From the NCBI GenBank assembly GCA_030068145.1, contig JAPJBO010000325.1:124001-188000 (forward strand): 64,000 nt of DNA, in the 5' to 3' direction. The position numbers and the translations under genes are program-made. The DNA is from Diplonema papillatum. Its lineage: Eukaryota > Euglenozoa > Diplonemea > Diplonemida > Diplonemidae. The notes beneath the pieces were generated by a model that saw only the letters and a list, made by a program, of their open reading frames with translations, had not been told where the DNA came from and made no database searches. Below are positions 1 to 64,000 of the stretch, one piece after another (position 1 is the stretch's first letter; each line of letters starts with the position of its first letter).

Positions 1-135
1 CCGTAGCGCAAGCGCCAAGCCCCAAGGTGCGCCACGCCTTGATAGTAGCCACTTGAACCGTAGGCCCGTGGCTCTGCAGTACCGCCGAAACACATGAAGC
101 TTGGCTCCCGCGTAGCAGGCGTTCCTTGGGTACCT
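1..135 (+). repeat. Dispersed repeat F, truncated copy
   Basis: This stretch matches about 10565-10735 closely (the run 'caagccccaaggtgcgccacg', the 'cccgtggctctgcag' block and the 'gaagcttggctcccg' block). It matches the reverse complement at 14195-14340. The window edge cuts its left end. No coding potential is seen. Confidence 0.8.
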
Positions 136-199
136 ACCCACCATGAACGCTAAGGAAGTAACAACGTCCTGCCAGGGGAGCTTCGAGGTTGGGGCAGCG

Positions 200-350
200 A
201 ACTTTCATTTGTGCGTGCCGGTTGATCGTTTTCCCACTTGTATTTACCCTGTGTATTTTCAGGTAAGGAATTCTGATCAACCACCAAAACACGCTGCCTA
301 CGTCTTTTTAGCCTGCACAATACATTGAAGGGCAACCCGCAAGATTGTTA
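200..350 (+). repeat. Dispersed repeat T, uninterrupted copy
   Basis: The same sequence recurs at about 55090-55370 (shared 'cgtgccggttg', 'aaccaccaaaac' and 'gggcaacccgcaag'). There a SINE-like element splits it. This copy therefore serves as the empty-site reference for that insertion. Confidence 0.7.
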
Positions 351-602
351 GTACTAAAAAGCCGGAGTTTCCACCCCTTTTCCCCTATGCGTCAACGTTC
401 CCGCGCTGCCCAAGGCAGGGAACCCCTGCCACGCTGAAGCAGAAGGAGAGAAGGTAGAAGGACACAGCGGTGCATTCGACACGCGGAGTTAAAGAGGGGG
501 TCAAGCACGTTCTCGCAGCCGGAAGAGGCGTAGGGGGGAGGTGGGCGCTGTCCCCATTTTTCTTGTAGTGGGTCTTTTTCTTTGTTTTCGCTGGCACTAA
601 CT
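351..602. other. Non-coding spacer
   Basis: I see no supported gene here. Short reading frames on both strands lack the GC-rich third positions of the true exons. Confidence 0.5.
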
Positions 603-726
603 TGCGTACTTAACTACGGTTAAGAAAAACGTACGAAAGCCTGACACGAATATAGCTCAAAAGCGCAGAATAACCCGAAAAGCCTCCAGGCAAAAAGAAA
701 AAAAAAAACCGTTTTCACATTTCTTC
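603..726. repeat. Dispersed repeat K, copy 1
   Basis: The block with 'gaaaagcctccaggcaaaaa' and 'ccgttttcacatttct' recurs at about 34749-34866 with the same flanking order ('cttaac-ggttaag', 'atagctcaaa'). Confidence 0.75.
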
Positions 727-1423
727 GTGTGTTCAACGGTATCCCAGCCTCTGCATCTTGCTGCTTTCTCTCGCGGTGAAGTTGTTCCACTTTGTTGGCT
801 TCGTTTAACTCGTCGTGCGCACGTTGTTCTGGAAACTGTCAAGAAGTGCGACTCGACCGGTTCTTCGATTTTGTGTACCATTTTTGAATGTCATCGGCTG
901 GCATCTCATGCGTCAGAGAAAAGAGCAAAAGAACAGGGCCCATTGCAACCCGCCCACCACCAATTGTCATCAACCGCATGCACGCTCGTAGTTGTTTTCC
1001 TCAAAGGTCCTGATCAACGTGTGAGTGTGGCACGGACGCACACGGTGGAAAGTACGTTCAGCATTCCACTACTACTACTGTCAACTTAACGGTTTGCGAA
1101 TAAATGTTCGTTTTCAGCTGTGTCGCTGACGACAATATACGTGTGTGTGCATGTGTGTGTACCTTGTGTGTTCCCGCGGTAGGAAGTAGGTGCTATCCTT
1201 TCCAGCCTTCCGCTTCCTGCGGGCGAAGGTACTTTTGTGCCGTGTTTAGCCTGTGCAAGGGCGGGTCCTTGCAAGGGCTCTCGTACCAATAGACCCCGTT
1301 TTAGAGAAAGAAGTGAACGAATACATCAGTGATGTGATGAAAATAACGCTAGAAAAGGGCCGGGATGTGCAGAAAAGAGGGATGTGTGTGTGAAGAATGA
1401 AAGGCTTTTGCACGAGATGGACC
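727..1423. other. Non-coding region
   Basis: A 120-codon frame at 727-1089 has no recognisable domain and no GC-rich third positions. The rest holds GT-rich microsatellite-like sequence near 1138-1162. No gene is supported. Confidence 0.45.
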
Positions 1424-1905
1424 GGGCGGCGGCGGCGTCGCGAAGTAGTAGAACGCCATCGAGCTATGGGAGCGGAATATCAAGCAAACCTCTACCAGCA
1501 TGCACAGCTGGACAAGAAACGTGCCTCCAGTTAGTCATCCACTGGTCACAGCTGATCTCTCTAGGCTCTATACCCATTGGTCACGCTGAACAAGGAACGT
1601 GCCCTCAGTTAGTCGAAGCTGTTGGTCACAGCAGAATAGGGCCTCCAGTTAGTCATCCACTGGTCACAGCTGATCAGGCTCTATACACATTGGTCACGAA
1701 GCTGTTGGTCACAGCAGAATAGGGCCTCCAGTTAGTCACAGCTGAACAGAGAATGTACGCGAGGGCGGTCAGGGAGAGATGCACAGAGAGGCTCTGCTGG
1801 ACTAGTTGCCGGGATGGGGTGGCGCTACGCAACTTCGGTCTGAGAAATGTGGACGCAACCGCAGCGCGAGCCAATAGCAGGTCTGTGATGCTCCTAAATG
1901 TCCTA
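1424..1905 (+). repeat. Dispersed repeat I with internal tandem units
   Basis: It contains two to three imperfect repeats built on 'cagttagtcatccactggtc' and 'ctgttggtcacagcagaat', then a block ending 'gcgctacgcaac-tcggtctgagaaatg'. The whole arrangement reappears in reverse complement at about 45655-46060, next to an 18S rRNA fragment. Confidence 0.75.
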
Positions 1906-2455
1906 GGCTGCACGCGCACTACACTGACGCATTATGCAGCAAGCTCGGTCTGAGAAATGGGTACGCAACCGCAGCGCGCCCCCGCACTCTTTCGACTCGA
2001 CCGCTCGTCGGCAGCTTAAGAACAAACCCTCAAAACAGCAAAAAGGATGCGAAAAAAAGGGAGAGAGGCGGCTCGCTACGCCCGCCGTTTCCAGAATCAC
2101 GCAGCCCGAGACTACTCTTCAGCCAGCAGCACCCCCGCACTCTTTTGCGCCCCGAGAGTTTTGCCCTTCGGCCGTATCACCCCGCCCTCCCCCTCCCGCA
2201 TTTCAATACTCCGATGCTTCGTCCTTTTTTAGCAGCCGTGCAATGTCTCTGAGGGAAACTTGAACCGCCTCAAAGTAGGACCTGTTCTGCGTGTTGATCG
2301 TGCATCGTCTAAGAATTAGTCGTCGGGCAGCGTACCTCACCAGGGTATGAACCGCAGTGAGTCTGTTGGCCCGTCAGACCGCTCGTGTGCTCCAACGACG
2401 CCACGCTGCCAACTTCTTGCGAGAGTCCGTCCGGATCGCTGACTTAAGACACGTG
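1906..2455. other. Non-coding, partly repeated
   Basis: A short piece ('gctcggtctgagaaatg') repeats the end of the preceding element, and 'cccccgcactcttt' occurs twice (about 1979 and 2130). No gene is supported. Confidence 0.45.
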
Positions 2456-2565
2456 CACGGTGAGGTCCAGCCTCAGAAGCTGGAGTGAAAGCTGGAGGTG
2501 AAAAAGCGGGTGTCACTCGGGCACACCCTCTTTAGCTCCAGCTTCTGAGGCTGGACCTCACCGTG
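2456..2565. mobile_element. Foldback element with perfect 30-bp inverted ends
   Basis: The arms at 2456-2485 and 2536-2565 are perfect reverse complements over 30 bp, separated by a 50-nt loop. A diverged relative with the same arm core (tccagcctcagaag) and the same inner sequence (aaaagcgggtgt) lies at 9343-9517, so this looks like a small mobile foldback (MITE-like) family. No target duplication was identified. Confidence 0.8.
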
Positions 2566-3640
2566 TGGGCAATTTTCACGAGCAGCCCTCCAGCAGCCCT
2601 CGCTCCCCTGTTTGACCCAGGCACACCGCGCCAAAGGAGCCCCTTCCCGAGCTCTCGGACCACGCCCCAGCCGCCGCACAGCGTGCCTTCCATGAAGAGC
2701 GGGTCATGGAGATCGCCAGCTGGTTCAAGCTACCGAACCACAAAAAAGGGCCTTATTGGGCACAAACTTGGCCAGCCATAGTTAAAGTGCAAATGTGTCT
2801 ACACATCCTTCTACCCGAGTCCCAGCCTCAATGGTCAGCGGAGACCCTAACTAAGGGCGGTGCTGATCACGAGCTGACGGCTACCAGCATTGGAATCATT
2901 GGTAATGAGGCCAATCTGACAGAAACACGGAACGGGCTGTCCCTTATTGTAAAGTTCTTTCGTTTTTAGTACATTTTCTTTTTTTTTTTGGCTGTTCGCT
3001 TCCGAACGACCGTTTTTGTCCTTATTTTCTTCTTCTTTTTGTTCTTTCTGTGACCGGCGGGACCCCCCCCCCCCCTCTTTTCTTTCGTTCATTCGATACG
3101 GCTTCTTCCAATTCTTGTTCTTGTTTCGTCTTTTGGTTTTTCTTTGACCCTTCCCCGGCCTGTGGGGTTCGGCCTGTATGAGTGGATATCTCCGCGCCAG
3201 CTATCGCAGGTGGGTAGACCCCACCTGGATCGGCGCCCTACGAGCAGCGGAAACCCGACGCTGACGAGAACGAATTCGCCAAGGACTTTGTTGCGGACGG
3301 CCACGAAGGGTTTAACGTTTCTTTTCTCTTTTCATCTTTTATTTCTTCTTCCTTTTCGTTTTTTCTTGCTTTTTTTGGGCACTTCTCGCCGGAGAAACTC
3401 CTCCAAGGAAAAAAGAAAAGAAACAGAACGCCCATCCCCACCAAGTCCAACTTGACGTTGCTGATGTGTTTTCTTTTGGCCCTGTTAACGTCAGGATGTC
3501 CGTTTGACCCTCTGTCCGGGTTTGTTTTCTTCTGTGTTGCGTTCGTGATCGCCAGCGCGAAACGGTTGTCTTATCAGCGTGGGTCTTACCAGCGTAGTCG
3601 TGCATGCCGCGGCTGGTGCACCTTTATTGCCCCATTGACC
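2566..3640. other. Non-coding, homopolymer-rich
   Basis: This holds long T-rich and purine-rich tracts (around 2975-3130 and 3310-3430), a C-run near 3061-3076, and a short dispersed motif U near 2810-2850 ('cccagcctcaatggtca') shared with 29035-29080 and 55030-55080. No gene is supported. Confidence 0.5.
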
Positions 3641-3644
3641 GGTG

Positions 3645-3935
3645 ATCCGCTTCGGCACCGACTGCTTTGGAAGAGGGATTCTGCTCTCCTTCGTGCTGAC
3701 TGCCCAACAGGAGACATGCTTTGCACTCTCTGAATACTCACTGACTGTGATCCGCTTCGGCACCGACTGCTTTGGAAGAGGGACTGTGCTCTGCTTCGTG
3801 CTGACTGCCCTACAAGAGACATGCTTTGCACTCTCTGAATACCCACTGACTGTGATCCGCTTCGGCGCCGGCTGCTTTTGGACGAGGGACTGAGCTCTGC
3901 TTCGTGCTGACCGCCCTACGAGCGACATGCTTAGC
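3645..3935. repeat. Tandem repeat, about 100-bp unit, 2.7 copies
   Basis: The unit starting 'tgatccgcttcggcaccgac' recurs at about 3651, 3748 and 3854. Each is followed by 'gacatgcttt' and 'gcactctctgaata', with decay in the last copy. Confidence 0.85.
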
Positions 3936-4708
3936 ACGGACAATCCCACGGTACCGGGTGAATGGCGCGATCGAGCCCACGGCCCGTGCCCCCTGTCTGC
4001 TTGCGGTCGCGTCGGCCCCGCCCGCAACCGCAGCCGCCATGGCGGCAGCATTCGCCCATGCCCACACGCCAGCTCTTCCCATCGAGTTAGCAATCTAGCT
4101 AAGGAGTACAATCGAGGATCCCGTACCGTCAGCAGTCCGGCCAAGAAACGTAGCCGAGGTCAGGCCTTACATTCAGCATGCTGAACGTACTGGTTTAAGC
4201 CCGTAATTTCTTTTAGTTTCTTTTTGTACATGCTGAATCAGTACGTTATCAGCACTTACTATCTTTTCTGCAGATTCCTCTGGGGAATCAACCGCAGTAC
4301 CGGGGATTCCGGTCGGCAGATCCTGCTGTTGCTTACCACCGCGACACTGGAGGGTTGAGGCCGGAGAGGAGGAAGAGGCAAAGACATGCAGCACTGGCAG
4401 GTGAGCCCCCTATGCTCTATTTCTTTTTTTGCCTGACCCTACGTACTGATTTTCAGTTGGTATTTAGCTCCAAGACAAAAGAGCTGCGTAAGCCCTGGCC
4501 GAGGTTCGTTTGGTAGAACAGCGCCTTGACATGAGTATATTTACGCCGGATCGGCGCCTACGGCTCCGAAGGTAACCGCACTGAGGGAATAATTCAACCA
4601 GTCAAAATGAGAGCTTGTCACTCGCACAACCACGGCTGATACAAATTAATGAAATGATGCTGATTATGGGAAGAGAGAGTTGTTTTCGTTGAACGCCCTG
4701 CCTGGTCG
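3936..4708. other. Non-coding region
   Basis: I see no supported gene. A piece near 4660-4710 resembles, in reverse, a repeat found at 27128, 43172 and 44328 (repeat R). Confidence 0.4.
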
Positions 4709-4938
4709 TTTTGTTTTTGTATAAGCACCTGCTTTGTAGGAAATGCTTGAGGAGACTGTCAGTTGCGATCGATCAAAGGAGGTAACTGTGCTGTAGCCCA
4801 CACGAAACACAGAGGTAAATCTGGGTTTATTGGCGGGCGTAAGCGTTCAACAAAAAAGACCCACCTTGTAGTTTTATTGTTTTCTCCCCCTCTAGCCTCC
4901 TTCGAAGCAAGCACAAGGCAGCCCCTCGAGTATTTTTA
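4709..4938 (-). mobile_element. SINE-like retroposon A, near-complete copy
   Basis: It begins with a T-rich run on + and 'ataagcacctgctttgtagg', passes 'gtgctgtagcccacacgaa' and 'ggcgggcgtaagcgttcaac', and ends 'gcccctcgagtattttt'. The T-run reads as a poly(A) tail on the minus strand, so the sense strand is minus. About 16 other copies lie in the window. This one ends 133 bp before the start of the 5071-7983 gene. Confidence 0.75.
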
Positions 4939-5070
4939 CGAAAACCCCCAAACAGGACCCCCGGGCTGTCCTACCCCTCCGATGCCCCCTCCCCGTGAGA
5001 TCACCCCGAGTTGTTCGTAGGCGCCCGCGCCGCGCACCATGCGCTGACGGCGCCGAAGCGCCGGCGAGAA

Positions 5071-7983
5071 ATGTCGTGCGTGCCGCCCGACGCGGGCGAG
5101 AAGCTGCGGTACGTGCTCCACTGCGTCGACCCCGCCCTGCTGGGGCGGGTCGACGTCGGCGAGGTGGTCCGGGCGCACGGGGGTGCTGCGGAGCAGCTGT
5201 TCGCGGCCATCTCCCACCGGTACCGGACGGCGCTGCCGACCCTGTACGACGCGGTGCACGCGTTCTACGGCAGGCACCGGCCCCGAAACCCGCAGAAGGT
5301 CGCGTCCGTCCTCGCCGCGTGGAAGGGCGCTGAGCACCAGCTTCCCGACGCCCTGGCCCTCAAGTACCACACGGACTTTTTCTCCGCGCACTACCCGGGC
5401 CTCGCGGAGGCGTTGGCCGAAGAGCACCGCCACAACAACAACCCCGACGACTACGACAACCCCAACAACCGCAATAATAACCACAGCAACAACTACAGTA
5501 ACCACAACTACAACAATCCCAATAACCACAACAACCACCCCGACGACTACGACAACTCCAACAACCACAATATCCACGACGACAACCCCGACAATTACAA
5601 CGACCACGGCTACAACGGCAACCCCGGGGCCTACGTCTACCCCTCGACGCCGCCGCGGCCCGTGCACGGGCTCGAGCCGCTGGAGGGGCGGATGCCGCCG
5701 CACGTGAAGGCCGCGGTGGTCCGCTTCTTCGAGCGCGGCGCGCCGGAGAAACTGCCCGAGGTCCTCGCCCTCATCACCGAGCACGACGGCCGCGGCGGCG
5801 ACCGCCTGCTGACGGCGCTGCGCGCGTGCTGGGACGGGTCGGCGGGCGGCGGCGCCGCGGCGGCCGCCGGCGGCTGGTACGACGAGGCCGCCGGGCGCGC
5901 CTTGCTCGCCTCCGTCGAGCACTTCGGAAGGCCGCCGTCCCCCCGCAGCCGCCACGGGAACCACCCCCCCTGGTCACCCGGCGGAGACCCGCCCCGAGGG
6001 CACGCTTGCGTGCCGCCCATCTGGCAGCGCCGGCTGCCGCCGCCGCACGTCGTCTCGGACCGGGACACGGGGCTTCCGCCCCCAGAGGCCGCGGAGGCTG
6101 CACAGCTGCGCGCCGCGCTCCGCGGCGTCCAGCGCGCGCTCGACGGGCTGCCGCCGCACGTCCTCGCACCGGCCAGCTTCCCCGGAGGCGGCGGCGGCGG
6201 GGACGGCCAGTTCCCGGCGTTCCTCCTTTCCCCCACGCCGCCCCCTCTGCCCGGCGAGCTTTCCGCGGGGTTTCCCGACCCGCCGCCGCCGCCGGCGCTG
6301 CCTTGGGAGGGGGAGGGTGTGCCGGCGGGCGGGCTGGTGCGGGTGTCCGCGCCCGTGTACGCCGGGCAAGGCTTCGGGCGGCAAGCGACGCCACCGGAAC
6401 TGGGCCTGAGGAAAAGTGTCCGGCCCCTGGGTCCGGGAGGGAGGGACCCATTCCGAGAAGCAGGCGTCGGGCCGCCGGATTCCCCGGGTCCGTCGTCGTC
6501 CACGAAGAGCCACCCGTTCACGGTGCGGTCGCACCCGTTTTCGTCGCGGTCGAAGCAGCCCCCGGCGAGCGCCGTGGATGACCACCCGCTGCCGACGTCC
6601 CGCCGCGCCACGGACGCGGACCCGTCCGCCGCCGGAACTGGGGGGAGGCCCGCGGACTCCGCTGAGCTCAGCTCCCGCCCCCCGGCGCTGACCTCCCGCG
6701 CGCTGCGGCAGCTGCTCGGACCGAAAGCGGAGATGGACGACCAGCAGGGCCGCCGCTGCGGGGAAGGGTCGACCTTCCCCGGGGCTGCGCTGCGGGTGGG
6801 CGCTTCGCGCGGGAGTTCGTCGAAGCCGGCGTCGGACGCGGCGTCGAAGCCCGAAGCGTACCGGTCCGAAGCTTTCGGCGGCGGTGGCACCAGCGAGGCC
6901 CGGCGGCCGCCGCCGGAAGCCGCCGCTTCGCGGGCCTCCAAACCCGAAACCCGGCAGCTCCATTCCGAAGGCAGCAACGACGGCAGCGGCGTGGAGGCGG
7001 CGGAGACCCAGGGAACGCTACGGGGCTCCTCCAAACCGGAAGCCCGCTTTTCGCTTGGCCGGCAGCCCCGTTCCAAAGCACCTCCCAGCGGCAGCAGCGA
7101 CGGCGCAGAAGCAGCGGAGGCCCAGAGAACGCTCCCGCGGCGGGGCGGGGACTCCTCCAAACCCGAAGCCCGCTCTTCGCTCGATCGGCAGCCTCGTTCC
7201 AAAGCACCTCCCAGCGGCAGCAGCAGCGGCGCAGAAGCAGCGGAGGCCCAGAGAACGCTCCCGCGGCGGGGCGGGGACTCCTCCAAACCCGAAGCCCGCT
7301 CTTCGCTCGACCGGCAGCCCGGTTCCAAAGCACCTCCCAGCAGCAGCAGCGACGGCGCAGAAGCAGCGGAGGCCCAGAGAACGCTCCCGCGGCGGCGCGG
7401 GCGAAGCGAGCCGCCACGCGCGGACGCCTCGTCGGAACCCGCTGCTTCGCAGCTCCCGCTGCACTGCGACCCTCCGGCCGGCGACGAAGGGCGCCGCGAG
7501 ATCCCGTCGCCGCCGCCCAGCCGCAGCGGCGCGGCGTCCTCCAAGCCCGAGACTCGCCCCTCGCCCGAATCGCACAGCCCCCCCGAACCTCCGACCCGCG
7601 GCGGCAGCGGGAACCCGGAAGCCGTCGAAGCCGAGAGGATCCTCGCGCTGCTCCGCGGCCCGTTGCGGCCGGCCACCGAGCCCACGGAGCGCGGCTCCTC
7701 GCCTCCCTGGCGCGACGAGGGGGGTGCGTCGTCGCCGTGGCCGCGTACACACAGCCCCGAAGCCCAGCAGCCGCCGGCCGGCGGCTGCGCGGTTCCTCGG
7801 CACCTGCGCCGCATCAGCCCTGCGCGGCTGCCCGCCCGCGCGCTGGCGAGCACGTCGCCTTCCGTAGCGGCGTTCACGGCGGCAGGCCCGCGGGATCTGT
7901 CGCCCCTCGGGTCGACCGCTTCGCACCCGTTCAAGCGCGCGGCTTCTCGCAAAGCCTCCGAGCCGCCGTCCCAACCCAGGTAA
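5071..7983 (+). CDS. Large low-complexity protein with three N-terminal FY-type repeats
   Basis: This single exon encodes 970 aa. The ATG at 5071 is the first in frame; the open frame reaches back to about 5011 without another ATG. Residues 12-51, 62-99 and 211-254 look like three copies of a ~40-residue unit with the pattern V..FY.R..P....V..VL....G.E..L..AL..KY. From memory such units occur in many unrelated protist proteins, function unknown. Residues ~121-190 are almost wholly Asn, His, Tyr and Asp. The rest is Pro/Ser/Arg/Ala-rich, with ~42-residue repeats at about 653-780. No membrane segment, enzyme motif or signal peptide is visible. The whole gene is very GC-rich except the N/H/Y tract. 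SINE-like copies flank it on both sides. I infer a disordered scaffold-type protein; no function can be assigned. Confidence 0.75.
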   Translation: MSCVPPDAGEKLRYVLHCVDPALLGRVDVGEVVRAHGGAAEQLFAAISHRYRTALPTLYDAVHAFYGRHRPRNPQKVASVLAAWKGAEHQLPDALALKYHTDFFSAHYPGLAEALAEEHRHNNNPDDYDNPNNRNNNHSNNYSNHNYNNPNNHNNHPDDYDNSNNHNIHDDNPDNYNDHGYNGNPGAYVYPSTPPRPVHGLEPLEGRMPPHVKAAVVRFFERGAPEKLPEVLALITEHDGRGGDRLLTALRACWDGSAGGGAAAAAGGWYDEAAGRALLASVEHFGRPPSPRSRHGNHPPWSPGGDPPRGHACVPPIWQRRLPPPHVVSDRDTGLPPPEAAEAAQLRAALRGVQRALDGLPPHVLAPASFPGGGGGGDGQFPAFLLSPTPPPLPGELSAGFPDPPPPPALPWEGEGVPAGGLVRVSAPVYAGQGFGRQATPPELGLRKSVRPLGPGGRDPFREAGVGPPDSPGPSSSTKSHPFTVRSHPFSSRSKQPPASAVDDHPLPTSRRATDADPSAAGTGGRPADSAELSSRPPALTSRALRQLLGPKAEMDDQQGRRCGEGSTFPGAALRVGASRGSSSKPASDAASKPEAYRSEAFGGGGTSEARRPPPEAAASRASKPETRQLHSEGSNDGSGVEAAETQGTLRGSSKPEARFSLGRQPRSKAPPSGSSDGAEAAEAQRTLPRRGGDSSKPEARSSLDRQPRSKAPPSGSSSGAEAAEAQRTLPRRGGDSSKPEARSSLDRQPGSKAPPSSSSDGAEAAEAQRTLPRRRGRSEPPRADASSEPAASQLPLHCDPPAGDEGRREIPSPPPSRSGAASSKPETRPSPESHSPPEPPTRGGSGNPEAVEAERILALLRGPLRPATEPTERGSSPPWRDEGGASSPWPRTHSPEAQQPPAGGCAVPRHLRRISPARLPARALASTSPSVAAFTAAGPRDLSPLGSTASHPFKRAASRKASEPPSQPR
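5431..5640 (+). repeat. In-frame AAC/CAC/TAC tract (Asn-His-Tyr-Asp run)
   Basis: This is a low-GC triplet-like tract inside a very GC-rich gene. It encodes runs such as NNN, NNH and DDYDN. It probably arose by triplet slippage and makes a prion-like, disordered linker between FY repeats 2 and 3. Confidence 0.85.
7020..7410 (+). repeat. Coding tandem repeat, ~126-bp unit, about 3 copies
   Basis: The unit encodes ~42 residues containing SSKPEAR, LDRQPRSKAPP and GAEAAEAQRTLPRR. Three close copies keep the frame, and a degenerate one precedes them near 6940. The spacing is a multiple of three, so unit gain or loss would not shift the frame. Confidence 0.85.
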
Positions 7984-7992
7984 AGACTTTCT

Positions 7993-8178
7993 TCTTTGTA
8001 TACGCACCTAAATACTTGAGGAGGCTGCCAGGAAAAATGTGATGTATCCCACACGAAACGCAGGTGAATCTGGGTTCAGTGGCGGGCATAAGCGTTCATC
8101 AAAGAAGACCCACTTTGCAGTTGCATTGTTTCTCCTCCTTCGAAGTAAGCACAAGGCAGCCCCTCGAGGATTTTCGGA
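7993..8178 (-). mobile_element. SINE-like retroposon A copy, directly after stop codon
   Basis: It starts about 10 bp beyond the TAA of the 5071-7983 gene ('tttgtatacgcacc') and lacks part of the 'ctgctttgtaggaa' block. It ends 'gcccctcgaggatttt', so it probably forms part of that gene's 3' UTR. Confidence 0.7.
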
Positions 8179-8199
8179 AGCGAGAAGCTCGCCTACACT

Positions 8200-8410
8200 G
8201 CACACCGAAAGAAGAAAAAAGGCTGCACCGGGTCCAGGAACGTGACGGTTAACCACAGCTTGCAAAGCTTGAGTCGGAGGCAGCACAGTGCTACAACCCC
8301 GTCCGCTCTGCCCTGTGGCTCTGACCGTCTCGACGAGTCTCGTGTTCAGCGCACCTTGATGCTTTTGTTTGGGAGCCGCTTGACCCGTGGGCCTGTGGCT
8401 CTGCACGACA
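8200..8410. repeat. Dispersed repeat F, copy
   Basis: The blocks 'gtccaggaacgtgacggt', 'agcttgagtcgga' and 'accccgtccgctctgccctg' are shared with 10440-10735 and, reversed, with 14195-14490. Confidence 0.8.
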
Positions 8411-9342
8411 AAAAAAGCAAACGCCTTGCCTCCTGCGACATTGTTTTTAGACTGTGGCTTGGATCACTATCTACCCTGGAGGTTGGCTTCGGACGGCCCC
8501 TCGTGATGTTCGCGTCACGAAACAAAGAAGGCGGAAAAATGGTCGTTACCTGGTCGGTTTTTGCTCACGACTTTCCTGAACAAGCCTCAATAAAACCGCG
8601 GTTAAAACCCCTGGCCTCAGTGGTGCACGTATCGCCCTTTCCTACTGATGCCGATCACCGCGGCCTTCCTTATATTATCTCTCGTTCATCCGAGGCTGGA
8701 CTTCGGCAGTGTTGCTGCGGACCTGTTCGATGTCTAAGCTTTGTCGGATGGCCGTTCAGAGATTGACGAGCTCGAGCCCTTCTCCTGCGACTTGATAGTA
8801 GTACCTTGCGCTGCGGCAGCCTGCGGCAGCCTGCGGCAGCCAAGTTCGCGAGACTACCTCTATCAGCCTGTCCATCGGCTAGTCCAGAACGTCGTACTTA
8901 GTCTACGAAGTTCGGGATCCCTCTCTTTCTCTCTCATTTGCCCTTGTCTCGCACGTACATAGATTCCACTAAAACTTACACTCTAAAACCACAGGCCGGT
9001 CCACCAAGCATCGCGGTCGTCCGGCAATGTGATGCTTGTCTAATCAATGCTTTAGTAGTTGCCGCAGCTCGGCCCTAGGTTTCCAGTGCGCAGACTTGGA
9101 ACACACTGTGTGATCCAGAATAGCCTCAACACGCTGCTTCCATGCTATTCCGGTACACGCGAGTATCGTAGAAAGGGTTTGGAAGCAAGCTCTGAGCATG
9201 CTGAAGGGCAATCCTTGCCGTTCTCACTGGCGGCGCTTCACGATTTCCCTGCACTTATTGTCGACAGGGGGAACGACACACACCGCGCCTCATTTCCGCC
9301 ACTGTTTTGCGAAGGCTAAGAAGACGCAGACACGCGTATATT
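8411..9342. other. Non-coding with repeat W copy and a short 10-bp tandem
   Basis: About 8486-8635 ('cctcgtgatgttcgc', 'atggtcgttacc-ggtcgg', 'ctggcctcagtggtgca') recurs at 52703-52855 in kinesin intron 1. At 8811-8841 'gcggcagcct' repeats about three times. No gene is supported. Confidence 0.6.
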
Positions 9343-9517
9343 GCGCGGTGAAGTCCAGCCTCAGAAGTTGGAGTTGAAGAGAGTGTGTCCGAGTCATATC
9401 CGAAGCCGCTGTGCTGTAACCAAAACGCATATTATGTACATCCGAAAAGCGGGTGTGACACCCGACACCTGCTTCTTGTAACTCCTGCTTCAACTCCAGC
9501 GTCTGAGGCTGGACTAG
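9343..9517. mobile_element. Foldback element, diverged relative of 2456-2565
   Basis: The left arm (ccagcctcagaagttggag, about 9350) pairs with the right arm (about 9490-9516), and the inner 'aaaagcgggtgt' matches the 2456 element. Confidence 0.65.
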
Positions 9518-9519
9518 GG

Positions 9520-10145
9520 CACCATGGCGGCTGATCAGGATTCCTACCCCGACGAAAGAAGAAGCAGAAGAACGAAGAAAAAGGCCGCCCTGGACGTAGC
9601 AATTGTCGCAGAGGTGGGTGAAGTTAGGGACCGTCCACTTTGATATTGGGTACTTCCAAGCACTCTCGGAAGGGTCCACAGAGGAGGCATTGCTGGCTTC
9701 TCTGGTCTCGATGTGTTGACAGCGCACTCTTGCAGACCTGGCACTGCAGGACACAGTCCCGGTGGATACATGCCTTACACATCAGCTGATCCAGCTTCTG
9801 AGGCTCGACTAGGGCACCATGGTGGCTGATCAGGATTTCTACCCCTGAAAGAAGGAGCAGAAGAACGAAGAAAAAGGCCGCCCTTACTAAGATGGATGTC
9901 ATCAGCAAGGGACGTAGCAATTGTCGCAGAGGTGGGTGAAGTTAGGGCCCGTCGCACTCTCGGAAGGAGATGCGTCCACAGAGGAGGCATTGCTGGCTTC
10001 TCTGGTCTCGATGTGTTGACAGCGCACTCTTGCAGACCTGGCAGTGCAGGACACAGTCCCGGTGGATACATGCCTTTCACATCAGCTGATCCAGCTTCTG
10101 AGGCTCGACTAGGGCACCATGGTGGCTGATCAGGATTCCCACCCC
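9520..10145 (-). pseudogene. Tandem pair of repeat G: decayed Cys/His-rich reading frame
   Basis: Two direct copies (about 9520-9825 and 9826-10145) carry on the minus strand a short peptide rich in Cys pairs: CKACIHRDC, QCQVCKSALSTH, QQCLLCG and HLCDNC. Copy 1 is frameshifted by one base before the last Cys pair, and copy 2 has lost the middle segment. A third copy at 14690-14905 keeps the frame longest. This looks like a zinc-binding domain of a mobile element or amplified gene fragment. I do not recognise the family. Confidence 0.5.
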
Positions 10146-10439
10146 GAAAGAAGAAAACAGGAAAAAAACAAGCGGGTGGAGGAAAATCGATCAACCCGGT
10201 ACGCGCAAGGCAAAGCGCGTCTTTTTTTCCCCCACGCCGTCCCCGCGCGATGAGTTTAGCCCCCCATATCTTGTTGTACCCACAGCGTTCTAGAGAGATT
10301 CCACGATGTACTTGCACACCCTCGGGTTTTCCCACCTTTCGTTTTCGGTCCGTTTTGAACATGATGTTGACCGTGGTGCTGACCACAGGGCCCCACATGA
10401 TCCGGTTAGTCGCAGTGATAGTTGCCCGAGAAATGTAAT
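10146..10439. other. Unassigned spacer
   Basis: The minus strand is open here (part of a longer frame running into repeat G) and looks moderately coding-like between 10250 and 10400, but no domain is recognisable. Confidence 0.3.
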
Positions 10440-10735
10440 TGTATGCAGTGTTGCACGGAAGAAAAGAAGAAGAAAGAAAAAGGCCGCTCCTGGTCCAGGA
10501 ACGTGACGGTAAAGCTTGAGTCGGAGACAGCCCAGTGCAACAACCCCGTCCGCTCTGCCCTGTGGCTGTTCAGCGCGAGCGCCAAGCCCCAAGGTGCGCC
10601 ACGCCTTGATGCTTTGGTTTGGAAAGTCAGTAGCCACTTGACCCGTAGGCCCGTGGCTCTGCAGTACCGCCGAACACGTGAAGCTTGGCTCCCGTGTAGC
10701 AGGCTTTCCCTGGTACCTACTGCTATACTGAAGAA
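10440..10735. repeat. Dispersed repeat F, longest copy
   Basis: It starts in an A-rich stretch ending 'aaaggccgctcctggtccag', continues through 'accccgtccgctctgccctg' and 'ccaagccccaaggtgcg', and ends 'tgtagcaggctttccctgg'. It lies about 90 bp before MSH2 exon 1 and may overlap the promoter. Confidence 0.8.
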
Positions 10736-10823
10736 AATGAAGCGAAATTGCTCCTTCTCATTTTATGCACCTGCGGACAGGAGGGTTGTGGGTCCGGGGC
10801 GTGGGGGAGCTAGCTGTTGCAAC

Positions 10824-10988
10824 ATGACGGATAGCGTGCCATCGTTCTTGCAAGATGTCGAGGTCCAAGCGGATGTCTTTCGCTTCGTGTCGCGTGGAAA
10901 AGCGCCGCAGAACTTCTACCAGCTCTACGGGGAACAGGTGGAAGCCGTGGCTAAGGAATACCTTCACACAACAGCAGTCGTAAAGCAG
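10824..10988 (+). CDS. MSH2: MSH2 exon 1
   Basis: Encodes residues 1-55, starting MTDSVPSFLQ and containing NFYQLYGEQ, equivalent to the FYxxxGED segment of MSH2 N-terminal domains. The donor is CAG/GTATTG, phase 0. Confidence 0.85.
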
Positions 10989-13900
10989 GTATTGCATTTC
11001 TGCAGTCTCTCTCGCAACAGTGGCGACGAGCTCCCCTGGACGTTCGTATTTAGTGCTAACAATTCTGCGGGTTGGCCCTACAATGTACGTGATACTGTGA
11101 AGGCAAACAAGACGTAGGCAGCGCGTTTTAGTTAAGTGGTTGATCAGAGTTCCTACCCGAAAATGAAGCAGGGTAAATACGAAAAGCCCGTCTTTATTGT
11201 TGAACCGCGCGCTCTGGAGCGCGGCCCAAACGGGCAGGAGGACCAGTGTGGGCGGCGGGTCGGTGCGGTGCGCTGGTTCAATCCGAGCCGCAGCTGGCGG
11301 CGACCAGCTCGCGTGTGGCTGCGACCAGCTCGCGTGTGGCTGCGACCAGCTCGCGTGTGGCTGCGACCAGCTCGCGTGTGGCTGCGACCAGCTCGCGTGT
11401 GGCTGCGACCAGCTCGCGTGTGGCTGCGACCAGCTCGCGTGTGGCTGCGACCAGCTCGCGTGTGGCTGCGACCAGCTCGCGTGTGGCTGCGACCAGCTCG
11501 CGTGTGGCTGCGACCAGCTCGCGTGTGGCTGCGACCAGCTCGCGTGTGGCTGCGACCAGCTCGCGTGTGGCTGCGACCAGCTCGCGTGTGGCTGCGACCA
11601 GCTCGCGTGTGGCTGCGACCAGCTCGCGTGTGGCTGCGACCAGCTCGCGTGTGGCTGCGACCAGCTCGCGTGTGGCTGCGACCAGCTCGCGTGTGGCTGC
11701 GACCAGCTCGCGTGTGGCTGCGACCAGCTCGCGTGTGGCTGCGACCAGCTCGCGTGTGGCTGCGACCAGCTCGCGTGTGGCTGCGACCAGCTCGCGTGTG
11801 GCTGCGACCAGCTCGCGTGTGGCTGCGACCAGCTCGCGTGTGGCTGCGACCAGCTCGCGTGTGGCTGCGACCAGCAGCTCGCGTGTGGCTGCGACCAGCT
11901 CGCGTGTGGCTGCGACCAGCTCGCGTGTGGCTGCGACCAGCTCGCGTGTGGCTGCGACCAGCTCGCGTGTGGCTGCGACCAGCTCGCGTGTGGCTGCGAG
12001 CAGCTCGCGATGCGCGAACGCAGTTTCGCAAAGGAACCGGCAACTTCGTTTACGAAGTTGGCGAAGCTGTGGTTCTTCGCAAAACACGCCCCGCACACGG
12101 CTGTGTCCTCTGCCTGAGGGCAGGGGAACCGTAGTCGATGCACTGGGTTGTCGGTTTTTGGACTGTTTCTCGCTCAGAGTCGCTGGTCTACGTTGCAGAT
12201 CAGCACCGATGAAGAGATCTGCGGAAAATAGACCCGGGGACCAAAGGAGCGGGTGCGGAGGACGGGTGCGGCCCACACTGGAAGGACGAAATCGAGCGCC
12301 GGAGCTTTGCTGGTCTTAAAACGGACAATCCAATAGACACGCGCCCAGGCTGCTGCAAATCGTGCCCACTCTGCCCGGCGCCCTTCCTTGGTCGGGCCAA
12401 ACGCGCTACCCGCTTCCCGCACTAGGTAGTACGTGTGCAGTTATTCACCGTCTTCTTTTATACGCACAGGCCGGTACCAGCAGCTCTCCGTGTCCGATGA
12501 TCAACATCTCTCTCAAGGTCTTTGTTCCCATGGCGTGGCACCTTTTGCGGAACAAGGGCATGAAGGTATGTGCAACAAAAGCAAACAGATACAAAAACGA
12601 AGGCAGGGATTCGCTTCGAACTCCCGCAGCACTCAGCTGGAACGCGTTTTCCTGCATTCGCAACTTCTTCCGTTGATTTCAGTTTTCAGTTTGTGTGTAA
12701 CAGATGCAATGCTGCAAAAACAAAAAACCGCATGGATTGTCACGAACCTGGCTCGCCAAAATAAGCAAATAAAGTGTATAGTAAAGAAGCCATGCATGCC
12801 CTATCCCCAACCCCGTATACGCATTTGCTTCACCCGGAGACATCAAAAGTCTCCTGTCTAAAGTCCGAAATTCTCAAGCGAACTTTAACTCTAAAAAAGG
12901 GAACAACGCGGGACAGGTCGAAATTTACGAAGGATCCGGGAAGGACTGGAAGTGCGTGATGAGCGCTTGACCCGGAGACATCAAAATGTCTCCTGTCTAA
13001 AGTCCGAAATTCTCAAGCGAACTTTAACTCTAAAAAAGGAAACAACGCGGGACAGGTCGAAATTTACGAAGGATCCGGGAAGGACTGGAAGTGCGTGATG
13101 AGTGCGTCGCCGGGGCGGCTCGAGATGTTCGAAGCCCGGTTCGGGTCGATCGGCAGCAACCAGGACAGCGGCTGCGTGACGGCGGTGCACTGGAAGATCG
13201 ACAGCACCGGCGGCGTCGAGTTCGGCTGCGCGTATGTCAACGCGACCCTGCGAGTCCTCGGCGTGGCGGAGTTCGCGGAGGCCACGTTCAGCGGCAGCAA
13301 CCTCGAGTCCTTTTTGATGCAGATCGGCGCCCGCGAGGCGATCGTCCCGCCGACGACGGCGAAGTCGGACCCCATGGAGACCCGCATTTTCGACTGCATC
13401 CGAAACGCCGGCGTGTCGTTGGAACAGGCGAGCCCCAAGAGCTTCAACCCGGCAGAGCTGCCGGACAAGCTCAAGTTCTTGCTTCGAGACGAACACCCGG
13501 TGCATGAAATTTTGCAGCTGCCGCTGGCTCCTGGAGCGCTGGCAGCGGCGATATCTTACTTGGACCTCACCGCCGAGACGTGCAACGAAGAGCAGTTTAC
13601 GCTGCGGAAAGAGGATCTGTCGAAGTACATGAAGCTCGACCTGGCGGCGGTGCGGGCGATGAACATCTTCGACGACGAAAACGAGAACATCAACCGCACA
13701 AAGGGGTGCGTGTACTCTTTCCTCGACAACTGCCACACGGCTATGGGCAAGCGGCTTCTCAAGGTCTGGCTCACGCAGCCTCTGCTCGACGTCGACGAGA
13801 TCACGCGGAGGCAGGACATCACCTCCGTCTTCGTTGACGACAAAATGCTCACCAGCGCTCTCAAAATGACCATCCTCAGTAAGGTATGATTTCGCCCTCA

Positions 13901-16900
13901 TCTTGCATAATTTATTCTACGAGGGTCGAAAAAATATTACCTACCCCCATTTCTTTTTTTAAAGAAATTTTCTCCTTTCGCAAGTTTTGGCAGCCGCTGC
14001 TTGCTAATCCTATAATATACAGTGCATTCTAATCCTATAATGTGGTTCATGTACTTAAAAGAACTCAATGCTTAACAAAACTTGACGTGGGCGGCTTTAG
14101 ATTTACATCTGAATGACACCTCAACACAATACAAGTTGTCGACAACTAACAAGCAAAAGAATAAAACAAAACTACGCAATTCTTCCCCTTGATGTGCGCC
14201 TCAGGGAAAGCCTGCTTCACGGGAGCCAAGCATCACGTGTTCGGCGGTACTGCAGAGCCACGGGCCTAGTCAAGTGGCTACCGATTTCCCAAACTAAAAC
14301 TTAAAGCACCAAGGCGTGGCGCGCCTTGGGGCTTGGCTGGCGCTGAACGCAAGCTCGTCGAGACGCTCAGCCACAGGGCACAGCGGACGGGGTTGTAGCA
14401 CTGGGCTGCCTCCGACTCAAGCTTTGCAAATGCTGTGGTTGACCGTCACGTTCCTGGACCCGGTGCGGCCTTTTTTCTTTTCCTTTCGTTCCGCCTTGAT
14501 GTGCGCCTCGTGCTGCGATTACCTCCAGCGCCGCTGCGTAAAATGGTAAGTAGAAACGAACCAACTTTCAATGATCTTCGTGTGTTCGCCACATTTCCAT
14601 CGAGCCCTACAGACAAAAAGAAACGAGAAAGTATGAGAAAGAGAGAAGAAGAAGAAGAAAAAGAAAAAGGAAAAAGAAAAAGAAAAAGGCCGCCCTCACT
14701 GAGGACGGATGTCATCAGCAAGGACGTAGCAATTGTCGCAGAGGTGGGTGAAGTTAGGGTCCGTCCTCTTTGATATGGGTACTTCCAAGCACTCCCGGAA
14801 GGAGATGCGTCCACAAAGGATGCATTGTCGGCTTCTCTGATCTCGATGCGTTGACAGCGCACTCTTGCAGACTTGGCAGTGCTGGGCACAGTCCCGGTGG
14901 TGACTTGTGAGAAAGAGAGAGAAAAGGAAAATAAATAGCCGAAGGGCGCCCATCATCTTGGACCCAAGCAAAGCTCTGGACGGGGGAGACCCTGCCTGAA
15001 GGAATCGACCACCCCCGGGTGGGCTAGTTGTCATTGTCAACAGGAAAGAAAAAGAAAAACGATCCGACAGATCCCCGACCTCGACAAGATCCTGAAGCGC
15101 CTGCAGAGGGAGCGTTCGTCGCTTGCGGACTGCTTGAAAGTCGGGAACTTCATCGCGCTGGTGCCGAAGGCGATTACGCTCCTCGAAGCCTACGCCGGCG
15201 ACCACAAGAAGGAGCGGGTGGACGGCTACCTCGAGCAGCTCACCGCCGTCGCGTCCATCTTCGAGCCCCTCGAACTCCTCATCGCCGAGTCTCTCGAGGT
15301 GAGCGAGAACGACCGGGAGGTGCTGATCAAGGCGTCGTTCGACCCTTCGCTGGAAGAGATCCAGGCAGAGCGCAACGACGTGCGCACGCAGATGAACCAC
15401 GAGTTCAAGCACGTGCTGACCCTCGTCGGCCACACCGACAAGGAGATCAAGCTCGAGAACAACCCGCAGCTCGGGCACCACTTCAGAGCAACCAAGAAGG
15501 GCATGGGCGCGGTTAACAGCAAGAAAGAGATGATCAAGGTATGTCCTCGCGTAGTCTGGCGGCAGCGTGGAACTCTGACCAGGTGGCCAGCGGACATTGC
15601 TGCCGCGGGAGAGATCAGGCCACCGACTCGTCCGCGTCTGCGAATACTGACACAAGAGAATGAATCTTTCTTTTTTCGCTGAAAGCAGAAAGAACGCCTC
15701 ACTACTCTACCGCCCAGACCGGGTGTGTCCGTGTTGCAACACGCTACGGGGGGCTGTCGACTCTCCCAAAACTGAAGGAAACGACGAGCGATATGTCCCG
15801 TGCGCGCAAGGCTAAATTTAAATTGCGAACAGGGCCTGTGCCTCAGGTCGCCTGCGTTTATGTTACATGCACGTAACGCTCGTGTAACGCTATCTTACAG
15901 TCAAATCTGGCATGTAACGCTCGTGTAACGGTGTTTTACAGTCAGAATTGGCATGTCGCTCGTGTAGACCTAACCCGCGCTTCGTAAAAAAATTGTCGCC
16001 CCAATTTCCCAGGGAGTTTTGACCATTTCACCGTAGAGAGAGAGAGAATCTGGTGACCACCCAAAAAACACCCAAACCCCTGATTGGCCCTTGGCCCAGA
16101 GGCCCAGATCTTATGTTCCACCCTGCCTGCCAGCCCTGCCCAGCCAAACTCCGCACCTTATCCTGGTGTCACCCGAACGAGGATCCCGATAAGCTACAGA
16201 TCCGACGATCCTACCCCACAAGGGAGCAGCGTCGTCTTCCTATCATTGGCTGTGCAAAGCGGCAGCGGAGTTGTGGCGGCCTCTCTCGAAAAGGGTCAGC
16301 ACGGTAGCGAAAGCTATGGGAATACGGGCAAGTGGGGAGGTGCGCTGGGCTGCAAGGCGTCTACCCTCTCGTTTTCCCTGCACTCTAACTCTTCTCTCTC
16401 TCTTTCTCGTTTTGTGAACTTTCTTTCACCACGCGGCAGTTCTCTCAGATATTCGTTGCGCGTCAACTCCCTCAACACAACCCCTTCAGTTGGAATCGCG
16501 CAAAGACGGTTTGAAGTTCACCAGTCCTGGCCTCAACGACATCAATGCGCAATGGAAAGCGCTCACCGAAAAGTATCAGGAACGGCAGGTATGACCCCCC
16601 GAACCCAGTTGACCAGACCCACTTGTTGGTGTTGCATGCTAATCCTTTTCAAGAATGCACGCGTAGCCAGAGAGGGACAATAACTCAGCAATGTTACCGC
16701 GGCGCGTCTCCTTGGAGTTGTCTTTGACTCTTCCCTCTCATTCACTGATCACGTGAGCAACGTTAGACTGCGATGCAAAGCGCGTTTGTCAAATCTAAAA
16801 GGGTGTAATGCCCTTATATCCCACTCAAAACAAATTTGTGCCCTTATATCCCACTTCAAACAAATTTTGTGCCCTTATATCCCAAACTGGGATATAAGGG

Positions 16901-19900
16901 CACAAATTTGTTTTGACAAATTTGAATCGAGGAAAATGCTGGAAAACTTGCCGAGGAGGGGCTTGAACCCCCGACCACTCACCTTGAAACCCAAGGGTGG
17001 TTGGCTCGACCATCCGGATACCTACGGCGAAAAAAAAAAACTTTTCGTCCAGCCGGTGTCGCGAGTTGACGCCCATGCCTGGGCCCTGGCACGGCGAGCC
17101 AAACCCGAAATCGAACCCGAACCCAGAAGTTCGGGTGAGGAGTGATGGTGGCAGAACCGAACCCGAAACCGAACCTAAACCCGAAACTGAACCAGTGCCC
17201 GATAGCCTCGGATAGGAAACCAAACTCGGAACTGAACCCAGATTACAAGACAGATGGCCAGAACCGCGGAGGACGGTGGGCTAACAACCCAAGGTGGCGA
17301 CACAGTCGGACACTGTTGCCGACAGACGGAATCTGCAGCTCACGCAAGAATGGCTGATTCCTTCCTAAAGTCATCAACTGTCGTTGTGCCCACGCCTGCA
17401 CCGCAACTGGTTGCACACACACCGGTTGCACGACGGTGGACACAGCTTCCTTCACTGCAGTAATCTTCGCTTACGGATCATGAGTCTGATGAGATCAGTT
17501 GTCTCGCCTGACTCTCGGCTGTAGCATCTGGCCAGCTACTACAGTTCTGTCCGCGATTAGCCCCGAACGTCAGCGTGGCACGCCGTGACACGCCGCACGG
17601 TCAGACGGTGCAGCCAGGCACCTGGCTCTGATGCGGTTCTCTTGAGTACTTGCATGAGCCGAGTCAATACCCAAGATAGTACGGTTTTTCTTAGAGTTGA
17701 TCAAGATAGTACATGTTTCCTTAGAGTTACCCATTATAGTACATACCTCTTAGAGTTGATCAAGATAGTACATGTTTCCTTAGAGTTGCCCATTATAGTA
17801 CATCCCAAGATAGTACGGTTTTTCTTAGAGTTGATCAAGATAGTACATGTTTCCTTAGAGTTGATCAAGATAGGACATCTTTCCTTAGAGTTGATCAAGA
17901 TAGTACATCTTTCCTTAGAGTTGTCCATGATAGTACGTTTTGCTCTGGTACGGTCTCTTATCCTGTTCTGTTCTGTCCTGTGGGGCGGAACGAAGCCCGG
18001 GCAAAACGAGGCTGGGATAAGGTCCAAAACAGTACGTTTCCCGAGTTTGTGCCCAAAACAGCACCTTTTCCTGTTTGTGCCCAAAAGAGTACTTTGTTCT
18101 AACTTGAGTGCGGGTCCAAGTTTTGAGTCCAAGTTGTGTCCAAGTTTCTGCAGAACCAGGTTCGGTTAGCAAATCCAGACTCTCATCGAATCAAGGACCA
18201 AAATGGCAAGGTTTGCTGCCATGCCGATCAAAAACTGAAACACAACAGGCATCAATTCCCCTCAGCCGGGTTTTCCTCGCGTGCAGCACGGTGCACCGCG
18301 TTTGAGACCCAAGTTTGGGACCCAAGTTTGGGACCCAAGTTTGGGACCCAAGTTTGGGACCCAAGTTTGGGACCCAAGTTTGGGACCCAAGTTTGGGACC
18401 CAAGTTTGGGACCCAAGTTTGGGACCCAAGTTTGGGACCCAAGTTTGGGACCCAAGTTTGGGACCCAAGTTTGGGACCCAAGTTTGGGACCCAAGTTTGG
18501 GACCCAAGTTTGGAACTCAAGTTTTGGGCACAAACTCAGGTCCGAGTCAGGAAACCGTACTCTTTTGGTATTTCACCCAACCAGCAGCCCGTGCCTGGGC
18601 CACGGCTGGGGAAAGGGGGGTCTCTAAAAAAAAACGAAGAAAAAGCAAAAACTACGGTTTCTGTGCATTTTTCTTGCATTTCAGGAGTTTCAAGTGTGTG
18701 TACTATAATGGGCAACTCTAAGGAAACATGTACTATAATGGGCAACTCTAAGGAAACATGTACTATCTTGGGTAACTCTAAGAGGTATGTACTATAATGG
18801 GTAACTCTAAGAAAGTGTGTACTATAATGGGAAATGACCCGCATGAGCCTCCCAAGTTGAGGCACCCGATCGGGGACCGAGTGTGGCCGCGGTGGCCAGC
18901 TTGAAGTTGTGAAACGGTGCAACCAGTCGCTCTGAGGCACCCAGAACGTCTTGAGACGTCTCGGGTGGGGCATTGAAGCCAGCTTTATGCCTACGGACAA
19001 GGAAACACCAAAAACGGATGGAAGGGGGTGGACTGGGTCAAAATTGGTTTTTGGTCAAATTTTAGGGGTCCAAATTTTTGGGGTCGAAAATTTTGGTCGA
19101 GATTTTTGGTCCAAATCTTTGGTCGAAATTTTGGGTCCAATTTTTTGGTCGAAATTTTTGGGTCCAATTTTTGGGGTCGAAATTTTGGGTCCAAATTTTT
19201 TGGTCGAAATTTTTGGTCGAAACTTTGGGTCCAAATTTTTGGTCGAGATTTTTGGTCCAAATTTTTGGTCCAATTTTTTGGCATCGAAATTTTTGGTCGA
19301 ATTTTTTGGGTCCAGATTTTTGGTCATAATCTAGTTGGGCAAAATGTTGGGGCAAATTTTGGTCGAAAATTTTGCCCTCGAATTTTTGGACGTTGTGGCC
19401 GAGACAAAGCACACATGCCACCTGCCGGTTCGGTTCCCTCAAAAGACTTTTTACACGACCAAACAAATTTTGTGCCCTTATATCCCACTTCAAACAAATT
19501 TTGTGCCCTTATATCCCAGATTGGGATATAAGGGCACAAAATTTGTTTGAAGTGGGATATAAGGGCACAAAATTTGTTTGAAGTGGGATATAAGGGCACA
19601 AATTTGTTTGGGGTGGGATATAAGGGAAATTTACCAATCTAAAAGCCGTCTCAACCAACGTGGCATCTGCCTATGCGCGGACATTGAGGGCATTGTACCT
19701 CACTTACGTGCTTGCCAGTACGATCCGAATTTTGTTGTATAAGCACCTGCTTTGGAGGAAATGCTTGAAGAGACTGCCAGTTGCGATAGATCAAAGGAGG
19801 TAAAGGTGCTGTAGCCCACACGAAGCACAGGTAAAGCTGCATTTAGTGGCAGGCGTAAGCGTTCAACAAAAAAGAGACCCACTTTGTAGTTGTATTGTTT

Positions 19901-21554
19901 TCTGGTACTAAGAATTGGTAGTTGGCAGCGTACTACATGAAACTTACCAAAGCAGGTGAGTTCCGCTAGTGCGCACAAACAAAAGAAAGCGCCATACTAA
20001 TTTTTTTGGGAAGCGGGTTTCAAAAGAAATTCCAACAACGCCAGGCGACTCTCGAAAAGATGTTCAAAGACACGGTCGCATCGTATCTCGAGCCGCTTGA
20101 TCAAATTGCCGCTCTGTTCTCCGAACTCGACATATTCGTGAGCTTTGCCGTTGCGAGCACGATGCCGGCAATGCAGCAGTTTGTGCGTCCAAGGTACGCG
20201 TTTCTGCGTGTTCGTTACGTGTGCAAGTGAGTCAGACTATTGCCGCAGACTGCATTCTAACCTCGGATGTTGGTCGGCGGTCAACTCCCACCAGGTTGCG
20301 GCGCCGCATAACTGGGTGAACCGAACTTGTTGATTCTGCAACTTCAGAGGAAACGTAAGAACATTTCAGTTATTGTTGCAGTGTTTCCGTCGTAGCGAAC
20401 AGAAGAGATAGCAGCACAGTTATTGTTGCAATGTTTCCGTCGCAACGAACAGATGAGAAGTCAGCGTCCACACTCTAAAGAGCATTTTCACATCGTCTTC
20501 ACACCGTCTTCACTGCTGTAGAAGCCGCAGTTGCCGGTGGCGATAGTATTCAGCAACAAAACTACGCAATTATTGTTCACATTCCATTCCGGTTTCCCCT
20601 TGTTCAGCACATAATCACTCCAAGCACTTCTGCACTCCCCACAGGGTCCTCCCGATGCCGGTTGACAAGGAGCCGAAGATCTTGAAGATCGTCCAAGGCA
20701 GGCACCCGCTGGTGGAGTACCAGTTGCAGCAGCGCGGCGGCGGCGACTACGTGGCGAACGACCTCGATCTGGGTTCTGAGGGCACCCTCCTCGCGTTGAT
20801 AACGGGACCCAACATGGGCGGAAAGAGTACCTTCATCCGCACGGCGGGCGTCTGCGTGTTGCTGGCGCAGGTGGGCATGTTCGTTCCAGCAGAAGAGATG
20901 GTCCTCACTGTCTGCGACGCTGTCCTCGCTCGGCTGGGCGCGGCGGACTACATGAGTAGGGGGGTCTCTACGTTCATGGCCGAGATGCTCGAAACGAACG
21001 CGATCCTCGCTAACGCGACGTCCAACAGCTTCGTGATCATCGACGAACTCGGCAGAGGCACGTCGACCCACGACGGGTACGGCCTGGCCTGGGGTATCGC
21101 CGAGCACTTGGTCCTGAAGATCAAGTGCGCGACCCTCTTCGCTACGCACTTCCACGAACTGACCGTCATGGAGGAGCAGCTGCCCCACGTCCGCAACTAC
21201 CACGTCGCCGCCGACACGTCGAAGGACGAGCTGCAGATGCTGTACCAAGTCAACGTGGGCCCGTGCTCGAAGTCGTACGGTATCAACGTCGCGCAAATCG
21301 CCCGGTTCCCGCCCGCCGTCATCGCCGCGGCCAAGAGGAAGACGGAGCTGCTGGAGAGCACGTCCAACAAGCGCCGGCGCGTCGACTCCGACGAAAAGCT
21401 CGACGCGTTCCTCGTTTCGTGGCTGAAGGACTACCAGAAGCTCGCCTCCGAAGCCGAACCGGCCCAGGACCAGCTGAAGTCGCTCACCGACCAGTTCGAC
21501 AGCAAAGCCGCTGAGTTCCCGCAGCTCAAAGCGATGGTTGCAACGGCGTCGTGA
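10824..21554 (+). CDS. MSH2: DNA mismatch repair protein MSH2 (7 exons, 904 aa)
   Basis: MutS-homolog ATPase that pairs with MSH6 or MSH3 to recognise mismatches in nuclear DNA. Exons: 10824-10988, 12470-12565, 13056-13883, 15071-15538, 16490-16588, 20045-20193, 20645-21554. All junctions are GT-AG and the joined frame has no gaps against human MSH2 (about 930 aa, from memory). Visible features are the N-terminal mismatch-binding region with FY at residues 31-32, the connector and lever regions, the Walker A motif GPNMGGKST at 656-664, the GVSTFMAEMLET segment, Walker B/D-loop DELGRGTST at 735-743, and FATHFHEL. The start is the first ATG upstream of the conserved N-terminus. The introns are 450-3456 bp and repeat-filled. 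I infer a functional gene, because all catalytic motifs are intact. Confidence 0.93.
11300..12009 (+). repeat. 21-bp minisatellite, ~34 copies, in MSH2 intron 1
   Basis: The unit is gcgaccagctcgcgtgtggc plus t, nearly perfect throughout. One unit near 11868 carries an extra 'cag', and the last unit has a C-to-G change. The unit length is divisible by three and contains no stop codon in any frame on either strand, so all six frames stay open across about 700 bp. None of these frames is a credible gene. Confidence 0.97.
12010..12469. other. Rest of MSH2 intron 1
   Basis: Unique-looking sequence ending in the acceptor 'tatacgcacag' at 12469. No other gene is supported. Confidence 0.5.
12470..12565 (+). 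CDS. MSH2: MSH2 exon 2
   Basis: Encodes 32 residues ending LLRNKGMK, which aligns without gaps to the LLLVRQYR segment just before the conserved VEVY of human MSH2. The acceptor is CACAG and the donor AAG/GTATGT, phase 0. The exon is too short to stand out as an ORF and was found by homology. Confidence 0.78.
12833..12970 (+). pseudogene. Tandem duplicate of MSH2 intron 2 end plus exon 3 start (138 bp)
   Basis: The 138 bp at 12833-12970 are repeated almost exactly at 12971-13108. The copy includes the acceptor (gggacag, exon from 12918) and the first ~16 exon codons, but then reaches TGA after ...VMSA. Splicing to this upstream acceptor would truncate MSH2, so it is a decoy or poison splice site. 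Confidence 0.88.
13056..13883 (+). CDS. MSH2: MSH2 exon 3
   Basis: Encodes residues 88-363: VEIY..., the SPGRLEMFE segment, connector domain and the start of the core (MKLDLAAVRAMNIF). I place the start at the acceptor gggacag/GTC rather than at the ATG at 13098, because the residues between (VEIYEGSGKDWKCV) match the family. Confidence 0.9.
14195..14490 (-). repeat. Dispersed repeat F, inverted copy in MSH2 intron 3
   Basis: Reverse complement of 10500-10730, with the blocks 'cacgggagccaagc', 'cacgggcctag' and 'accgtcacgttcctggacc'. Confidence 0.8.
14690..14905 (-). pseudogene. Repeat G, best-preserved Cys/His-rich copy
   Basis: The minus strand reads HRDCAQHCQVC, then STHRDQRSRQCILCG, then FTHLCDNCYV without a frameshift, giving C-x2-C pairs and His residues spaced as in a zinc-binding fold. 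It sits in MSH2 intron 3, antisense to the host gene. Family unknown. Confidence 0.5.
15071..15538 (+). CDS. MSH2: MSH2 exon 4
   Basis: Encodes residues 364-519, beginning IPDLDKILKRLQ. The join ...TILSK/IPDLDK matches LLRRFPDLNR of human MSH2 residue for residue, which fixes both splice sites. The donor is AAG/GTATGT. Confidence 0.9.
15830..15965. repeat. Short tandem repeat in MSH2 intron 4 (~50-bp unit)
   Basis: 'catgtaacgctcgtgtaacg' followed by 'ttacagtca' occurs about two and a half times. The rest of the intron (15539-16489) holds no supported gene. A piece at 16330-16400 resembles repeat J (ctctaactcttctctctct). Confidence 0.65.
16490..16588 (+). CDS. MSH2: MSH2 exon 5
   Basis: Encodes 33 residues including LESRKDGLKFTSPGL, matching the KNGVKFTNSKL segment of human MSH2. 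The acceptor is CCTTCAG and the donor CAG/GTATGA, phase 0. Confidence 0.88.
16684..16800 (+). pseudogene. Non-LTR reverse transcriptase fragment, 5' half
   Basis: In frame on + it reads RLLGVVFDSSLSFTDHV..., the LGV.LD.....F..H signature just after the catalytic region of LINE-type reverse transcriptases. Its continuation is at 19645. The two halves are separated by a 2.8-kb insertion flanked by aatctaaaa. It is only a fragment, inside MSH2 intron 5. Confidence 0.7.
16801..16925. repeat. Left inverted-repeat cluster of the 2.8-kb element
   Basis: Three direct ~31-bp units (caaa-ttttgtgcccttatatccca) are followed by one inverted unit, making a strong hairpin centred near 16888. Confidence 0.9.
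16949..17029 (-). tRNA. tRNA-like sequence or tRNA pseudogene
   Basis: On the minus strand the 3' part forms a good T arm (ggggg-ttcaagc-cccctc with a proper B box). An A-box-like stretch (tggtcgagccaacca) lies upstream, GCCG/CGGC can close the ends, and TTTT follows 2 nt after the 3' end. The acceptor stem has two mismatches and the anticodon arm does not give a clear 7-nt loop. I therefore consider it a tRNA relic and assign no amino acid. Confidence 0.35.
17030..17640. other. Interior of the 2.8-kb element
   Basis: It includes a short Pro/Asn/Glu-type degenerate repeat around 17100-17220 ('aacccgaaac', 'gaacccgaa'). No gene is supported. Confidence 0.45.
17670..17950 (+). repeat. 30-bp tandem array, forward arm
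   Basis: The unit gatagtacatgtttccttag plus agttgatcaa (30 bp) repeats about nine times, with variants in the last six bases. The same unit recurs inverted at 18695-18840. Confidence 0.9.
18303..18520. repeat. 15-bp minisatellite, ~14 copies
   Basis: The unit gggacccaagtttgg is almost perfect, with degenerate pre-units (gtccaagttttgag) upstream at 18110-18145. Confidence 0.96.
18695..18840 (-). repeat. 30-bp tandem array, inverted arm
   Basis: About five units of 'tactataatgggcaactcta' plus 'aggaaacatg', the reverse complement of the 17670-17950 array. A transcript could fold the two arrays into one long stem. Confidence 0.9.
19030..19380. repeat. Degenerate T/G-rich tandem array
   Basis: Units of about 13-14 bp alternate 'tttttggtcgaaa' and 'ttttgggtccaaa' for roughly 25 copies. 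Confidence 0.9.
19462..19635. repeat. Right inverted-repeat cluster of the 2.8-kb element
   Basis: Two forward units (caaattttgtgcccttatat) are followed by three inverted units. The outermost unit is the TIR partner of 16801-16870. Confidence 0.9.
19645..19729 (+). pseudogene. Non-LTR reverse transcriptase fragment, 3' half
   Basis: It continues the frame of 16684-16800 with ARTLRALYLTYV, a motif (R.LR.LY...) found after the RT core in LINE elements. It ends where a SINE-like copy begins. Confidence 0.65.
19730..19903 (-). mobile_element. SINE-like retroposon A in MSH2 intron 5
   Basis: Contains 'ataagcacctgcttt', 'gtgctgtagcccacacgaa' and 'gcgtaagcgttcaac'. It abuts repeat S (19905-19985), which recurs at 25095-25170 and inverted at 37350-37430. 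Confidence 0.75.
20045..20193 (+). CDS. MSH2: MSH2 exon 6
   Basis: Encodes ATLEKMFKD... through VASYLEP and ...FVRP, matching the GYVEPM...YVRP segment. The acceptor is CGCCAG. The donor is AAG/GTACGC and splits an Arg codon (phase 2). Confidence 0.9.
20340..20465. repeat. Short tandem duplication in MSH2 intron 6
   Basis: 'cagttattgttgca-tgtttccgtcg' occurs twice, about 62 bp apart. Nothing else is seen in the intron (20194-20644). Confidence 0.75.
20645..21554 (+). CDS. MSH2: MSH2 exon 7 (ATPase domain and C-terminus)
   Basis: Begins with the last base of the split Arg codon and carries the whole ATPase domain (Walker A, Walker B, D-loop, ATHFHEL) and a lysine-rich tail with TSNKRRRVD, a likely nuclear localisation signal. 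It ends at TGA. Confidence 0.95.
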
Positions 21555-21811
21555 CCGCCTGCCTCGTCCACCGGTGAAACCACTCACCCACTCAGCCGCG
21601 CTCGCTGTTGAAACATGTAGCTTCCACGGGGTGAAATTACCAATGCAGCCATCCTGACCGCTGCACTTCTCCAACGGTTCTCGTTGGGTGCGCAGGCGTG
21701 TCCACAACTCGGATGCAGAGATCGGATGCAGAGATCTGAAGTGGTGACACATCGACAATCTTGTTGACCAGTGTCCACAGGCCCCGGATGATGCAGGCGT
21801 CTCTTTTTGAA

Positions 21812-22315
21812 CGCCGCGGCCAAGAGGAAGACGGAGCTGCTGGAGAGCACGTCCAACAAGCGCCGGCGCGTCGACTCCGACGAAAAGCTCGTTCCTCGTT
21901 TCGTGGCTGAAGGACTACCAGTAGCTCGCCTCCGAAGCCGAACTGGCCCAGGACCAGCTGAAGTCGCTCACCGACGAGTTCGACAGCAAAGCCGCCGAGT
22001 TCCCGCAGCTCAAAGCGATGGTTGCAACGGCGTCGTGACCGCCTGCCTCATCCACCGGTGAAACCACTCACCCACTCAGCCGCGTCGCTCGCTGTTTAAA
22101 AACGTAGCTTCCACGGGAGGCGGGGGTGAACGTACCAACGCAGCCATCCTGACACCTGCACTTCTCCAAGCCGCACGCAAGCAGGTAAAGCGTTCTCGTC
22201 GGGTGCGCAGGCGCGTCCACAACCCGGATGCAGAGATCTGAAGCGGTGACACATTGACGATCCTGTTGACCAGTGTCCACAGGCCCCGGATGATGCAGTC
22301 GTCTCTTTTTGAAGG
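21812..22315 (+). pseudogene. Broken tandem copy of MSH2 3' end and 3' flank
   Basis: The sequence from 21323 (AAAKRKTELLEST...) is repeated with a 489-bp offset. The copy has a 5-bp deletion after DEKL (frameshift) and a lysine-to-stop change after the DYQ equivalent. The non-coding flank is repeated too, so this is a tandem DNA duplication and not a retrocopy. Confidence 0.93.
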
Positions 22316-22680
22316 AAGGGTTGACCCTTGAAACGCTCCACGCGGGGATAGGGTTAACTATCGCCAGGCATGGTGATGGGCATTCCCGATCATAGTGCGA
22401 GGTTGTGATGGTGTGACGAACGGTGTCGTGGTCTCGCGAGGCGGCCGGAGGCCCGTGTGCCTGCATGGGAGTTGTCGAGCGGAGTGGTAGCGGGTGAGGA
22501 TCGAAGATGGTGACACTCTGTGTCTGTGTCAAAGTAGCTTTGCTACCTGCCGTCTTTTTATGTAAACGCACCTGCGTCTCTCGAGGAGGCCGCCCCATCG
22601 AGGCTCACGCCAACGACTTCGCGGCGTGGACCACGCACTCCTACGCACGCCTGGCTTTGTGATACCAGTACGCGGCCAAC
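22316..22680 (-). mobile_element. Spacer with partial SINE-like A fragment (22548-22596)
   Basis: The fragment reads 'tttttatgtaaacgcacctg' then 'gaggaggccgcc'. The remainder shows no supported gene. Confidence 0.45.
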
Positions 22681-22835
22681 TATGGGTGGATCGCTTGAGC
22701 ATCATCCATTTTCGGGACCGGTGCATTCGGCAGGTGAGTTGCTACACACTCGTTATAGGATGCCGACTTCCATGGCCACCGTCCTGCTGTCAAGATGAAC
22801 CGACACCCTTTGTGGGATCTGGTGCAAATTCGCGG
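22680..22835. repeat. Dispersed repeat H, copy
   Basis: The blocks 'gtgcattcggcaggt', 'cttccatggccaccgtcctg' and 'caccctttgtgggatct' are shared with 35855-36020, 36548-36715 and, inverted, 49150-49295 and 49680-49830. Confidence 0.75.
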
Positions 22836-22990
22836 AGTTAGGAACGTGCTGGAGCCCACACGAAGCATAGGAGAATCTGGGGCTAGTGCCGGGCGTTTGC
22901 GTTCAAAAGCGCCCAAAGAAGAGAAGCATGCACATTGTCGTTGCATTGTTCCATCGCAATATGCACCGGGCGGTGTTTGGGTTCAGCTGC
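22836..22990 (-). mobile_element. SINE-like retroposon A, head-less copy
   Basis: Contains 'gtgctggagcccacacgaag', 'gtgccgggcgtttgcgttca' and 'caccgggcggtg'. The T-run end is missing. Confidence 0.6.
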
Positions 22991-23506
22991 GCGTAGTTTT
23001 TTAAAACTGCGTGTGAAGACACGAGAGTCCGCCGGGTGTGCACCGAAACGTACGTCTCGAGTACGGCCGCAGGCGGAGGCAGGTTCCAGTTGTTTTGTCG
23101 GCCTCTTTCTTCTTCCTCTCCTCTCTTCAGCGCTAGGGTAGACGCAGTCGTCACCGCGACCCACTGCGTTTTGGTTTGGAAGGGCTTGTGTTCGCCAGCT
23201 GCTGGTCGCTCGTGCGGTTTTTGTGGGGTTCGTGCTTCGACGCGCGAATGCATTGACCCCCCGCACACCGAGTCCGCCCTTCGGTATTATTTTGACCGGA
23301 CCCTATTGTCACTTCGTTGAACGAAAATTCTTATTGCCTCTCTCTTGGCGAGGGCAAGCCCCGCACAGCTCTGCCATGCTGTGTCTACAGCATTACCATT
23401 GCTCGTGACCAGCCCATCGAAACGTCTTCACGCCTCGCTTGTCGGACACAGGGATTCGTCTCCTCCTAGCTGGGCACACCCACTTCCCACCTTGTCACAA
23501 CGAACC

Positions 23507-23655
23507 TTTTTGCTTTCACCGGCTTTGTAGGAAATACTCGCAGAGGCGCCAGTTGCTCCAACATACACGAAGGAGAGGAAATGTGCTGCAACCCAACACG
23601 AAACGCGGGTAACTCCGATTTTCGTGTCGGGCGTTTTGCGGTCAAATTCAAAAGC
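23507..23655 (-). mobile_element. SINE-like retroposon A, diverged copy
   Basis: Reads 'ggctttgtaggaaatactcg', 'gtgctgcaacccaacacgaa' and 'gggcgttttgcggtcaa'. Confidence 0.6.
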
Positions 23656-24335
23656 TATGAAAGATCCCCTCCAGCTTGTGTAAAATCAGCATCGGGGCGG
23701 CCCCTTCCGAGTATTTTGTCGGTTGTTCTCTCCACCGTTCTCAGTCAGCCTATCTTCTTTGCGGACCTTGCTGGAGATCTGCCGCGCGTTTCCCGGAGAG
23801 TCTTTTGTAGAGCGCCCAGCAAATCCCTCTCCCATTCCCTCTCTCTCTCTCTCTCTCCGGGAAACGGCGGCGTCGCCGCAGGTCTTGTGGGTCATCCACT
23901 TTTCGCTTCGTTATTTTCGTGAGGATCTGCAGAGAGAATAGTCGTCGCACTCTCTGGATTGACTATGTTCTGCTCATGATTTGCAGGGGTCGGATCCTTC
24001 TGAACGTAATGCCCTAGAGCAGGGCCGACTCTCCTTTTTCCTGAGAAAGAAGAGCAACCCAAAAGCAGAAAGAGTTACGGACCTCAACTATTTTCTTCGC
24101 AGCTTTTCAGCAAATTTCCTGGTCCTTCTTGGTGGCGCTTTTGGTTCTTGCTCCTTCTGATTGTCCGACGTTTTGAAAATAGGCAGTGGATTGCTTGCAG
24201 ACAAATGCAGGCGTGTATTGCTCGCCAACCGGCTTACATCGATCGGAGTAGAAAAGGCTTAGAGTTGTATCAGGTGCGACATTGGTGGGTCTCGCAAACA
24301 TTCTGAACAACAATCTTGCATGCTGTCAACACACG
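23656..24335. other. Non-coding region
   Basis: No supported gene. A CT microsatellite (about 23838-23860) is present. Confidence 0.45.
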
Positions 24336-24339
24336 CCTG

Positions 24340-24560
24340 CCAGGCGGTCTCGTCCGCCAGTCAGAACGCCCCCGGCTGCGCCACCATCGGTGCAACAATC
24401 ATCTTTGACAGGGCCACGGCTCGCTCCGCGCCCACGGCGCAACGACTTGCGCCCGCCGTAGTAGTACGGGATAGTAGTGGGGCGACCGGATACTCCTCGG
24501 AGAGATGGTCCCTGCACTCTAACTCGTCTCTCTCTCTCTCTTGCACGTGTCGTCCTGCTT
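24340..24560. repeat. Dispersed repeat J, copy
   Basis: 'gactcctcggagagatggtc'-type sequence and 'ctgcactctaactcgtctct' recur at 34890-35100 and 45345-45580. Confidence 0.7.
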
Positions 24561-25094
24561 CGTGCCACTGCCAAAACTGACAAAACTGAGTCTGCATCAT
24601 CCTGCGCTTACCTGATGCAGAAGTAGTATTGGACAGTCGCAGCAAGAAAGACTGTTTCACGCAGGAGGGTGAGTCCCGCCACCTCCCCTGTAGGTACGAC
24701 GGAACGATGACATCCCAGCCGACTGAGTCACTGGACCACCGACTCCGCCGTTTCCAGTGCCAGCCTGGCAGCCACCTCTATCATCAGGGAGGCACAGACC
24801 GTCGAGTGACGGCAAGTCACGGCCTCAGGTCAAGAGTCCAATTACAGTTGAACTGACAAAAAAACGCTAGTCCATTGCTTGACATTGTCTTGTACATAGA
24901 ATGAGACATAAGTTTGACTTAGGAGGACTATTGCCCGAAGGGCGCGTATACAAGCCGGATTTGGAGCTTGCACCTCGCTACGTCGCCCGGGCTGGTTGCT
25001 TCGCGCTTCCTCTTCTTTTTAAGGAAGTATCCCGGAAAGCTACACTTTTTCTTTAGCTGACAACGCGGGGAAGGTATGAAAAGACCTGCAGCAT
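24561..25094. other. Non-coding region
   Basis: I see no supported gene or strong repeat here. Confidence 0.4.
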
Positions 25095-25170
25095 TGCTGG
25101 CACCAAGAATTTGCGGTGCTGCACGAAACTTACGAAAGCGGGCGAGTTCCGCTGGTGCGCACAAGCAAAA
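25095..25170. repeat. Dispersed repeat S, copy
   Basis: 'gcacgaaacttacgaaagcg' and 'gagttccgctggtgcgcac' match 19905-19985 and, inverted, 37350-37430. Confidence 0.65.
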
Positions 25171-25479
25171 TAAAAGCGCAAATACACCGCCTCCGCGGCT
25201 CCTAGCAACGGGATAGCCAGCAGCGGGTTGGAACTCGCGGTTCGTTCGTTCGTCATCGCCTTGCGGGGGCTTAATCGTGCGTGTGGGCCATCAATCTGAC
25301 CCCGCCGGTGCCGTCCCACCTGGACTGACGGGAGTCGACGCTGCTTCGGAAGATCCCACTTCCGATGCACACGCCGGCCACCAGGACAACATCCCCGCCG
25401 AATTATCGCACGCAACCGGCAGAATACTCGTTTTTCGTCGTGTGAGGGAGAGCACGACCGCCCCCCCGGGCCCCCCTCC

Positions 25480-25665
25480 TGTGCTGGTAGCACGGGCTGT
25501 GACGAGCTACGAACAGCCGCCCGACAACCCCTGACACACACCGCTGTCCTGTCTGCGGGCTCTCAGGTTCCGCGCTGATGATGGTCCGCCTTACGTGTCC
25601 GTGGCTTAAAGGACCGAAACACGGACCCAAGTGCGGTGTTGAGCACATATCGCACGTTCTTGCAA
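25480..25665 (-). repeat. Dispersed repeat E, copy
   Basis: 'gacgagctacgaacagccgc', 'gctgatgatggtccgcctta' and 'gtgtccgtggcttaaaggac' recur at 32355-32550, 40560-40800 and 54843-55020, and partly at 33045-33100. The minus strand stays open through the same peptide (SHGHIRRTIISAE...) in several copies. Confidence 0.8.
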
Positions 25666-25690
25666 TCCCCTACCCAGTTCTCGATCGCAG

Positions 25691-25793
25691 CCCCCCCCCC
25701 GGCTTCATCATCCACACCGGAAGAGCGACGGCAGGTCATTACTATACCGTGCTAGAGGAAAATGACGAATGGGTGTGCAACGACGACCAGCAG
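25691..25793 (+). CDS. Isolated exon of a ubiquitin-specific protease (C19) domain
   Basis: The frame reads GFIIHTGRATAGHYYTV..., then EWVCNDDQQ. This is the C-terminal box of USP/UBP cysteine proteases: the His of GHYY is the catalytic histidine, and the NDD region holds the third catalytic residue and the W..(F)ND..V pattern. The acceptor is GATCGCAG at 25690 and the donor CAG/GTATTA. No Cys box or other USP exon is visible nearby, so this is either one exon of a gene with distant exons or a captured fragment. Confidence 0.55.
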
Positions 25794-26495
25794 GTATTAG
25801 TACTCTCGAGGAGGAATGTGCCAGAAGATTCACAACGAATGGCTACATCATCTAAAAGTAAACACTTTCACCTGGTGGAAGTAGTGCCCCGTGGCGGTTG
25901 GTTACGAGCCACAACACATTTGAAAACCCCCTTTTCGTAAAGAAGAACGGACGAAGGAAGGAGGAAGTGGAGCCATACCACATGGTTTCAAACCACGGAG
26001 CCGAGTCCTGGACTCCTTTCCCACACTTCTTCTGCGAAGCAGACGCACAAAGGGACGGTGCCACGGCATGATTCGGCAGCCGCTGCTAAACGAGTGCATG
26101 CTAATCCATGTGGTTCGTGTACTTCAAAGAACTCAATGCTAAACGAACATCGGCGTGGGCGCCAGAAAGTCCAAAAAACCCATGGTAAAGAAAGTAGAAG
26201 GAGAAAAAGAAGTTGTCGACAACGAAAGAAAGAAAAGAACAGAAAATAAGACTCTGCATTCCGCGAAGAAGACTTGATGCTAGCATCAAACACATGAGAG
26301 GCAAGTAGCGCCTGAACACGAAACTAAGATTTCCCCCCCCCAAAAAAAAGCCCCGCGCAACGCCGACCAGGTCATCACAAAAGAAGAAGAGAAAACAAGG
26401 GGAGACCACCATAGCATCTGTAGGGAATCCGGCCCTGCATCCCTGCCTGCCCATTGCCCGTAGCGCACGCGCGGGTCGCGTAGAAAGCTAAGAAG
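25794..26495. other. Non-coding, with repeat B at 26085-26165
   Basis: Repeat B ('gcatgctaatccatgtggtt' and 'aaagaactcaatgct') lies at 26095-26160. No other gene is supported. Confidence 0.55.
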
Positions 26496-26666
26496 ATGAC
26501 GTATTCACCAGCCGAAGTCGAGCAGATTCTGCATCAGAGTGACATCATGAAGCGAATTTACCAGTATGGCTTTCTCGATCCTCCTTCATCTGTTCTTTGC
26601 TCTCGCCAGCTCGAAGGAAATTCGGCGTGGAAAGTGCGGTTAAGACATACTTTTTTTGTTGCATAA
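26496..26666 (+). CDS. Possible first exon, function unknown
   Basis: The frame starts MTYSPAEVEQILHQSDIMKR and runs 56 codons into a SINE-like T-run. The first ~25 residues look protein-like and amphipathic, but there is no family match from memory. A polypyrimidine tract plus cag at about 26583-26612 could instead be an acceptor. I cannot decide whether it is genuine. Confidence 0.25.
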   Translation: MTYSPAEVEQILHQSDIMKRIYQYGFLDPPSSVLCSRQLEGNSAWKVRLRHTFFVA

Positions 26667-26793
26667 GCACCTGCTTTGTAGGAAGTGCTTGAAGAGACTG
26701 CCATGTTGCGATAGATCAAAGGAATGTGCTGTAGCCCTTACGAAACACACGTAAATTTAGGTTCAGTGGCGGGCGTAAGCGTTCAACAAAACA
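26651..26793 (-). mobile_element. SINE-like retroposon A copy
   Basis: Starts 'tttttttgttgcataagcac' and ends 'gcgtaagcgttcaacaaaac'. Confidence 0.75.
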
Positions 26794-27127
26794 CACCTAC
26801 CGTGCACAATGCTCGCAAACAAGCACATTGGAACTCCGGAATATGAAGCCGAAAATCAGCACTTTTAGCAGCGGAGCTGTCGAAAGCGAACTTTCGGAGC
26901 ACGTGTCGCCCGGGTTCACTCAGCAGCTTACTCCTGGAAGGCCTTTGCTGTAGGAACAGCTCACCTGCCGGGAAGTCCAAGCCTCTTGGCCTGGGGCTGA
27001 TGATGGCCCCGGATGATGGAACCTCTAACTTTACCAAACATGGAAAGTTGGGGGAAATGAGAAGAGCTCGTCGCCGCAGACCGTGGCGTTTTCACTTGCG
27101 TCCTGAAGCCAGCTTTATTAATTAAAA

Positions 27128-27245
27128 ACGATCAGGCACTGCGTTTAATGAAAACAACTCTCTCTTCCCATCATCATCATCATCATCATCATTAGTTTTG
27201 TATGCCGCGGCTGTGCGAGTGACGAGCTCTTATTTTGTTCATCTT
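27128..27245. repeat. Dispersed repeat R with (CAT)n microsatellite
   Basis: 'cgatcaggcactgcgttta' and 'gtgcgagtgacgagctc' recur at 43172-43250 and 44328-44445. An eight-fold CAT run (27170-27193) lies inside this copy only. Confidence 0.7.
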
Positions 27246-27375
27246 CCAAAACCGGATTCGTTCCGGTTTCGAAACCCGGGAACGCTGTTTTTTTGGCTTC
27301 ACCCATGAATATTTTTGAGCACGACGCAACCGCCCGCCACACAACAGAGAAGTTGGGGAGATTCCGCGCGACGTG

Positions 27376-27971
27376 ATGGTTACGACGCGGCACGTGCTCA
27401 GCGACCACATCTTCGGCCCGCAGCACCTGTCGGACGTCCTGCACAGCAGCCCGCGGTGGAGGCCGGCAGACTCACGGCTGCTGATGGAGCACAAGAACTT
27501 CTTCTTCTTCTTCGAAGGCTGCAACCGAGTTATCGGCGCGTCGTGGCTCGCGGGCATCGCCTTCGGCGGGCTGCAGGGCTTCTACGAAGGGCTCGCCGTC
27601 CGAAGGACCCGATCTTGGCGCACAGCCTACCAATCGCTCAACAGCTTCAGTCGGACCAAGGGCCCGCTGAAGGCGCATCAGTTCGCAGCCGTCGCCACCT
27701 GCTTCAGCTTGTGGGAGGCTGGTTTGCGGTACGCCCTGCTGACCAACGAGGAGAAGCTCGAGTACGGCGAAAAGGGCCTCGTCCTCGGCCACTTCGGCTC
27801 CTCGAAGGCCGAGGAGAAGCTGCCCTGGCAGACCGACGGCCGCATGATCGCGCCGCCAGCCGCAGCCCTGACAGCCGTCAGCCTCCGGCTCCTCAAAGGC
27901 GGCGCGGGGGCGCGGGCGAGCGTCCTGCTCAGCAACGCGTGCCTCGCGGCGGCTGCCGGATATCTCTACAG
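27376..27971 (+). CDS. TIM23: TIM23-like mitochondrial inner-membrane translocase subunit, exon 1
   Basis: Tim17/22/23 family proteins form the preprotein channels of the mitochondrial inner membrane. The exon encodes 198 residues plus two bases. After ~45 polar residues come GASWLAGIAFGGLQGFYEGL (first glycine-rich membrane segment), then LNSFSRTKGPLKAHQFAAVA (the N.....RGP..G pattern most like Tim23), a third segment near DGRMIAPPAAALTAVSLRLL and a fourth ending AAAAGYLYR. The donor is CTACAG/GTATGC. The start is the first ATG (27376), just after GTG. The last exon was not found; little more protein is expected. A SINE copy lies about 580 bp upstream. Assignment to Tim23 rather than Tim17 or Tim22 is tentative. 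Confidence 0.65.
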
Positions 27972-28044
27972 GTATGCCCCGCAGTTGAATTGTACATGCC
28001 GGGAAATAGTTTGCATTATCCCGATTGACCGTGGTACACGTGGC

Positions 28045-28905
28045 GGTATGAGGTAAGATTGCGAAGAATCAGTAGGGTATGAGGTAAGATTGCGAAGAAT
28101 CAGTAGGGTATGAGGTAAGATTGCGAAGAATCAGTAGGGTATGAGGTAAGATTGCGAAGAATCAGTAGGGTATGAGGTAAGATTGCGAAGAATCAGTAGG
28201 GTATGAGGTAAGATTGCGAAGAATCAGTAGGGTATGAGGTAAGATTGCGAAGAATCAGTAGGGTATGAGGTAAGATTGCGAAGAATCAGTAGGGTAGTAG
28301 GGTATGAGGTAAGATTGCGAAGAATCTGTAGCAAATAGTCTGCACTATCCCGATTGACCGTGGTACACGTGGCGGGATGAGGTAAGATTGCGAAGAATCA
28401 GTAGGGTATGAGGTAAGATTGCGAAGAATCAGTAGGGTATGAGGTAAGATTGCGAAGAATCAGTAGGGTATGAGGTAAGATTGCGAAGAATCAGTAGGGT
28501 ATGAGGTAAGATTGCGAAGAATCAGTAGGGTATGAGGTAAGATTGCGAAGAATCAGTAGGGTATGAGGTAAGATTGCGAAGAATCAGTAGGGTATGAGGT
28601 AAGATTGCGAAGAATCAGTAGGGTATGAGGTAAGATTGCGAAGAATCAGTAGGGTATGAGGTAAGATTGCGAAGAATCAGTAGGGTATGAGGTAAGATTG
28701 CGAAGAATCAGTAGGGTATGAGGTAAGATTGCGAAGAATCAGTAGGGTATGAGGTAAGATTGCGAAGAATCAGTAGGGTATGAGGTAAGATTGCGAAGAA
28801 TCAGTAGGGTATGAGGTAAGATTGCGAAGAATCTGTAGCAAATAGTCTGCACTATCCCGATTGACCGTGGTACACCGTGGCGGGATGAGGTAAGATTGCG
28901 AAGAA
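28045..28905 (+). repeat. 31-bp minisatellite with splice-donor-like units, ~25 copies
   Basis: The unit gtatgaggtaagattgcgaa plus gaatcagtagg is nearly perfect. Every unit contains gag/gtaaga and ag/ggtatgag, both close to donor sites used in this window. The array begins about 70 bp after the donor of the TIM23-like exon. Higher-order spacers (agt-tgca-tatcccgattgac) at about 28008, 28333 and 28849 divide it into blocks of about 9, 15 and 1 units. Confidence 0.96.
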
Positions 28906-28925
28906 TTTGTAGCAATAGTCTGCTG

Positions 28926-29005
28926 TTGGTGAGTGAAAACGATCGTTAGGCTAATCTTCTCCCAAACATGCCGCCAGCGTTTTCTTTCGTGTTTTACTAC
29001 GCAAA
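28926..29005. repeat. Dispersed repeat O, copy
   Basis: 'ttctcccaaaca-gc-gccagcgtt' and 'tctttcgtgttt' also occur at 38093-38172 just upstream of the scramblase start, so the sequence could be a shared promoter-type element or a mobile piece. Confidence 0.65.
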
Positions 29006-31055
29006 CCCCTAATTATGCCTACATCCCTCACACTACCCGACTCCCAGCCTCAATGGTCAACCGGAGATCCTAAAACACCGAACCGCTAAACCAGAATAAA
29101 CGCTAAAAGGCCCGAGTACGCATTCTTACCGAACGGCGTGAACTCGGTGTCGGTCGCGTGAACCCCGGAAATAACAAGGCACACAGGAAATGAGAGCGCG
29201 CTCTAAAATAAGTTGAATAGTCGGCAACAGGCAAAGACATATGCTTACGTACTGCCACTACCGCAGATACCATCCCTTTTCAGCAGTAGTCACTGGAGAC
29301 TCTAAAAACCCGGACCCTTAAACGAACGTACACTCTAAAAAGTCCGTCCGCGAATTCGGTGGTGTCGTCGTGATAATCTTTATGGGTATCATGGGGCATT
29401 GCAGCCTGCGGTCTGCGTTCGTGAAACAATGAAGGGAACGAAAGGACGAACTCCGAATAACAACGTACGAATAACAACGTACGATGGGGTTGTACCAAGG
29501 GTGCTTGGACAATAATAAAACCCTCACTCCTATGCTTGTGTCAGCAGGTTCCCTCGGAAATCTGTGAGTCTCCCAAGACAACAGGTGGCAGTGTGCCATC
29601 TGCCGGACATCGCGCAGCTACTCGGTATGAGCGAGATGGCTCGGCTGAGCTCATCAGTTCGCTCTTAGAACGGTGGTTTTAGTGCCTTGCAAGTGGTTAG
29701 AATATATGTGCGAGCCTTTTTATCACCTACCCCCCCGTGTCAGTGTCGCCTTTTTGCCTGAAAACGCGAGACGGTTCTCAATAGGGCTCCCTGTATTTGC
29801 ATGAAGAATGTCGCATCCCTCACCAACGGCTTTCCGTGTTAGTGTCGCCTTTTAGGAAAAGGTGCCTTTAGGTACCTGATAATTTAGGCTTTTTTGAAAA
29901 TATCACCAACCAGTCCCCGCCCACTGGATCAACTAGCCAGAACCCCCCCACAACCATGTTCTAGAGGTAGTTGCTTGCCCCAGACACACTGTGAGTGCAG
30001 CTCGAATGATGTGGTAGCAGATAAAACCCGGTTTTCCGAGTCAACCTGGGCTGGCCTGCATGTGTCGAGGTCCTGCAGACGTGTGCTTCCACTGCTGGAG
30101 ATGTGCAGAAACTGCCAGAGGCAGCCAGAAAGAGGGCTGAAAATGGACCCCTCTACGACCTGAGGGGCAAGCGGGCCCTAGAACGGGCCAATATGCACGG
30201 AATGGATGCTAAAACGCAAACGGCAAGTTTCTGAAAGACCCGCAACGCTGCCGAGGAGACCCCAAGCCCCCACAACTGCAGTTTAGAGAACCAAACAGCT
30301 GGGAGTAAGACGAACAAGCGACAATAGGCAAGAAACCCTCACACAATAACGCAATAGCCATCCAGGCCCCTCCCCGACTCCCCACCCTCACACCATCCAG
30401 AAAATGGGAGTGCTGGCCACCTTGTTGGGCGAGCTCCGGGAGCAAAAGCCGTTTGGCTCGCGAGGCACACAGAACGGTTCCGCCAGGCTGCTGAGTGGGG
30501 GTGACGCATCTGAGATGCCGAGGGCTGCAGGCACAGCAGGGCCCGCTTGCTCCACCTAACCCATTCTGAAGCTGATCTGGCAGAACTGTGGCAAAATAGT
30601 TGGCGCTGTCGGCCCCCGTCGTGACCCCTTCGTGGAAAGGGGACCCTCAAAATGTCAGAAATGGGCTGCCGGGGGTGGTGTCTCCGAGGAGACCCCAGGG
30701 CCCTGCTGTCGTGGATACGAACCCACAAAACAGTTTCTGGGGTGCCTTGGCCCTCGTCTGGACCAGCTGGTCATAATCTGAAAAAGCCTCAATTGTCAGG
30801 TATTAAAAAGACGCTCACTATTACTTGAAAGCCTTTACCCGTAGACTTTCTGGGTGCTCAAAGGATGCGTTGTGCGTGCAGCGTAGAGCAAGAAAATGTC
30901 AAGGGATTGATCCTGGCGACGAACAAATTAGACTACAGACATGCACATTCAAGCCACCACACAATAATCACAGCCACATGTGGGAGAAGAGAGATTACTG
31001 GGACGTTTCGAAGAAGTTCCTTGAGCTGTAAGCCGTCGTGCCCACAAGCAGCGTT
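29006..31055. other. Non-coding region
   Basis: Repeat U occurs near 29035-29080. Recurrent 'ctctaaaa' phrases near 29205, 29300 and 29333 look like short dispersed motifs. Frames at 30080-30210 and 30339-30728 (minus) are weakly coding-like but unrecognisable. No gene is supported. Confidence 0.4.
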
Positions 31056-31084
31056 CTGCAGGCTTGATAGCCGCGGCGTGTGGG

Positions 31085-31385
31085 TTGTTTGATCGGTACC
31101 AAGCGCATCAGTCACACAGACTGCGGAAGCGCCGAACGCTGTAAAAGGCCTCGCCGTTCTCCGACACGCGTTTGTCACTGGGATGCCGGTTGTCCCCTGC
31201 GCCGACCTGTCACGAAGATGGGTCGCATGTGCAAGCGCATCAGTCATACAGACCGCGAGGCTGTGGGTGTCAATGAAGTGTCTGCGGCGCCTGGGATGGG
31301 GTGATCCTTCGGCCTTCGTTGACCGTAACCAAAGACGGACGGCAGCAAGCGCCATCAGTCATGCAGACTGCCAGTGCCTGTGGTA
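31085..31385. repeat. Degenerate tandem repeat, ~130-bp unit, 3 copies
   Basis: 'aagcgcatcagtcacacaga', 'aagcgcatcagtcatacaga' and 'agcgccatcagtcatgcaga' recur at about 31100, 31234 and 31348. Confidence 0.7.
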
Positions 31386-31972
31386 TGCGGGGGGCGAAAG
31401 TGCAACAAGAGTGTGGCGAAGAATCTGCAGGGTGCCTCCTTTGCCTCTGCGTTCAGCCGTGGCCGGCCACGTAAGAATGGAGTTACTCTTCTCGACCGCA
31501 TTGTCTCCAGACGCACTGGTGTTCGTTCACGTCGGAGAAAGAGTTGAGGGCCTACAGGTCCGTAGAAAAGCGCGCAGCGTTGAAGACTACGATGGAGGCC
31601 CGTAGCGGACTGCCAGCCCATTCTGTAGCAGCGGAGAAGCGAAATGCAAAGCAAGAACCGCTTCCCTCCAGTTAATCAGAATGCGGCTCCGCCAAGCGAG
31701 TGGCGATGAGGGAGTACTCCCGGGCTACGATACACGTCACCGAGTGATGCTCTAAAAAACGAACCATCTGCATGCTGGCAGCTACTTTGAGTTCAGGCAC
31801 GTCGCATGTCTAAGTCAAGGCACTCAGCGCTGTGGACGGCCTCCTGTGCGTGTAAGGCGCCAGTGGCCCCCGTTCGAAGCGGAATTCGTGATTGACTGCA
31901 CATTGGCCTGGCCCTCTTCCGCCGACCCTCCTACCGCCGTGCTCAGGTTGATCGGTACGAGAGAGGAGCTCC
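31386..31972. other. Non-coding region
   Basis: I see no supported gene. Confidence 0.4.
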
Positions 31973-32205
31973 CGTTTTTTTTTGTGCAAGCGGTACTTAG
32001 CACCTGCTTTGTAGGAAATACCTGAGGAGGCCGCCAGTTGCAAAACTTCAAAGGAGGAGGAACGTGCTGTAGCCCACGTTAAACCAGAGCTGGGCTGAGT
32101 GCCGGGCGTAAAGCGTTCAACAAAGAAGACCCGCTCGGTACTTCTGTTTGTTTCTCCCTCCTCTAGCTTCCGTCGAAATATATGTACCGGGCGGCCTGCC
32201 TCGGG
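31973..32205 (-). mobile_element. SINE-like retroposon A, long copy
   Basis: T-run at 31973-31983, 'cacctgctttgtaggaaata', 'gtgctgtagcccacgttaaa', 'gggcgtaaagcgttcaacaa' and an extended body ending near 'accgggcggcctg'. Confidence 0.75.
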
Positions 32206-32354
32206 CAACGCTGGATCAAGCTGCGCCGCAAACGTCACAAGAAAGCACCGTTTGAAACGTGTGGAATGCCCCCACCGTTGTAGGTGTCTCTGAACTGATT
32301 GCTCAGACACGGTTGTAGGGGCCTTCTCCCCGTGACGGATTCGCCTGTGCTCTA

Positions 32355-32550
32355 GTAGCACGGGTGGTCCTGGCTGTGACGAGCTACGAACAGCCGCCTG
32401 ACAAACCAGACTCACACCGTAGTCCTGTCTGCAGACACTCAGGTTCCGTGCTGATGATGGTCCGCTTTATGTGTCCGTGGCTTAAAGGACCGAAACACAG
32501 CACAGACGGGACCAGTGCGGTGTTTAGCACATACCCATTCCAAGGTGTAG
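32355..32550 (-). repeat. Dispersed repeat E, copy
   Basis: Same blocks as 25480-25665, with 'cgggaccagtgcggtgttta'. Confidence 0.8.
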
Positions 32551-34630
32551 GTATCTCAGTTTGCTTCTTCCGTCTGCTTTCCAAAAGGATCAGACTTGAG
32601 AGTGGGGAGCCCAATTTCATGTCTGGTGGGTCGAGACCAGACGTCTGCAGTCGATGAACCTTGTGGGGTTTCACCTGCTTTTGTAGGAAATACTGAAGGA
32701 GAGACCCCCAGGTGCGGAGGATATCCAAGGCACACAGGGCCTTCTGAGGAAGCTCTGGGTCTAAAGACACTAAAATGAGGCTACTGGGTGGGACTCCTTG
32801 GAAAGGCTTGCGCCTCTAGGCACAGCATGAGCATTGATCCCTTTTTGACGTGTCTTCACCCTGGATGCGCGGTGTTCAAATTCCAGCTCGGGTTCTGCCT
32901 TTTTCGACATAAAAACCAGGCCTCCCGTGAAGGGTTGAACATTGACCGCATGAGGCCACTTCTGAAGTCGATCCTTCGATCATGCGGCCAACCCCGTGCA
33001 GGTCTAAGTGTTTTCGTCTAAGTGTTTTCCTGTGTTGTTGTAGCTCGGCTGGTCCTGGCTGTGACAAGCTACGATCAGCCACCATGGCTATTCAAACTGC
33101 AGAGATGATCCATGTCCGCGGTTCAGATAGGCGGTGTGTTCAGCACGTACCGCCCTCAGCACGCTCGTGCATCCCTCTCCGGCCCCATCGATTAACCTTT
33201 CCTTACTGAAGTAGTTTTCTGCCACCTTTGTTTTGAGAATCATCAGAAACACCCACTCCCCACCTCCACCCTCTACCTGGCCTCGACGACATCAATTGTC
33301 TCAGTAGGCTCGCCAATTTGTCATTTTTGCTCCACTTTCTTTTTTGGTTTTCATCTTTTTTTTAGATAAGTCAGTTGCAAGATCAGTCACCTCTTCAAGG
33401 CTGCCTTGTGGGCTTGTTTCTGATTGACTTTGACGCCTCCTGCGAGCTGGCCAGTCTCTGTAGCTTTTTCATGGTAGCAAACGCGTTTGTCATTATCAAA
33501 AGGAGACGGTTGGCAGCGTGTCGTATTGGCTACGACGACACACGTGCGATTCCTTTTGGTTGGGCGTCAGCTCACCGTTATCAAAAAGCGTTTGAGCCTC
33601 TTTTTTGGGAGCCCTGATCATCAGAAAAGCGGAGGTTTTGAGAAACAGAGCCGCGGGGTCTTCAGCAACATTGCTCCTGTGGCACTGACTGAAGGCAATC
33701 TGGATGCCTTGTGCATCAAGGTACCTCAGCCGGGCCCACCCTCTATCATCCGGAACCGCATCGCATCGCCTGTTGTCTACCACGCTCCCCTACGTTGACA
33801 CAACACGTGTGCGAAGAGATGACCGCGAAGCCGGTGATGCACACCATCGCACAGGTTGGTAAATTTGTTGCATTAGTGTATGGGCCTTTGAAGCGCGGAT
33901 GATGCCCCCCATGAGGTTCCTGGCTCATGCCAAAGCGCCGCCGCCCGGGTTAAGGGGTTGCGGCATCAGGCGTGGGCCAGGGAGGCTGTTCGGAGGGGTC
34001 ACCACCCAATTTGTTGCATTAGTGTGATTGTCAGGCCTTCGACTACCCTGAGCAACGCACTAGCCACAGGTTCTTTGCATGCTGCTAGGACAAGAGCTGC
34101 CCAAAATGGCCAGCCGCTGCCTTCCGCTCAAATAGCAGACTCAAAAGAGTTATGACGACGATGCTTGTTGACGTAGCAAACAGCCCCTGGCGGCCCCCGC
34201 GCGGTCCGTACGTATCTCATACGTGAGTATCCGGATGCCTGACATAACCCTACCACCCGAGCACCCGATGCCCGGGAGAGGGGTGTGTAGTTTGAGGTGA
34301 ATACTGTGGTATCTCGGATGTCGCTAACATGCAAGAGTCGAACTGCTCCTCGGTCCATGCCTTTTAGGAGACGAAACAACTCGAAAAAAAGATCGGCTGA
34401 GAACTTTGGTTGGGATATATACCCCGTTCTTGGGTCAGGAGACCAGCAAAAAAGCAAAACCACAATAATAGTAAAACGCTGAAAGAATAATCGGGGAGAA
34501 GGCTCTTCCAAGCTTTGCCAGTCGCGCCCGCTTCGGGCACGCCTGGTCGGGCAGTTTCGAACGTTTCATCCATCAAAAAGCAATCGAAAAGAAAGCAAAA
34601 GAGCGTTTTACCACCTTGCGCGGTGTCACG
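32551..34630. other. Non-coding region
   Basis: A partial repeat E lies at 33045-33100 and a tiny duplication 'aatttgttgcattagtgt' at 33858 and 34010. No gene is supported. Confidence 0.4.
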
Positions 34631-34634
34631 GGAT

Positions 34635-34725
34635 GTTTGGCAGCCGCAGTGCATGCTAATCCATGTGGTTCATGTACTTAAAAGAACTCAATGCTAAACA
34701 AACATAACGTGGGCGGCGCCGAAAC
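34635..34725. repeat. Dispersed repeat B, copy
   Basis: 'gcatgctaatccatgtggtt', 'catgtacttaaaagaactca' and 'acgtgggcggcg' match 14028, 26095 and 52634. Confidence 0.85.
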
Positions 34726-34748
34726 TTTACCAGCTTCGGCTGACACCA

Positions 34749-34866
34749 TTTGCGCACTTAACCATGGTTAAGAAGACGACTGAAAGCATAGACACAAAGA
34801 TAGCTCAAAGCATCTGCAGAATAACACGAAAAGCCTCCAGGCAAAAAACCCGTTTTCACATTTCTC
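34749..34866. repeat. Dispersed repeat K, copy 2
   Basis: Partner of 603-726. Confidence 0.75.
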
Positions 34867-34889
34867 CTTAGTAGGGCCAAGAAGAAGAG

Positions 34890-35100
34890 AGCCCGCGGCG
34901 CGTCAAGACGGTGCTCCCCCGCGAAATGGGCTCGCCCACCATCAGCCAGATCAGCCCCGGTTGTGTCAACACCGCCGGCACCGCGCCTCCGACGGAACGA
35001 CCTACGCCCGCCTTAGAAGTACGGGGTTGTAGTGAGGCGACCGGAAACTCCTCGGAGAGATGGTCCCTGTACTCCAACTCGTCTCTCTCCCCTTAGTTTT
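34890..35100. repeat. Dispersed repeat J, copy
   Basis: 'ggaaactcctcggagagatg' and 'actcgtctctctc' as at 24340 and 45345. Confidence 0.7.
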
Positions 35101-35850
35101 TGGACAGTCCCTGGGCGGGCAGCCTACTCTGCCCGGCCGATGCAAGTGCAAAACAAGGACTTTTTCAGTCTGCAGAGCGGACAGCCTCATTTGTGGTTAG
35201 TGCGGACAGTGCAAGAAGTGGGTGAGACGAGCAGCCAGCCTCCTTTGCTATGAGGGTGTCCAGCTGCTCAGGGAGAAGGGTGATTGCAGGCGCGGGGGGG
35301 CCGTCTTGCTGTTTCGCGCTCACGATTCTTCCCGTGCTTGCCGTCACTTTGCTGTTGGAACGTGAGGCATGGTGGGAAGGTTGTTGGGTGGCCCTCGTTA
35401 CCGCTCTTTGCGCACGATTTTGCTCTTTGCCGTTGGCCGCACTTCCGTCGTTTGCGATCTCGTTTATAGCTGACGAGTTGAATGAATACAAGCCGCAATC
35501 ACGAATCCCCAGCTGCCTCTTTCTGAAGACTTGACAAAGGTGCCATTTTCTGCATCGTGTGGAAGACAATTTGGCCGGGAACGCGTGAATACGAAGACAC
35601 TTATTCCCCCCCCCCCTGTTCGTGAGAAAGGGAGGAACGGCTTCCATTCGGTCTAATCAAGAAGGACGGCTCTCACCCCCCAACCGCCCGCAGAGCAGAA
35701 GGAGTGCGCTCTTTCTCGCCAGTTCACTCGCCACACCCCGTCCTCCCTTTTTCCCGAACAAATCGACACCGAGGCGAGGTTTCTCTGTGCTCCGCCGTTT
35801 TCTTCTTACCCTTCGAGACAGAGTTCTTAATGCTTTACGCGTCGTTGGCG
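35101..35850. other. Unassigned region
   Basis: A 160-codon minus-strand frame (35165-35647) is somewhat protein-like, but no domain is recognised and its codon use is not GC-rich. I do not call a gene. Confidence 0.35.
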
Positions 35851-35854
35851 CAGC

Positions 35855-36020
35855 AGAGCGGGTCATGCGACACCCTTTGTGGGATCTTACTCGGACACCT
35901 GAGGTCAGCTCTGGTGCATTCCCTGCCCTGCTTGCTCACCCAAGCACAACCCATTTTTGGGACCAGTGCATTCGGCAGGTTAGTTTCACTCATTTTCGGA
36001 TGCCTACCGTCCTGAGGCTC
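35855..36020. repeat. Dispersed repeat H, copy
   Basis: 'acaccctttgtgggatctta', 'ccctgcttgctcacccaag' and 'gtgcattcggcaggttag'. Confidence 0.75.
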
Positions 36021-36109
36021 AGCCGACGCACACGATCAGCGGGCATAACCCGTCCGAGGGCGCCACCCCCCATGCCGTGCTCCCCCCTGCATTTACCAAA
36101 CCCAACACC

Positions 36110-36556
36110 GCAGGAGAGGGGGACCGGCAGAAGGAGGTGAGCGGCCTCCCAGGGCCGCGCCAAGCCGAGGGGCGACGACCGCGGGAGGACAACGACTGGC
36201 TGCCTGGAGAGAGGGCGGAGGACAACAACTGGCTGCCTGGAGAGAGGGCGGAGGACAACAACTGGCTGCCTGGAGAGAGGGCGGAGGACAACAACTGGCT
36301 GCCTGGAGAGAGGGCGGAGGACAACAACTGGCTGCCTGGAGAGAGGGCGGAGGACAACAACTGGCTGCCTGGAGAGAGGGCGGAGGACAAAAGGATGGAG
36401 CCCGGGGAGTGCATCGCGAGACGAGAGGAAGCAGCAAAGAGGGAGGCTGCAGACAGGGCCGCGCTCTGGGAGAAACAGAGTGGAAGATTCGCCAGGGCGT
36501 TGGAGGAAGACTCGCTAAGTTCTGTATCGGACGACGCCGACTACCTGTCAAGATGA
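36110..36556 (+). CDS. Possible exon built around a 33-bp coding minisatellite
   Basis: The frame is open from about 36077. Six units EDNNWLPGERA are followed by a charged, helix-like tail (ARREEAAKREAADRAALWEK..., then LEEDSLSSVSDDADYLSR) ending at TGA 36556. A possible acceptor is 'ccgcag' near 36112. The tail looks genuinely protein-like, but repeat H flanks both sides, so it may be the body of a mobile element instead of a host exon. Confidence 0.3.
   Translation, partial: AGEGDRQKEVSGLPGPRQAEGRRPREDNDWLPGERAEDNNWLPGERAEDNNWLPGERAEDNNWLPGERAEDNNWLPGERAEDNNWLPGERAEDKRMEPGECIARREEAAKREAADRAALWEKQSGRFARALEEDSLSSVSDDADYLSR
36185..36390 (+). repeat. 33-bp minisatellite, 6 copies
   Basis: The unit gaggacaacaactggctgcc plus tggagagagggcg is almost perfect. 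The first unit has gac for aac. The length keeps the frame. Confidence 0.95.
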
Positions 36557-36715
36557 ACCTATTACACCCTATGGGGGATCTGATGAGCGATTACTCGAAC
36601 ACCTGGGGAGCTCTGGTTCATTCCGTGTCGCCAGTCCTGCCCTGCTTGCTCACCAAGGCACAGACCGGTGCATTCGGCGGGTTAGTTGTGTTATACACTC
36701 ATTATCGGGTCTCGC
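36548..36715. repeat. Dispersed repeat H, copy
   Basis: 'ccctgcttgctcaccaaggc' and 'gtgcattcggcgggttag', following directly on the 36110-36556 frame. Confidence 0.75.
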
Positions 36716-36734
36716 TTCATGTTCAAGGAATGAA

Positions 36735-36880
36735 GCCGCAGGTGACAGAAACACTGCCAGGGTAACTGGTTTGTGGCGGCCAAGCGTTCACAGCGACGAT
36801 GATTGATACTTCGACGTCAGCTGCTCTTCCTAACCTAGCAGAATTGTTTGAGGGTTGGATTGTTCACCGGGCTCCTGAAG
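36735..36880 (+). rRNA. Diverged 28S rRNA fragment (peptidyl-transferase to sarcin-ricin region)
   Basis: 'ggtaactggtttgtggcggc' followed by 'caagcgttcacagcgacg' and 'ggttggattgttcacc' matches, in order, the universally conserved 28S stretch around ATAACTGGCTTGTGGCGGCC ... AGCGTTCATAGCGACG ... TTGGATTGTTCACC. There are changes at positions that are otherwise invariant, so this is an rRNA relic and not a working gene. Confidence 0.75.
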
Positions 36881-37274
36881 GCACAGTCTGTTGCGGGGTG
36901 CTTCGACGCCCCTTCGGTGCCGGTGAACTGGTTTATTCAACGATTTGCTCGCGTGCGGGAGCTAGACTGTGCGGTGGAGTGTTGCGGGTGTGGCAATATT
37001 CAATTGGAAATCGACGTCTGGATGTCGACGGTGCACTGGGGGCACATAGCTTGCCAAAGCGAGTTTTACTGTTCTTCTCAATCGGCGTCGCAGCAGGGCT
37101 GTCCGCCAAGAAGACGTGCACGAGCAATCGTACCCCGCGAGAGTAGGAGAAGAAGAAAGGGAACCTAGACTTTTCGTTACCCTGAACACAAATCCTGGAC
37201 GTGGTTTCAGGAGGCAAATTGGCAAATGATCATGATCAGAAGGTCCTTCAGTGTCCTCGCACATTGCATGTGGC
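36881..37274. other. Spacer with repeat Q (37185-37270)
   Basis: 'aatcctggacgtggtttc' and 'aaatgatcatgatcagaagg' recur inverted at 57803-57905. No gene is supported. Confidence 0.6.
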
Positions 37275-37975
37275 TAAGACTCTTACGTACGAGAACAATA
37301 TGTTAAGAGAGAGATAACAAGTCAAAAAGAAAGGGAACTTTGTTTGTGCGCACTAGCGGCTGTTCACCTGCTTTGGTGAGTTGCTGTTAGTAAGCTGCCA
37401 ACTACTAATTTAGTACCAACAATGCATTGTTAACACAAAAAAAGCACACACAAAAAGTAAGCAAGAAAAAGCGCATACAAAACATGGACCCGCAGAACCC
37501 CTTCCTGCCGGGACCCGGCTAACCCCCGTACCCGCAGCAGCAGGGGTACCCCCCAGCAAGGGTACCCGCCGCAGGACCAGCAGTACGCCCCGCAGCCTGG
37601 CTACCCGCCGCAGGCGCACATGGGGCTGGCGGTAGCTTCGCGGAGCTGGGCCCCGTGCGGAAGTTCGTGATCAAGCAGGAGAACTCGGCGATCGAGATGG
37701 CGACCAACGCAGAGATCGCTCCAAGAATGCCAGCCAATGACCAGCAAAAAAGGCGGCATCAGAATGACTGCCAATGACCAATAAACGGTGTTAGGATGAC
37801 CACAAATGACCATAGAGCCACGCCTGAATGACGGTGAACGGCCAAAGAGCGGCGTAGAACGAACGAGAACGACTGCGACTGGCCGGAGATCGCCATGGGC
37901 TGCGGCTGCTGCGAGCAGAAGAACCGGTACAACATCTTCGACGCGGACACCGCGAAGAAGATGTACGTGCAGTGT
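37275..37975 (+). pseudogene. Scramblase pseudogene (tandem 5' duplicate)
   Basis: The coding-like part starts at ATG 37484 and copies the first part of the gene at 38228. It has an in-frame TAA after the PGPG equivalent, a loss of part of the QGYPPQ repeats, a ~182-bp insertion (37711-37892) between TNA and MGCGCC, and an abrupt end after KKMYV. The upstream flank (37275-37345, 'ctcttacgtacga' to 'aacaagtcaaaaagaaaggg') is duplicated at 37980-38042, so the event was a tandem DNA duplication of about 700 bp. Confidence 0.93.
37711..37892. repeat. Insertion in the scramblase pseudogene made of short degenerate repeats
   Basis: The insert begins 'agagatcgc' and ends 'ggagatcgc'. It contains repeated 'ccaatgacca'/'caaatgacca' phrases spaced about 30-35 bp apart. 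It is absent from the intact gene, which gives exact boundaries. Confidence 0.8.
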
Positions 37976-38092
37976 AGCTGAGACTCTTACGTACGAATAC
38001 ATTATGTTATAGAGAGAGATAACAAGTCAAAAAGAAAGGGAAAACGCAAAAGATTTTGTTTGTACGTGCCGGGGGAGGATTAGCCTGTTAGT

Positions 38093-38172
38093 GAGTGATA
38101 GTGAGTGAATTTGATCGGTAGGCTAAACTTCTCCCAAACACGCTGCCAGCGTTCTCTTTCGTGTTTACAATT
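38093..38172. repeat. Dispersed repeat O upstream of the scramblase gene
   Basis: Partner of 28926-29005. It ends about 55 bp before the scramblase ATG, so it may include promoter or 5' UTR sequence. Confidence 0.6.
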
Positions 38173-38227
38173 AATTGTTATTACCGGTACGAAAAAAAAA
38201 GTAAGCAAGAAAAAGCGCAAACAAAAC

Positions 38228-39253
38228 ATGGACCAGCAGAACCCCTTCCAGCCGGGACCCGGCCAACCCCCGTACCCGCAGCAGCAGGGGTACCCGCCGC
38301 AGCAGCAGGGCTACCCTCCCCAGCAAGGGTACCCGCCGCAGGACCAGCAGTACGCCCCGCAGCCGGGCTACCCGCCGCAGGCGCAGATGGGGTTCCAGGG
38401 CGGCGGCGGTAGCTTCGCGGAGCTGGGCCCCGTGCGGAAGTTCGTGATCAAGCAGGAGAACTCGGCGATCGAGATGGCGACCAACGCCATGGGCTGCGGC
38501 TGCTGCGAGCAGAAGAACCGGTACAACATCTTCGACGCGGACACCGCGAAAAAAATGTACGTCGTCGACGAGAAGAGCGACTGGTGCATGCGGTGCTGCT
38601 GCAACCCGGCACACGCGTTGAAGCTCGAGATCACCGACCCAGCAAGCGGCCAGATGGTTGCCATTTTGGACCGGCCGTTCATGTTCGGGTGCTGCTTCAC
38701 GTGGATGGATTGCTGCAGGGACGAAGTGACGGCGTACGAAGGCGGCGTCGAGAGCGATGCGAACCTCATCGGCAAAGCGAAGCAGCCATGGTGCGGCGGC
38801 CAGTGCCGGCCGACGGTAGAGATCTTCGCCGCGAAAGACGCGCATTCCCTCGAAAACCCCCAGGCCACCATCAGCGGGCCGTGCTGCTGCTTCGGAGGGT
38901 TCACCGAGCTCTGCTGCGACCAGGAATTCAACGTGAACAGGCCGGGCGGCGAGGATGGCAACTACGCGAAGATCACGAAGGAGAAGCCCAGCGACCTGAA
39001 AGGCGGGCTCTCCGAGTTCATGGGCGACGCGGATGTCTTCACCGTGAAGATGACCGACCCCTCCATGTCGCCACGCGACAAGATGACGCTCCTGTCGTCG
39101 GTTCTGCTGGTCGATTACCTGTTCTTCGAGGAGGGCGGCATGTGCAACATGCAGCCCGACGGATCCATCAAGTGCACGTGCGTCAACTGCTACTGCCAGG
39201 GGTGCTTCATCCCGCTGACGTGCACCATCAACCTGTTTGGTGGTGGTGATTAA
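38228..39253 (+). CDS. Phospholipid scramblase family protein
   Basis: Scramblases move phospholipids between membrane leaflets, usually in response to calcium, and the family also has lipid-binding tubby-like members. The single exon encodes 341 aa. Residues 1-55 are a Pro/Gln/Tyr tail of QGYPPQ repeats, typical of protein-interaction tails. The scramblase domain follows (NRYNIFDADTAKKMYVVDE, LEITDPASGQMVAILDRPF) and ends with the conserved DADVFTVKM...DKMTLLSSVLLVDYLFFEEGG. Cys clusters (CGCCEQ, CMRCCC, GPCCCF, CTCVNCYCQGC) suggest palmitoylation or metal binding; the last group lies beyond the usual membrane helix and is unusual. The ATG was chosen because the pseudogene copy starts at the same codon. 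It lies 260 bp downstream of that copy. Confidence 0.88.
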   Translation: MDQQNPFQPGPGQPPYPQQQGYPPQQQGYPPQQGYPPQDQQYAPQPGYPPQAQMGFQGGGGSFAELGPVRKFVIKQENSAIEMATNAMGCGCCEQKNRYNIFDADTAKKMYVVDEKSDWCMRCCCNPAHALKLEITDPASGQMVAILDRPFMFGCCFTWMDCCRDEVTAYEGGVESDANLIGKAKQPWCGGQCRPTVEIFAAKDAHSLENPQATISGPCCCFGGFTELCCDQEFNVNRPGGEDGNYAKITKEKPSDLKGGLSEFMGDADVFTVKMTDPSMSPRDKMTLLSSVLLVDYLFFEEGGMCNMQPDGSIKCTCVNCYCQGCFIPLTCTINLFGGGD

Positions 39254-40555
39254 TTGGGAGAGAGTGAACGTGATCGGAAGAGACAGACGAGCGGCGGGAG
39301 AAAAAACACCCACTTTTCCACACACGTGCCAAGCCATAAACAGCCCAAATCCAGGGCAGGAGCCCTGCGACGAGAATCGCTCGCTGTGACACACTGTCAA
39401 CGTGGCACTTTTACGTTCACCTTGGAAAGAAGTTCAGATTATATTACTCGCATGACGGTCTTCTAATGTTGAGCGTGTGCACCTCGGCACTAAACCCAGA
39501 TTTCGTGTGGGGTTACAGTACGGTTCCTCCGATTTGCAACTGGTGGCCCGCTCCGAGTGTTTCCTACAGGTGCTGATTCAAAAGGATCCGTGTCAACAGC
39601 AATCGGACAAGTGAAGAAGTCTTTCCCCGCCCAGCCAGCACAGCGGAATCGTGGTCGGTGTCGTTGAGATGCCTCATGGAATCCCGTCGATGAATTTGCA
39701 ATAGTTGCTCGCATCAATCAGTCAGCTGACATCGACGAGCTTGCACGGGCAGACTTGCCGAAGGGGAGTTTGTACCGGCGGTTTGCTGTACGTCCTCTCT
39801 CGTTCCATCGTCACAGTTGTTGCAACTGGGCGCACCACGGAGCTTTGATTTCCCATCGAAGCTCCCATTCTCAGTGGACACGCTCTTCCGTTGTTCCTGC
39901 TCCTTCCGCCGTGCAACTCGGTGCTTCGGTTCTGACGGATCTCTTGTCTTGTCATCGAATCTGCATGTCACATGGCAAGTCCACTCGGGCGTGTCACCAG
40001 TGACTCGTATTGTGGCTACCTAGTAGTTCCGTACCAATGGCGTCCTACACACCGGGTTACTTTCGCTCGCACCACGAGACGTGGAGCCACGCGGTAGTTC
40101 TGCCTCGGGACTGCAACTACGGAGAGTTTTCTCCCTCACGATCTTTCCGCTTCCGTGTCATTCTCGATTTCACCCCATAAACATCCCCAGGTGCGCACCA
40201 ACCGCGGTGGAAAAGACGAAAAAAAAGAGAAAAAGAAGAAGCACAAACACAAACCTTTTACTGTAACACACAAAAAAAAAAAAAAAGAGGCCGCCGAAGC
40301 CTAGGATTTCGCCCCGTACTCCCTGAGTCTTGCACTTCCTTATTTTACGAATTCTCTATCTTTTCTTCCAAAGAAACGTGGTGCTAACGTCAAAGATACG
40401 TGAGAGGAGGCAAGGTTCTGCCTCGTCTTGCACTTGACATGATGCTTGCACTGAACGTGCATGAGGAGGAGGCAAAGTTCCCCCACCCTCTTCCCCTCCC
40501 GGTAGCACTATCAGGGCGGGGGCTGAGTTTTTTAACTGGTTATTCAGACTTGGCG
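39254..40555 (+). mobile_element. Spacer with a decayed SINE-like A copy (39486-39583)
   Basis: At 39486-39583 an opposite-orientation, diverged copy reads 'taaacccagatttcgtgtgg' and 'gtttcctacaggtgctg', followed by 'aaaa'. The rest includes A-rich runs (40205-40290) and no supported gene. Confidence 0.5.
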
Positions 40556-40559
40556 CAGA

Positions 40560-40800
40560 ATATCTCTTGTGCTCTAGAAAGACGGGTAGTCCTGGCTGTG
40601 ACGAGCTTCGAACAGTCGGGTGACAAGCCAGACTCACACCGCTGTCCTGTCTGCTGGCACTCAGGTTTCGGTTGTCCGCGCTGATAATGGTCCGCCTTAT
40701 GTGTCCGTGGCTTGAAAGACCGAACCCCGGTGCAGACGGGACCTGTGCGGTGTTGAGCACACATCCATTCCAAGCACGTTCTTACAACCCCCCACCCTCT
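40560..40800 (-). repeat. Dispersed repeat E, copy
   Basis: 'gacgagcttcgaacagtcgg', 'ataatggtccgccttatgtg' and 'ggtgttgagcacac'. Confidence 0.75.
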
Positions 40801-40813
40801 CCCCCTTCCCTGT

Positions 40814-40915
40814 ATGAGCCAGCCACCCCTATCTCCTGCAAGCGCATCGAATTGGCGGCTGCTGTCTTTCACAGTGTATCAGCAGTCTATCACAGTCTAT
40901 CAGTCAGCAGGGCGT
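40814..40915. repeat. Repeat N, copy
   Basis: 'cccctatctcctgcaagcgc', 'atcgaattggcggctgctgt' and several 'tctatcacagtctatcag' units. Degenerate relatives lie at 42090-42330. Confidence 0.65.
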
Positions 40916-41826
40916 GGCGGCTCACTGTAGCAATACTTCTTCGAAGTCAGTCAACCGCCGAAAGGTCGGTATTCGGAACTTGAGGATGGCGCAGAGCCGT
41001 GGCTCTGCCCCGTCTTTTTTTTGTAGTGACTTTATTTTTTGTTTTTTCCCAATCCTTGTCCGCTTCGTCGTTTTTGTTTTACCTTTGATTCAGTTTCGCG
41101 TTTTGAAAGTAAAGAAAAGCTGCACCGTGAAGGGAATACTTGTGCGCACTGCTCAGATGCGACTGAAGGGCTCAGATGGCACGCACTTCTTCAGCTTTTG
41201 CACATGGCTCCGGTCGCTGTGCGCGCACGTGCACTCTACGAAGTCTTCTTTCGTTTAGTTGCTCTACCAGGATTGTGGAGGTTCAATAAGAACGAAGGTA
41301 CCCCCCGAGGTAGACCTTTCCCAAGCGTGAACAACTGTACAGACCAGTCCTCCGCATTACACGGCGCTACCTGCACCAAGCAGCGTTATGTTGCTTCGAG
41401 AGTCTCGTGGCATCCTCATGGCACTACAGGTGCTCGTACAAATCATGTGATCGGATGAGGACGCAAATGACTCGCAAAACGTTTTGTGAGTCGTTAAACG
41501 TCAACGGCTGGCCAAAGGTGAACCTTCGATCCTGAACTCAGTACCAACAGGCTACAGAAGCCCAGCACCGCCGCAAGGACAGACCCGGTGGCATTTACCT
41601 CCCCTGACAACCCTTTCTCCCATACTACTAGGCTCGGGGGGTGGGTGAAGCTTTCGTGCTGGGAACTTGTGTGTGTCTCGGCAGGCGGATTACCTATATT
41701 TTGGACTAGCTTCCGCTTAGTTAAGGACGAGCGAAAGCGTAGCTCCATTGGCAACATCATCCGAGCATCCTACCAGGTCGTGCTGAACCATCGGTGCCAC
41801 CCCTTGTGAGCTGGGTCCCCCTCTAG
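40916..41826. other. Non-coding region
   Basis: I see no supported gene. Confidence 0.4.
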
Positions 41827-42048
41827 GCACAGTGGTCAAATGATTCGCATCATCGCATATTATCGCATTTGGGATTTTGGCGCCAATTATCGCATTTTTC
41901 ATTCGCATTATCGCACGCTTAAAAACCGGGGCAAATAACAGTACGATATGGACATATTCGCATATTATCGCACGCCCATTATGTGCGATAATTTTGTGTG
42001 ATTAATGCGATAATTATTATCGCCTGCGAATTGCTTGGCCACTATGCG
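41827..42048. mobile_element. AT-rich foldback element with hAT-like ends
   Basis: The left end 'cagtggtcaaatgattcgca' is matched by the reverse complement of the right end 'tgcgaattgcttggccacta' at about 18 of 22 positions. The interior is AT-rich and packed with ttatcgca motifs in both orientations (about ten). The CAGTGG ends recall hAT MITEs, but I find no clear 8-bp target duplication. Confidence 0.65.
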
Positions 42049-42089
42049 GCCCCGGTCCCCCCCGGCTGATAGACTGTGGTGGACAGCAG

Positions 42090-42330
42090 CATGCACCTCC
42101 AGGAAATAGGGGTGGACTGGCTCGCATACGTTGGACGGATTGCCTTCATCATTGTCAATATGATGAGCCGGTCCGTCCCTATCTCTTGAAACTGCATCGA
42201 AGTGCCTGCCGCTGTTTATCGCAGTGAATCACGGTCCACCCGGTCTATCAGGTCCATCCAGTCCCTAGAGCTGCATCGAATTGCCCGGTGCTGTATTCTT
42301 CGGTCTATCACGGTCTATCAAGAGGGGATG
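42090..42330. repeat. Repeat N, degenerate tandem copies
   Basis: 'gcatcgaagtgcctgccgct', 'gcatcgaattgcccggtgct' and multiple 'ggtctatcacggtctatca' phrases. Confidence 0.65.
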
Positions 42331-42497
42331 GCCCGGCTCATATGAGTAGTATGCCGAGATCACTCTTGTCCCAGGGCTTGTCGCGCACCCCCCTTCCCTC
42401 CCCACCTAGAATTTCAAAAAATCTAGGATACGAAGGGTACCACTTTTGCTTGTTTCCCTGATGCCGAGGTCGCTGTCAGAGTATACATTCTTGTGTG

Positions 42498-42806
42498 TTT
42501 TTTTTTTTACATAAGCGCCAGCTTGAAAGGAAATGCTCGACGATGCTGCCCGACAAAGAACAGAAGGGATCCCAAGTGCTGTAACTACCGAACCACGTGT
42601 TGAACGGACGTGAGGTCATGCGGGTCTACCCCTACACGACAAATCACACAAACACAACAGGTCAAAAAATCCTGAGTGAGAAAACAACACACGGTGGTGT
42701 AAGCGAAGAACAAATCAGATTGTGTTTGTATTGTATTTGCCCCTTACCTCTATATTTCCCCCCTTTCATTCGGAGTCGAAGCAGCTACGTCGAGTATTTT
42801 TTCGGT
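42498..42806 (-). mobile_element. SINE-like retroposon D (A-related), long copy
   Basis: T-run, then 'acataagcgccagcttgaaa', 'gaaatgctcgacgatgctgc', 'gtgctgtaactaccgaacca', 'gtgaggtcatgcgggtctac', ending 'gtcgagtatttttt'. The first ~45 bp are clearly related to family A. The remainder is D-specific and shared with 55844 and 62029. Confidence 0.75.
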
Positions 42807-43550
42807 CAACGAAAACTCTAGTTTCCCGTTCTACTTTCTTCTACTCTCGCGGTGTACGGTTTTAATAGTACGTTTTCAACACGTCGTTTTGTACTGCAGG
42901 GAACGTTTTCTCGAACACCGGTTGCCCGCAACAAACGCTAGAAAAAGTTGAGTGAAGTCAACAAAAAAGCTACACGGTGCACTTTTCAGTAGTAATACGA
43001 CTAGTCATTCTTACGAGTGGTCAAATATTCTTACTAGTGATTCTTACTGTTTCTTACGAGTGACTAGTGAACGGCATGACCCGTGCACCGTTATGGTACC
43101 GGACCCCACTCTCCCCCATGAGCATCCCTTCCAGTGGTGCAAGCACCACGCGCTCTTGTCATCATGGAGGAATGGCTCGTTAACGAAAACAATTCTCTCT
43201 TCTCATCATGAGTAATTGTACGGATGTGCGAGTGACGAGCACACGATTTCGGATACCGTAAGCATTTTCGACACATTGCAGTGTAATCTGGAACGTGATT
43301 ATGCGCCATGAGCAAACAAACAAACACCATGCGAAAGGACCAATCTGTTCAGATGAAGGTCCCTCACGGGAGAAGCAAACATACGAATAAGGGGCCCGAA
43401 GCTCTTTGTTTTTTTTTCCGTTTTGCACGACGGCAGCCCCTTCCTGAAGTGCCGTCGCATCACTGCAGCTGTGTGCGCTCGGATCGGCGCCGATCAAGCG
43501 GCTACCTGAAGTCACTCGTTTGTTTGTAAATATTGCTCATTTCGTCTTCC
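42807..43550. other. Non-coding with repeat R at 43172-43250
   Basis: A short direct repetition of 'ttcttacgagtg' occurs near 43008-43070. No gene is supported. Confidence 0.45.
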
Positions 43551-44800
43551 CGACTTGTCCCGTAGAACGACACATACTACTTCTACGTTTTGTGCGGGAC
43601 CAGTAGTCGGATTGCTCAGCCACTTCGTCACGCTGGAGACGAAGGCTACTGTACATCAAGGCAGACACCTCTCTGGCTACTGCAAGGTACACCCCGCGGA
43701 ATATGAGGCAAAGTTTTCCTTTGAAGTGAGGGCAACAGGGAAGTGTAGTATTCCTGTGACTGACCGGTCAGTCGACAGAGACCGATCACGCCGGGCCCAC
43801 TGGAATACCGAAGATTGAGCGGCTGACCTTTGATGCGCCTTCCTTCCACACACCCGCGGGTTCAAAACAGGACATGGCCTCTCCAGTGGGGCACACACTC
43901 GCGCTCTTAGAGTAAACAACCCCCCCGCCACTACGATTTATATCTTTTTGCTGTTTCCCGTGCCGTCCGTGTTTCGGTTCCCTCCTCATAATTTTCTTTT
44001 TTTAATTAATATTGCATCTGTACTGACGGGAACATTTCCGGAACAACGGTTGCACATGAAAGAAAAAACGAAGCCAACGAAAAAGTGCTAATCCAGGAAA
44101 CACCCAGAGAGGTTTATACCCTGTACACGAGAAGAACAAGAAACTTTTGCGTATCATATTCATCGCCTTTGGTCAGTTGGTGCTGATTGTCCGCTGCTTC
44201 GTTTATCAGTGCAAGCCCCAACTCCGGAAATGTTCCCGAACATGAAATGTCGGATGAATATAGGAAGCTCGCCGCAAACCGTGGCGTTTTCGCTCGCGTC
44301 CTGCATCCAGCGTCGTACGTAAAAAAACGATCAGGCACCGCGTTCAACGAGACTAACTCTCTCTCTTCCCATCGGAATCGGCGTACGTTTTGTATCAGCC
44401 GCGGGTTGTGCGAGTGGCGAGCTCCTGTCTTGTTCTTTTTTTGCGACACTGCTTCTCTTCGACGGGAAGGCAGGATATTCTGCTGTGCACCGTGCCCTTC
44501 ACTGCTCCTTTTTTTTTCTTGAAAGTATGCCAATACTGCAGGGAATAGTTGACTAGTCCTCTTGATTTTGTGCTAACCACGAATTGGGGAGTCGAGAGAA
44601 CCTACAAGTCAAAGGCAGGACCGCCCCCCCCCGTTCGTGAGAAAAAGCGAAAAACAAAAACACCTTTTTCCCATCTATCTTTGTCAAGAGCTGCAACTCA
44701 ACTATTCCCCCTTTCCTTTCTCTCCCTTTTTTTCCAGCAGTCCCCTCTCTCCGAGACCCACCCTGTTGTTGTTCTCACCTTGAACCCCGAATTCTAAACA
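43551..44800. other. Non-coding with repeat R at 44328-44445
   Basis: 'cgatcaggcaccgcgttcaa' and 'gtgcgagtggcgagctcctg' are the repeat R marks. No gene is supported. Confidence 0.45.
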
Positions 44801-45340
44801 GCTGCTTTGTGTGTGTTTCACCTCCCCCATACCAGGACTCCAAACTCGGGGTACCATTTTTGAGGCACCGGGCCCAATAGTAACGTGAACACGGTCCACG
44901 GGAACATGCTCACAAGCAGTCTTTGACTTGCTTCGGCTGGCATTTTTCCAACGTGAAGCTTTGACTAGGGATCCCTTTGCGTTTGAAGTACTCATAAGTC
45001 CGCCCCCCAGAAATTAGCCATTGAACACGGAAGGGGATGGAATAACTCGACATAATCCGCATTTCTCTCGTAAGCACCTCTGTTTCTTCCGTTTTGATGC
45101 CCCTTCGCAGCCGCAATTGCGTCGGTCCGTTTCGGACTCTCTTCATGGAGTCCACTGATGCCTCGAAGTAGGGGAAGTGCGGTTCTGTAAATTCTCGCAC
45201 CTCATGAGGACGAAGAGTGGTTCCTCTGCTCATGTTATTCCTGCTGGAACGACGCCATACCCGCAGGACGTAGCCTTCGCTCAATGGAAGCTGAAGTTTC
45301 CCATCAAGGTGTTAGCCGCCGCCGTAGGCCGCGCAGTCGT
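44801..45340. other. Non-coding region
   Basis: I see no supported gene or repeat. Confidence 0.35.
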
Positions 45341-45344
45341 GAGA

Positions 45345-45580
45345 AAGAAGAAGGCCCGCAGCGTTACAAGGCGGCGATTCCCCGCGAGACGAGCTCACCC
45401 GCCGGCCAGCTGCAGCGCCAACTCCAGCGCCGCCACTCACTGTAGCAGAGCCGCAACCTGCAGCGCGCCTCCGGAGCGACTTACGCCTGCCGTAGCAGCA
45501 CGAAGAGAAGTGCGGAGACCGGAAACTCCCCGGAGAGATGGTTCCTGCACTCTATCTCGTCTCTCTTTCTCTCTCTGTAT
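45345..45580. repeat. Dispersed repeat J, copy
   Basis: 'cttacgcctgccgtagcagc', 'gaaactccccggagagatgg' and 'cactctatctcgtctctct'. Confidence 0.7.
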
Positions 45581-45607
45581 GTTGTGCCTCACCAAGACCA
45601 TTGAACC

Positions 45608-45653
45608 GAGCGTATATTAATGCTGCTGCTGTTAGAAAGCTCGTAGTTGGAGT
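45608..45653 (+). rRNA. 18S rRNA fragment (V4-flanking conserved segment)
   Basis: 'gcgtatattaatgctgctgc' followed by 'agaaagctcgtagttggagt' matches the universal eukaryotic 18S stretch GCGTATATTAA(A/T)GTTG(C/T)TGCAGTTAAAAAGCTCGTAGTTGGA with a few changes. It is only ~46 bp long, so it is a relic. Confidence 0.7.
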
Positions 45654-45654
45654 C

Positions 45655-46060
45655 GCACCAAAATCCGACTCGAGCTAGTCGCATGTTGCGCTGCGGTTGC
45701 GTTCACATTTCTCAGACCGACGTTGCGTAGCGCCACCCCATCCCGGCAACTAGTCCCGGCAGAACCTCTCTGTGCATCTCTCGCTAGCAGCCCCCGCGCA
45801 CGTTCTCTGTTCAGCTGTGACTAACTGGAGGCCGTATTCTGCTGTGACCAACAGCTTCGACTAACTGAGGGCACGTTCCCTTTTCAGCGTGACCAATGGG
45901 TATAGAGGGCACGTCTCCTGATCAGCTGTGACCCACCAGTGGATGACTACCTGGAGGCACGTTTCTTGTCCAGCTGTGCATGGTTGATATGCCGCTCCCG
46001 TAGCTAGATGGCGACTTACCTGCGTTGCACGGTAGTGGGTGTACCAAGAGGGAGTGCTGG
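45655..46060 (-). repeat. Dispersed repeat I, inverted copy
   Basis: Reverse complement of 1424-1905 ('gctgtgaccaacagcttcga', 'ccagtggatgactacctgga'), fused to the 18S fragment. Confidence 0.75.
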
Positions 46061-46184
46061 CGGTGCTCTGCATCCCTGGCATGGCACCTAGCGTTGATGG
46101 CTGAGGGCAGGACGCCAGCAGCTGGTACCCCCACGGTAGAAGGGTAGATACGCCCTTACGTCTGGATGGGCGGTGGCTTTTTAC

Positions 46185-46350
46185 CTGGGCCTCGGAGGCC
46201 TGCAGGCCTGTGGCTGAACGGGCGTACTGGCATACACCTTGGCCTCTAAGGCCTGTGGCTGAACGAGCGTACTGGCATCCACCTTGGCCGCATACACCTT
46301 GGCCTCTAAGGCCTGTGGCTGTATGGGTGGCACATCGGCCGCTATGGCCT
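46185..46350. repeat. Tandem repeat, ~60-bp unit
   Basis: 'ccttggcctctaaggcctgt' plus 'ggctgaacg-gcgtactggc' repeats two to three times. Confidence 0.85.
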
Positions 46351-46664
46351 GTGTCGGTAAAGGCGTAAGCGGGCAGAATTGGCGACCCGAAGTGGGCACG
46401 GTGGGCCCTGCAGGAGCTTGGACAACAACGAGCGACCCAGCACGCGCCTGTTTGCGATTTGACCTGTACGCGTTCAGGTTAAATGCCAACGTTCGTTTAT
46501 AGCTGTAACAAGTATGCTTTCTAAGGAGGTAGTGACTGGTTATACGGCGAAGGGTGTCGCCCGAACAAAACGAACCATCCGGCCATGCTTCTGCCCACTC
46601 CCGCCCCCGCATGTCGTGCCGAGCCCTGGCAAACAGGGCTGTCGCTGACCATATCACGAACCAG

Positions 46665-46811
46665 GGGCAAAACCGATGTACGACATGCGGGCAAAGAATT
46701 GATGGCAGTCATCAGGGTTCGCCAGAAACATCACCCGGGGAAAAGGATACCACATGGAATTTCCGGGAAAGGTCGAAAGACATGAGGCTCTGCAAAAACT
46801 GTGGTCGGTTC
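46665..46811 (+). pseudogene. GATA-like zinc-finger fragment
   Basis: The frame contains CTTCGQ, then TTWNFRERSKDMRLCKNCGR. The W-to-LC.(N)CG half is very like the GATA finger core (T..W.......LCNACG), but 34 residues separate the two Cys pairs instead of 17-20. No start, acceptor or longer gene can be defined. It may be an exon, a degraded gene or chance. Confidence 0.35.
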
Positions 46812-46913
46812 GAATCTGGCAGCGCCAAAGAATCCGCGGCTAATACCCTAGTTCTGCTCAGCTCCAACCAGAATTGCGACAAGTATCAGCAGGACTTATG
46901 CCTGGTCACGTAA

Positions 46914-47422
46914 TCTGAGGGGAAGGCCGCCCGGGAGGCCATCAGTGCAGTTCCTACTAGCACCTGCTAGAAGTCATCAACCACCCCACACATGTGAAGA
47001 ATTGCACAGGACCCAGATTCCCGCCCATTCTGTATTATACACCGAAAAAGAAAAGACGAAAATCGTCGGAAACGCAAATAGAAGTTTTAAAACATAGCGG
47101 GGACGGCCATCGGCCTCAGCAGGAGCACTGCGCCCCCTAGAGAAAAGAAAGAGTTCCAGAAGGCATCCGCGCAAACCCTCCTCCCCCACTTACCCCCGCG
47201 GATGAACGGATTCCGGGAGGCGCCGACTTTCTGCGACAACCAATTTCTGCTTCCCTGGAGACAGTATTTGTTACAGCTAAAAAGAACGTTGGCAGCGGTT
47301 TAACCAGAACACACGCAGCAGGTTAAATCGCACGAATAAAAAAAAAAAAAAAAAAATGGGCGTTTGTTCTACGTTGTAGTCTACAGCAGATTCAAAAGGG
47401 TGCCCCATTCACAAGCGCAGAA
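46914..47422. other. Spacer upstream of the 47423 gene
   Basis: Contains an A-run at 47338-47356, 67 bp before the ATG. No gene is supported. Confidence 0.45.
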
Positions 47423-49153
47423 ATGCTGCCACCGGACGCCGCCGACACAGCAGATGCTGGGCTTGCCGACGACGACGCGTCGTGGCTCAGGTCGCTGGGG
47501 ATTCCTGATGCGAGACGAGAGGGTGGCCGTTGGGTGCCCGTCGGACACCATAGGTTGGCCTCGGGTAGTTTGCTTGCGGAAGTGGCGGCTGAGCTGAACC
47601 CAGCCGTGGACCTCTTGCGCGCCTCGTCCGGAAGCCACAAGCACCTTGCTTCTTCCCACAAGAAGATGAAGGGGATCGACAAGATCAGCGCCAGTCCCGT
47701 CGCTCCGTTGGCGGCGGCCGACCCGCAACAACCTCCCCCTGCCGTCGTCCGGTGTTCGCGCACCGGAGAAGCGCTTTGCGTGCACCCCGACAACGACAGC
47801 ATCCCGCGCCTGATCAACTGGCAACTCACCCGAGAACTTCTAACAGCCGTCGGCCTCCACCTCTCCGACGCCACGTTCTTCACGCTCCTCTCGGGCAACC
47901 CTGCCGCCGCCTCCGCCGTACTCCGCGCCGTTCGGCTGCGGTTTCGCAGCAAACCTCCCGACGCCACCCCCCGCGCATCCCCCACGTGCCCCGTCCGCGC
48001 CGTCCTCGCCGCAATCACCCCGGACCCCGCGTCCCCACCCACCCTCCTGGGGGACCTCCGGCGCGTGTCTGTCACGAGCTTGACCGAAGACCCGCGGCAC
48101 CGAGCCGTAGTAGCCCAGGGGGGTGACCAAAGGCGCCGCCCGACCCCTCCGCTCGTGCGCGAACCAAGTCGAACTGCAGAGACTCCCGCCGCAAACGACG
48201 CCGAAGGTCTCCCTGGTAGCGCAAGCGAGATCCACCCGTCAGTTGCCCCACTGGCACTCCGCCACGCCGAGCCCGTGCCAAGTCGAACTGCAGCGACTCC
48301 CGCTGCAAACGAAGCCGAAGGTCTCCCTGGTAGCGCAAGCAAGATCCACCCGTCAGTTGCCCCGCTGGCACTCCACCACGCCGAGCCCGTGCCAGGTCGA
48401 GCGGCGGGCGCCGGCGGTGGCGTGCAGGACCCTTCGTCCGCCAGTCCAGGGGGCGTTCTCGGCACGCTTTCGGGTGCGAGTCAACGGGGGATCTTCCCCC
48501 GGAAACAGCCGTTTTTGCAGCAGATGGCGCCGTGGGCCGCACCCGACCCAGCGGCGCGGGCTCAGAGCACCGTCGGGACGGCCGCGATCGCCGCCCGGCT
48601 GCCTAACCCCAGTTCCGACGGATCGGACCACCTCCCCGTCCGTCCGGTGTCGCTGGCGCTGTACGGCAAGCGAGCCGGCAGGAAGCGCTGTCCGCTTGCG
48701 GGGTCGTTGTCAGAGTCCCGGAAGCCGCGGGAGCCTGACCGTTGCGGCGGCAGCAGCGGGGAAGAATCACGCGAGGGCAGCAAAGGCTTGTCGGCCGCCG
48801 TGCAGTTCGAAGACGTGCTGTTGTGCTGCGAGGTGGTTGGGACAGAGGAGGATGTCGGTCGGGCCGCTGTGCTAGGCGGGGAGGGTGCGGAGCGGGAGGT
48901 GCTGTACCAGATGGAGAAGGTCGCTCGGAAAAGCAGGGTGCCGCCCGCGCAGCGCAAGGCGCTGCTGTCCGAGCTCGACGAGCTGCAGGCGCGCGTGGCC
49001 GCGCAGCGGCAGGAGATGGCGCGCCTGAAGCAGCCCGCCAAGCCCGCCCAGGGCGGGCGGCCGTCGCCTTGGTTCAGCCCGCGTCTGTTGCGCGAAAACC
49101 GTTGCCACCCGGGCACCGCGACCCCGCACTCCACTGGGCTGTCCGAAGGCTGA
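47423..49153 (+). CDS. Hypothetical protein with internal 42-residue repeat and C-terminal coiled coil
   Basis: The single exon encodes 576 aa and is GC-rich at third positions like the other true genes. The ATG at 47423 is the first in frame ('gcagaaATG'). Residues ~1-190 look folded (RLINWQLTRELLTAVG, LSDATFFTLLSGN). Two ~42-residue repeats follow (PSRTAETPAANDAEGLPGSA and a near copy, about 248-331), then a Pro/Ser region, then a helical segment near the end (QRKALLSELDELQARVAAQRQEM) that could form a coiled coil. No family is recognised. The 3' part is duplicated downstream in broken form. Confidence 0.72.
   Translation: MLPPDAADTADAGLADDDASWLRSLGIPDARREGGRWVPVGHHRLASGSLLAEVAAELNPAVDLLRASSGSHKHLASSHKKMKGIDKISASPVAPLAAADPQQPPPAVVRCSRTGEALCVHPDNDSIPRLINWQLTRELLTAVGLHLSDATFFTLLSGNPAAASAVLRAVRLRFRSKPPDATPRASPTCPVRAVLAAITPDPASPPTLLGDLRRVSVTSLTEDPRHRAVVAQGGDQRRRPTPPLVREPSRTAETPAANDAEGLPGSASEIHPSVAPLALRHAEPVPSRTAATPAANEAEGLPGSASKIHPSVAPLALHHAEPVPGRAAGAGGGVQDPSSASPGGVLGTLSGASQRGIFPRKQPFLQQMAPWAAPDPAARAQSTVGTAAIAARLPNPSSDGSDHLPVRPVSLALYGKRAGRKRCPLAGSLSESRKPREPDRCGGSSGEESREGSKGLSAAVQFEDVLLCCEVVGTEEDVGRAAVLGGEGAEREVLYQMEKVARKSRVPPAQRKALLSELDELQARVAAQRQEMARLKQPAKPAQGGRPSPWFSPRLLRENRCHPGTATPHSTGLSEG
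48166..48400 (+). repeat. Coding tandem repeat, ~117-bp unit, 2 copies
   Basis: 'caagtcgaactgcag-gactc' and 'gaaggtctccctggtagcgc' recur in frame, with the second copy very close to the first, so the duplication is recent. Confidence 0.85.
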
Positions 49154-49295
49154 CCATTCCTCTGAACGTGCGACACGCACGCTCATTCAGAACTCCGGTC
49201 AAGCGGACGTCGGTTCATCTTGATAGCAGGACGGTGGCCATGGAAGTCAGCGTCCGAAAATGAGTGTAACAACTCACCTGCCAAATGCACCGGAG
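49150..49295. repeat. Repeat H, inverted copy
   Basis: 'catcttgatagcaggacggtggccatggaag' type sequence (the reverse of 22740-22800) in the 3' flank of the 47423 gene, duplicated again at 49680-49830. Confidence 0.65.
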
Positions 49296-49303
49296 TCAGC
49301 TAT

Positions 49304-49660
49304 CACGCGAGGGCGGTGAAGGTTTGTCAGCCGCCGTGCAGTTCGAAGACGTGCTGTTGTGCTGTGAGGTGGTTGGGACAGAGCAGGATGCTGGTCGGGC
49401 TGTGCTCGGCGGGAGGGTGCGGAGCGGGAGGTGCTGTACCAGATGGAGAAGGTCGCCCGCGCAGCGCAAGGTGCTGCTGTCCGAGCTCGACGAGCTGCAG
49501 ACGCGCGTGGCCGCGCAGCGGCAGGAGGAGATGGCGCGCCTGAAGCAGCCCGCCAGGCCCGCCCAGGGGGGGCGGCCGTCGCCTTGGCGCCTTGGTTCAG
49601 CCCGCGTCTGTTGCGCGAAAACCGTTGCCTGTCCGAAGGCTGAATCGTTCCTCTGAACGC
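49304..49660 (+). pseudogene. Broken tandem copy of the 47423 gene 3' end
   Basis: The copy is offset by 536 bp from 48768. It keeps LSAAVQFEDVLLCCEVVGTE, then shifts frame within VLGG.., recovers at AQRK(V)LLSELDELQTRVAAQ, carries an extra Glu codon, and ends differently. The flanking repeat H is duplicated with it, so the unit is a segment of DNA rather than a retrocopy. Confidence 0.9.
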
Positions 49661-49679
49661 GCGACACGCATGCTCATTC

Positions 49680-49830
49680 AGTATTCCGGTCAAGCGGACG
49701 TCGGGTCATCCTGACAGCAGGATGGCGGGCATAGAAGTCGGCCTTCGATTATGAGTTACACACGTAACAACTCACCTGCCAGATACACCGGTCCTGAAAA
49801 CGGATGATACTCAAGCGATCCACCCGTACT
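49680..49830. repeat. Repeat H, inverted copy in the duplicated flank
   Basis: Second copy of the flank at 49150-49295 ('gtcaagcggacgtcgg'). Confidence 0.65.
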
Positions 49831-51130
49831 TGGCCGCGTCTGGTGTCACGCACCGCCAGGCGTGCGTTGGAGTACATGGTCCGCACCGCGTAGCACGCAA
49901 GCCACGAGTCGATCATCAGGAAGACATTGGTTGCTGTGTACGGATTATCGGTCCCGGGGTGCTGTACGCCTTATTTCAGTCTGCGCATGTCGCTCAACTG
50001 GCCGTGCGGTCCCCATGGTGTGGCGTGAGACCGGCTACGACCCATGAACCTGCACTCGACCAGCTCGTCGGCCCTAACTGCCAGTTGGGTGTGTTGGGGA
50101 CCTTCACTTTTAGTCGAAAATAGGCACGCCGCTTTTCCATTGCAAATGACGAGATTGTGGGTCCAGGGCAGGGATACTCCAAGTCCATCCAGGGTGCTCG
50201 CTTACACGGCGAAGCTCAGGCTTTGCCCCTCGCACTCTCTACACATCCCTTTTGCACTCCTACTGCGCTCGAAAACTGTTCAAACGAGCATTATTCCGAG
50301 CTGACCGAGGCTTGACCGAGTTTCGTAGTACAATCTAGGATGTCAAGCCAGGCAACATGGGCCCTTCACGTAGTTGGAAGCCAGGAACCCCGCTGACAAC
50401 AGAAAGAGGATGCCACACTCGAACAAATCACCCCGCCATGTTGTCCCCTCCAGCATCAGACCCCACCACTGAACCTCCGCTCCTTCCGATCCGTCTTCCC
50501 CGTCAGCTCCGCCGCCAACAATTCATCACCCCACCCGCACAGACCCGAAGTATTGGAAGCCTTCCAGTCCCCCATATCAACCCCCACTATCATCCCCGCA
50601 TCTTCTGCCGGATCAGCTTCGTCACCTCCCGCACTGCAATTGCAGAGCCCCGCAGCAGTGCAGCTGATCTGAGCAACCTAACATATTCTGGCGTCCTTGA
50701 TGTTCATGATGGAGTATGTCGGAGTCGTCACTTCTGGGCAAACCCACCATCTGCTGTCAGGTGCCTCAGTCGCCCTGTATGGTCGGCACTGTGGCTGACC
50801 TTGTTTACCACTGCTTTCGTCGCCAGTCTCCGCAAGCGCACCCACCCCTCCCTGTTGACGTCCACCTTCTCGTAGTGGCCGTTGCCGAAGGCGACCACCA
50901 GAAGCACAGGCAACTGGCTGAGCGACTAACGCCGACAACACAACGAAAAAGCGGGATTAACCCCCATCCTGGAACCGGCTTGCACTCTTCCTTACACAGC
51001 TCCGGTGCGCCAACTACTATGCACCATCACTAAAGAAAGGGCTGGTGGATCGGACGGCTAAAACCGATAGAATCGAATGCAGCTGAGAAATCAAACCCCC
51101 TGGCTGTGTTAAACCCCACGTGTCAGGAAA
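49831..51130. other. Non-coding region
   Basis: A 172-codon frame (50357-50875) has no domain and lacks the codon bias of true exons. No gene is called. Confidence 0.4.
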
Positions 51131-51280
51131 CCTCTTTTTGTCGAACGCTCACGCCCGCCACCAAACCCAGATTCACCTGTGTGTTTTGTGTGGGCTACAT
51201 CAATATTGACCTCCTTTGATCTTTCGCAACTGGCAGCCTCCTCAAGTATTTCCTACAAAGCAGGTGCTTATACAAAATAA
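51131..51280 (+). mobile_element. SINE-like retroposon A, only well-preserved + copy
   Basis: Reads 'tcgaacgctcacgcccgcca', 'gtgtgggctacat', 'tttcctacaaagcaggtgct', 'tatacaaaataa'. The A-rich end lies on the right here, which fixes the sense strand. It ends 62 bp before the kinesin ATG and could lie within the 5' UTR or promoter. Confidence 0.75.
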
Positions 51281-51341
51281 CCCGGTCTGCACGCCCGTTT
51301 CAGATCGTCGGAGACTCTCAAGAAAAAAAGAAGAAGAAACC

Positions 51342-51767
51342 ATGACGGACAAGATTAAGGTCTACGTGCGTCTGCGACCTCCTCTAACGGAAGGCCCCCC
51401 CGACGTGGCGAACGGGTATGGAGACGTGCTCAGCTACACGGAGCACAGGATCTGCCCGCTGCAAGGGAAAGAGGCGGACCGGGGAAAGGGCGGGTATGTG
51501 TTCCAGAGGGTGTTCGCACCCGAGGCCAACAACGAGGACGTCTTTCAAGAGTTGAAGGACGTAACCACAGCGGGGCTCGACGGCGTCTCGGGCACCATCC
51601 TCGCCTACGGGCAGACCGCCACCGGCAAAACGCACACGATGAAGGGGAGCGAGACCGACGGCGGCATATCAGAACGCGTAGTAACTCAGCTATTCGACGA
51701 GATCGCGCGGCGGCCCGACTGGAAATACGTCGTCGAGATCGCGTACTTCGAAATCCACAACGAGAAG
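51342..51767 (+). CDS. Kinesin exon 1
   Basis: Encodes residues 1-142, ending EIAYFEIHNEK. The donor is AAG/GTAGGC, phase 0. The ATP-binding P-loop is here. Confidence 0.92.
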
Positions 51768-54700
51768 GTAGGCGCCTACTCCCCTCCCCTTCCCCTTTTT
51801 ACCCCAGCAAACCCGTGAATAGGTGCTACGGGAGTATCTGGCAACCGCTGCTTAACATCCGAAGGGACGTTCCCACGGTAGAGATGTGCTGCCGGCACCA
51901 CCACGCGAACGATGGGCAGCCGATCGCGGTGTGCACAGGGCACAGCACGACGAAGTGCGGCGAGTGCAAGACGGCGGCGGCGTGTTGCCGCAGCGGGCAT
52001 CATGCCTGCCGCACGCATGGCAGAGGAACCTGCCAAGAGTGCAAAAGGCTCCCTACGCTGACGCAGAGGCGACCGGCGGCATGTTGCAGCCGCGGCCACC
52101 ACCAGTCCAACAAGCCGAACGTCCAGTCAACCCCCGGACGCAACAATAAGAGGCCCTCCTCACCCACCCAGGTGGACGTACAACGGGAAACGCCAGTAGG
52201 AAAGCGAGCGGCGCGAGCGCCGCTCGCGGCAACGAAAAAGGAGACGGCGACGACCGGACGGGCGACCAAGAGGCCGCCACCAACGCCAGGAACCAGCGAA
52301 CGACCAGCGCTGAAGAAGAGGGTGCTCGGCACCCCGAAGGAAGGCCCGATCGCCGGCCGCAAGCGGAAGAAGACGAAGGCGACCACACCCGACTCAGGGG
52401 TGCATCGAAGGAAAAAGAAGGTACCGAGGGCAAGCAGCTCTCAGAAACGACCGGGGACCACGGGCACACCAATGCCCTCGAAAGTGAAAAACGGGCACAC
52501 GTGCCCGCCCTCGTACTCGCCGACTCAGTCTCTGGAATCGCAAGAAAGCCAAATCCCGCTAGCGCCACAAATGCTCGACCTTGACGACGCAATGGCAGGT
52601 GACGACGTCATCCGATAACCTGACTTTCAAGGCAGTGCATGCTAATCCATGTGGTTCATGTACTTAAAAGAACTCAATGCCTAACAGTGCTCACGTGGGC
52701 GGTGTCTTCGGACAGCACCTCGTGATGTTCGCATCACAAAACAAAGAAGACAGTGAAATGGTCGTTACCCGGTCGGGTTTCGCTCGCGACCGTTTCCTGA
52801 ACAATCGTTCACTAAATCCGCGGTTAAATAACCTGGCCTCAGTGGTGCAAGCACCACGCGCTCTTCAAACCCAAGAAACATTTTCCCCCCTTCCCCTTTC
52901 CTCCGGGTAGACACTTCGACACTGTTGTTGGACACCCAGCATTCGCTTCATGGCCGACTGCATTTTGGATAGTGTTCGTCTTGTGAGGTGGCACTACCAC
53001 CGGTAGTACCGCGGAGGAACAAGTTGTGTTGATTTTTCATGCGGTGTCCATCGACCCTTCAGGTAGTTAACGATATGTCGGCATCGTTTGCAAGGACGTC
53101 CTGTCAGTGGGTGAGCAACGTAACCCTTATTGATATTAAAGGCAGTTTAACTTTGTCTACACCCCGGACCGTATACTAAGTCAATGCGGGAGTGAAAACG
53201 TGCGGGAGTGGCCACTCCCGCATTGCGGGAGTGCCACTCCCGCATTGAGGGGGTCCCACTCCCTCATTGAGGGAGTCCCACTCCCGCATTGAGGGGGTGA
53301 GGCCGACCGCACAAACGACCGCAAAACCACTCCCGCAATCCGGAGTGGGAGTCCGGGGTGTAGGTTAGGAAGAGCCGACATCGAATGTGTCAACAAACGC
53401 GAACAGGTTTACGACTTGCTCGCAGGGAATGGGAAGGAGCTCGAAGTGAGGGTGGACTCAGTGCAAGGTTTGCAGTTCGACGTGGCACGCAACGCGGAGG
53501 ACGCGAAGGCCTCTCTTTTGTGCGGCGAAGTGAACAGAAAGAAGGGGAAGACCGACTTGAACGAGCACAGCTCGCGGTCTCACTCAGTGCTCCGCTTGCA
53601 AGTCACGGGCTGCCAGGGCGGGAAGAAGAGGAAAGCCCAGCTTCACCTTGTCGACTTGGCAGGCTCGGAGAACGCGAAGGCTGCGGGGTACCAAAGCGAG
53701 TCCACGCAGCGAGAGGGCGGCGCAATCAACAAGTCGCTCCTCGCGCTGACCAACGTCATCAAGAGCCTCGCCGACAAGCAGCCGCACGTCAACTACCGCG
53801 ACTCGAAACTGACACGCATCCTGACCACGTCCCTGGGCGGCAGTGCGAGGACACATATTGTGTGCTGCATTACGGCGGCCCAGCGCTACTTCAGCGAGAC
53901 AATGTCCACTCTCCACTTCGCCGATCGAGCACGAGTCGTGTTCAATGCTGTCAAGGTGAACGAAGTCGACGGGAGTCTCTCCGTCGCTTGGGATACCCAC
54001 GCCCAGATTCAAGCCATGTACTTCGACGACCTGGACATCGCAGAGCACAGAGAGCAGCAGGTATCTTCTTTTCTCTCCGCGAAAACCAAGTCCTTGACCT
54101 TTGCAGAAGAGCCTGCGGCTTCTGCCGACCGAGTCGTTCCAGGGCAACGAACGTTTGCCACCCACTGAGCCATTTTTTGCCAAAAAAGGTTGCTCCAACT
54201 GCTGAGATCAAAAAAAGGCCGAATCTGGCAGAAGCAAGCTGTCTGTAGCACGGTACCGGTGGGCTGTATGTGACACCGGGATCTTCATACCCCCTAACGG
54301 TGACTTCCAGGCCCATGTGTTGGATGTCGGCCCGGCGCCCCATTCCAGCAGAGTGCTCGACTGGTGTCGGTACTTTCCAACACTTTACACCACCCACCAG
54401 TTCTCTCATGTTCGTGGGAAGCCTGCGTTGACGATCAGGAGAAAACAATTCTAACGAACCACATCCACTACAGCACCAGTACTCGCTGAATACTGAAGTG
54501 GCCAACGCATTGCGATTCAGTGCGTCTCAGTTCGAGAAGGAGGCCACTCTGTTTGCGGAACTCGACTTCATCATGCAGCAGAAGCTGGAAAACGTCAACA
54601 AGCAGGCCCAATCGTATGCTTTGCGCTCTTTCCGCACTTCGCTTTGAGAGTGTTTTTGGTGTGGCTTCGGGAAGAAAGGGGGCCCAAACGAGAGAGGCGC

Positions 54701-57531
54701 GAAGAAATACGTGCAAAACCTGTTTGGCCTGATGCGGCCGAGCATAACCAGCCCCCCCAGTCGGTCCGAGACTAAATACCTAGCGAATGTGTTCTTGGCG
54801 TCGGTCGCATAAGTCAGCTGCGATTCTGCCTACACCCCCCTTCACTACTGGTGGTCCTGCAGCCGCCTGACAAACCAGACTCACACCGCAGTCCTGTCTG
54901 CAGACACTCAGGTTCCGCGCTGATGATGGTCCGCCTTATGTGTCCATGGCTTAAAGGACCGAAGACGGGACCAGTGCGGTGTTGAGGACATACCCATTCC
55001 AAGCACGTTCTTGCAAACACCCCCTTGACTACCCTACTTCCAGCCTCAATGGTTAAACGGAGACTCGGAACACCGGGCCTTTGAACCTCAACAGAACTTG
55101 TTTGCGCGTGCCGGTTGGTCGTTTTCCACCTGTATTCACCCTGTTTCCGGCTGTGCGTAAATAATAAGAGCCAAGCTTCGTAGGGAATACTTGAGGAGGC
55201 AGCCAGCTGCAAAGATCACAAAGGAGGTAAATGTGCGGTAGCCCACACGAAACACAGGTGAATCTGGGTTCAGTGGCGGGCGTGAGCGTTCAACAAAAAG
55301 AATGGGATGCTGGTCAACCACAAAACCACGCTGCCTACGTCTGACAGTGTAGGGCAACCCGCAAGTTCGTCATAAGACTCGAGTTGTCGGGTTTGTGCCT
55401 GATTTTTGCCGGGTTTGTGCTGAGTTCTTCCCGAGTTCTCTGAAAGGGCGCAGATCACACCATTCAACCAAGATGCTAAACCAGCTTTCCCCAGTCGAAA
55501 CCCCAGCCCCAACCCTGCAGGGCATCCAAGGATCTGTCGGTGCGAACAGCGGAGTGCGCGAAGCTGCAAGCCGAGATGCAGCAGCTGAAGTCGAAGCAGG
55601 CAGAAGAAGTGGAGGCTTTCGAAGGAAAAATGGCATCGCTCACCGATGATTCCAAGGGCAAGCTGAAGGAAAAGCTCGACGAGATCTGCGCTCTGAACGA
55701 GCGCATCGACGACGCAGATGCACGCATCAAAGAGGTCACAAGCGAACGCGACGCCCTGGCCAACGAGAGCGAGTCCACCGTGTCCGAGCTGTCGAAGGCG
55801 AAAGAGCTAGCCGATGAGAAGCTTCAAGGTAACACAGACGTCGTTTTTTTTCATAAGCGCCAGCTTGAAAGGAAATGCTCGACGATGCTGCCCGACAAAG
55901 AACAGAAGGGATCCCAAGTGCTGTAACTACCGAACCACGTGTTGAACGGACGTGAGGTCATGCGGGTCTACCCCTACGACAAATCACACAAACACAACGG
56001 GAAAAACACGCAGTCTTTTATCCCCGAGGTTTTATTCTCCCGCAATCGAACCAGGTTGTAAATACCTAAGCACATACACACCTTCTCCGGTAGCTCCCGG
56101 CTCAGCCGACTCCGTGGCCTTCTTAAAAGTGCTTCCTCACGGGCCCCGACGCACGCCTGCGTCCTCTCCATCCAACCCTCTGTTTTTAGACTGTTTCTTG
56201 TAGAAAGCGGTCGGTTTTTCGAAGTCTCCGTTTGACTTGTGAGGCGAGGGGGAAGGGGGGGTTTCCTTTTGTGCTGTTAGAGCAGGGTCTGGGCAGTGTG
56301 TTTTCATTCCTTTTTTACGTACTTTGTGTCGCTTTTACTTTACTGTTTACTGTCACATGTGGTTGCGCATCCGTGTAACTTCGTTTTTGGCGTATGTGAC
56401 CGACACCAGGTCCACTGCGTTGTGCAAGTGGTCCTGGGCCCCCCCACGTCCGTCTGTTTTTCTTCTTTCTCTGTATCTCCAAGTTCTCCCCTCGTGTTGG
56501 CACCACGAAGCGAGGTCCGTCGCTGCTAGCGGGCCCAGAGAAGGGAAATACAATTTTCAAACAGAGGATGGCGGGGCCTCCAGAAACTTATTGTGACGGG
56601 ATGGGAAGGGATGCTTTGGGAAGGGAAACTACTGCACCAGTTTTTGTGTCCAACAATGTATTTTGCCAAAACAAAAACCGATCGACTATCCTCACTCCCG
56701 TTAGATGAACAAAGCTGGTTTGTACAAGCACCTGCGTTGTCGGAAATACTTGAGGAGGCTGCTAGTTAGTTGCAAAGAACCAGTCTGGTACTCACCAGCA
56801 TGCCGACGACACCGGTCCGCCCAGCACCGCAATTCAAGCAGAACATCGCAGCAGATCAGCAGCTGATGTAAGCAACATGATACTTCGATGTACAACCAAA
56901 AGAACGCCGTTCACATCACAATGTCGCTGGAAAAGAAACACAAAACGATACCACAGCCGCCAAGAAGCAGCTGAAGGACGTGGAAAAGCAGGTGAAGGAG
57001 AAGGACAAGCAGCTGAAGGAGAAGGACAAGGCGATCGCGCGCCTCGAAGCGGAGGTTGAAGAGCACGCAGCGTACAAGGCCCAGAAGGACGACGAATCGG
57101 GGAAGCTGAGCGAAGCCGAAGCGAAGCTGCGGAGCGACGCCGAGCAGCTGCGGAAGACGGTCGCCGATCAGGAGATGAAGGTCATGTTCCTCGAGAGCAC
57201 CGTGGTCCCCGGCAACAAGCGGGCGGCGCCCGAGGAGGCCGACGGGCCTTCCCACGAAAAGGAGCCCGACGCGCCGACCCTCGTCTTCGTCAAGCGCGCG
57301 AAGCTGCTCAAAGACGTCACCAGCATGACGCAGCGGCTCAACGACAAAGTGCGCGAGCTCCGCGTCGCGAAGGAGCGCCGCCTGAAGTCGACAACGTTCG
57401 CGGCCGACGAGTCGAACAAGGAGAACAACCCGGGCGGAAAGCAGAAGGCGCCGACGACGCCGGTTCGGTCCCCGAACCCCAAGAAGCGAGCGAAGCGGTC
57501 GAGTCCAGCGAGGAAGAGCTCTCCGGTCTGA
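51342..57531 (+). CDS. Kinesin with N-terminal motor, possibly kinesin-7/CENP-E type (5 exons, 700 aa)
   Basis: ATP-driven microtubule motor. Exons: 51342-51767, 53407-54060, 54474-54613, 55521-55828, 56957-57531; all GT-AG, joining in frame. Motor features: VRLRPP at the N-terminus, P-loop GQTATGKT (residues 90-97), EIHNEKVYDLL across junction 1, switch I NEHSSRSHS (194-202), switch II DLAGSE (225-230), YRDSKLTRIL, and FADRARVVFNAVKVNEV at the neck. The NEV neck and N-terminal motor resemble kinesin-7 (CENP-E), but I am not sure of the subfamily. Residues ~360-560 are coiled coil and the last ~40 are basic (KKRAKRSSPARK), a likely nuclear localisation or microtubule-binding tail. It is short for a CENP-E. 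The start is the first ATG, next to an A-rich leader. Confidence 0.9.
51884..52618 (+). CDS. Cys/His-rich, lysine-rich ORF nested in kinesin intron 1
   Basis: Read from the ATG at 51884 it encodes 244 aa; the open frame extends back to 51815. The first ~75 residues hold three similar units (CCRHHHANDG, CCRSGHHACRTHG, CCSRGHHQ) plus CGEC and CQEC pairs, suggesting a zinc-binding module. The remainder is strongly basic (AGRKRKKTKATT, RRKKKVPR) with Pro/Thr, ending in an acidic tip (MLDLDDAMAGDD). It is on the same strand as the host. It is unrecognised: a mobile-element protein, a nested gene or a retained-intron product are all possible. Repeat B follows directly. Confidence 0.5.
   Translation: MCCRHHHANDGQPIAVCTGHSTTKCGECKTAAACCRSGHHACRTHGRGTCQECKRLPTLTQRRPAACCSRGHHQSNKPNVQSTPGRNNKRPSSPTQVDVQRETPVGKRAARAPLAATKKETATTGRATKRPPPTPGTSERPALKKRVLGTPKEGPIAGRKRKKTKATTPDSGVHRRKKKVPRASSSQKRPGTTGTPMPSKVKNGHTCPPSYSPTQSLESQESQIPLAPQMLDLDDAMAGDDVIR
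52634..52700. repeat. Repeat B, copy in kinesin intron 1
   Basis: 'gcatgctaatccatgtggtt' and 'catgtacttaaaagaactca'. At 51838 'ggcaaccgctgcttaacat' resembles the start of repeat B copies ('ggcagccgctgct'), so the nested ORF may be inserted within a B element. Confidence 0.8.
52703..52855. repeat. Repeat W, copy
   Basis: Partner of 8486-8635. Confidence 0.8.
53176..53362. repeat. Palindromic 22-bp array P in kinesin intron 1
   Basis: Units such as cactcccgcattgcgggagt and ccactccctcattgaggg are each self-complementary. Conserved flanks ('ctaagtcaatgcgggagtga' on the left, 'ggagtgggagtccggggtg' on the right) are shared with 61638-61840 in TM9SF3 intron 1. Confidence 0.9.
53366..53385 (-). rRNA. 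Antisense 28S rRNA tag next to kinesin exon 2
   Basis: 'aggaagagccgacatcgaa' is the exact complement of the conserved 28S run TTCGATGTCGGCTCTTCCT. It is only 19 nt, 22 nt before the exon 2 acceptor. Confidence 0.55.
53407..54060 (+). CDS. Kinesin exon 2
   Basis: Encodes residues 143-360 (VYDLL... to EHREQQ), most of the motor. The acceptor is GCGAACAG and the donor CAG/GTATCT, phase 0. Confidence 0.92.
54061..54473. other. Kinesin intron 2
   Basis: No gene or repeat recognised. The acceptor is CACTACAG at 54473. Confidence 0.5.
54474..54613 (+). CDS. Kinesin exon 3
   Basis: Encodes HQYSLNTEVANALRF... to VNKQAQ plus two bases, a coiled-coil stretch. The donor is AATC/GTATGC, phase 2. Confidence 0.72.
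54614..55520. other. Kinesin intron 3: repeats E, U, T and a SINE
   Basis: Repeat E lies at 54843-55020, repeat U at 55030-55080, and repeat T at 55085-55370 is split by a SINE-like A copy at 55161-55306. The acceptor is CCTGCAG at 55520. Confidence 0.75.
55161..55306 (-). mobile_element. SINE-like retroposon A inserted in repeat T
   Basis: 'gtagggaatacttgaggagg', 'gtagcccacacgaaacacag', 'gggcgtgagcgttcaacaaa'. The copy of repeat T at 200-350 lacks the insertion. Confidence 0.8.
55521..55828 (+). CDS. Kinesin exon 4
   Basis: Encodes the coiled-coil run KDLSVRTAECAKLQAEMQQL... to LADEKLQ. It begins with the third base of a split Ser codon, and the donor CAAG/GTAACA leaves phase 1. Confidence 0.82.
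55829..56956 (-). mobile_element. Kinesin intron 4 with SINE-like D (55844-56001) and A fragment (56712-56785)
   Basis: The D copy starts only 16 bp after the donor with a T-run and 'cataagcgccagcttgaaag'. The A fragment reads 'acaagcacctgcgttgtcgg'. The acceptor is ATACCACAG at 56956. Confidence 0.75.
56957..57531 (+). CDS. Kinesin exon 5 (C-terminal coiled coil and basic tail)
   Basis: Encodes AKKQLKDVEKQVKEKDKQLK... with heptads, then PGNKRAAPEEADG and a basic Ser/Pro-rich tail to TGA. Confidence 0.9.
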
Positions 57532-57582
57532 TGGGGTCAAACGGGAGGGAGGGAGCGGTCGTTTATTGCCTTTGCCTATCGT

Positions 57583-57798
57583 GTTTTTTTTTTTTTTGTA
57601 TAAGCACCTGCTTTGTAGGAAATGCTTGAGGAGACTGCCAGTTGCTATAGACAAAGGAGGTAAATGTGCTGTAGCCCACACGAAACACAGGTAAATCTGG
57701 GTTCTGTGGCGGGTATCTCAAAGGAGGTAAATGTGCTGTAGCCCACACGAAGCACTGGTAAATCTGGATTCAGTGGCGGGCGTAAGCGTTCAACAAAC
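57583..57798 (-). mobile_element. SINE-like retroposon A with internal partial duplication
   Basis: A 15-T run leads into 'gtataagcacctgctttgta'. The block 'aaaggaggtaaatgtgctgt' to 'tgggtt-tgtggcggg' is present twice (57653 and 57719). It lies 50 bp after the kinesin stop. Confidence 0.8.
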
Positions 57799-57802
57799 AA
57801 CG

Positions 57803-57905
57803 TCTGAGGATGCAATGTGCGAGGAAACTGAACCGACCAAGTAGGACCTTCTGATCATGATCATTTGCCACGAAACCACGTCCAGGATTTGGGCTCAGAC
57901 TCAGT
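57803..57905 (-). repeat. Repeat Q, inverted copy
   Basis: Reverse complement of 37185-37270. Confidence 0.7.
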
Positions 57906-58363
57906 CAGAGTAGTGCGGTCAACGACTACTCTAGTTTCCCTTTCCAACTTTCTCCTAGTACGGTTTGCGAGCTTCCCAGCCTTGTGCCGTCCCGATTAGC
58001 GTAAGATCCTCCATTGCAAACAGACGTCGAAAATCAGCTCCGTCCTTTCGCCCGCGAAGACGCCCACGCGAAAGGTACAGGCGTGATACTGTATTCGCGT
58101 TGAAAGCTGGCCGCTCTGGGGAAACAGTGTGAAGCGAGACAAATCGAGATCCTCGCGCAGTCCGCGAGAAACGACGCGAGTTCGGGGCGAACCCAAGACA
58201 CGGTCCGACCCTCTTGCTCGCCCTTCTGTCTTCCACGCCAACGACGAAGTCCTTCTGACGCCCGTGTATGAAGTAACCGAAGCGCGAATAGCGCATGGAA
58301 ATTTGGGCACATTGTTGAGCGCATCAGTTGTCCCAGCACGGTTTCACTTTTCTCACATAGACG
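57906..58363. other. Non-coding region
   Basis: I see no supported gene. Confidence 0.4.
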
Positions 58364-58515
58364 TTTTTGTTTTTTGTTATTTGAATGAGCACCTGCTTTC
58401 TGGGAAATACTCGAGGGGGCGGCCAAGTGCAAAATCTCACAGGAGGAGAAATGTGCTGTAGCCCACCCGAAACACAGGATCATCTGGGCGTAGTGCCCGG
58501 CGTTGGCGTATTTTC
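58364..58515 (-). mobile_element. SINE-like retroposon A copy
   Basis: 'gagcacctgctttctgggaa', 'gtgctgtagcccacccgaaa', 'gtgcccggcgttggcgt'. Confidence 0.7.
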
Positions 58516-59245
58516 GTAGTTGAACTGGTCGCCTCTACTCGTAGCGGCCGTCGGAATAAGCACCGGACGGTTTTCCTTCTTTTGAACTGAGAGGAGTAGT
58601 TAACTGCACCACTTGGGTTGGGGCCGCCCACGATCGCGGGGGGTCGAAACCAATTTCGTGAGAGACAAAGCTAAAAGCGGAAGCACCCAAGTTTTCTCTA
58701 CCTGAGAAGAGGCACCGGTGTACGGGCGGTCAAGAGCTGCGACTCCACTACTTTTTGGGTTTTCCCTAGATGCCTCTATCCCTTCCTGTTCCCATATATT
58801 GCCCCTCCGTACTCCCGCAGCGAGGCGGGAGCATCCCGCGTAGATAGACTTGTTGCAATTGTCACCCCCGATTTCCTTCAGCTTTCTTCTAGAGCGGTCG
58901 CATCGGCGTCTTTCAACAAAACGATGCATTTCCCTTCCCACTTCAACGTTCCGGGGAGGTGCACAATGGCGCGCGCTTTAACATTTCTGGTCGAAGCCAT
59001 CACCAAGTGTGCTTGTCATTTTCGACTGGGGACGTGACCGTCACTTAACCTGGAGTCGGTCCACCCGCATGACTCATTCACGAAACTACCGTGCAGCTGG
59101 AGCTACCGTTTTACTTTTTGTGGTCAGGCCACCGTGATGATGGGCAGCTGTCTCGGCTTTCGTGGAAGAATTCACCTTGTGGGTGAAGAAGCCACTCTCA
59201 TCACAGACAGTTGCCGGTTCGTTGGGGAGTTAAGCTTGGAACTCC
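58516..59245. other. Non-coding region
   Basis: No supported gene. The last part may be diverged rDNA leading into the 28S relic. Confidence 0.4.
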
Positions 59246-59249
59246 CGTT

Positions 59250-59640
59250 TCTAGTCCCTGGTATCTACGGTTGTTCGATCGGACTGATGCTACCACTGGA
59301 TGGATTACGGCCGAACGCCTCTAAGCCAGACCCCAGTCTAGAGGAATGTGTGAGTTCAGCATTCCCAAACTGAGCGACTCGTGCTAGCAAGGAGTTAACC
59401 GACATGGCTCGTCGAGGAAATACGGGACTCTCACCCTCTGTGGATACCCCATTCCAAGTGACTTACCTCGATGTGTCCCCGAGCAGCCTGCGCCACAGTT
59501 ACTCTTTGGGCACATCGGATTAATCGAGCCACGACTAGCTTCGGCGAACGCAACCTCCAAATTTACATCCAGATCCCGTGTCTCCAACCGGGTCTATACG
59601 AGTCCGAATGGACCGCGGGCGTAACGCACTGAGTCAAGTG
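59250..59640 (+). rRNA. 28S rRNA 3'-end relic, copy 1, with antisense 28S insertion
   Basis: 'gatgctaccactggatggat' and 'cgaacgcctctaagccaga' match the conserved 28S 3' end (GAAGCTACC...TGGATTATGGCTGAACGCCTCTAAGCCAGA). About 59366-59503 instead reads antisense to the 28S 5' domain: 'gggactctcaccctctgtgg' is the complement of AGAGGGTGAGAGTCCC. Then the 28S 3' terminus resumes ('ggtctatacgagtccgaatg'). It is a scrambled rDNA pseudogene. Confidence 0.72.
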
Positions 59641-60284
59641 TCGCTCTAGTCCTTTGGTATCTATGGTTGTTCGATCGGACAGTGCTGTGATGCTACCACT
59701 GGATGGCTTACGGCTGAACGCCTCTAAGCCAGAACCCAGTCTAGAGGAATGCGTGAGTTACTCAGGGCACATCGGATTTATCAGGCCACGACTGGCTTGG
59801 GCGAACGGCAGCTTCCAATTTCACATCCGGACCTCGTGTCTCCAACCGGGTCTATATGAGTCCGAATGGACCGCAGGCGTAACGCACGAGCCGAGGCGGC
59901 CGACGGGCCACAGAGGCCAAAGGCAGAACAGGAAAGGCAGGCGCGGTCGGTACGAAGTGGCAATCGCGGAAAAGGCAACGAGTACAGAGCAGCCGTCGCG
60001 CAGAAAAGCAGTAAAGCGACCCGCGTCGCAGGTGGCACAAACCGTAGAAGCCCGTGCGGCAGGGAGTGGAGACGAGGTGATGCAAGACGAAGGGGAAGCG
60101 CGAAGCGACCAGCCCGAACGGACCAACAAGACGCAAGACCAGGCGACCAAAAGAAGGAGGGGGACGCGTCCCAGAGACCCGGGCTAAGTAGCTTGGAACT
60201 AGTGTGATGGACCTTTCTTCGGAGGGGCTCACGCACTCAAAGATCGACTTATACGCAGGCGTAACGCACTGAGTCAAGTGTCGC
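59641..60284 (+). rRNA. 28S rRNA 3'-end relic, copy 2, interrupted by an insertion
   Basis: Repeats copy 1 without the antisense piece ('tggcttacggctgaacgcct'). It is interrupted at 59888-60253 and resumes with 'tgagtcaagtgtcgc'. Confidence 0.75.
59888..60253 (+). mobile_element. 366-bp ORF-bearing insertion in 28S 3' end, 16-bp target duplication
   Basis: The flanks cgcaggcgtaacgcac at 59872-59887 and 60254-60269 are identical, and copy 1 shows the uninterrupted site. From its first base the insert is open for 99 codons (EPRRPTGHRGQ... to RRRGTRPRDPG, TAA at 60185-60187), rich in Arg, Lys, Gln and Glu, followed by a 66-bp tail. A long target duplication and an apparent 5' truncation suggest a non-LTR retroelement 3' end. 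There is no poly(A), as in some rDNA-specific elements. Confidence 0.7.
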
Positions 60285-60341
60285 AGGAAGGAGGGTACGA
60301 AAAGGGGAGGCTGGGGGTTGAACGGGGGGGCAGGGCGGGTC

Positions 60342-61603
60342 ATGAGAGCCTCCACGAGCTACCTCCTGTGCGCGCTCGCCGCAGCATGGTTCGCGAGCGC
60401 CGACGAGGCCAGCCACGTCTACAAGGACGGCGAGGACGTGTGGGTCTGGGCGAACAAGATCGGCCCGTTCAACAACCCGCTCGAGACCTACGGCTTCTTC
60501 GACGTGCTGCCGCTATGTAAGCCGCAGAGCACGACGCCGCGGAAGCCGAGTCTCGGCGAAGCCCTGGCCGGAGACGAGCTTATTAAACTCGACGTCGACT
60601 TGAAGTTCAAAGTCGACGTCGACCGCGCCACCATCTGCACGAAGAAGCTCACCGCGTCGGAGGCCAAGGCGCTGGAGAGTGCGGTCACCGACCAATACTG
60701 GTACCAGCTGTACATCGACGACCTGCCGACATGGGCAGCCCTGGGCCGGGACACCAAGGAAGGCGGGCCGATGGTATACACGCACCAGCGGTTCTCGCTC
60801 GGGTTCAACGGCAACCAGATCGTGATCGCGAACCTGACCGCCGCGGTAAAGGTCCCGGTGCCGGTCGGCGGCGGGGAGCTGACATTCACCTACAGCGTCG
60901 AGTGGCACGAGTGCGCGGTGGAGTTCTCGCAGCGCTTCAGGCGGTACCTCGACGAGCGGTTCTTCGAGAACAAGATCCACTGGGTGGCGGTGCTCAACTC
61001 GCTGCTGATGCTCTTCGTGCTCGCGTGTTTCGTGATGATCGTCCTGCTGCGGATGCGCGCCGACTGCGCGCGGTACGAAAAGGAGCTCGACGACGAGGGC
61101 GTCGAGTTCCGGGACGAATCCGGGTGGAAGCTGATCCATCGCGAGGTGTTCCGCGTCCCGCCGAACCACGTCCTGCTGTGCGCACTCGTGGGAACCGGGT
61201 ACCAGCTCATCGTGCTGTGCTTCGGCCTCATTTTCATCGCCATCGCTTCCGTTGTCTACGCAGACCGGGGCGGCTTGGCGACATACGCTGTCGTCACGTA
61301 CGCCATCACGTCGGCTGTGGCTGGCTACGCGTCGGGGAAGCAGTTCGTCCAGTATGCGGCCGCCGGTCCGGCCATATCGAAGGACTGGATCAAAACGATG
61401 CTGTACACCGCATGCCTCCTCCCGTTCACGGTGTCGGCGGTGCTGCTGTTCCTCAATTTCGTCGCGCACTACTACAACTCGCAGCAGGTGATCCCCGTGT
61501 ACACCATCTTCGTGATGATCCTCATATGGTTCTTCGTTTCACTTCCTCTCGTCGTCATAGGCACTCTCATGGGGCGCCATCAGAAGCGCGAAGAAGTCCC
61601 GAG
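60342..61603 (+). CDS. TM9SF3: TM9SF3 exon 1
   Basis: Encodes residues 1-420 plus two bases of an Arg codon. The donor is CGAG/GTATGT, phase 2. Confidence 0.94.
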
Positions 61604-63900
61604 GTATGTACCACACCCCTGACTTCAGCAGTCATATTCTAAGTCAACGCGGGAGTGAAAAAGTGCCCACTCCCTCATTGAGGGGGTCCCACTCCCTCAT
61701 TGAGGGGGTCCCACTCCCTCAGTGAGGGAGTCCCACTCCCTCAATGCGGGAGTGCCGCTCCGCATTGAGAGAGTGAGGCCGACGCACAAACGACCGCAAA
61801 ACCACTCCCGCAATCCGGAGTGGGAGTCCGGGGTGCAGCCGTTCTGCAGCCGTCCCCCCCCCTGCCTAAACATTGAACTAAGATTCCCCCCCACTTCTGA
61901 AGCAGCTACTCCATAGACCATGCCAATCCTTACATGCGTTCGCCGTTTTTCTTTCTCGCTGTTGCAGAAACCGCGAATAAGGGTGTGGTTTGTGCGAAGG
62001 ACTTGTTGTGTATCCAGCGCTGCCAATGTTCGTTTTTCTACATAAGCGCCAGCTTGGGGGGAATGCTCGACGAAGCTGCCAGCACGAAGAACCGAGGGGG
62101 ATCCCAAGTGCTGTCACTACCCAACCACGTCTTGAACGAACGTGAGGTCATGCGGGTCTATCCTACACGACACGACACACAAGCACAACAGGTCAAAAGT
62201 CCTTAAGAAACAACACTCGGCGGTGTAAGCGAAGACAAATCAGATTGCGTTTGCCCCCCTACTTCTACATTTCCTCTTTCCATTCGGATTCAAAGCAGCG
62301 ACGTCGAGTGTTTAGTGCTTTGTACTGATATGCCCACGGCATAGCATGTTGTTCCATTGTTCCAAAAAGAAATGAAAACGATGGCAAAGGCGTATCAAAA
62401 AGGTGACCCGGCGCTCGTTGCTCAAAGGCTTCGAACCCCCGACCGAACATCCTTGCCGTTACCCCCCTTCAAGCCACGAACTCCACCCCACACACACATA
62501 CGCAGGGTGTCGCAGATTCCCCGGCAAATTCCGGAGAAATGGCGGTACTCGTCACCGCTGACGATCGTCGCCGGGGGCATCCTGCCCTTCGGGTCCATTT
62601 ACATCGAGCTGTACTTTGTCTACACGTCGTTCTGGAAGTACAAGTTCTACTACGTCTACGGCTACATGCTGGTGGTGTACACGATCTGCATCCTCATCAC
62701 GATGTGCCTGTCCGTCGTATTCACCTACTACCTCCTGAACTCAGAGGACTACCGGTGGCAGTGGGTGTCCTTCAGCCTTGGCGCTTCAACCTCATGTATG
62801 ATTAGTTCCTGTTGGCGTGTTTTTGCGGATTTGCAAGCGGCCGGGGACCCCAGAAGGAGCACGAAAGACAGTGTTCTCGCCGTGCTCTCTGAGACAGCGT
62901 GAAACCTTGACAATGCAAGTGCCACAAGCCAAGTAGTAGCATTTCCCTGGCTTCATGCAGAAGAGGTGTTCTGATGACGAATGGTGATATTATCTCGAGC
63001 GCTGGTGTTCTCCAGCTTCAATGGTGATGAACCGGCTCACCCGACTCAACCGACCGCCGACGCAGTGGGCAGGCAGGGTCAAACCCGGGTTCTGTTTGCG
63101 CCACAGTATTATACTGTAGGTTTGCTCGAAGGCGTCTGAAGGTTGATTCTTCAGCCCGACACACAGAAACAGCCGGTCACCGGCCGGTGGGGGGAAAGAG
63201 CGGGAGACGATACCGTACAAGACACTGGCGGTCCCGGTACACATGTGATAACGGACATGACCTGTGTGTTCTCGTTGGCGACGTTGCCAGAAACAAACCT
63301 TCAACCAAATGCACGTCAAAGTTTCAAACAACTGCACGTCAAACTTTAACCCGCATCGCAGTGTACGTGTTCCTGGACGCGGTCTACTTTTTCTTTTTCA
63401 AAACGAAGATGACGGGCTTCTTCATGACGCTGTTCTATTTTGCCTACACGTCGCTGTTCTGTCTCGGTCTAGCAATCCTGTGCGGCACGGTATGTTTTTG
63501 ACTTGCTTGCGTGGGGGGTCCCATTCCTCCTGCAGTCTTCGCCAATTTTTGCTGCCGGAATTGATGGCGTCGCCCCCTCAGCGATTCTTGTTGGCTCACG
63601 TGAGCGGACGACAGCAAAGGTGCACTTCGACCTCCGCAATTCCTGCCTTTTGCCGGCCGTGGGAAAGAAGGTGATCCTGGTGTCGGATATATTACACAGA
63701 CTTGGCTAGCCAAAGTTGTACAGACCAAGTGTATGTACGAATACGTCTGATAATTACTCGGAGACACCAGAAGCAGACCATTAAACCTTAAAACCGACTG
63801 AGCGAATTCGGCCAGAAACACAACTCTAAATCGGCAGGTGAGCTTCGTCGCTGCCGACGCCTTCGCAAAGCGTATCTACCGCAACATCAAGCTTGAGTGA
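60342..63900 (+). CDS. TM9SF3: TM9SF3-type nonaspanin (EMP70 family; 4 exons, 580 aa)
   Basis: Nine-span membrane protein of Golgi and endosomes, implicated in cargo sorting and, in amoebae, adhesion. Exons: 60342-61603, 62506-62795, 63362-63489, 63838-63900; all GT-AG, and the joined frame aligns end to end with human TM9SF3 (about 589 aa, from memory). Features: signal peptide (1-22), luminal domain with YKDGEDVWVWANKIGPFNNPLETY, then nine membrane segments from WVAVLNSLLMLFVL to YFAYTSLFCLGLAILCG, with the family blocks GGILPFGSIYIELYF and LLNSEDYRWQW. The protein ends KLE, fitting the family KxD/E Golgi-retention signal. The ATG at 60342 follows the rDNA relic by 58 bp, so the promoter must lie in or beyond rDNA-derived sequence. 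Confidence 0.94.
61638..61840. repeat. Palindromic 22-bp array P in TM9SF3 intron 1
   Basis: 'ccactccctcattgaggggg' units, flanked by 'ctaagtcaacgcgggagtga' and 'ggagtgggagtccggggtg'. Same element as in kinesin intron 1. Confidence 0.9.
62029..62312 (-). mobile_element. SINE-like retroposon D in TM9SF3 intron 1
   Basis: 'acataagcgccagcttgggg', 'gatcccaagtgctgtcacta', 'gtgaggtcatgcgggtctat'. Confidence 0.75.
62506..62795 (+). CDS. TM9SF3: TM9SF3 exon 2
   Basis: Encodes VSQIPRQIPEKW through LLNSEDYRWQW and ASTS plus one base. The acceptor is ACGCAG and the donor CAT/GTATGA, phase 1. Confidence 0.92.
62796..63361. other. TM9SF3 intron 2
   Basis: No repeat or gene recognised. The acceptor is ATCGCAG at 63361. 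Confidence 0.5.
63362..63489 (+). CDS. TM9SF3: TM9SF3 exon 3
   Basis: Encodes YVFLDAVYFFFFKTKMTGFF... to LAILCGT, membrane segments 8 and 9. The donor is ACG/GTATGT, phase 0. Confidence 0.92.
63490..63837. other. TM9SF3 intron 3
   Basis: No repeat or gene recognised. Confidence 0.5.
63838..63900 (+). CDS. TM9SF3: TM9SF3 exon 4 (C-terminus)
   Basis: Encodes VSFVAADAFAKRIYRNIKLE and TGA, matching the family ending SAFVRKIYTNVK.D. The acceptor is TCGGCAG. Confidence 0.9.
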   Translation: MSFVAADAFAKRIYRNIKLE

Positions 63901-64000
63901 GCGCCCGATGAAAATCGCAGTTGCATTTCTCGGCGCATCTGACGGCAAGAGTCACAGGGCGGACAACCCCCTGCAAGCGGACCTGCTGCAACAACTGTTG

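Follow-up and report, generated by a model that had tools for sequence, protein, structure and literature searches.

Nested Mutator-like insertions within an MSH2 intron of Diplonema papillatum and a candidate active transposon family

An MSH2 intron and the insertions it carries

The window analysed here, a stretch of 64,000 nucleotides of Diplonema papillatum (contig JAPJBO010000325.1, positions 124,001 to 188,000), contains in an intron, not an exon, of the mismatch-repair gene MSH2 a relic of a LINE reverse transcriptase, an element (A) inserted into this relic and a second element (B) lying inside A (Table 1). The host gene had been named as MSH2 in a first-pass annotation made from the sequence alone, and the assignment holds: the joined translations of the exons on both sides of the intron gave a single alignment (1.1e-80) to residues 544-851 of Msh2 (PDB 8r7c chain A).

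Table 1. Features of the nested insertions, in positions of the window
Feature	Positions	Strand	Description
MSH2 intron (GT...AG) with the whole nest	16589..20044	+	exon ends at 16588, next exon starts at 20045
LINE reverse-transcriptase relic, left part	16684..16801	+	target of A; includes left duplication copy of A
Left target-site duplication copy of A	16792..16801	+	10 bp, AATCTAAAAG
Element A, non-autonomous Mutator-like (from sequence)	16802..19635	+	2834 bp, GGTGTAAT...AATTTACC
Left terminal inverted repeat region of A	16802..16916	+	~30-bp units, three forward, one reverse
Left duplication copy of B	17652..17660	+	9 bp, GCATGAGCC
Element B, Mutator-like, nested within A	17661..18840	+	1180 bp, GAGTCAATACCC...GGGAAATGACCC
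Minisatellite of B	18300..18524	+	13 bp, GTTTGGGACCCAA, 17.3 copies
Right duplication copy of B	18841..18849	+	9 bp, GCATGAGCC
Internal minisatellite of A	19048..19374	+	~13 bp, TTTTTGGTCGAAA-like
Right terminal inverted repeat region of A	19460..19635	+	~31-bp units, forward and reverse
Right target-site duplication copy of A	19636..19645	+	10 bp, AATCTAAAAG
LINE relic, right part	19646..19716	+	

The LINE relic had been recognised before, within a feature placed at 16684..19729; it comprises only 189 bp in two parts, the right one ending at 19716. Once joined, these flanks aligned across the join to all six LINE loci fetched, which were the best matches picked by the search tool, with 79-82% DNA identity and no gap in the protein alignment to the listed loci, and the reverse transcriptase-like frame is kept in phase across the insertion of A, as had been proposed. 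Within this genome, the relic aligns to LINEs that bear an RNase H; their long open frames contain RVT_1 (L039, 1.9e-34) and RNase H (L037, 1.3e-9; L039, 4.4e-9), and compared with them the relic retains only 189 bp.

The first base of A, set by comparing copies, is 16802 and not 16801 as initially assigned. The direct repeats flanking it are confirmed, with a length of 10 bp instead of the 9 bp first given, and both lengths occur in the family; likewise, inverted repeats are present at the ends as described, with outermost arms of 83 bp (93%) rather than ~65 bp and a unit length of ~30-31 bp. The picture of a single element with a body made almost wholly of tandem arrays has to be abandoned, since merged tandem-repeat rows cover 1288 of the 2834 bp of A (45%) and 1180 bp belong to the later transposon B, which had been overlooked. 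A search of nine A copies for remnants of the transposase gene gave no match in the window copy.

Two further candidates in this region were rejected. A tRNA-like stretch (16950-17028) had been considered as a Pol III promoter, but ARAGORN found no tRNA in the window and an Rfam search of 16780-19660 listed none of the tRNA families at E 5 or below. The 77 Rfam matches in the same interval, mostly microRNA families on repeat arrays, were all under gathering scores.

Copies of both families across the genome

Exact matches to the 5' tip of A number 249 across the genome and those to the 3' tip 235, while the reversed control patterns gave 0. Exact duplications of 9-10 bp flank 15 of the 18 copies with both tips, as the first-pass annotation had anticipated for further copies; two of these 15 (L026 and L035) sit in runs of T or A and are less informative. 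The remaining three have one mismatch (L012), a shift of 5 bp (L027) or no duplication (L013). No right end was found within the fetched stretch for L036 and for four of the 21 first-round copies (L010, L014, L018 and L028). Arrays resembling the ~13-bp minisatellite of A gave matches in the majority of the other copies, as well as in the autonomous L035.

Between identical tips, longer copies encode a transposase, in a frame of 980 aa (L020) or 1001 aa (L035), the autonomous copies being ~5 kb long. At least 13 intact frames of 1001 aa are present in the genome, those of L035 and L036 included, after scoring 47 of 3083 candidates, and both tips were observed for only one of the 13 genes (L035). 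Remnants of the gene were identified in five of nine tested A copies (E 1.9e-6 to 0.037); among the same nine, L011 had no match, as the window copy, the best E for L016 was 5.5, and the sole match of L028 (E 9.7) fell in another part of the protein. Judged by sequence, the shared tips, the duplications and the transposase in longer copies identify A as a Mutator-like element that is non-autonomous and belongs to a young family, in line with the class and the lack of autonomy first suggested for it.

Element B belongs to a second family, with 132 exact tips in the genome; like that of A, it is young and of high copy number. Its five complete copies (959-1923 bp) share the end points of the window copy and all have exact 9-bp duplications, within the 8-11-bp range that, together with long terminal inverted repeats (TIRs), defines Mutator-like elements (MULEs) in the account of PMC6446971. 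No transposase was found within these five copies, whose length would not accommodate a gene of this kind, and two further copies were viewed over 1.3 kb only; none is therefore tied to B. This observation speaks against A and B having been moved by separate transposases, each from its own autonomous family, and not both by the transposase of A. We nevertheless consider separate transposases probable: the tips of A differ from those of B, and other transposase families of the genome are 34-37% identical to the A transposase, one of them (C496) having its own distinct ends (with GGGCTTTTTATCTAATAGCC at one side, and an A+T-rich 9-bp duplication, ATATTTATA, in one copy).

The most unusual feature encountered is a similar-looking internal array of ~13 bp in three MULE families (A, B and C496) of one genome, a likeness judged by eye.

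The transposase and its relatives

Both frames (L020 and L035) match the Pfam models MULE (1e-12) and Transposase_mut (5e-8) above the model cut-offs, so that a MULE transposase does lie between tips of this kind, as predicted. An NCBIfam search gave sub-cut-off matches only, the best being IS256. Residues D360, D418/D420, C439, H442 and E516 are invariant in the three aligned transposases, with the C..H located after the second D and before the E; we take D, D and E to be catalytic. SWIM-like and CCHC-like positions are also common to the three sequences. Two peptide patterns searched against IMG/VR for a viral relative matched 33 stretches, none of them a relative.

Several comparisons point to an OTU-like domain at the C-terminus. 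Over 120 of the 128 positions of the Pfam OTU profile PF02338, the L035 transposase scored 14.0 bits (E 0.076), below the curated cut-off of 23.3; the Pfam search did not list this model for P0001, L043 or L044, the last having Peptidase_C65 Otubain at E 0.25. A one-profile hhalign comparison with nine sequences from the above-cut-off Pfam OTU hits of this genome gave a probability of 95.6% (E 1.3e-8), against a maximum of 0.69% in 20 shuffles, the alignment being good at the Cys end and poor at the His end. Asp-Gly-Asn/Asp-Cys and His-Phe motifs, presumably functional motifs of OTU-type proteases, are retained in all three transposases. Among 20 matched PDB chains, each weak (E 0.036-0.95), 18 were named OTU-type proteases or viral L/RdRp proteins, the latter assumed here to represent viral OTU domains. 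The C496-family transposase also appears to carry an OTU-like domain.

An OTU domain on a MULE was dropped as a novelty because table 1 of PMC6446971 gives 'Ovarian Tumour Gene' under other motifs for MuDR-6_HM (Cnidaria, group 14, Dupeyron et al. 2019); no TIR is given for it in that table. According to PMC2836005, Ginger1 carries an OTU or Ulp1 protease C-terminal in its transposase, comparable to the OTU-like end in A, with an integrase-type catalytic domain where that of A is MULE, and Ulp1 occurs on Mutator and OTU on Helitrons. The A family resembles the MULEs described in PMC6446971 in its MULE domain, SWIM-/CCHC-like motifs, long TIRs and duplications in the 8-11-bp range, and differs from ordinary MULEs in having termini composed of ~30-bp units in tandem and, internally, a ~13-bp minisatellite. 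Composite, internally repetitive TIRs, as used to characterise Phantom and Tm1, are present in A. As PMC3169594 presents it, Tm1 (Mutator/Foldback, root-knot nematodes) shares such TIRs with A, has mostly 9-bp duplications and comprises both MITE-like and transposase-bearing members, as does the A family; in contrast, its transposase is Phantom-like and of 496 aa (980-1001 aa in A), its repeat unit is ~14 bp (~30 bp in the A termini), and it is low in copy number with no evidence of recent transposition. Published precedents exist for all three traits: repetitive termini, minisatellites and the presence of an OTU domain in a MULE. A literature search for Mutator-like elements with TIRs in Acanthamoeba returned no paper.

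Placing A in a Foldback-type group or another superfamily (hAT, P or Ginger), with a 9-10-bp duplication that only resembles that of MULEs, would accommodate terminal repeats of tandem ~30-bp units, comparable to those of Foldback elements and Tm1 (PMC3169594), and an OTU-like C-terminal domain as known in Ginger1 (PMC2836005). Such a placement is very improbable and largely refuted by the transposase between the A tips, which exceeds the cut-offs of both Mutator-type models while matching the hAT model at only E 0.16-0.17, and for which the Pfam search listed no integrase model.

History of the nest

Viewed in the window alone, the arrays resemble one nested palindrome, as though the inner inverted repeats (17706-17803 and 18728-18825) belonged to the body of a single element, but this is scarcely credible given that neither the B segment nor a B tip is present at any of the 20 other fetched A-tip loci, that in 10 of them the sequences on its two sides align and adjoin, overlapping by 9 bp, and that the B family occurs at other sites with identical end points and duplications of 9 bp. 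We hold it highly likely, instead, that A stems from a recently active cut-and-paste MULE family and was mobilised in trans into the LINE relic; the nesting order shows that B inserted later.

Under this history, the MULE family with ends GGTGTAAT...AATTTACC would be active now or have been so recently in a genome of 271 Mb. Its autonomous copies would supply the 1001-aa transposase, and that of an intact relative, probably binding the ~30-bp terminal units, would have recognised the shared ends of the gene-less window copy and brought it into the relic in the MSH2 intron, where gap repair would have produced the 10-bp duplication. The second, related-looking family subsequently contributed B, with its 9-bp duplication. 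The OTU-like domain may have a role in ubiquitin removal during transposition or in transposase stability.

More tentatively, and with the odds rather against it, families A, B and C496 might have in common a design not seen in ordinary MULEs, in which ends of ~30-bp units are combined with a ~13-bp minisatellite with a GGTC/GGGACC core. The transposases of A and C496 are only ~35% identical, and therefore the 13-bp array might be a functional component that has been conserved; it may constitute a second transposase-binding array, growing and shrinking, and could seed satellite DNA.

A single window within a mismatch-repair gene is thus resolved into ordered insertions, from the LINE relic to A and from A to B. 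By its sequences, the genome appears to hold a MULE family that is very young, its intact and nearly identical transposase genes numbering at least 13, which makes it a candidate active system, and the 13-bp arrays and the OTU-like domain raise the question of which accessory parts a MULE needs.

Element A in the LINE relic of the MSH2 intron

In the window, positions 124001-188000 of contig C325 in a 271-Mb assembly, the two copies of the direct repeat AATCTAAAAG bound a segment of 2834 bp with ends GGTGTAAT...AATTTACC, whose outer arms form inverted repeats (83 bp, 93%). This segment, element A, is a non-autonomous Mutator-like element (MULE). When its flanks were joined minus one AATCTAAAAG copy, an open frame was restored, and the resulting 76-aa frame had at least 150 genome matches (the best 150 of 832 first-look candidates), two of them the window's own halves. 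In the top group of matches, where the frames stay open for as long as 1412 aa, residues 1-61 were matched at 79%. At the DNA level, all six retrieved LINE loci, chosen as the best matches, aligned over 189-192 bp spanning the join (79-82%), and the translated alignments of LINE loci L037 and L038 ran gap-free through 62 residues across it; the LINE frame of locus L039 matched RVT_1 (1.9e-34) and RNase_H (4.4e-9).

The exons translated from both sides of the host intron, once joined, correspond to Msh2 residues 544-851 of PDB 8r7c chain A, the human protein (1.1e-80), and window 13095-13889 aligns with Msh2 122-381 (6.2e-32).

Features of the window (strand given where assigned)
Feature	Position	Strand	Details
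LINE relic	16684-16801 plus 19646-19716		short
Direct repeat AATCTAAAAG	16792-16801 and 19636-19645		flanks A
tRNA-like stretch	16950-17028	-	by eye; recurs in translations of other A copies; called as tRNA by neither ARAGORN nor Rfam
Element B	17661-18840		ends GAGTCAATACCC...GGGAAATGACCC; duplication GCATGAGCC
MSH2 intron with A	16589-20044		
MSH2 exon	near 20640		start putative
Eukaryotic LSU rRNA fragment	22695-22824	-	just behind MSH2; Rfam RF02543, 134.8 bits
Motif AAGCAGGTGCTTATAC	4719-4734	-	
Motif AAGCAGGTGCTTATAC	19737-19752	-	
Motif AAGCAGGTGCTTATAC	51258-51273	+	
Motif AAGCAGGTGCTTATAC	57598-57613	-	plus five weaker sites
Near-perfect tandem array, large	11295-12009		21 bp x 34
Near-perfect tandem array, large	28045-28838		31 bp x about 25

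Motif AAGCAGGTGCTTATAC, a candidate core-promoter or leader element of the organism, had nine matches in the window with up to three mismatches, four of them exact, against 0.42 expected; none of 100 shuffles reached nine. One of its sites lies a short distance upstream of a frame that resembles a kinesin by eye.

The A family and its transposase

The 22-bp left tip of A occurs exactly 249 times in the genome and the right tip 235 times, with no occurrence of either reversed control. Of the 40 tips that scored best, 39 lie outside this copy, and 20 of these loci (L009-L028, 10 kb each) were compared; L035 and L036 were added as two loci with intact transposase. Both tips were present in 18 copies, the window's included, and 15 of these carried exact duplications, of 9 bp (L011, L015, L020, L021, L023, L025, L026, L035) or 10 bp (L009, L016, L017, L019, L022, L024 and the window); those of L026 and L035 weigh less because they sit in T and A runs. 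L012 showed one mismatch in a 10-bp duplication, the 10-bp repeat of L027 was displaced by 5 bp, and L013 had no duplication. In L010, L014, L018, L028 and L036 the right end was not seen in the stretch retrieved; the left flank of L010 is identical to that of L016, and the two probably represent one and the same insertion. Across the 18 complete copies, median pairwise identity was 100% over the left 150 bp (minimum 92%) and 98% over the right 110 bp (minimum 84%). By eye, RNase H-like and tyrosine recombinase-like (DIRS-like) frames were noticed in L010 and L014, within the 9 kb behind the A tips.

Two copies with 9-bp duplications, L020 (4916 bp) and L035 (5065 bp), contain frames of 980 and 1001 aa respectively, which run against the direction in which A is given here, with Pfam matches to MULE (1e-12) and Transposase_mut (about 5e-8). 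The genome search returned uninterrupted 1001-aa frames at 100% identity (rounded) in at least 13 cases, L035 and L036 included, a lower bound since 47 of 3083 candidates were scored, together with truncated and diverged frames. In L025, the transposase gene has its 5' portion inverted, giving two frames on opposite strands.

Transposase residues 175-224 were matched in five of nine A copies tested (L009, L012, L013, L015, L021; E 1.9e-6 to 0.037); L016 gave a match in the same region at E 5.5 and L028 one elsewhere in the transposase at E 9.7. The window copy and L011 gave no transposase match in this test, and A is thus a copy without clear gene remnant, tied to the family by its ends and by stretches common to other copies. 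The 1001-aa transposase most likely mobilised it in trans.

A second element nested in A

For positions 860-2039 of A, which make up element B, none of the 20 other A loci had a plus-strand match of at least 100 bp, and in none of them was the tip of B found with up to three mismatches allowed. In ten A copies (L012, L015, L016, L019, L021-L024, L026, L027) both sides of the B segment align, overlapping by 9 bp. The B tip occurs 132 times in the genome (control 0). Among 314 candidates for the left 291 bp of B, at least 40, counting the copy in the window, scored as long matches at 97-100%. Five of the seven B copies examined (window, L029-L034) were complete, measuring 959 to 1923 bp, each with an exact 9-bp duplication; in L032 and L033 the right end was not seen within 1.3 kb. 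B is a second MULE-like family, so called from its ends and duplications only, inserted into A later, the order LINE relic, A, B following from the nesting.

In L047, a longer stretch of L034, B lies directly beside part of an A copy. An exact 259-bp duplication with the right B end is found there on the minus strand around 1270-1528 and 3381-3639, each copy with an identical 9-bp flank; this may be a rearrangement or an assembly artefact. In L046, a longer stretch of L030, an 891-aa open frame outside the B copy (3401-6073, minus strand) looked by eye like a PiggyBac-type transposase.

Related transposases and known elements

L043 and L044 represent two additional transposase types; at 34% identity to that of A, they keep D360, D418, D420, C439, H442 and E516 as well as SWIM- and CCHC-like positions, the Pfam matches to SWIM and CCHC being below cut-off. 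In a relative on contig C496, 35% identical across residues 72-766, ~30-bp units form inverted arrays at the ends and TTTTGGTCAAAAT-like arrays lie inside; its 9-bp duplication, ATATTTATA, is A+T-rich but sits where the likeness of this relative to the copy on contig C8 stops.

The C-terminal 190 aa of the transposase are predicted to be OTU-like. Pfam OTU gave only 14.0 bits against a cut-off of 23.3, whereas comparison with a profile of nine above-cut-off OTU sequences from the same genome gave 95.6% probability, 20 shuffles reaching at most 0.69%; among PDB profile matches, each weak, 18 of 20 were OTU-type or viral L/RdRp chains. Many open frames of 1876-2130 aa in the genome also pass the Pfam cut-off for OTU, with identical scores that recur; they probably belong to further transposon families.

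The 9-10-bp duplications and long terminal inverted repeats (TIRs) of A fall within the pattern of MULEs, which have long TIRs and 8-11-bp duplications (PMC6446971), and its composite TIRs are shared with Tm1 (PMC3169594). Ginger1 carries OTU or Ulp1 on its transposase, Mutator carries Ulp1 (PMC2836005), and MuDR-6_HM has an ovarian tumour motif; minisatellites are described in Phantom of aphids and Rehavkus (PMC6446971). Each single feature (duplications and TIRs, composite TIRs, OTU, minisatellites) has a precedent, and what is worth a second look is their combination, together with the similar 13-bp arrays.
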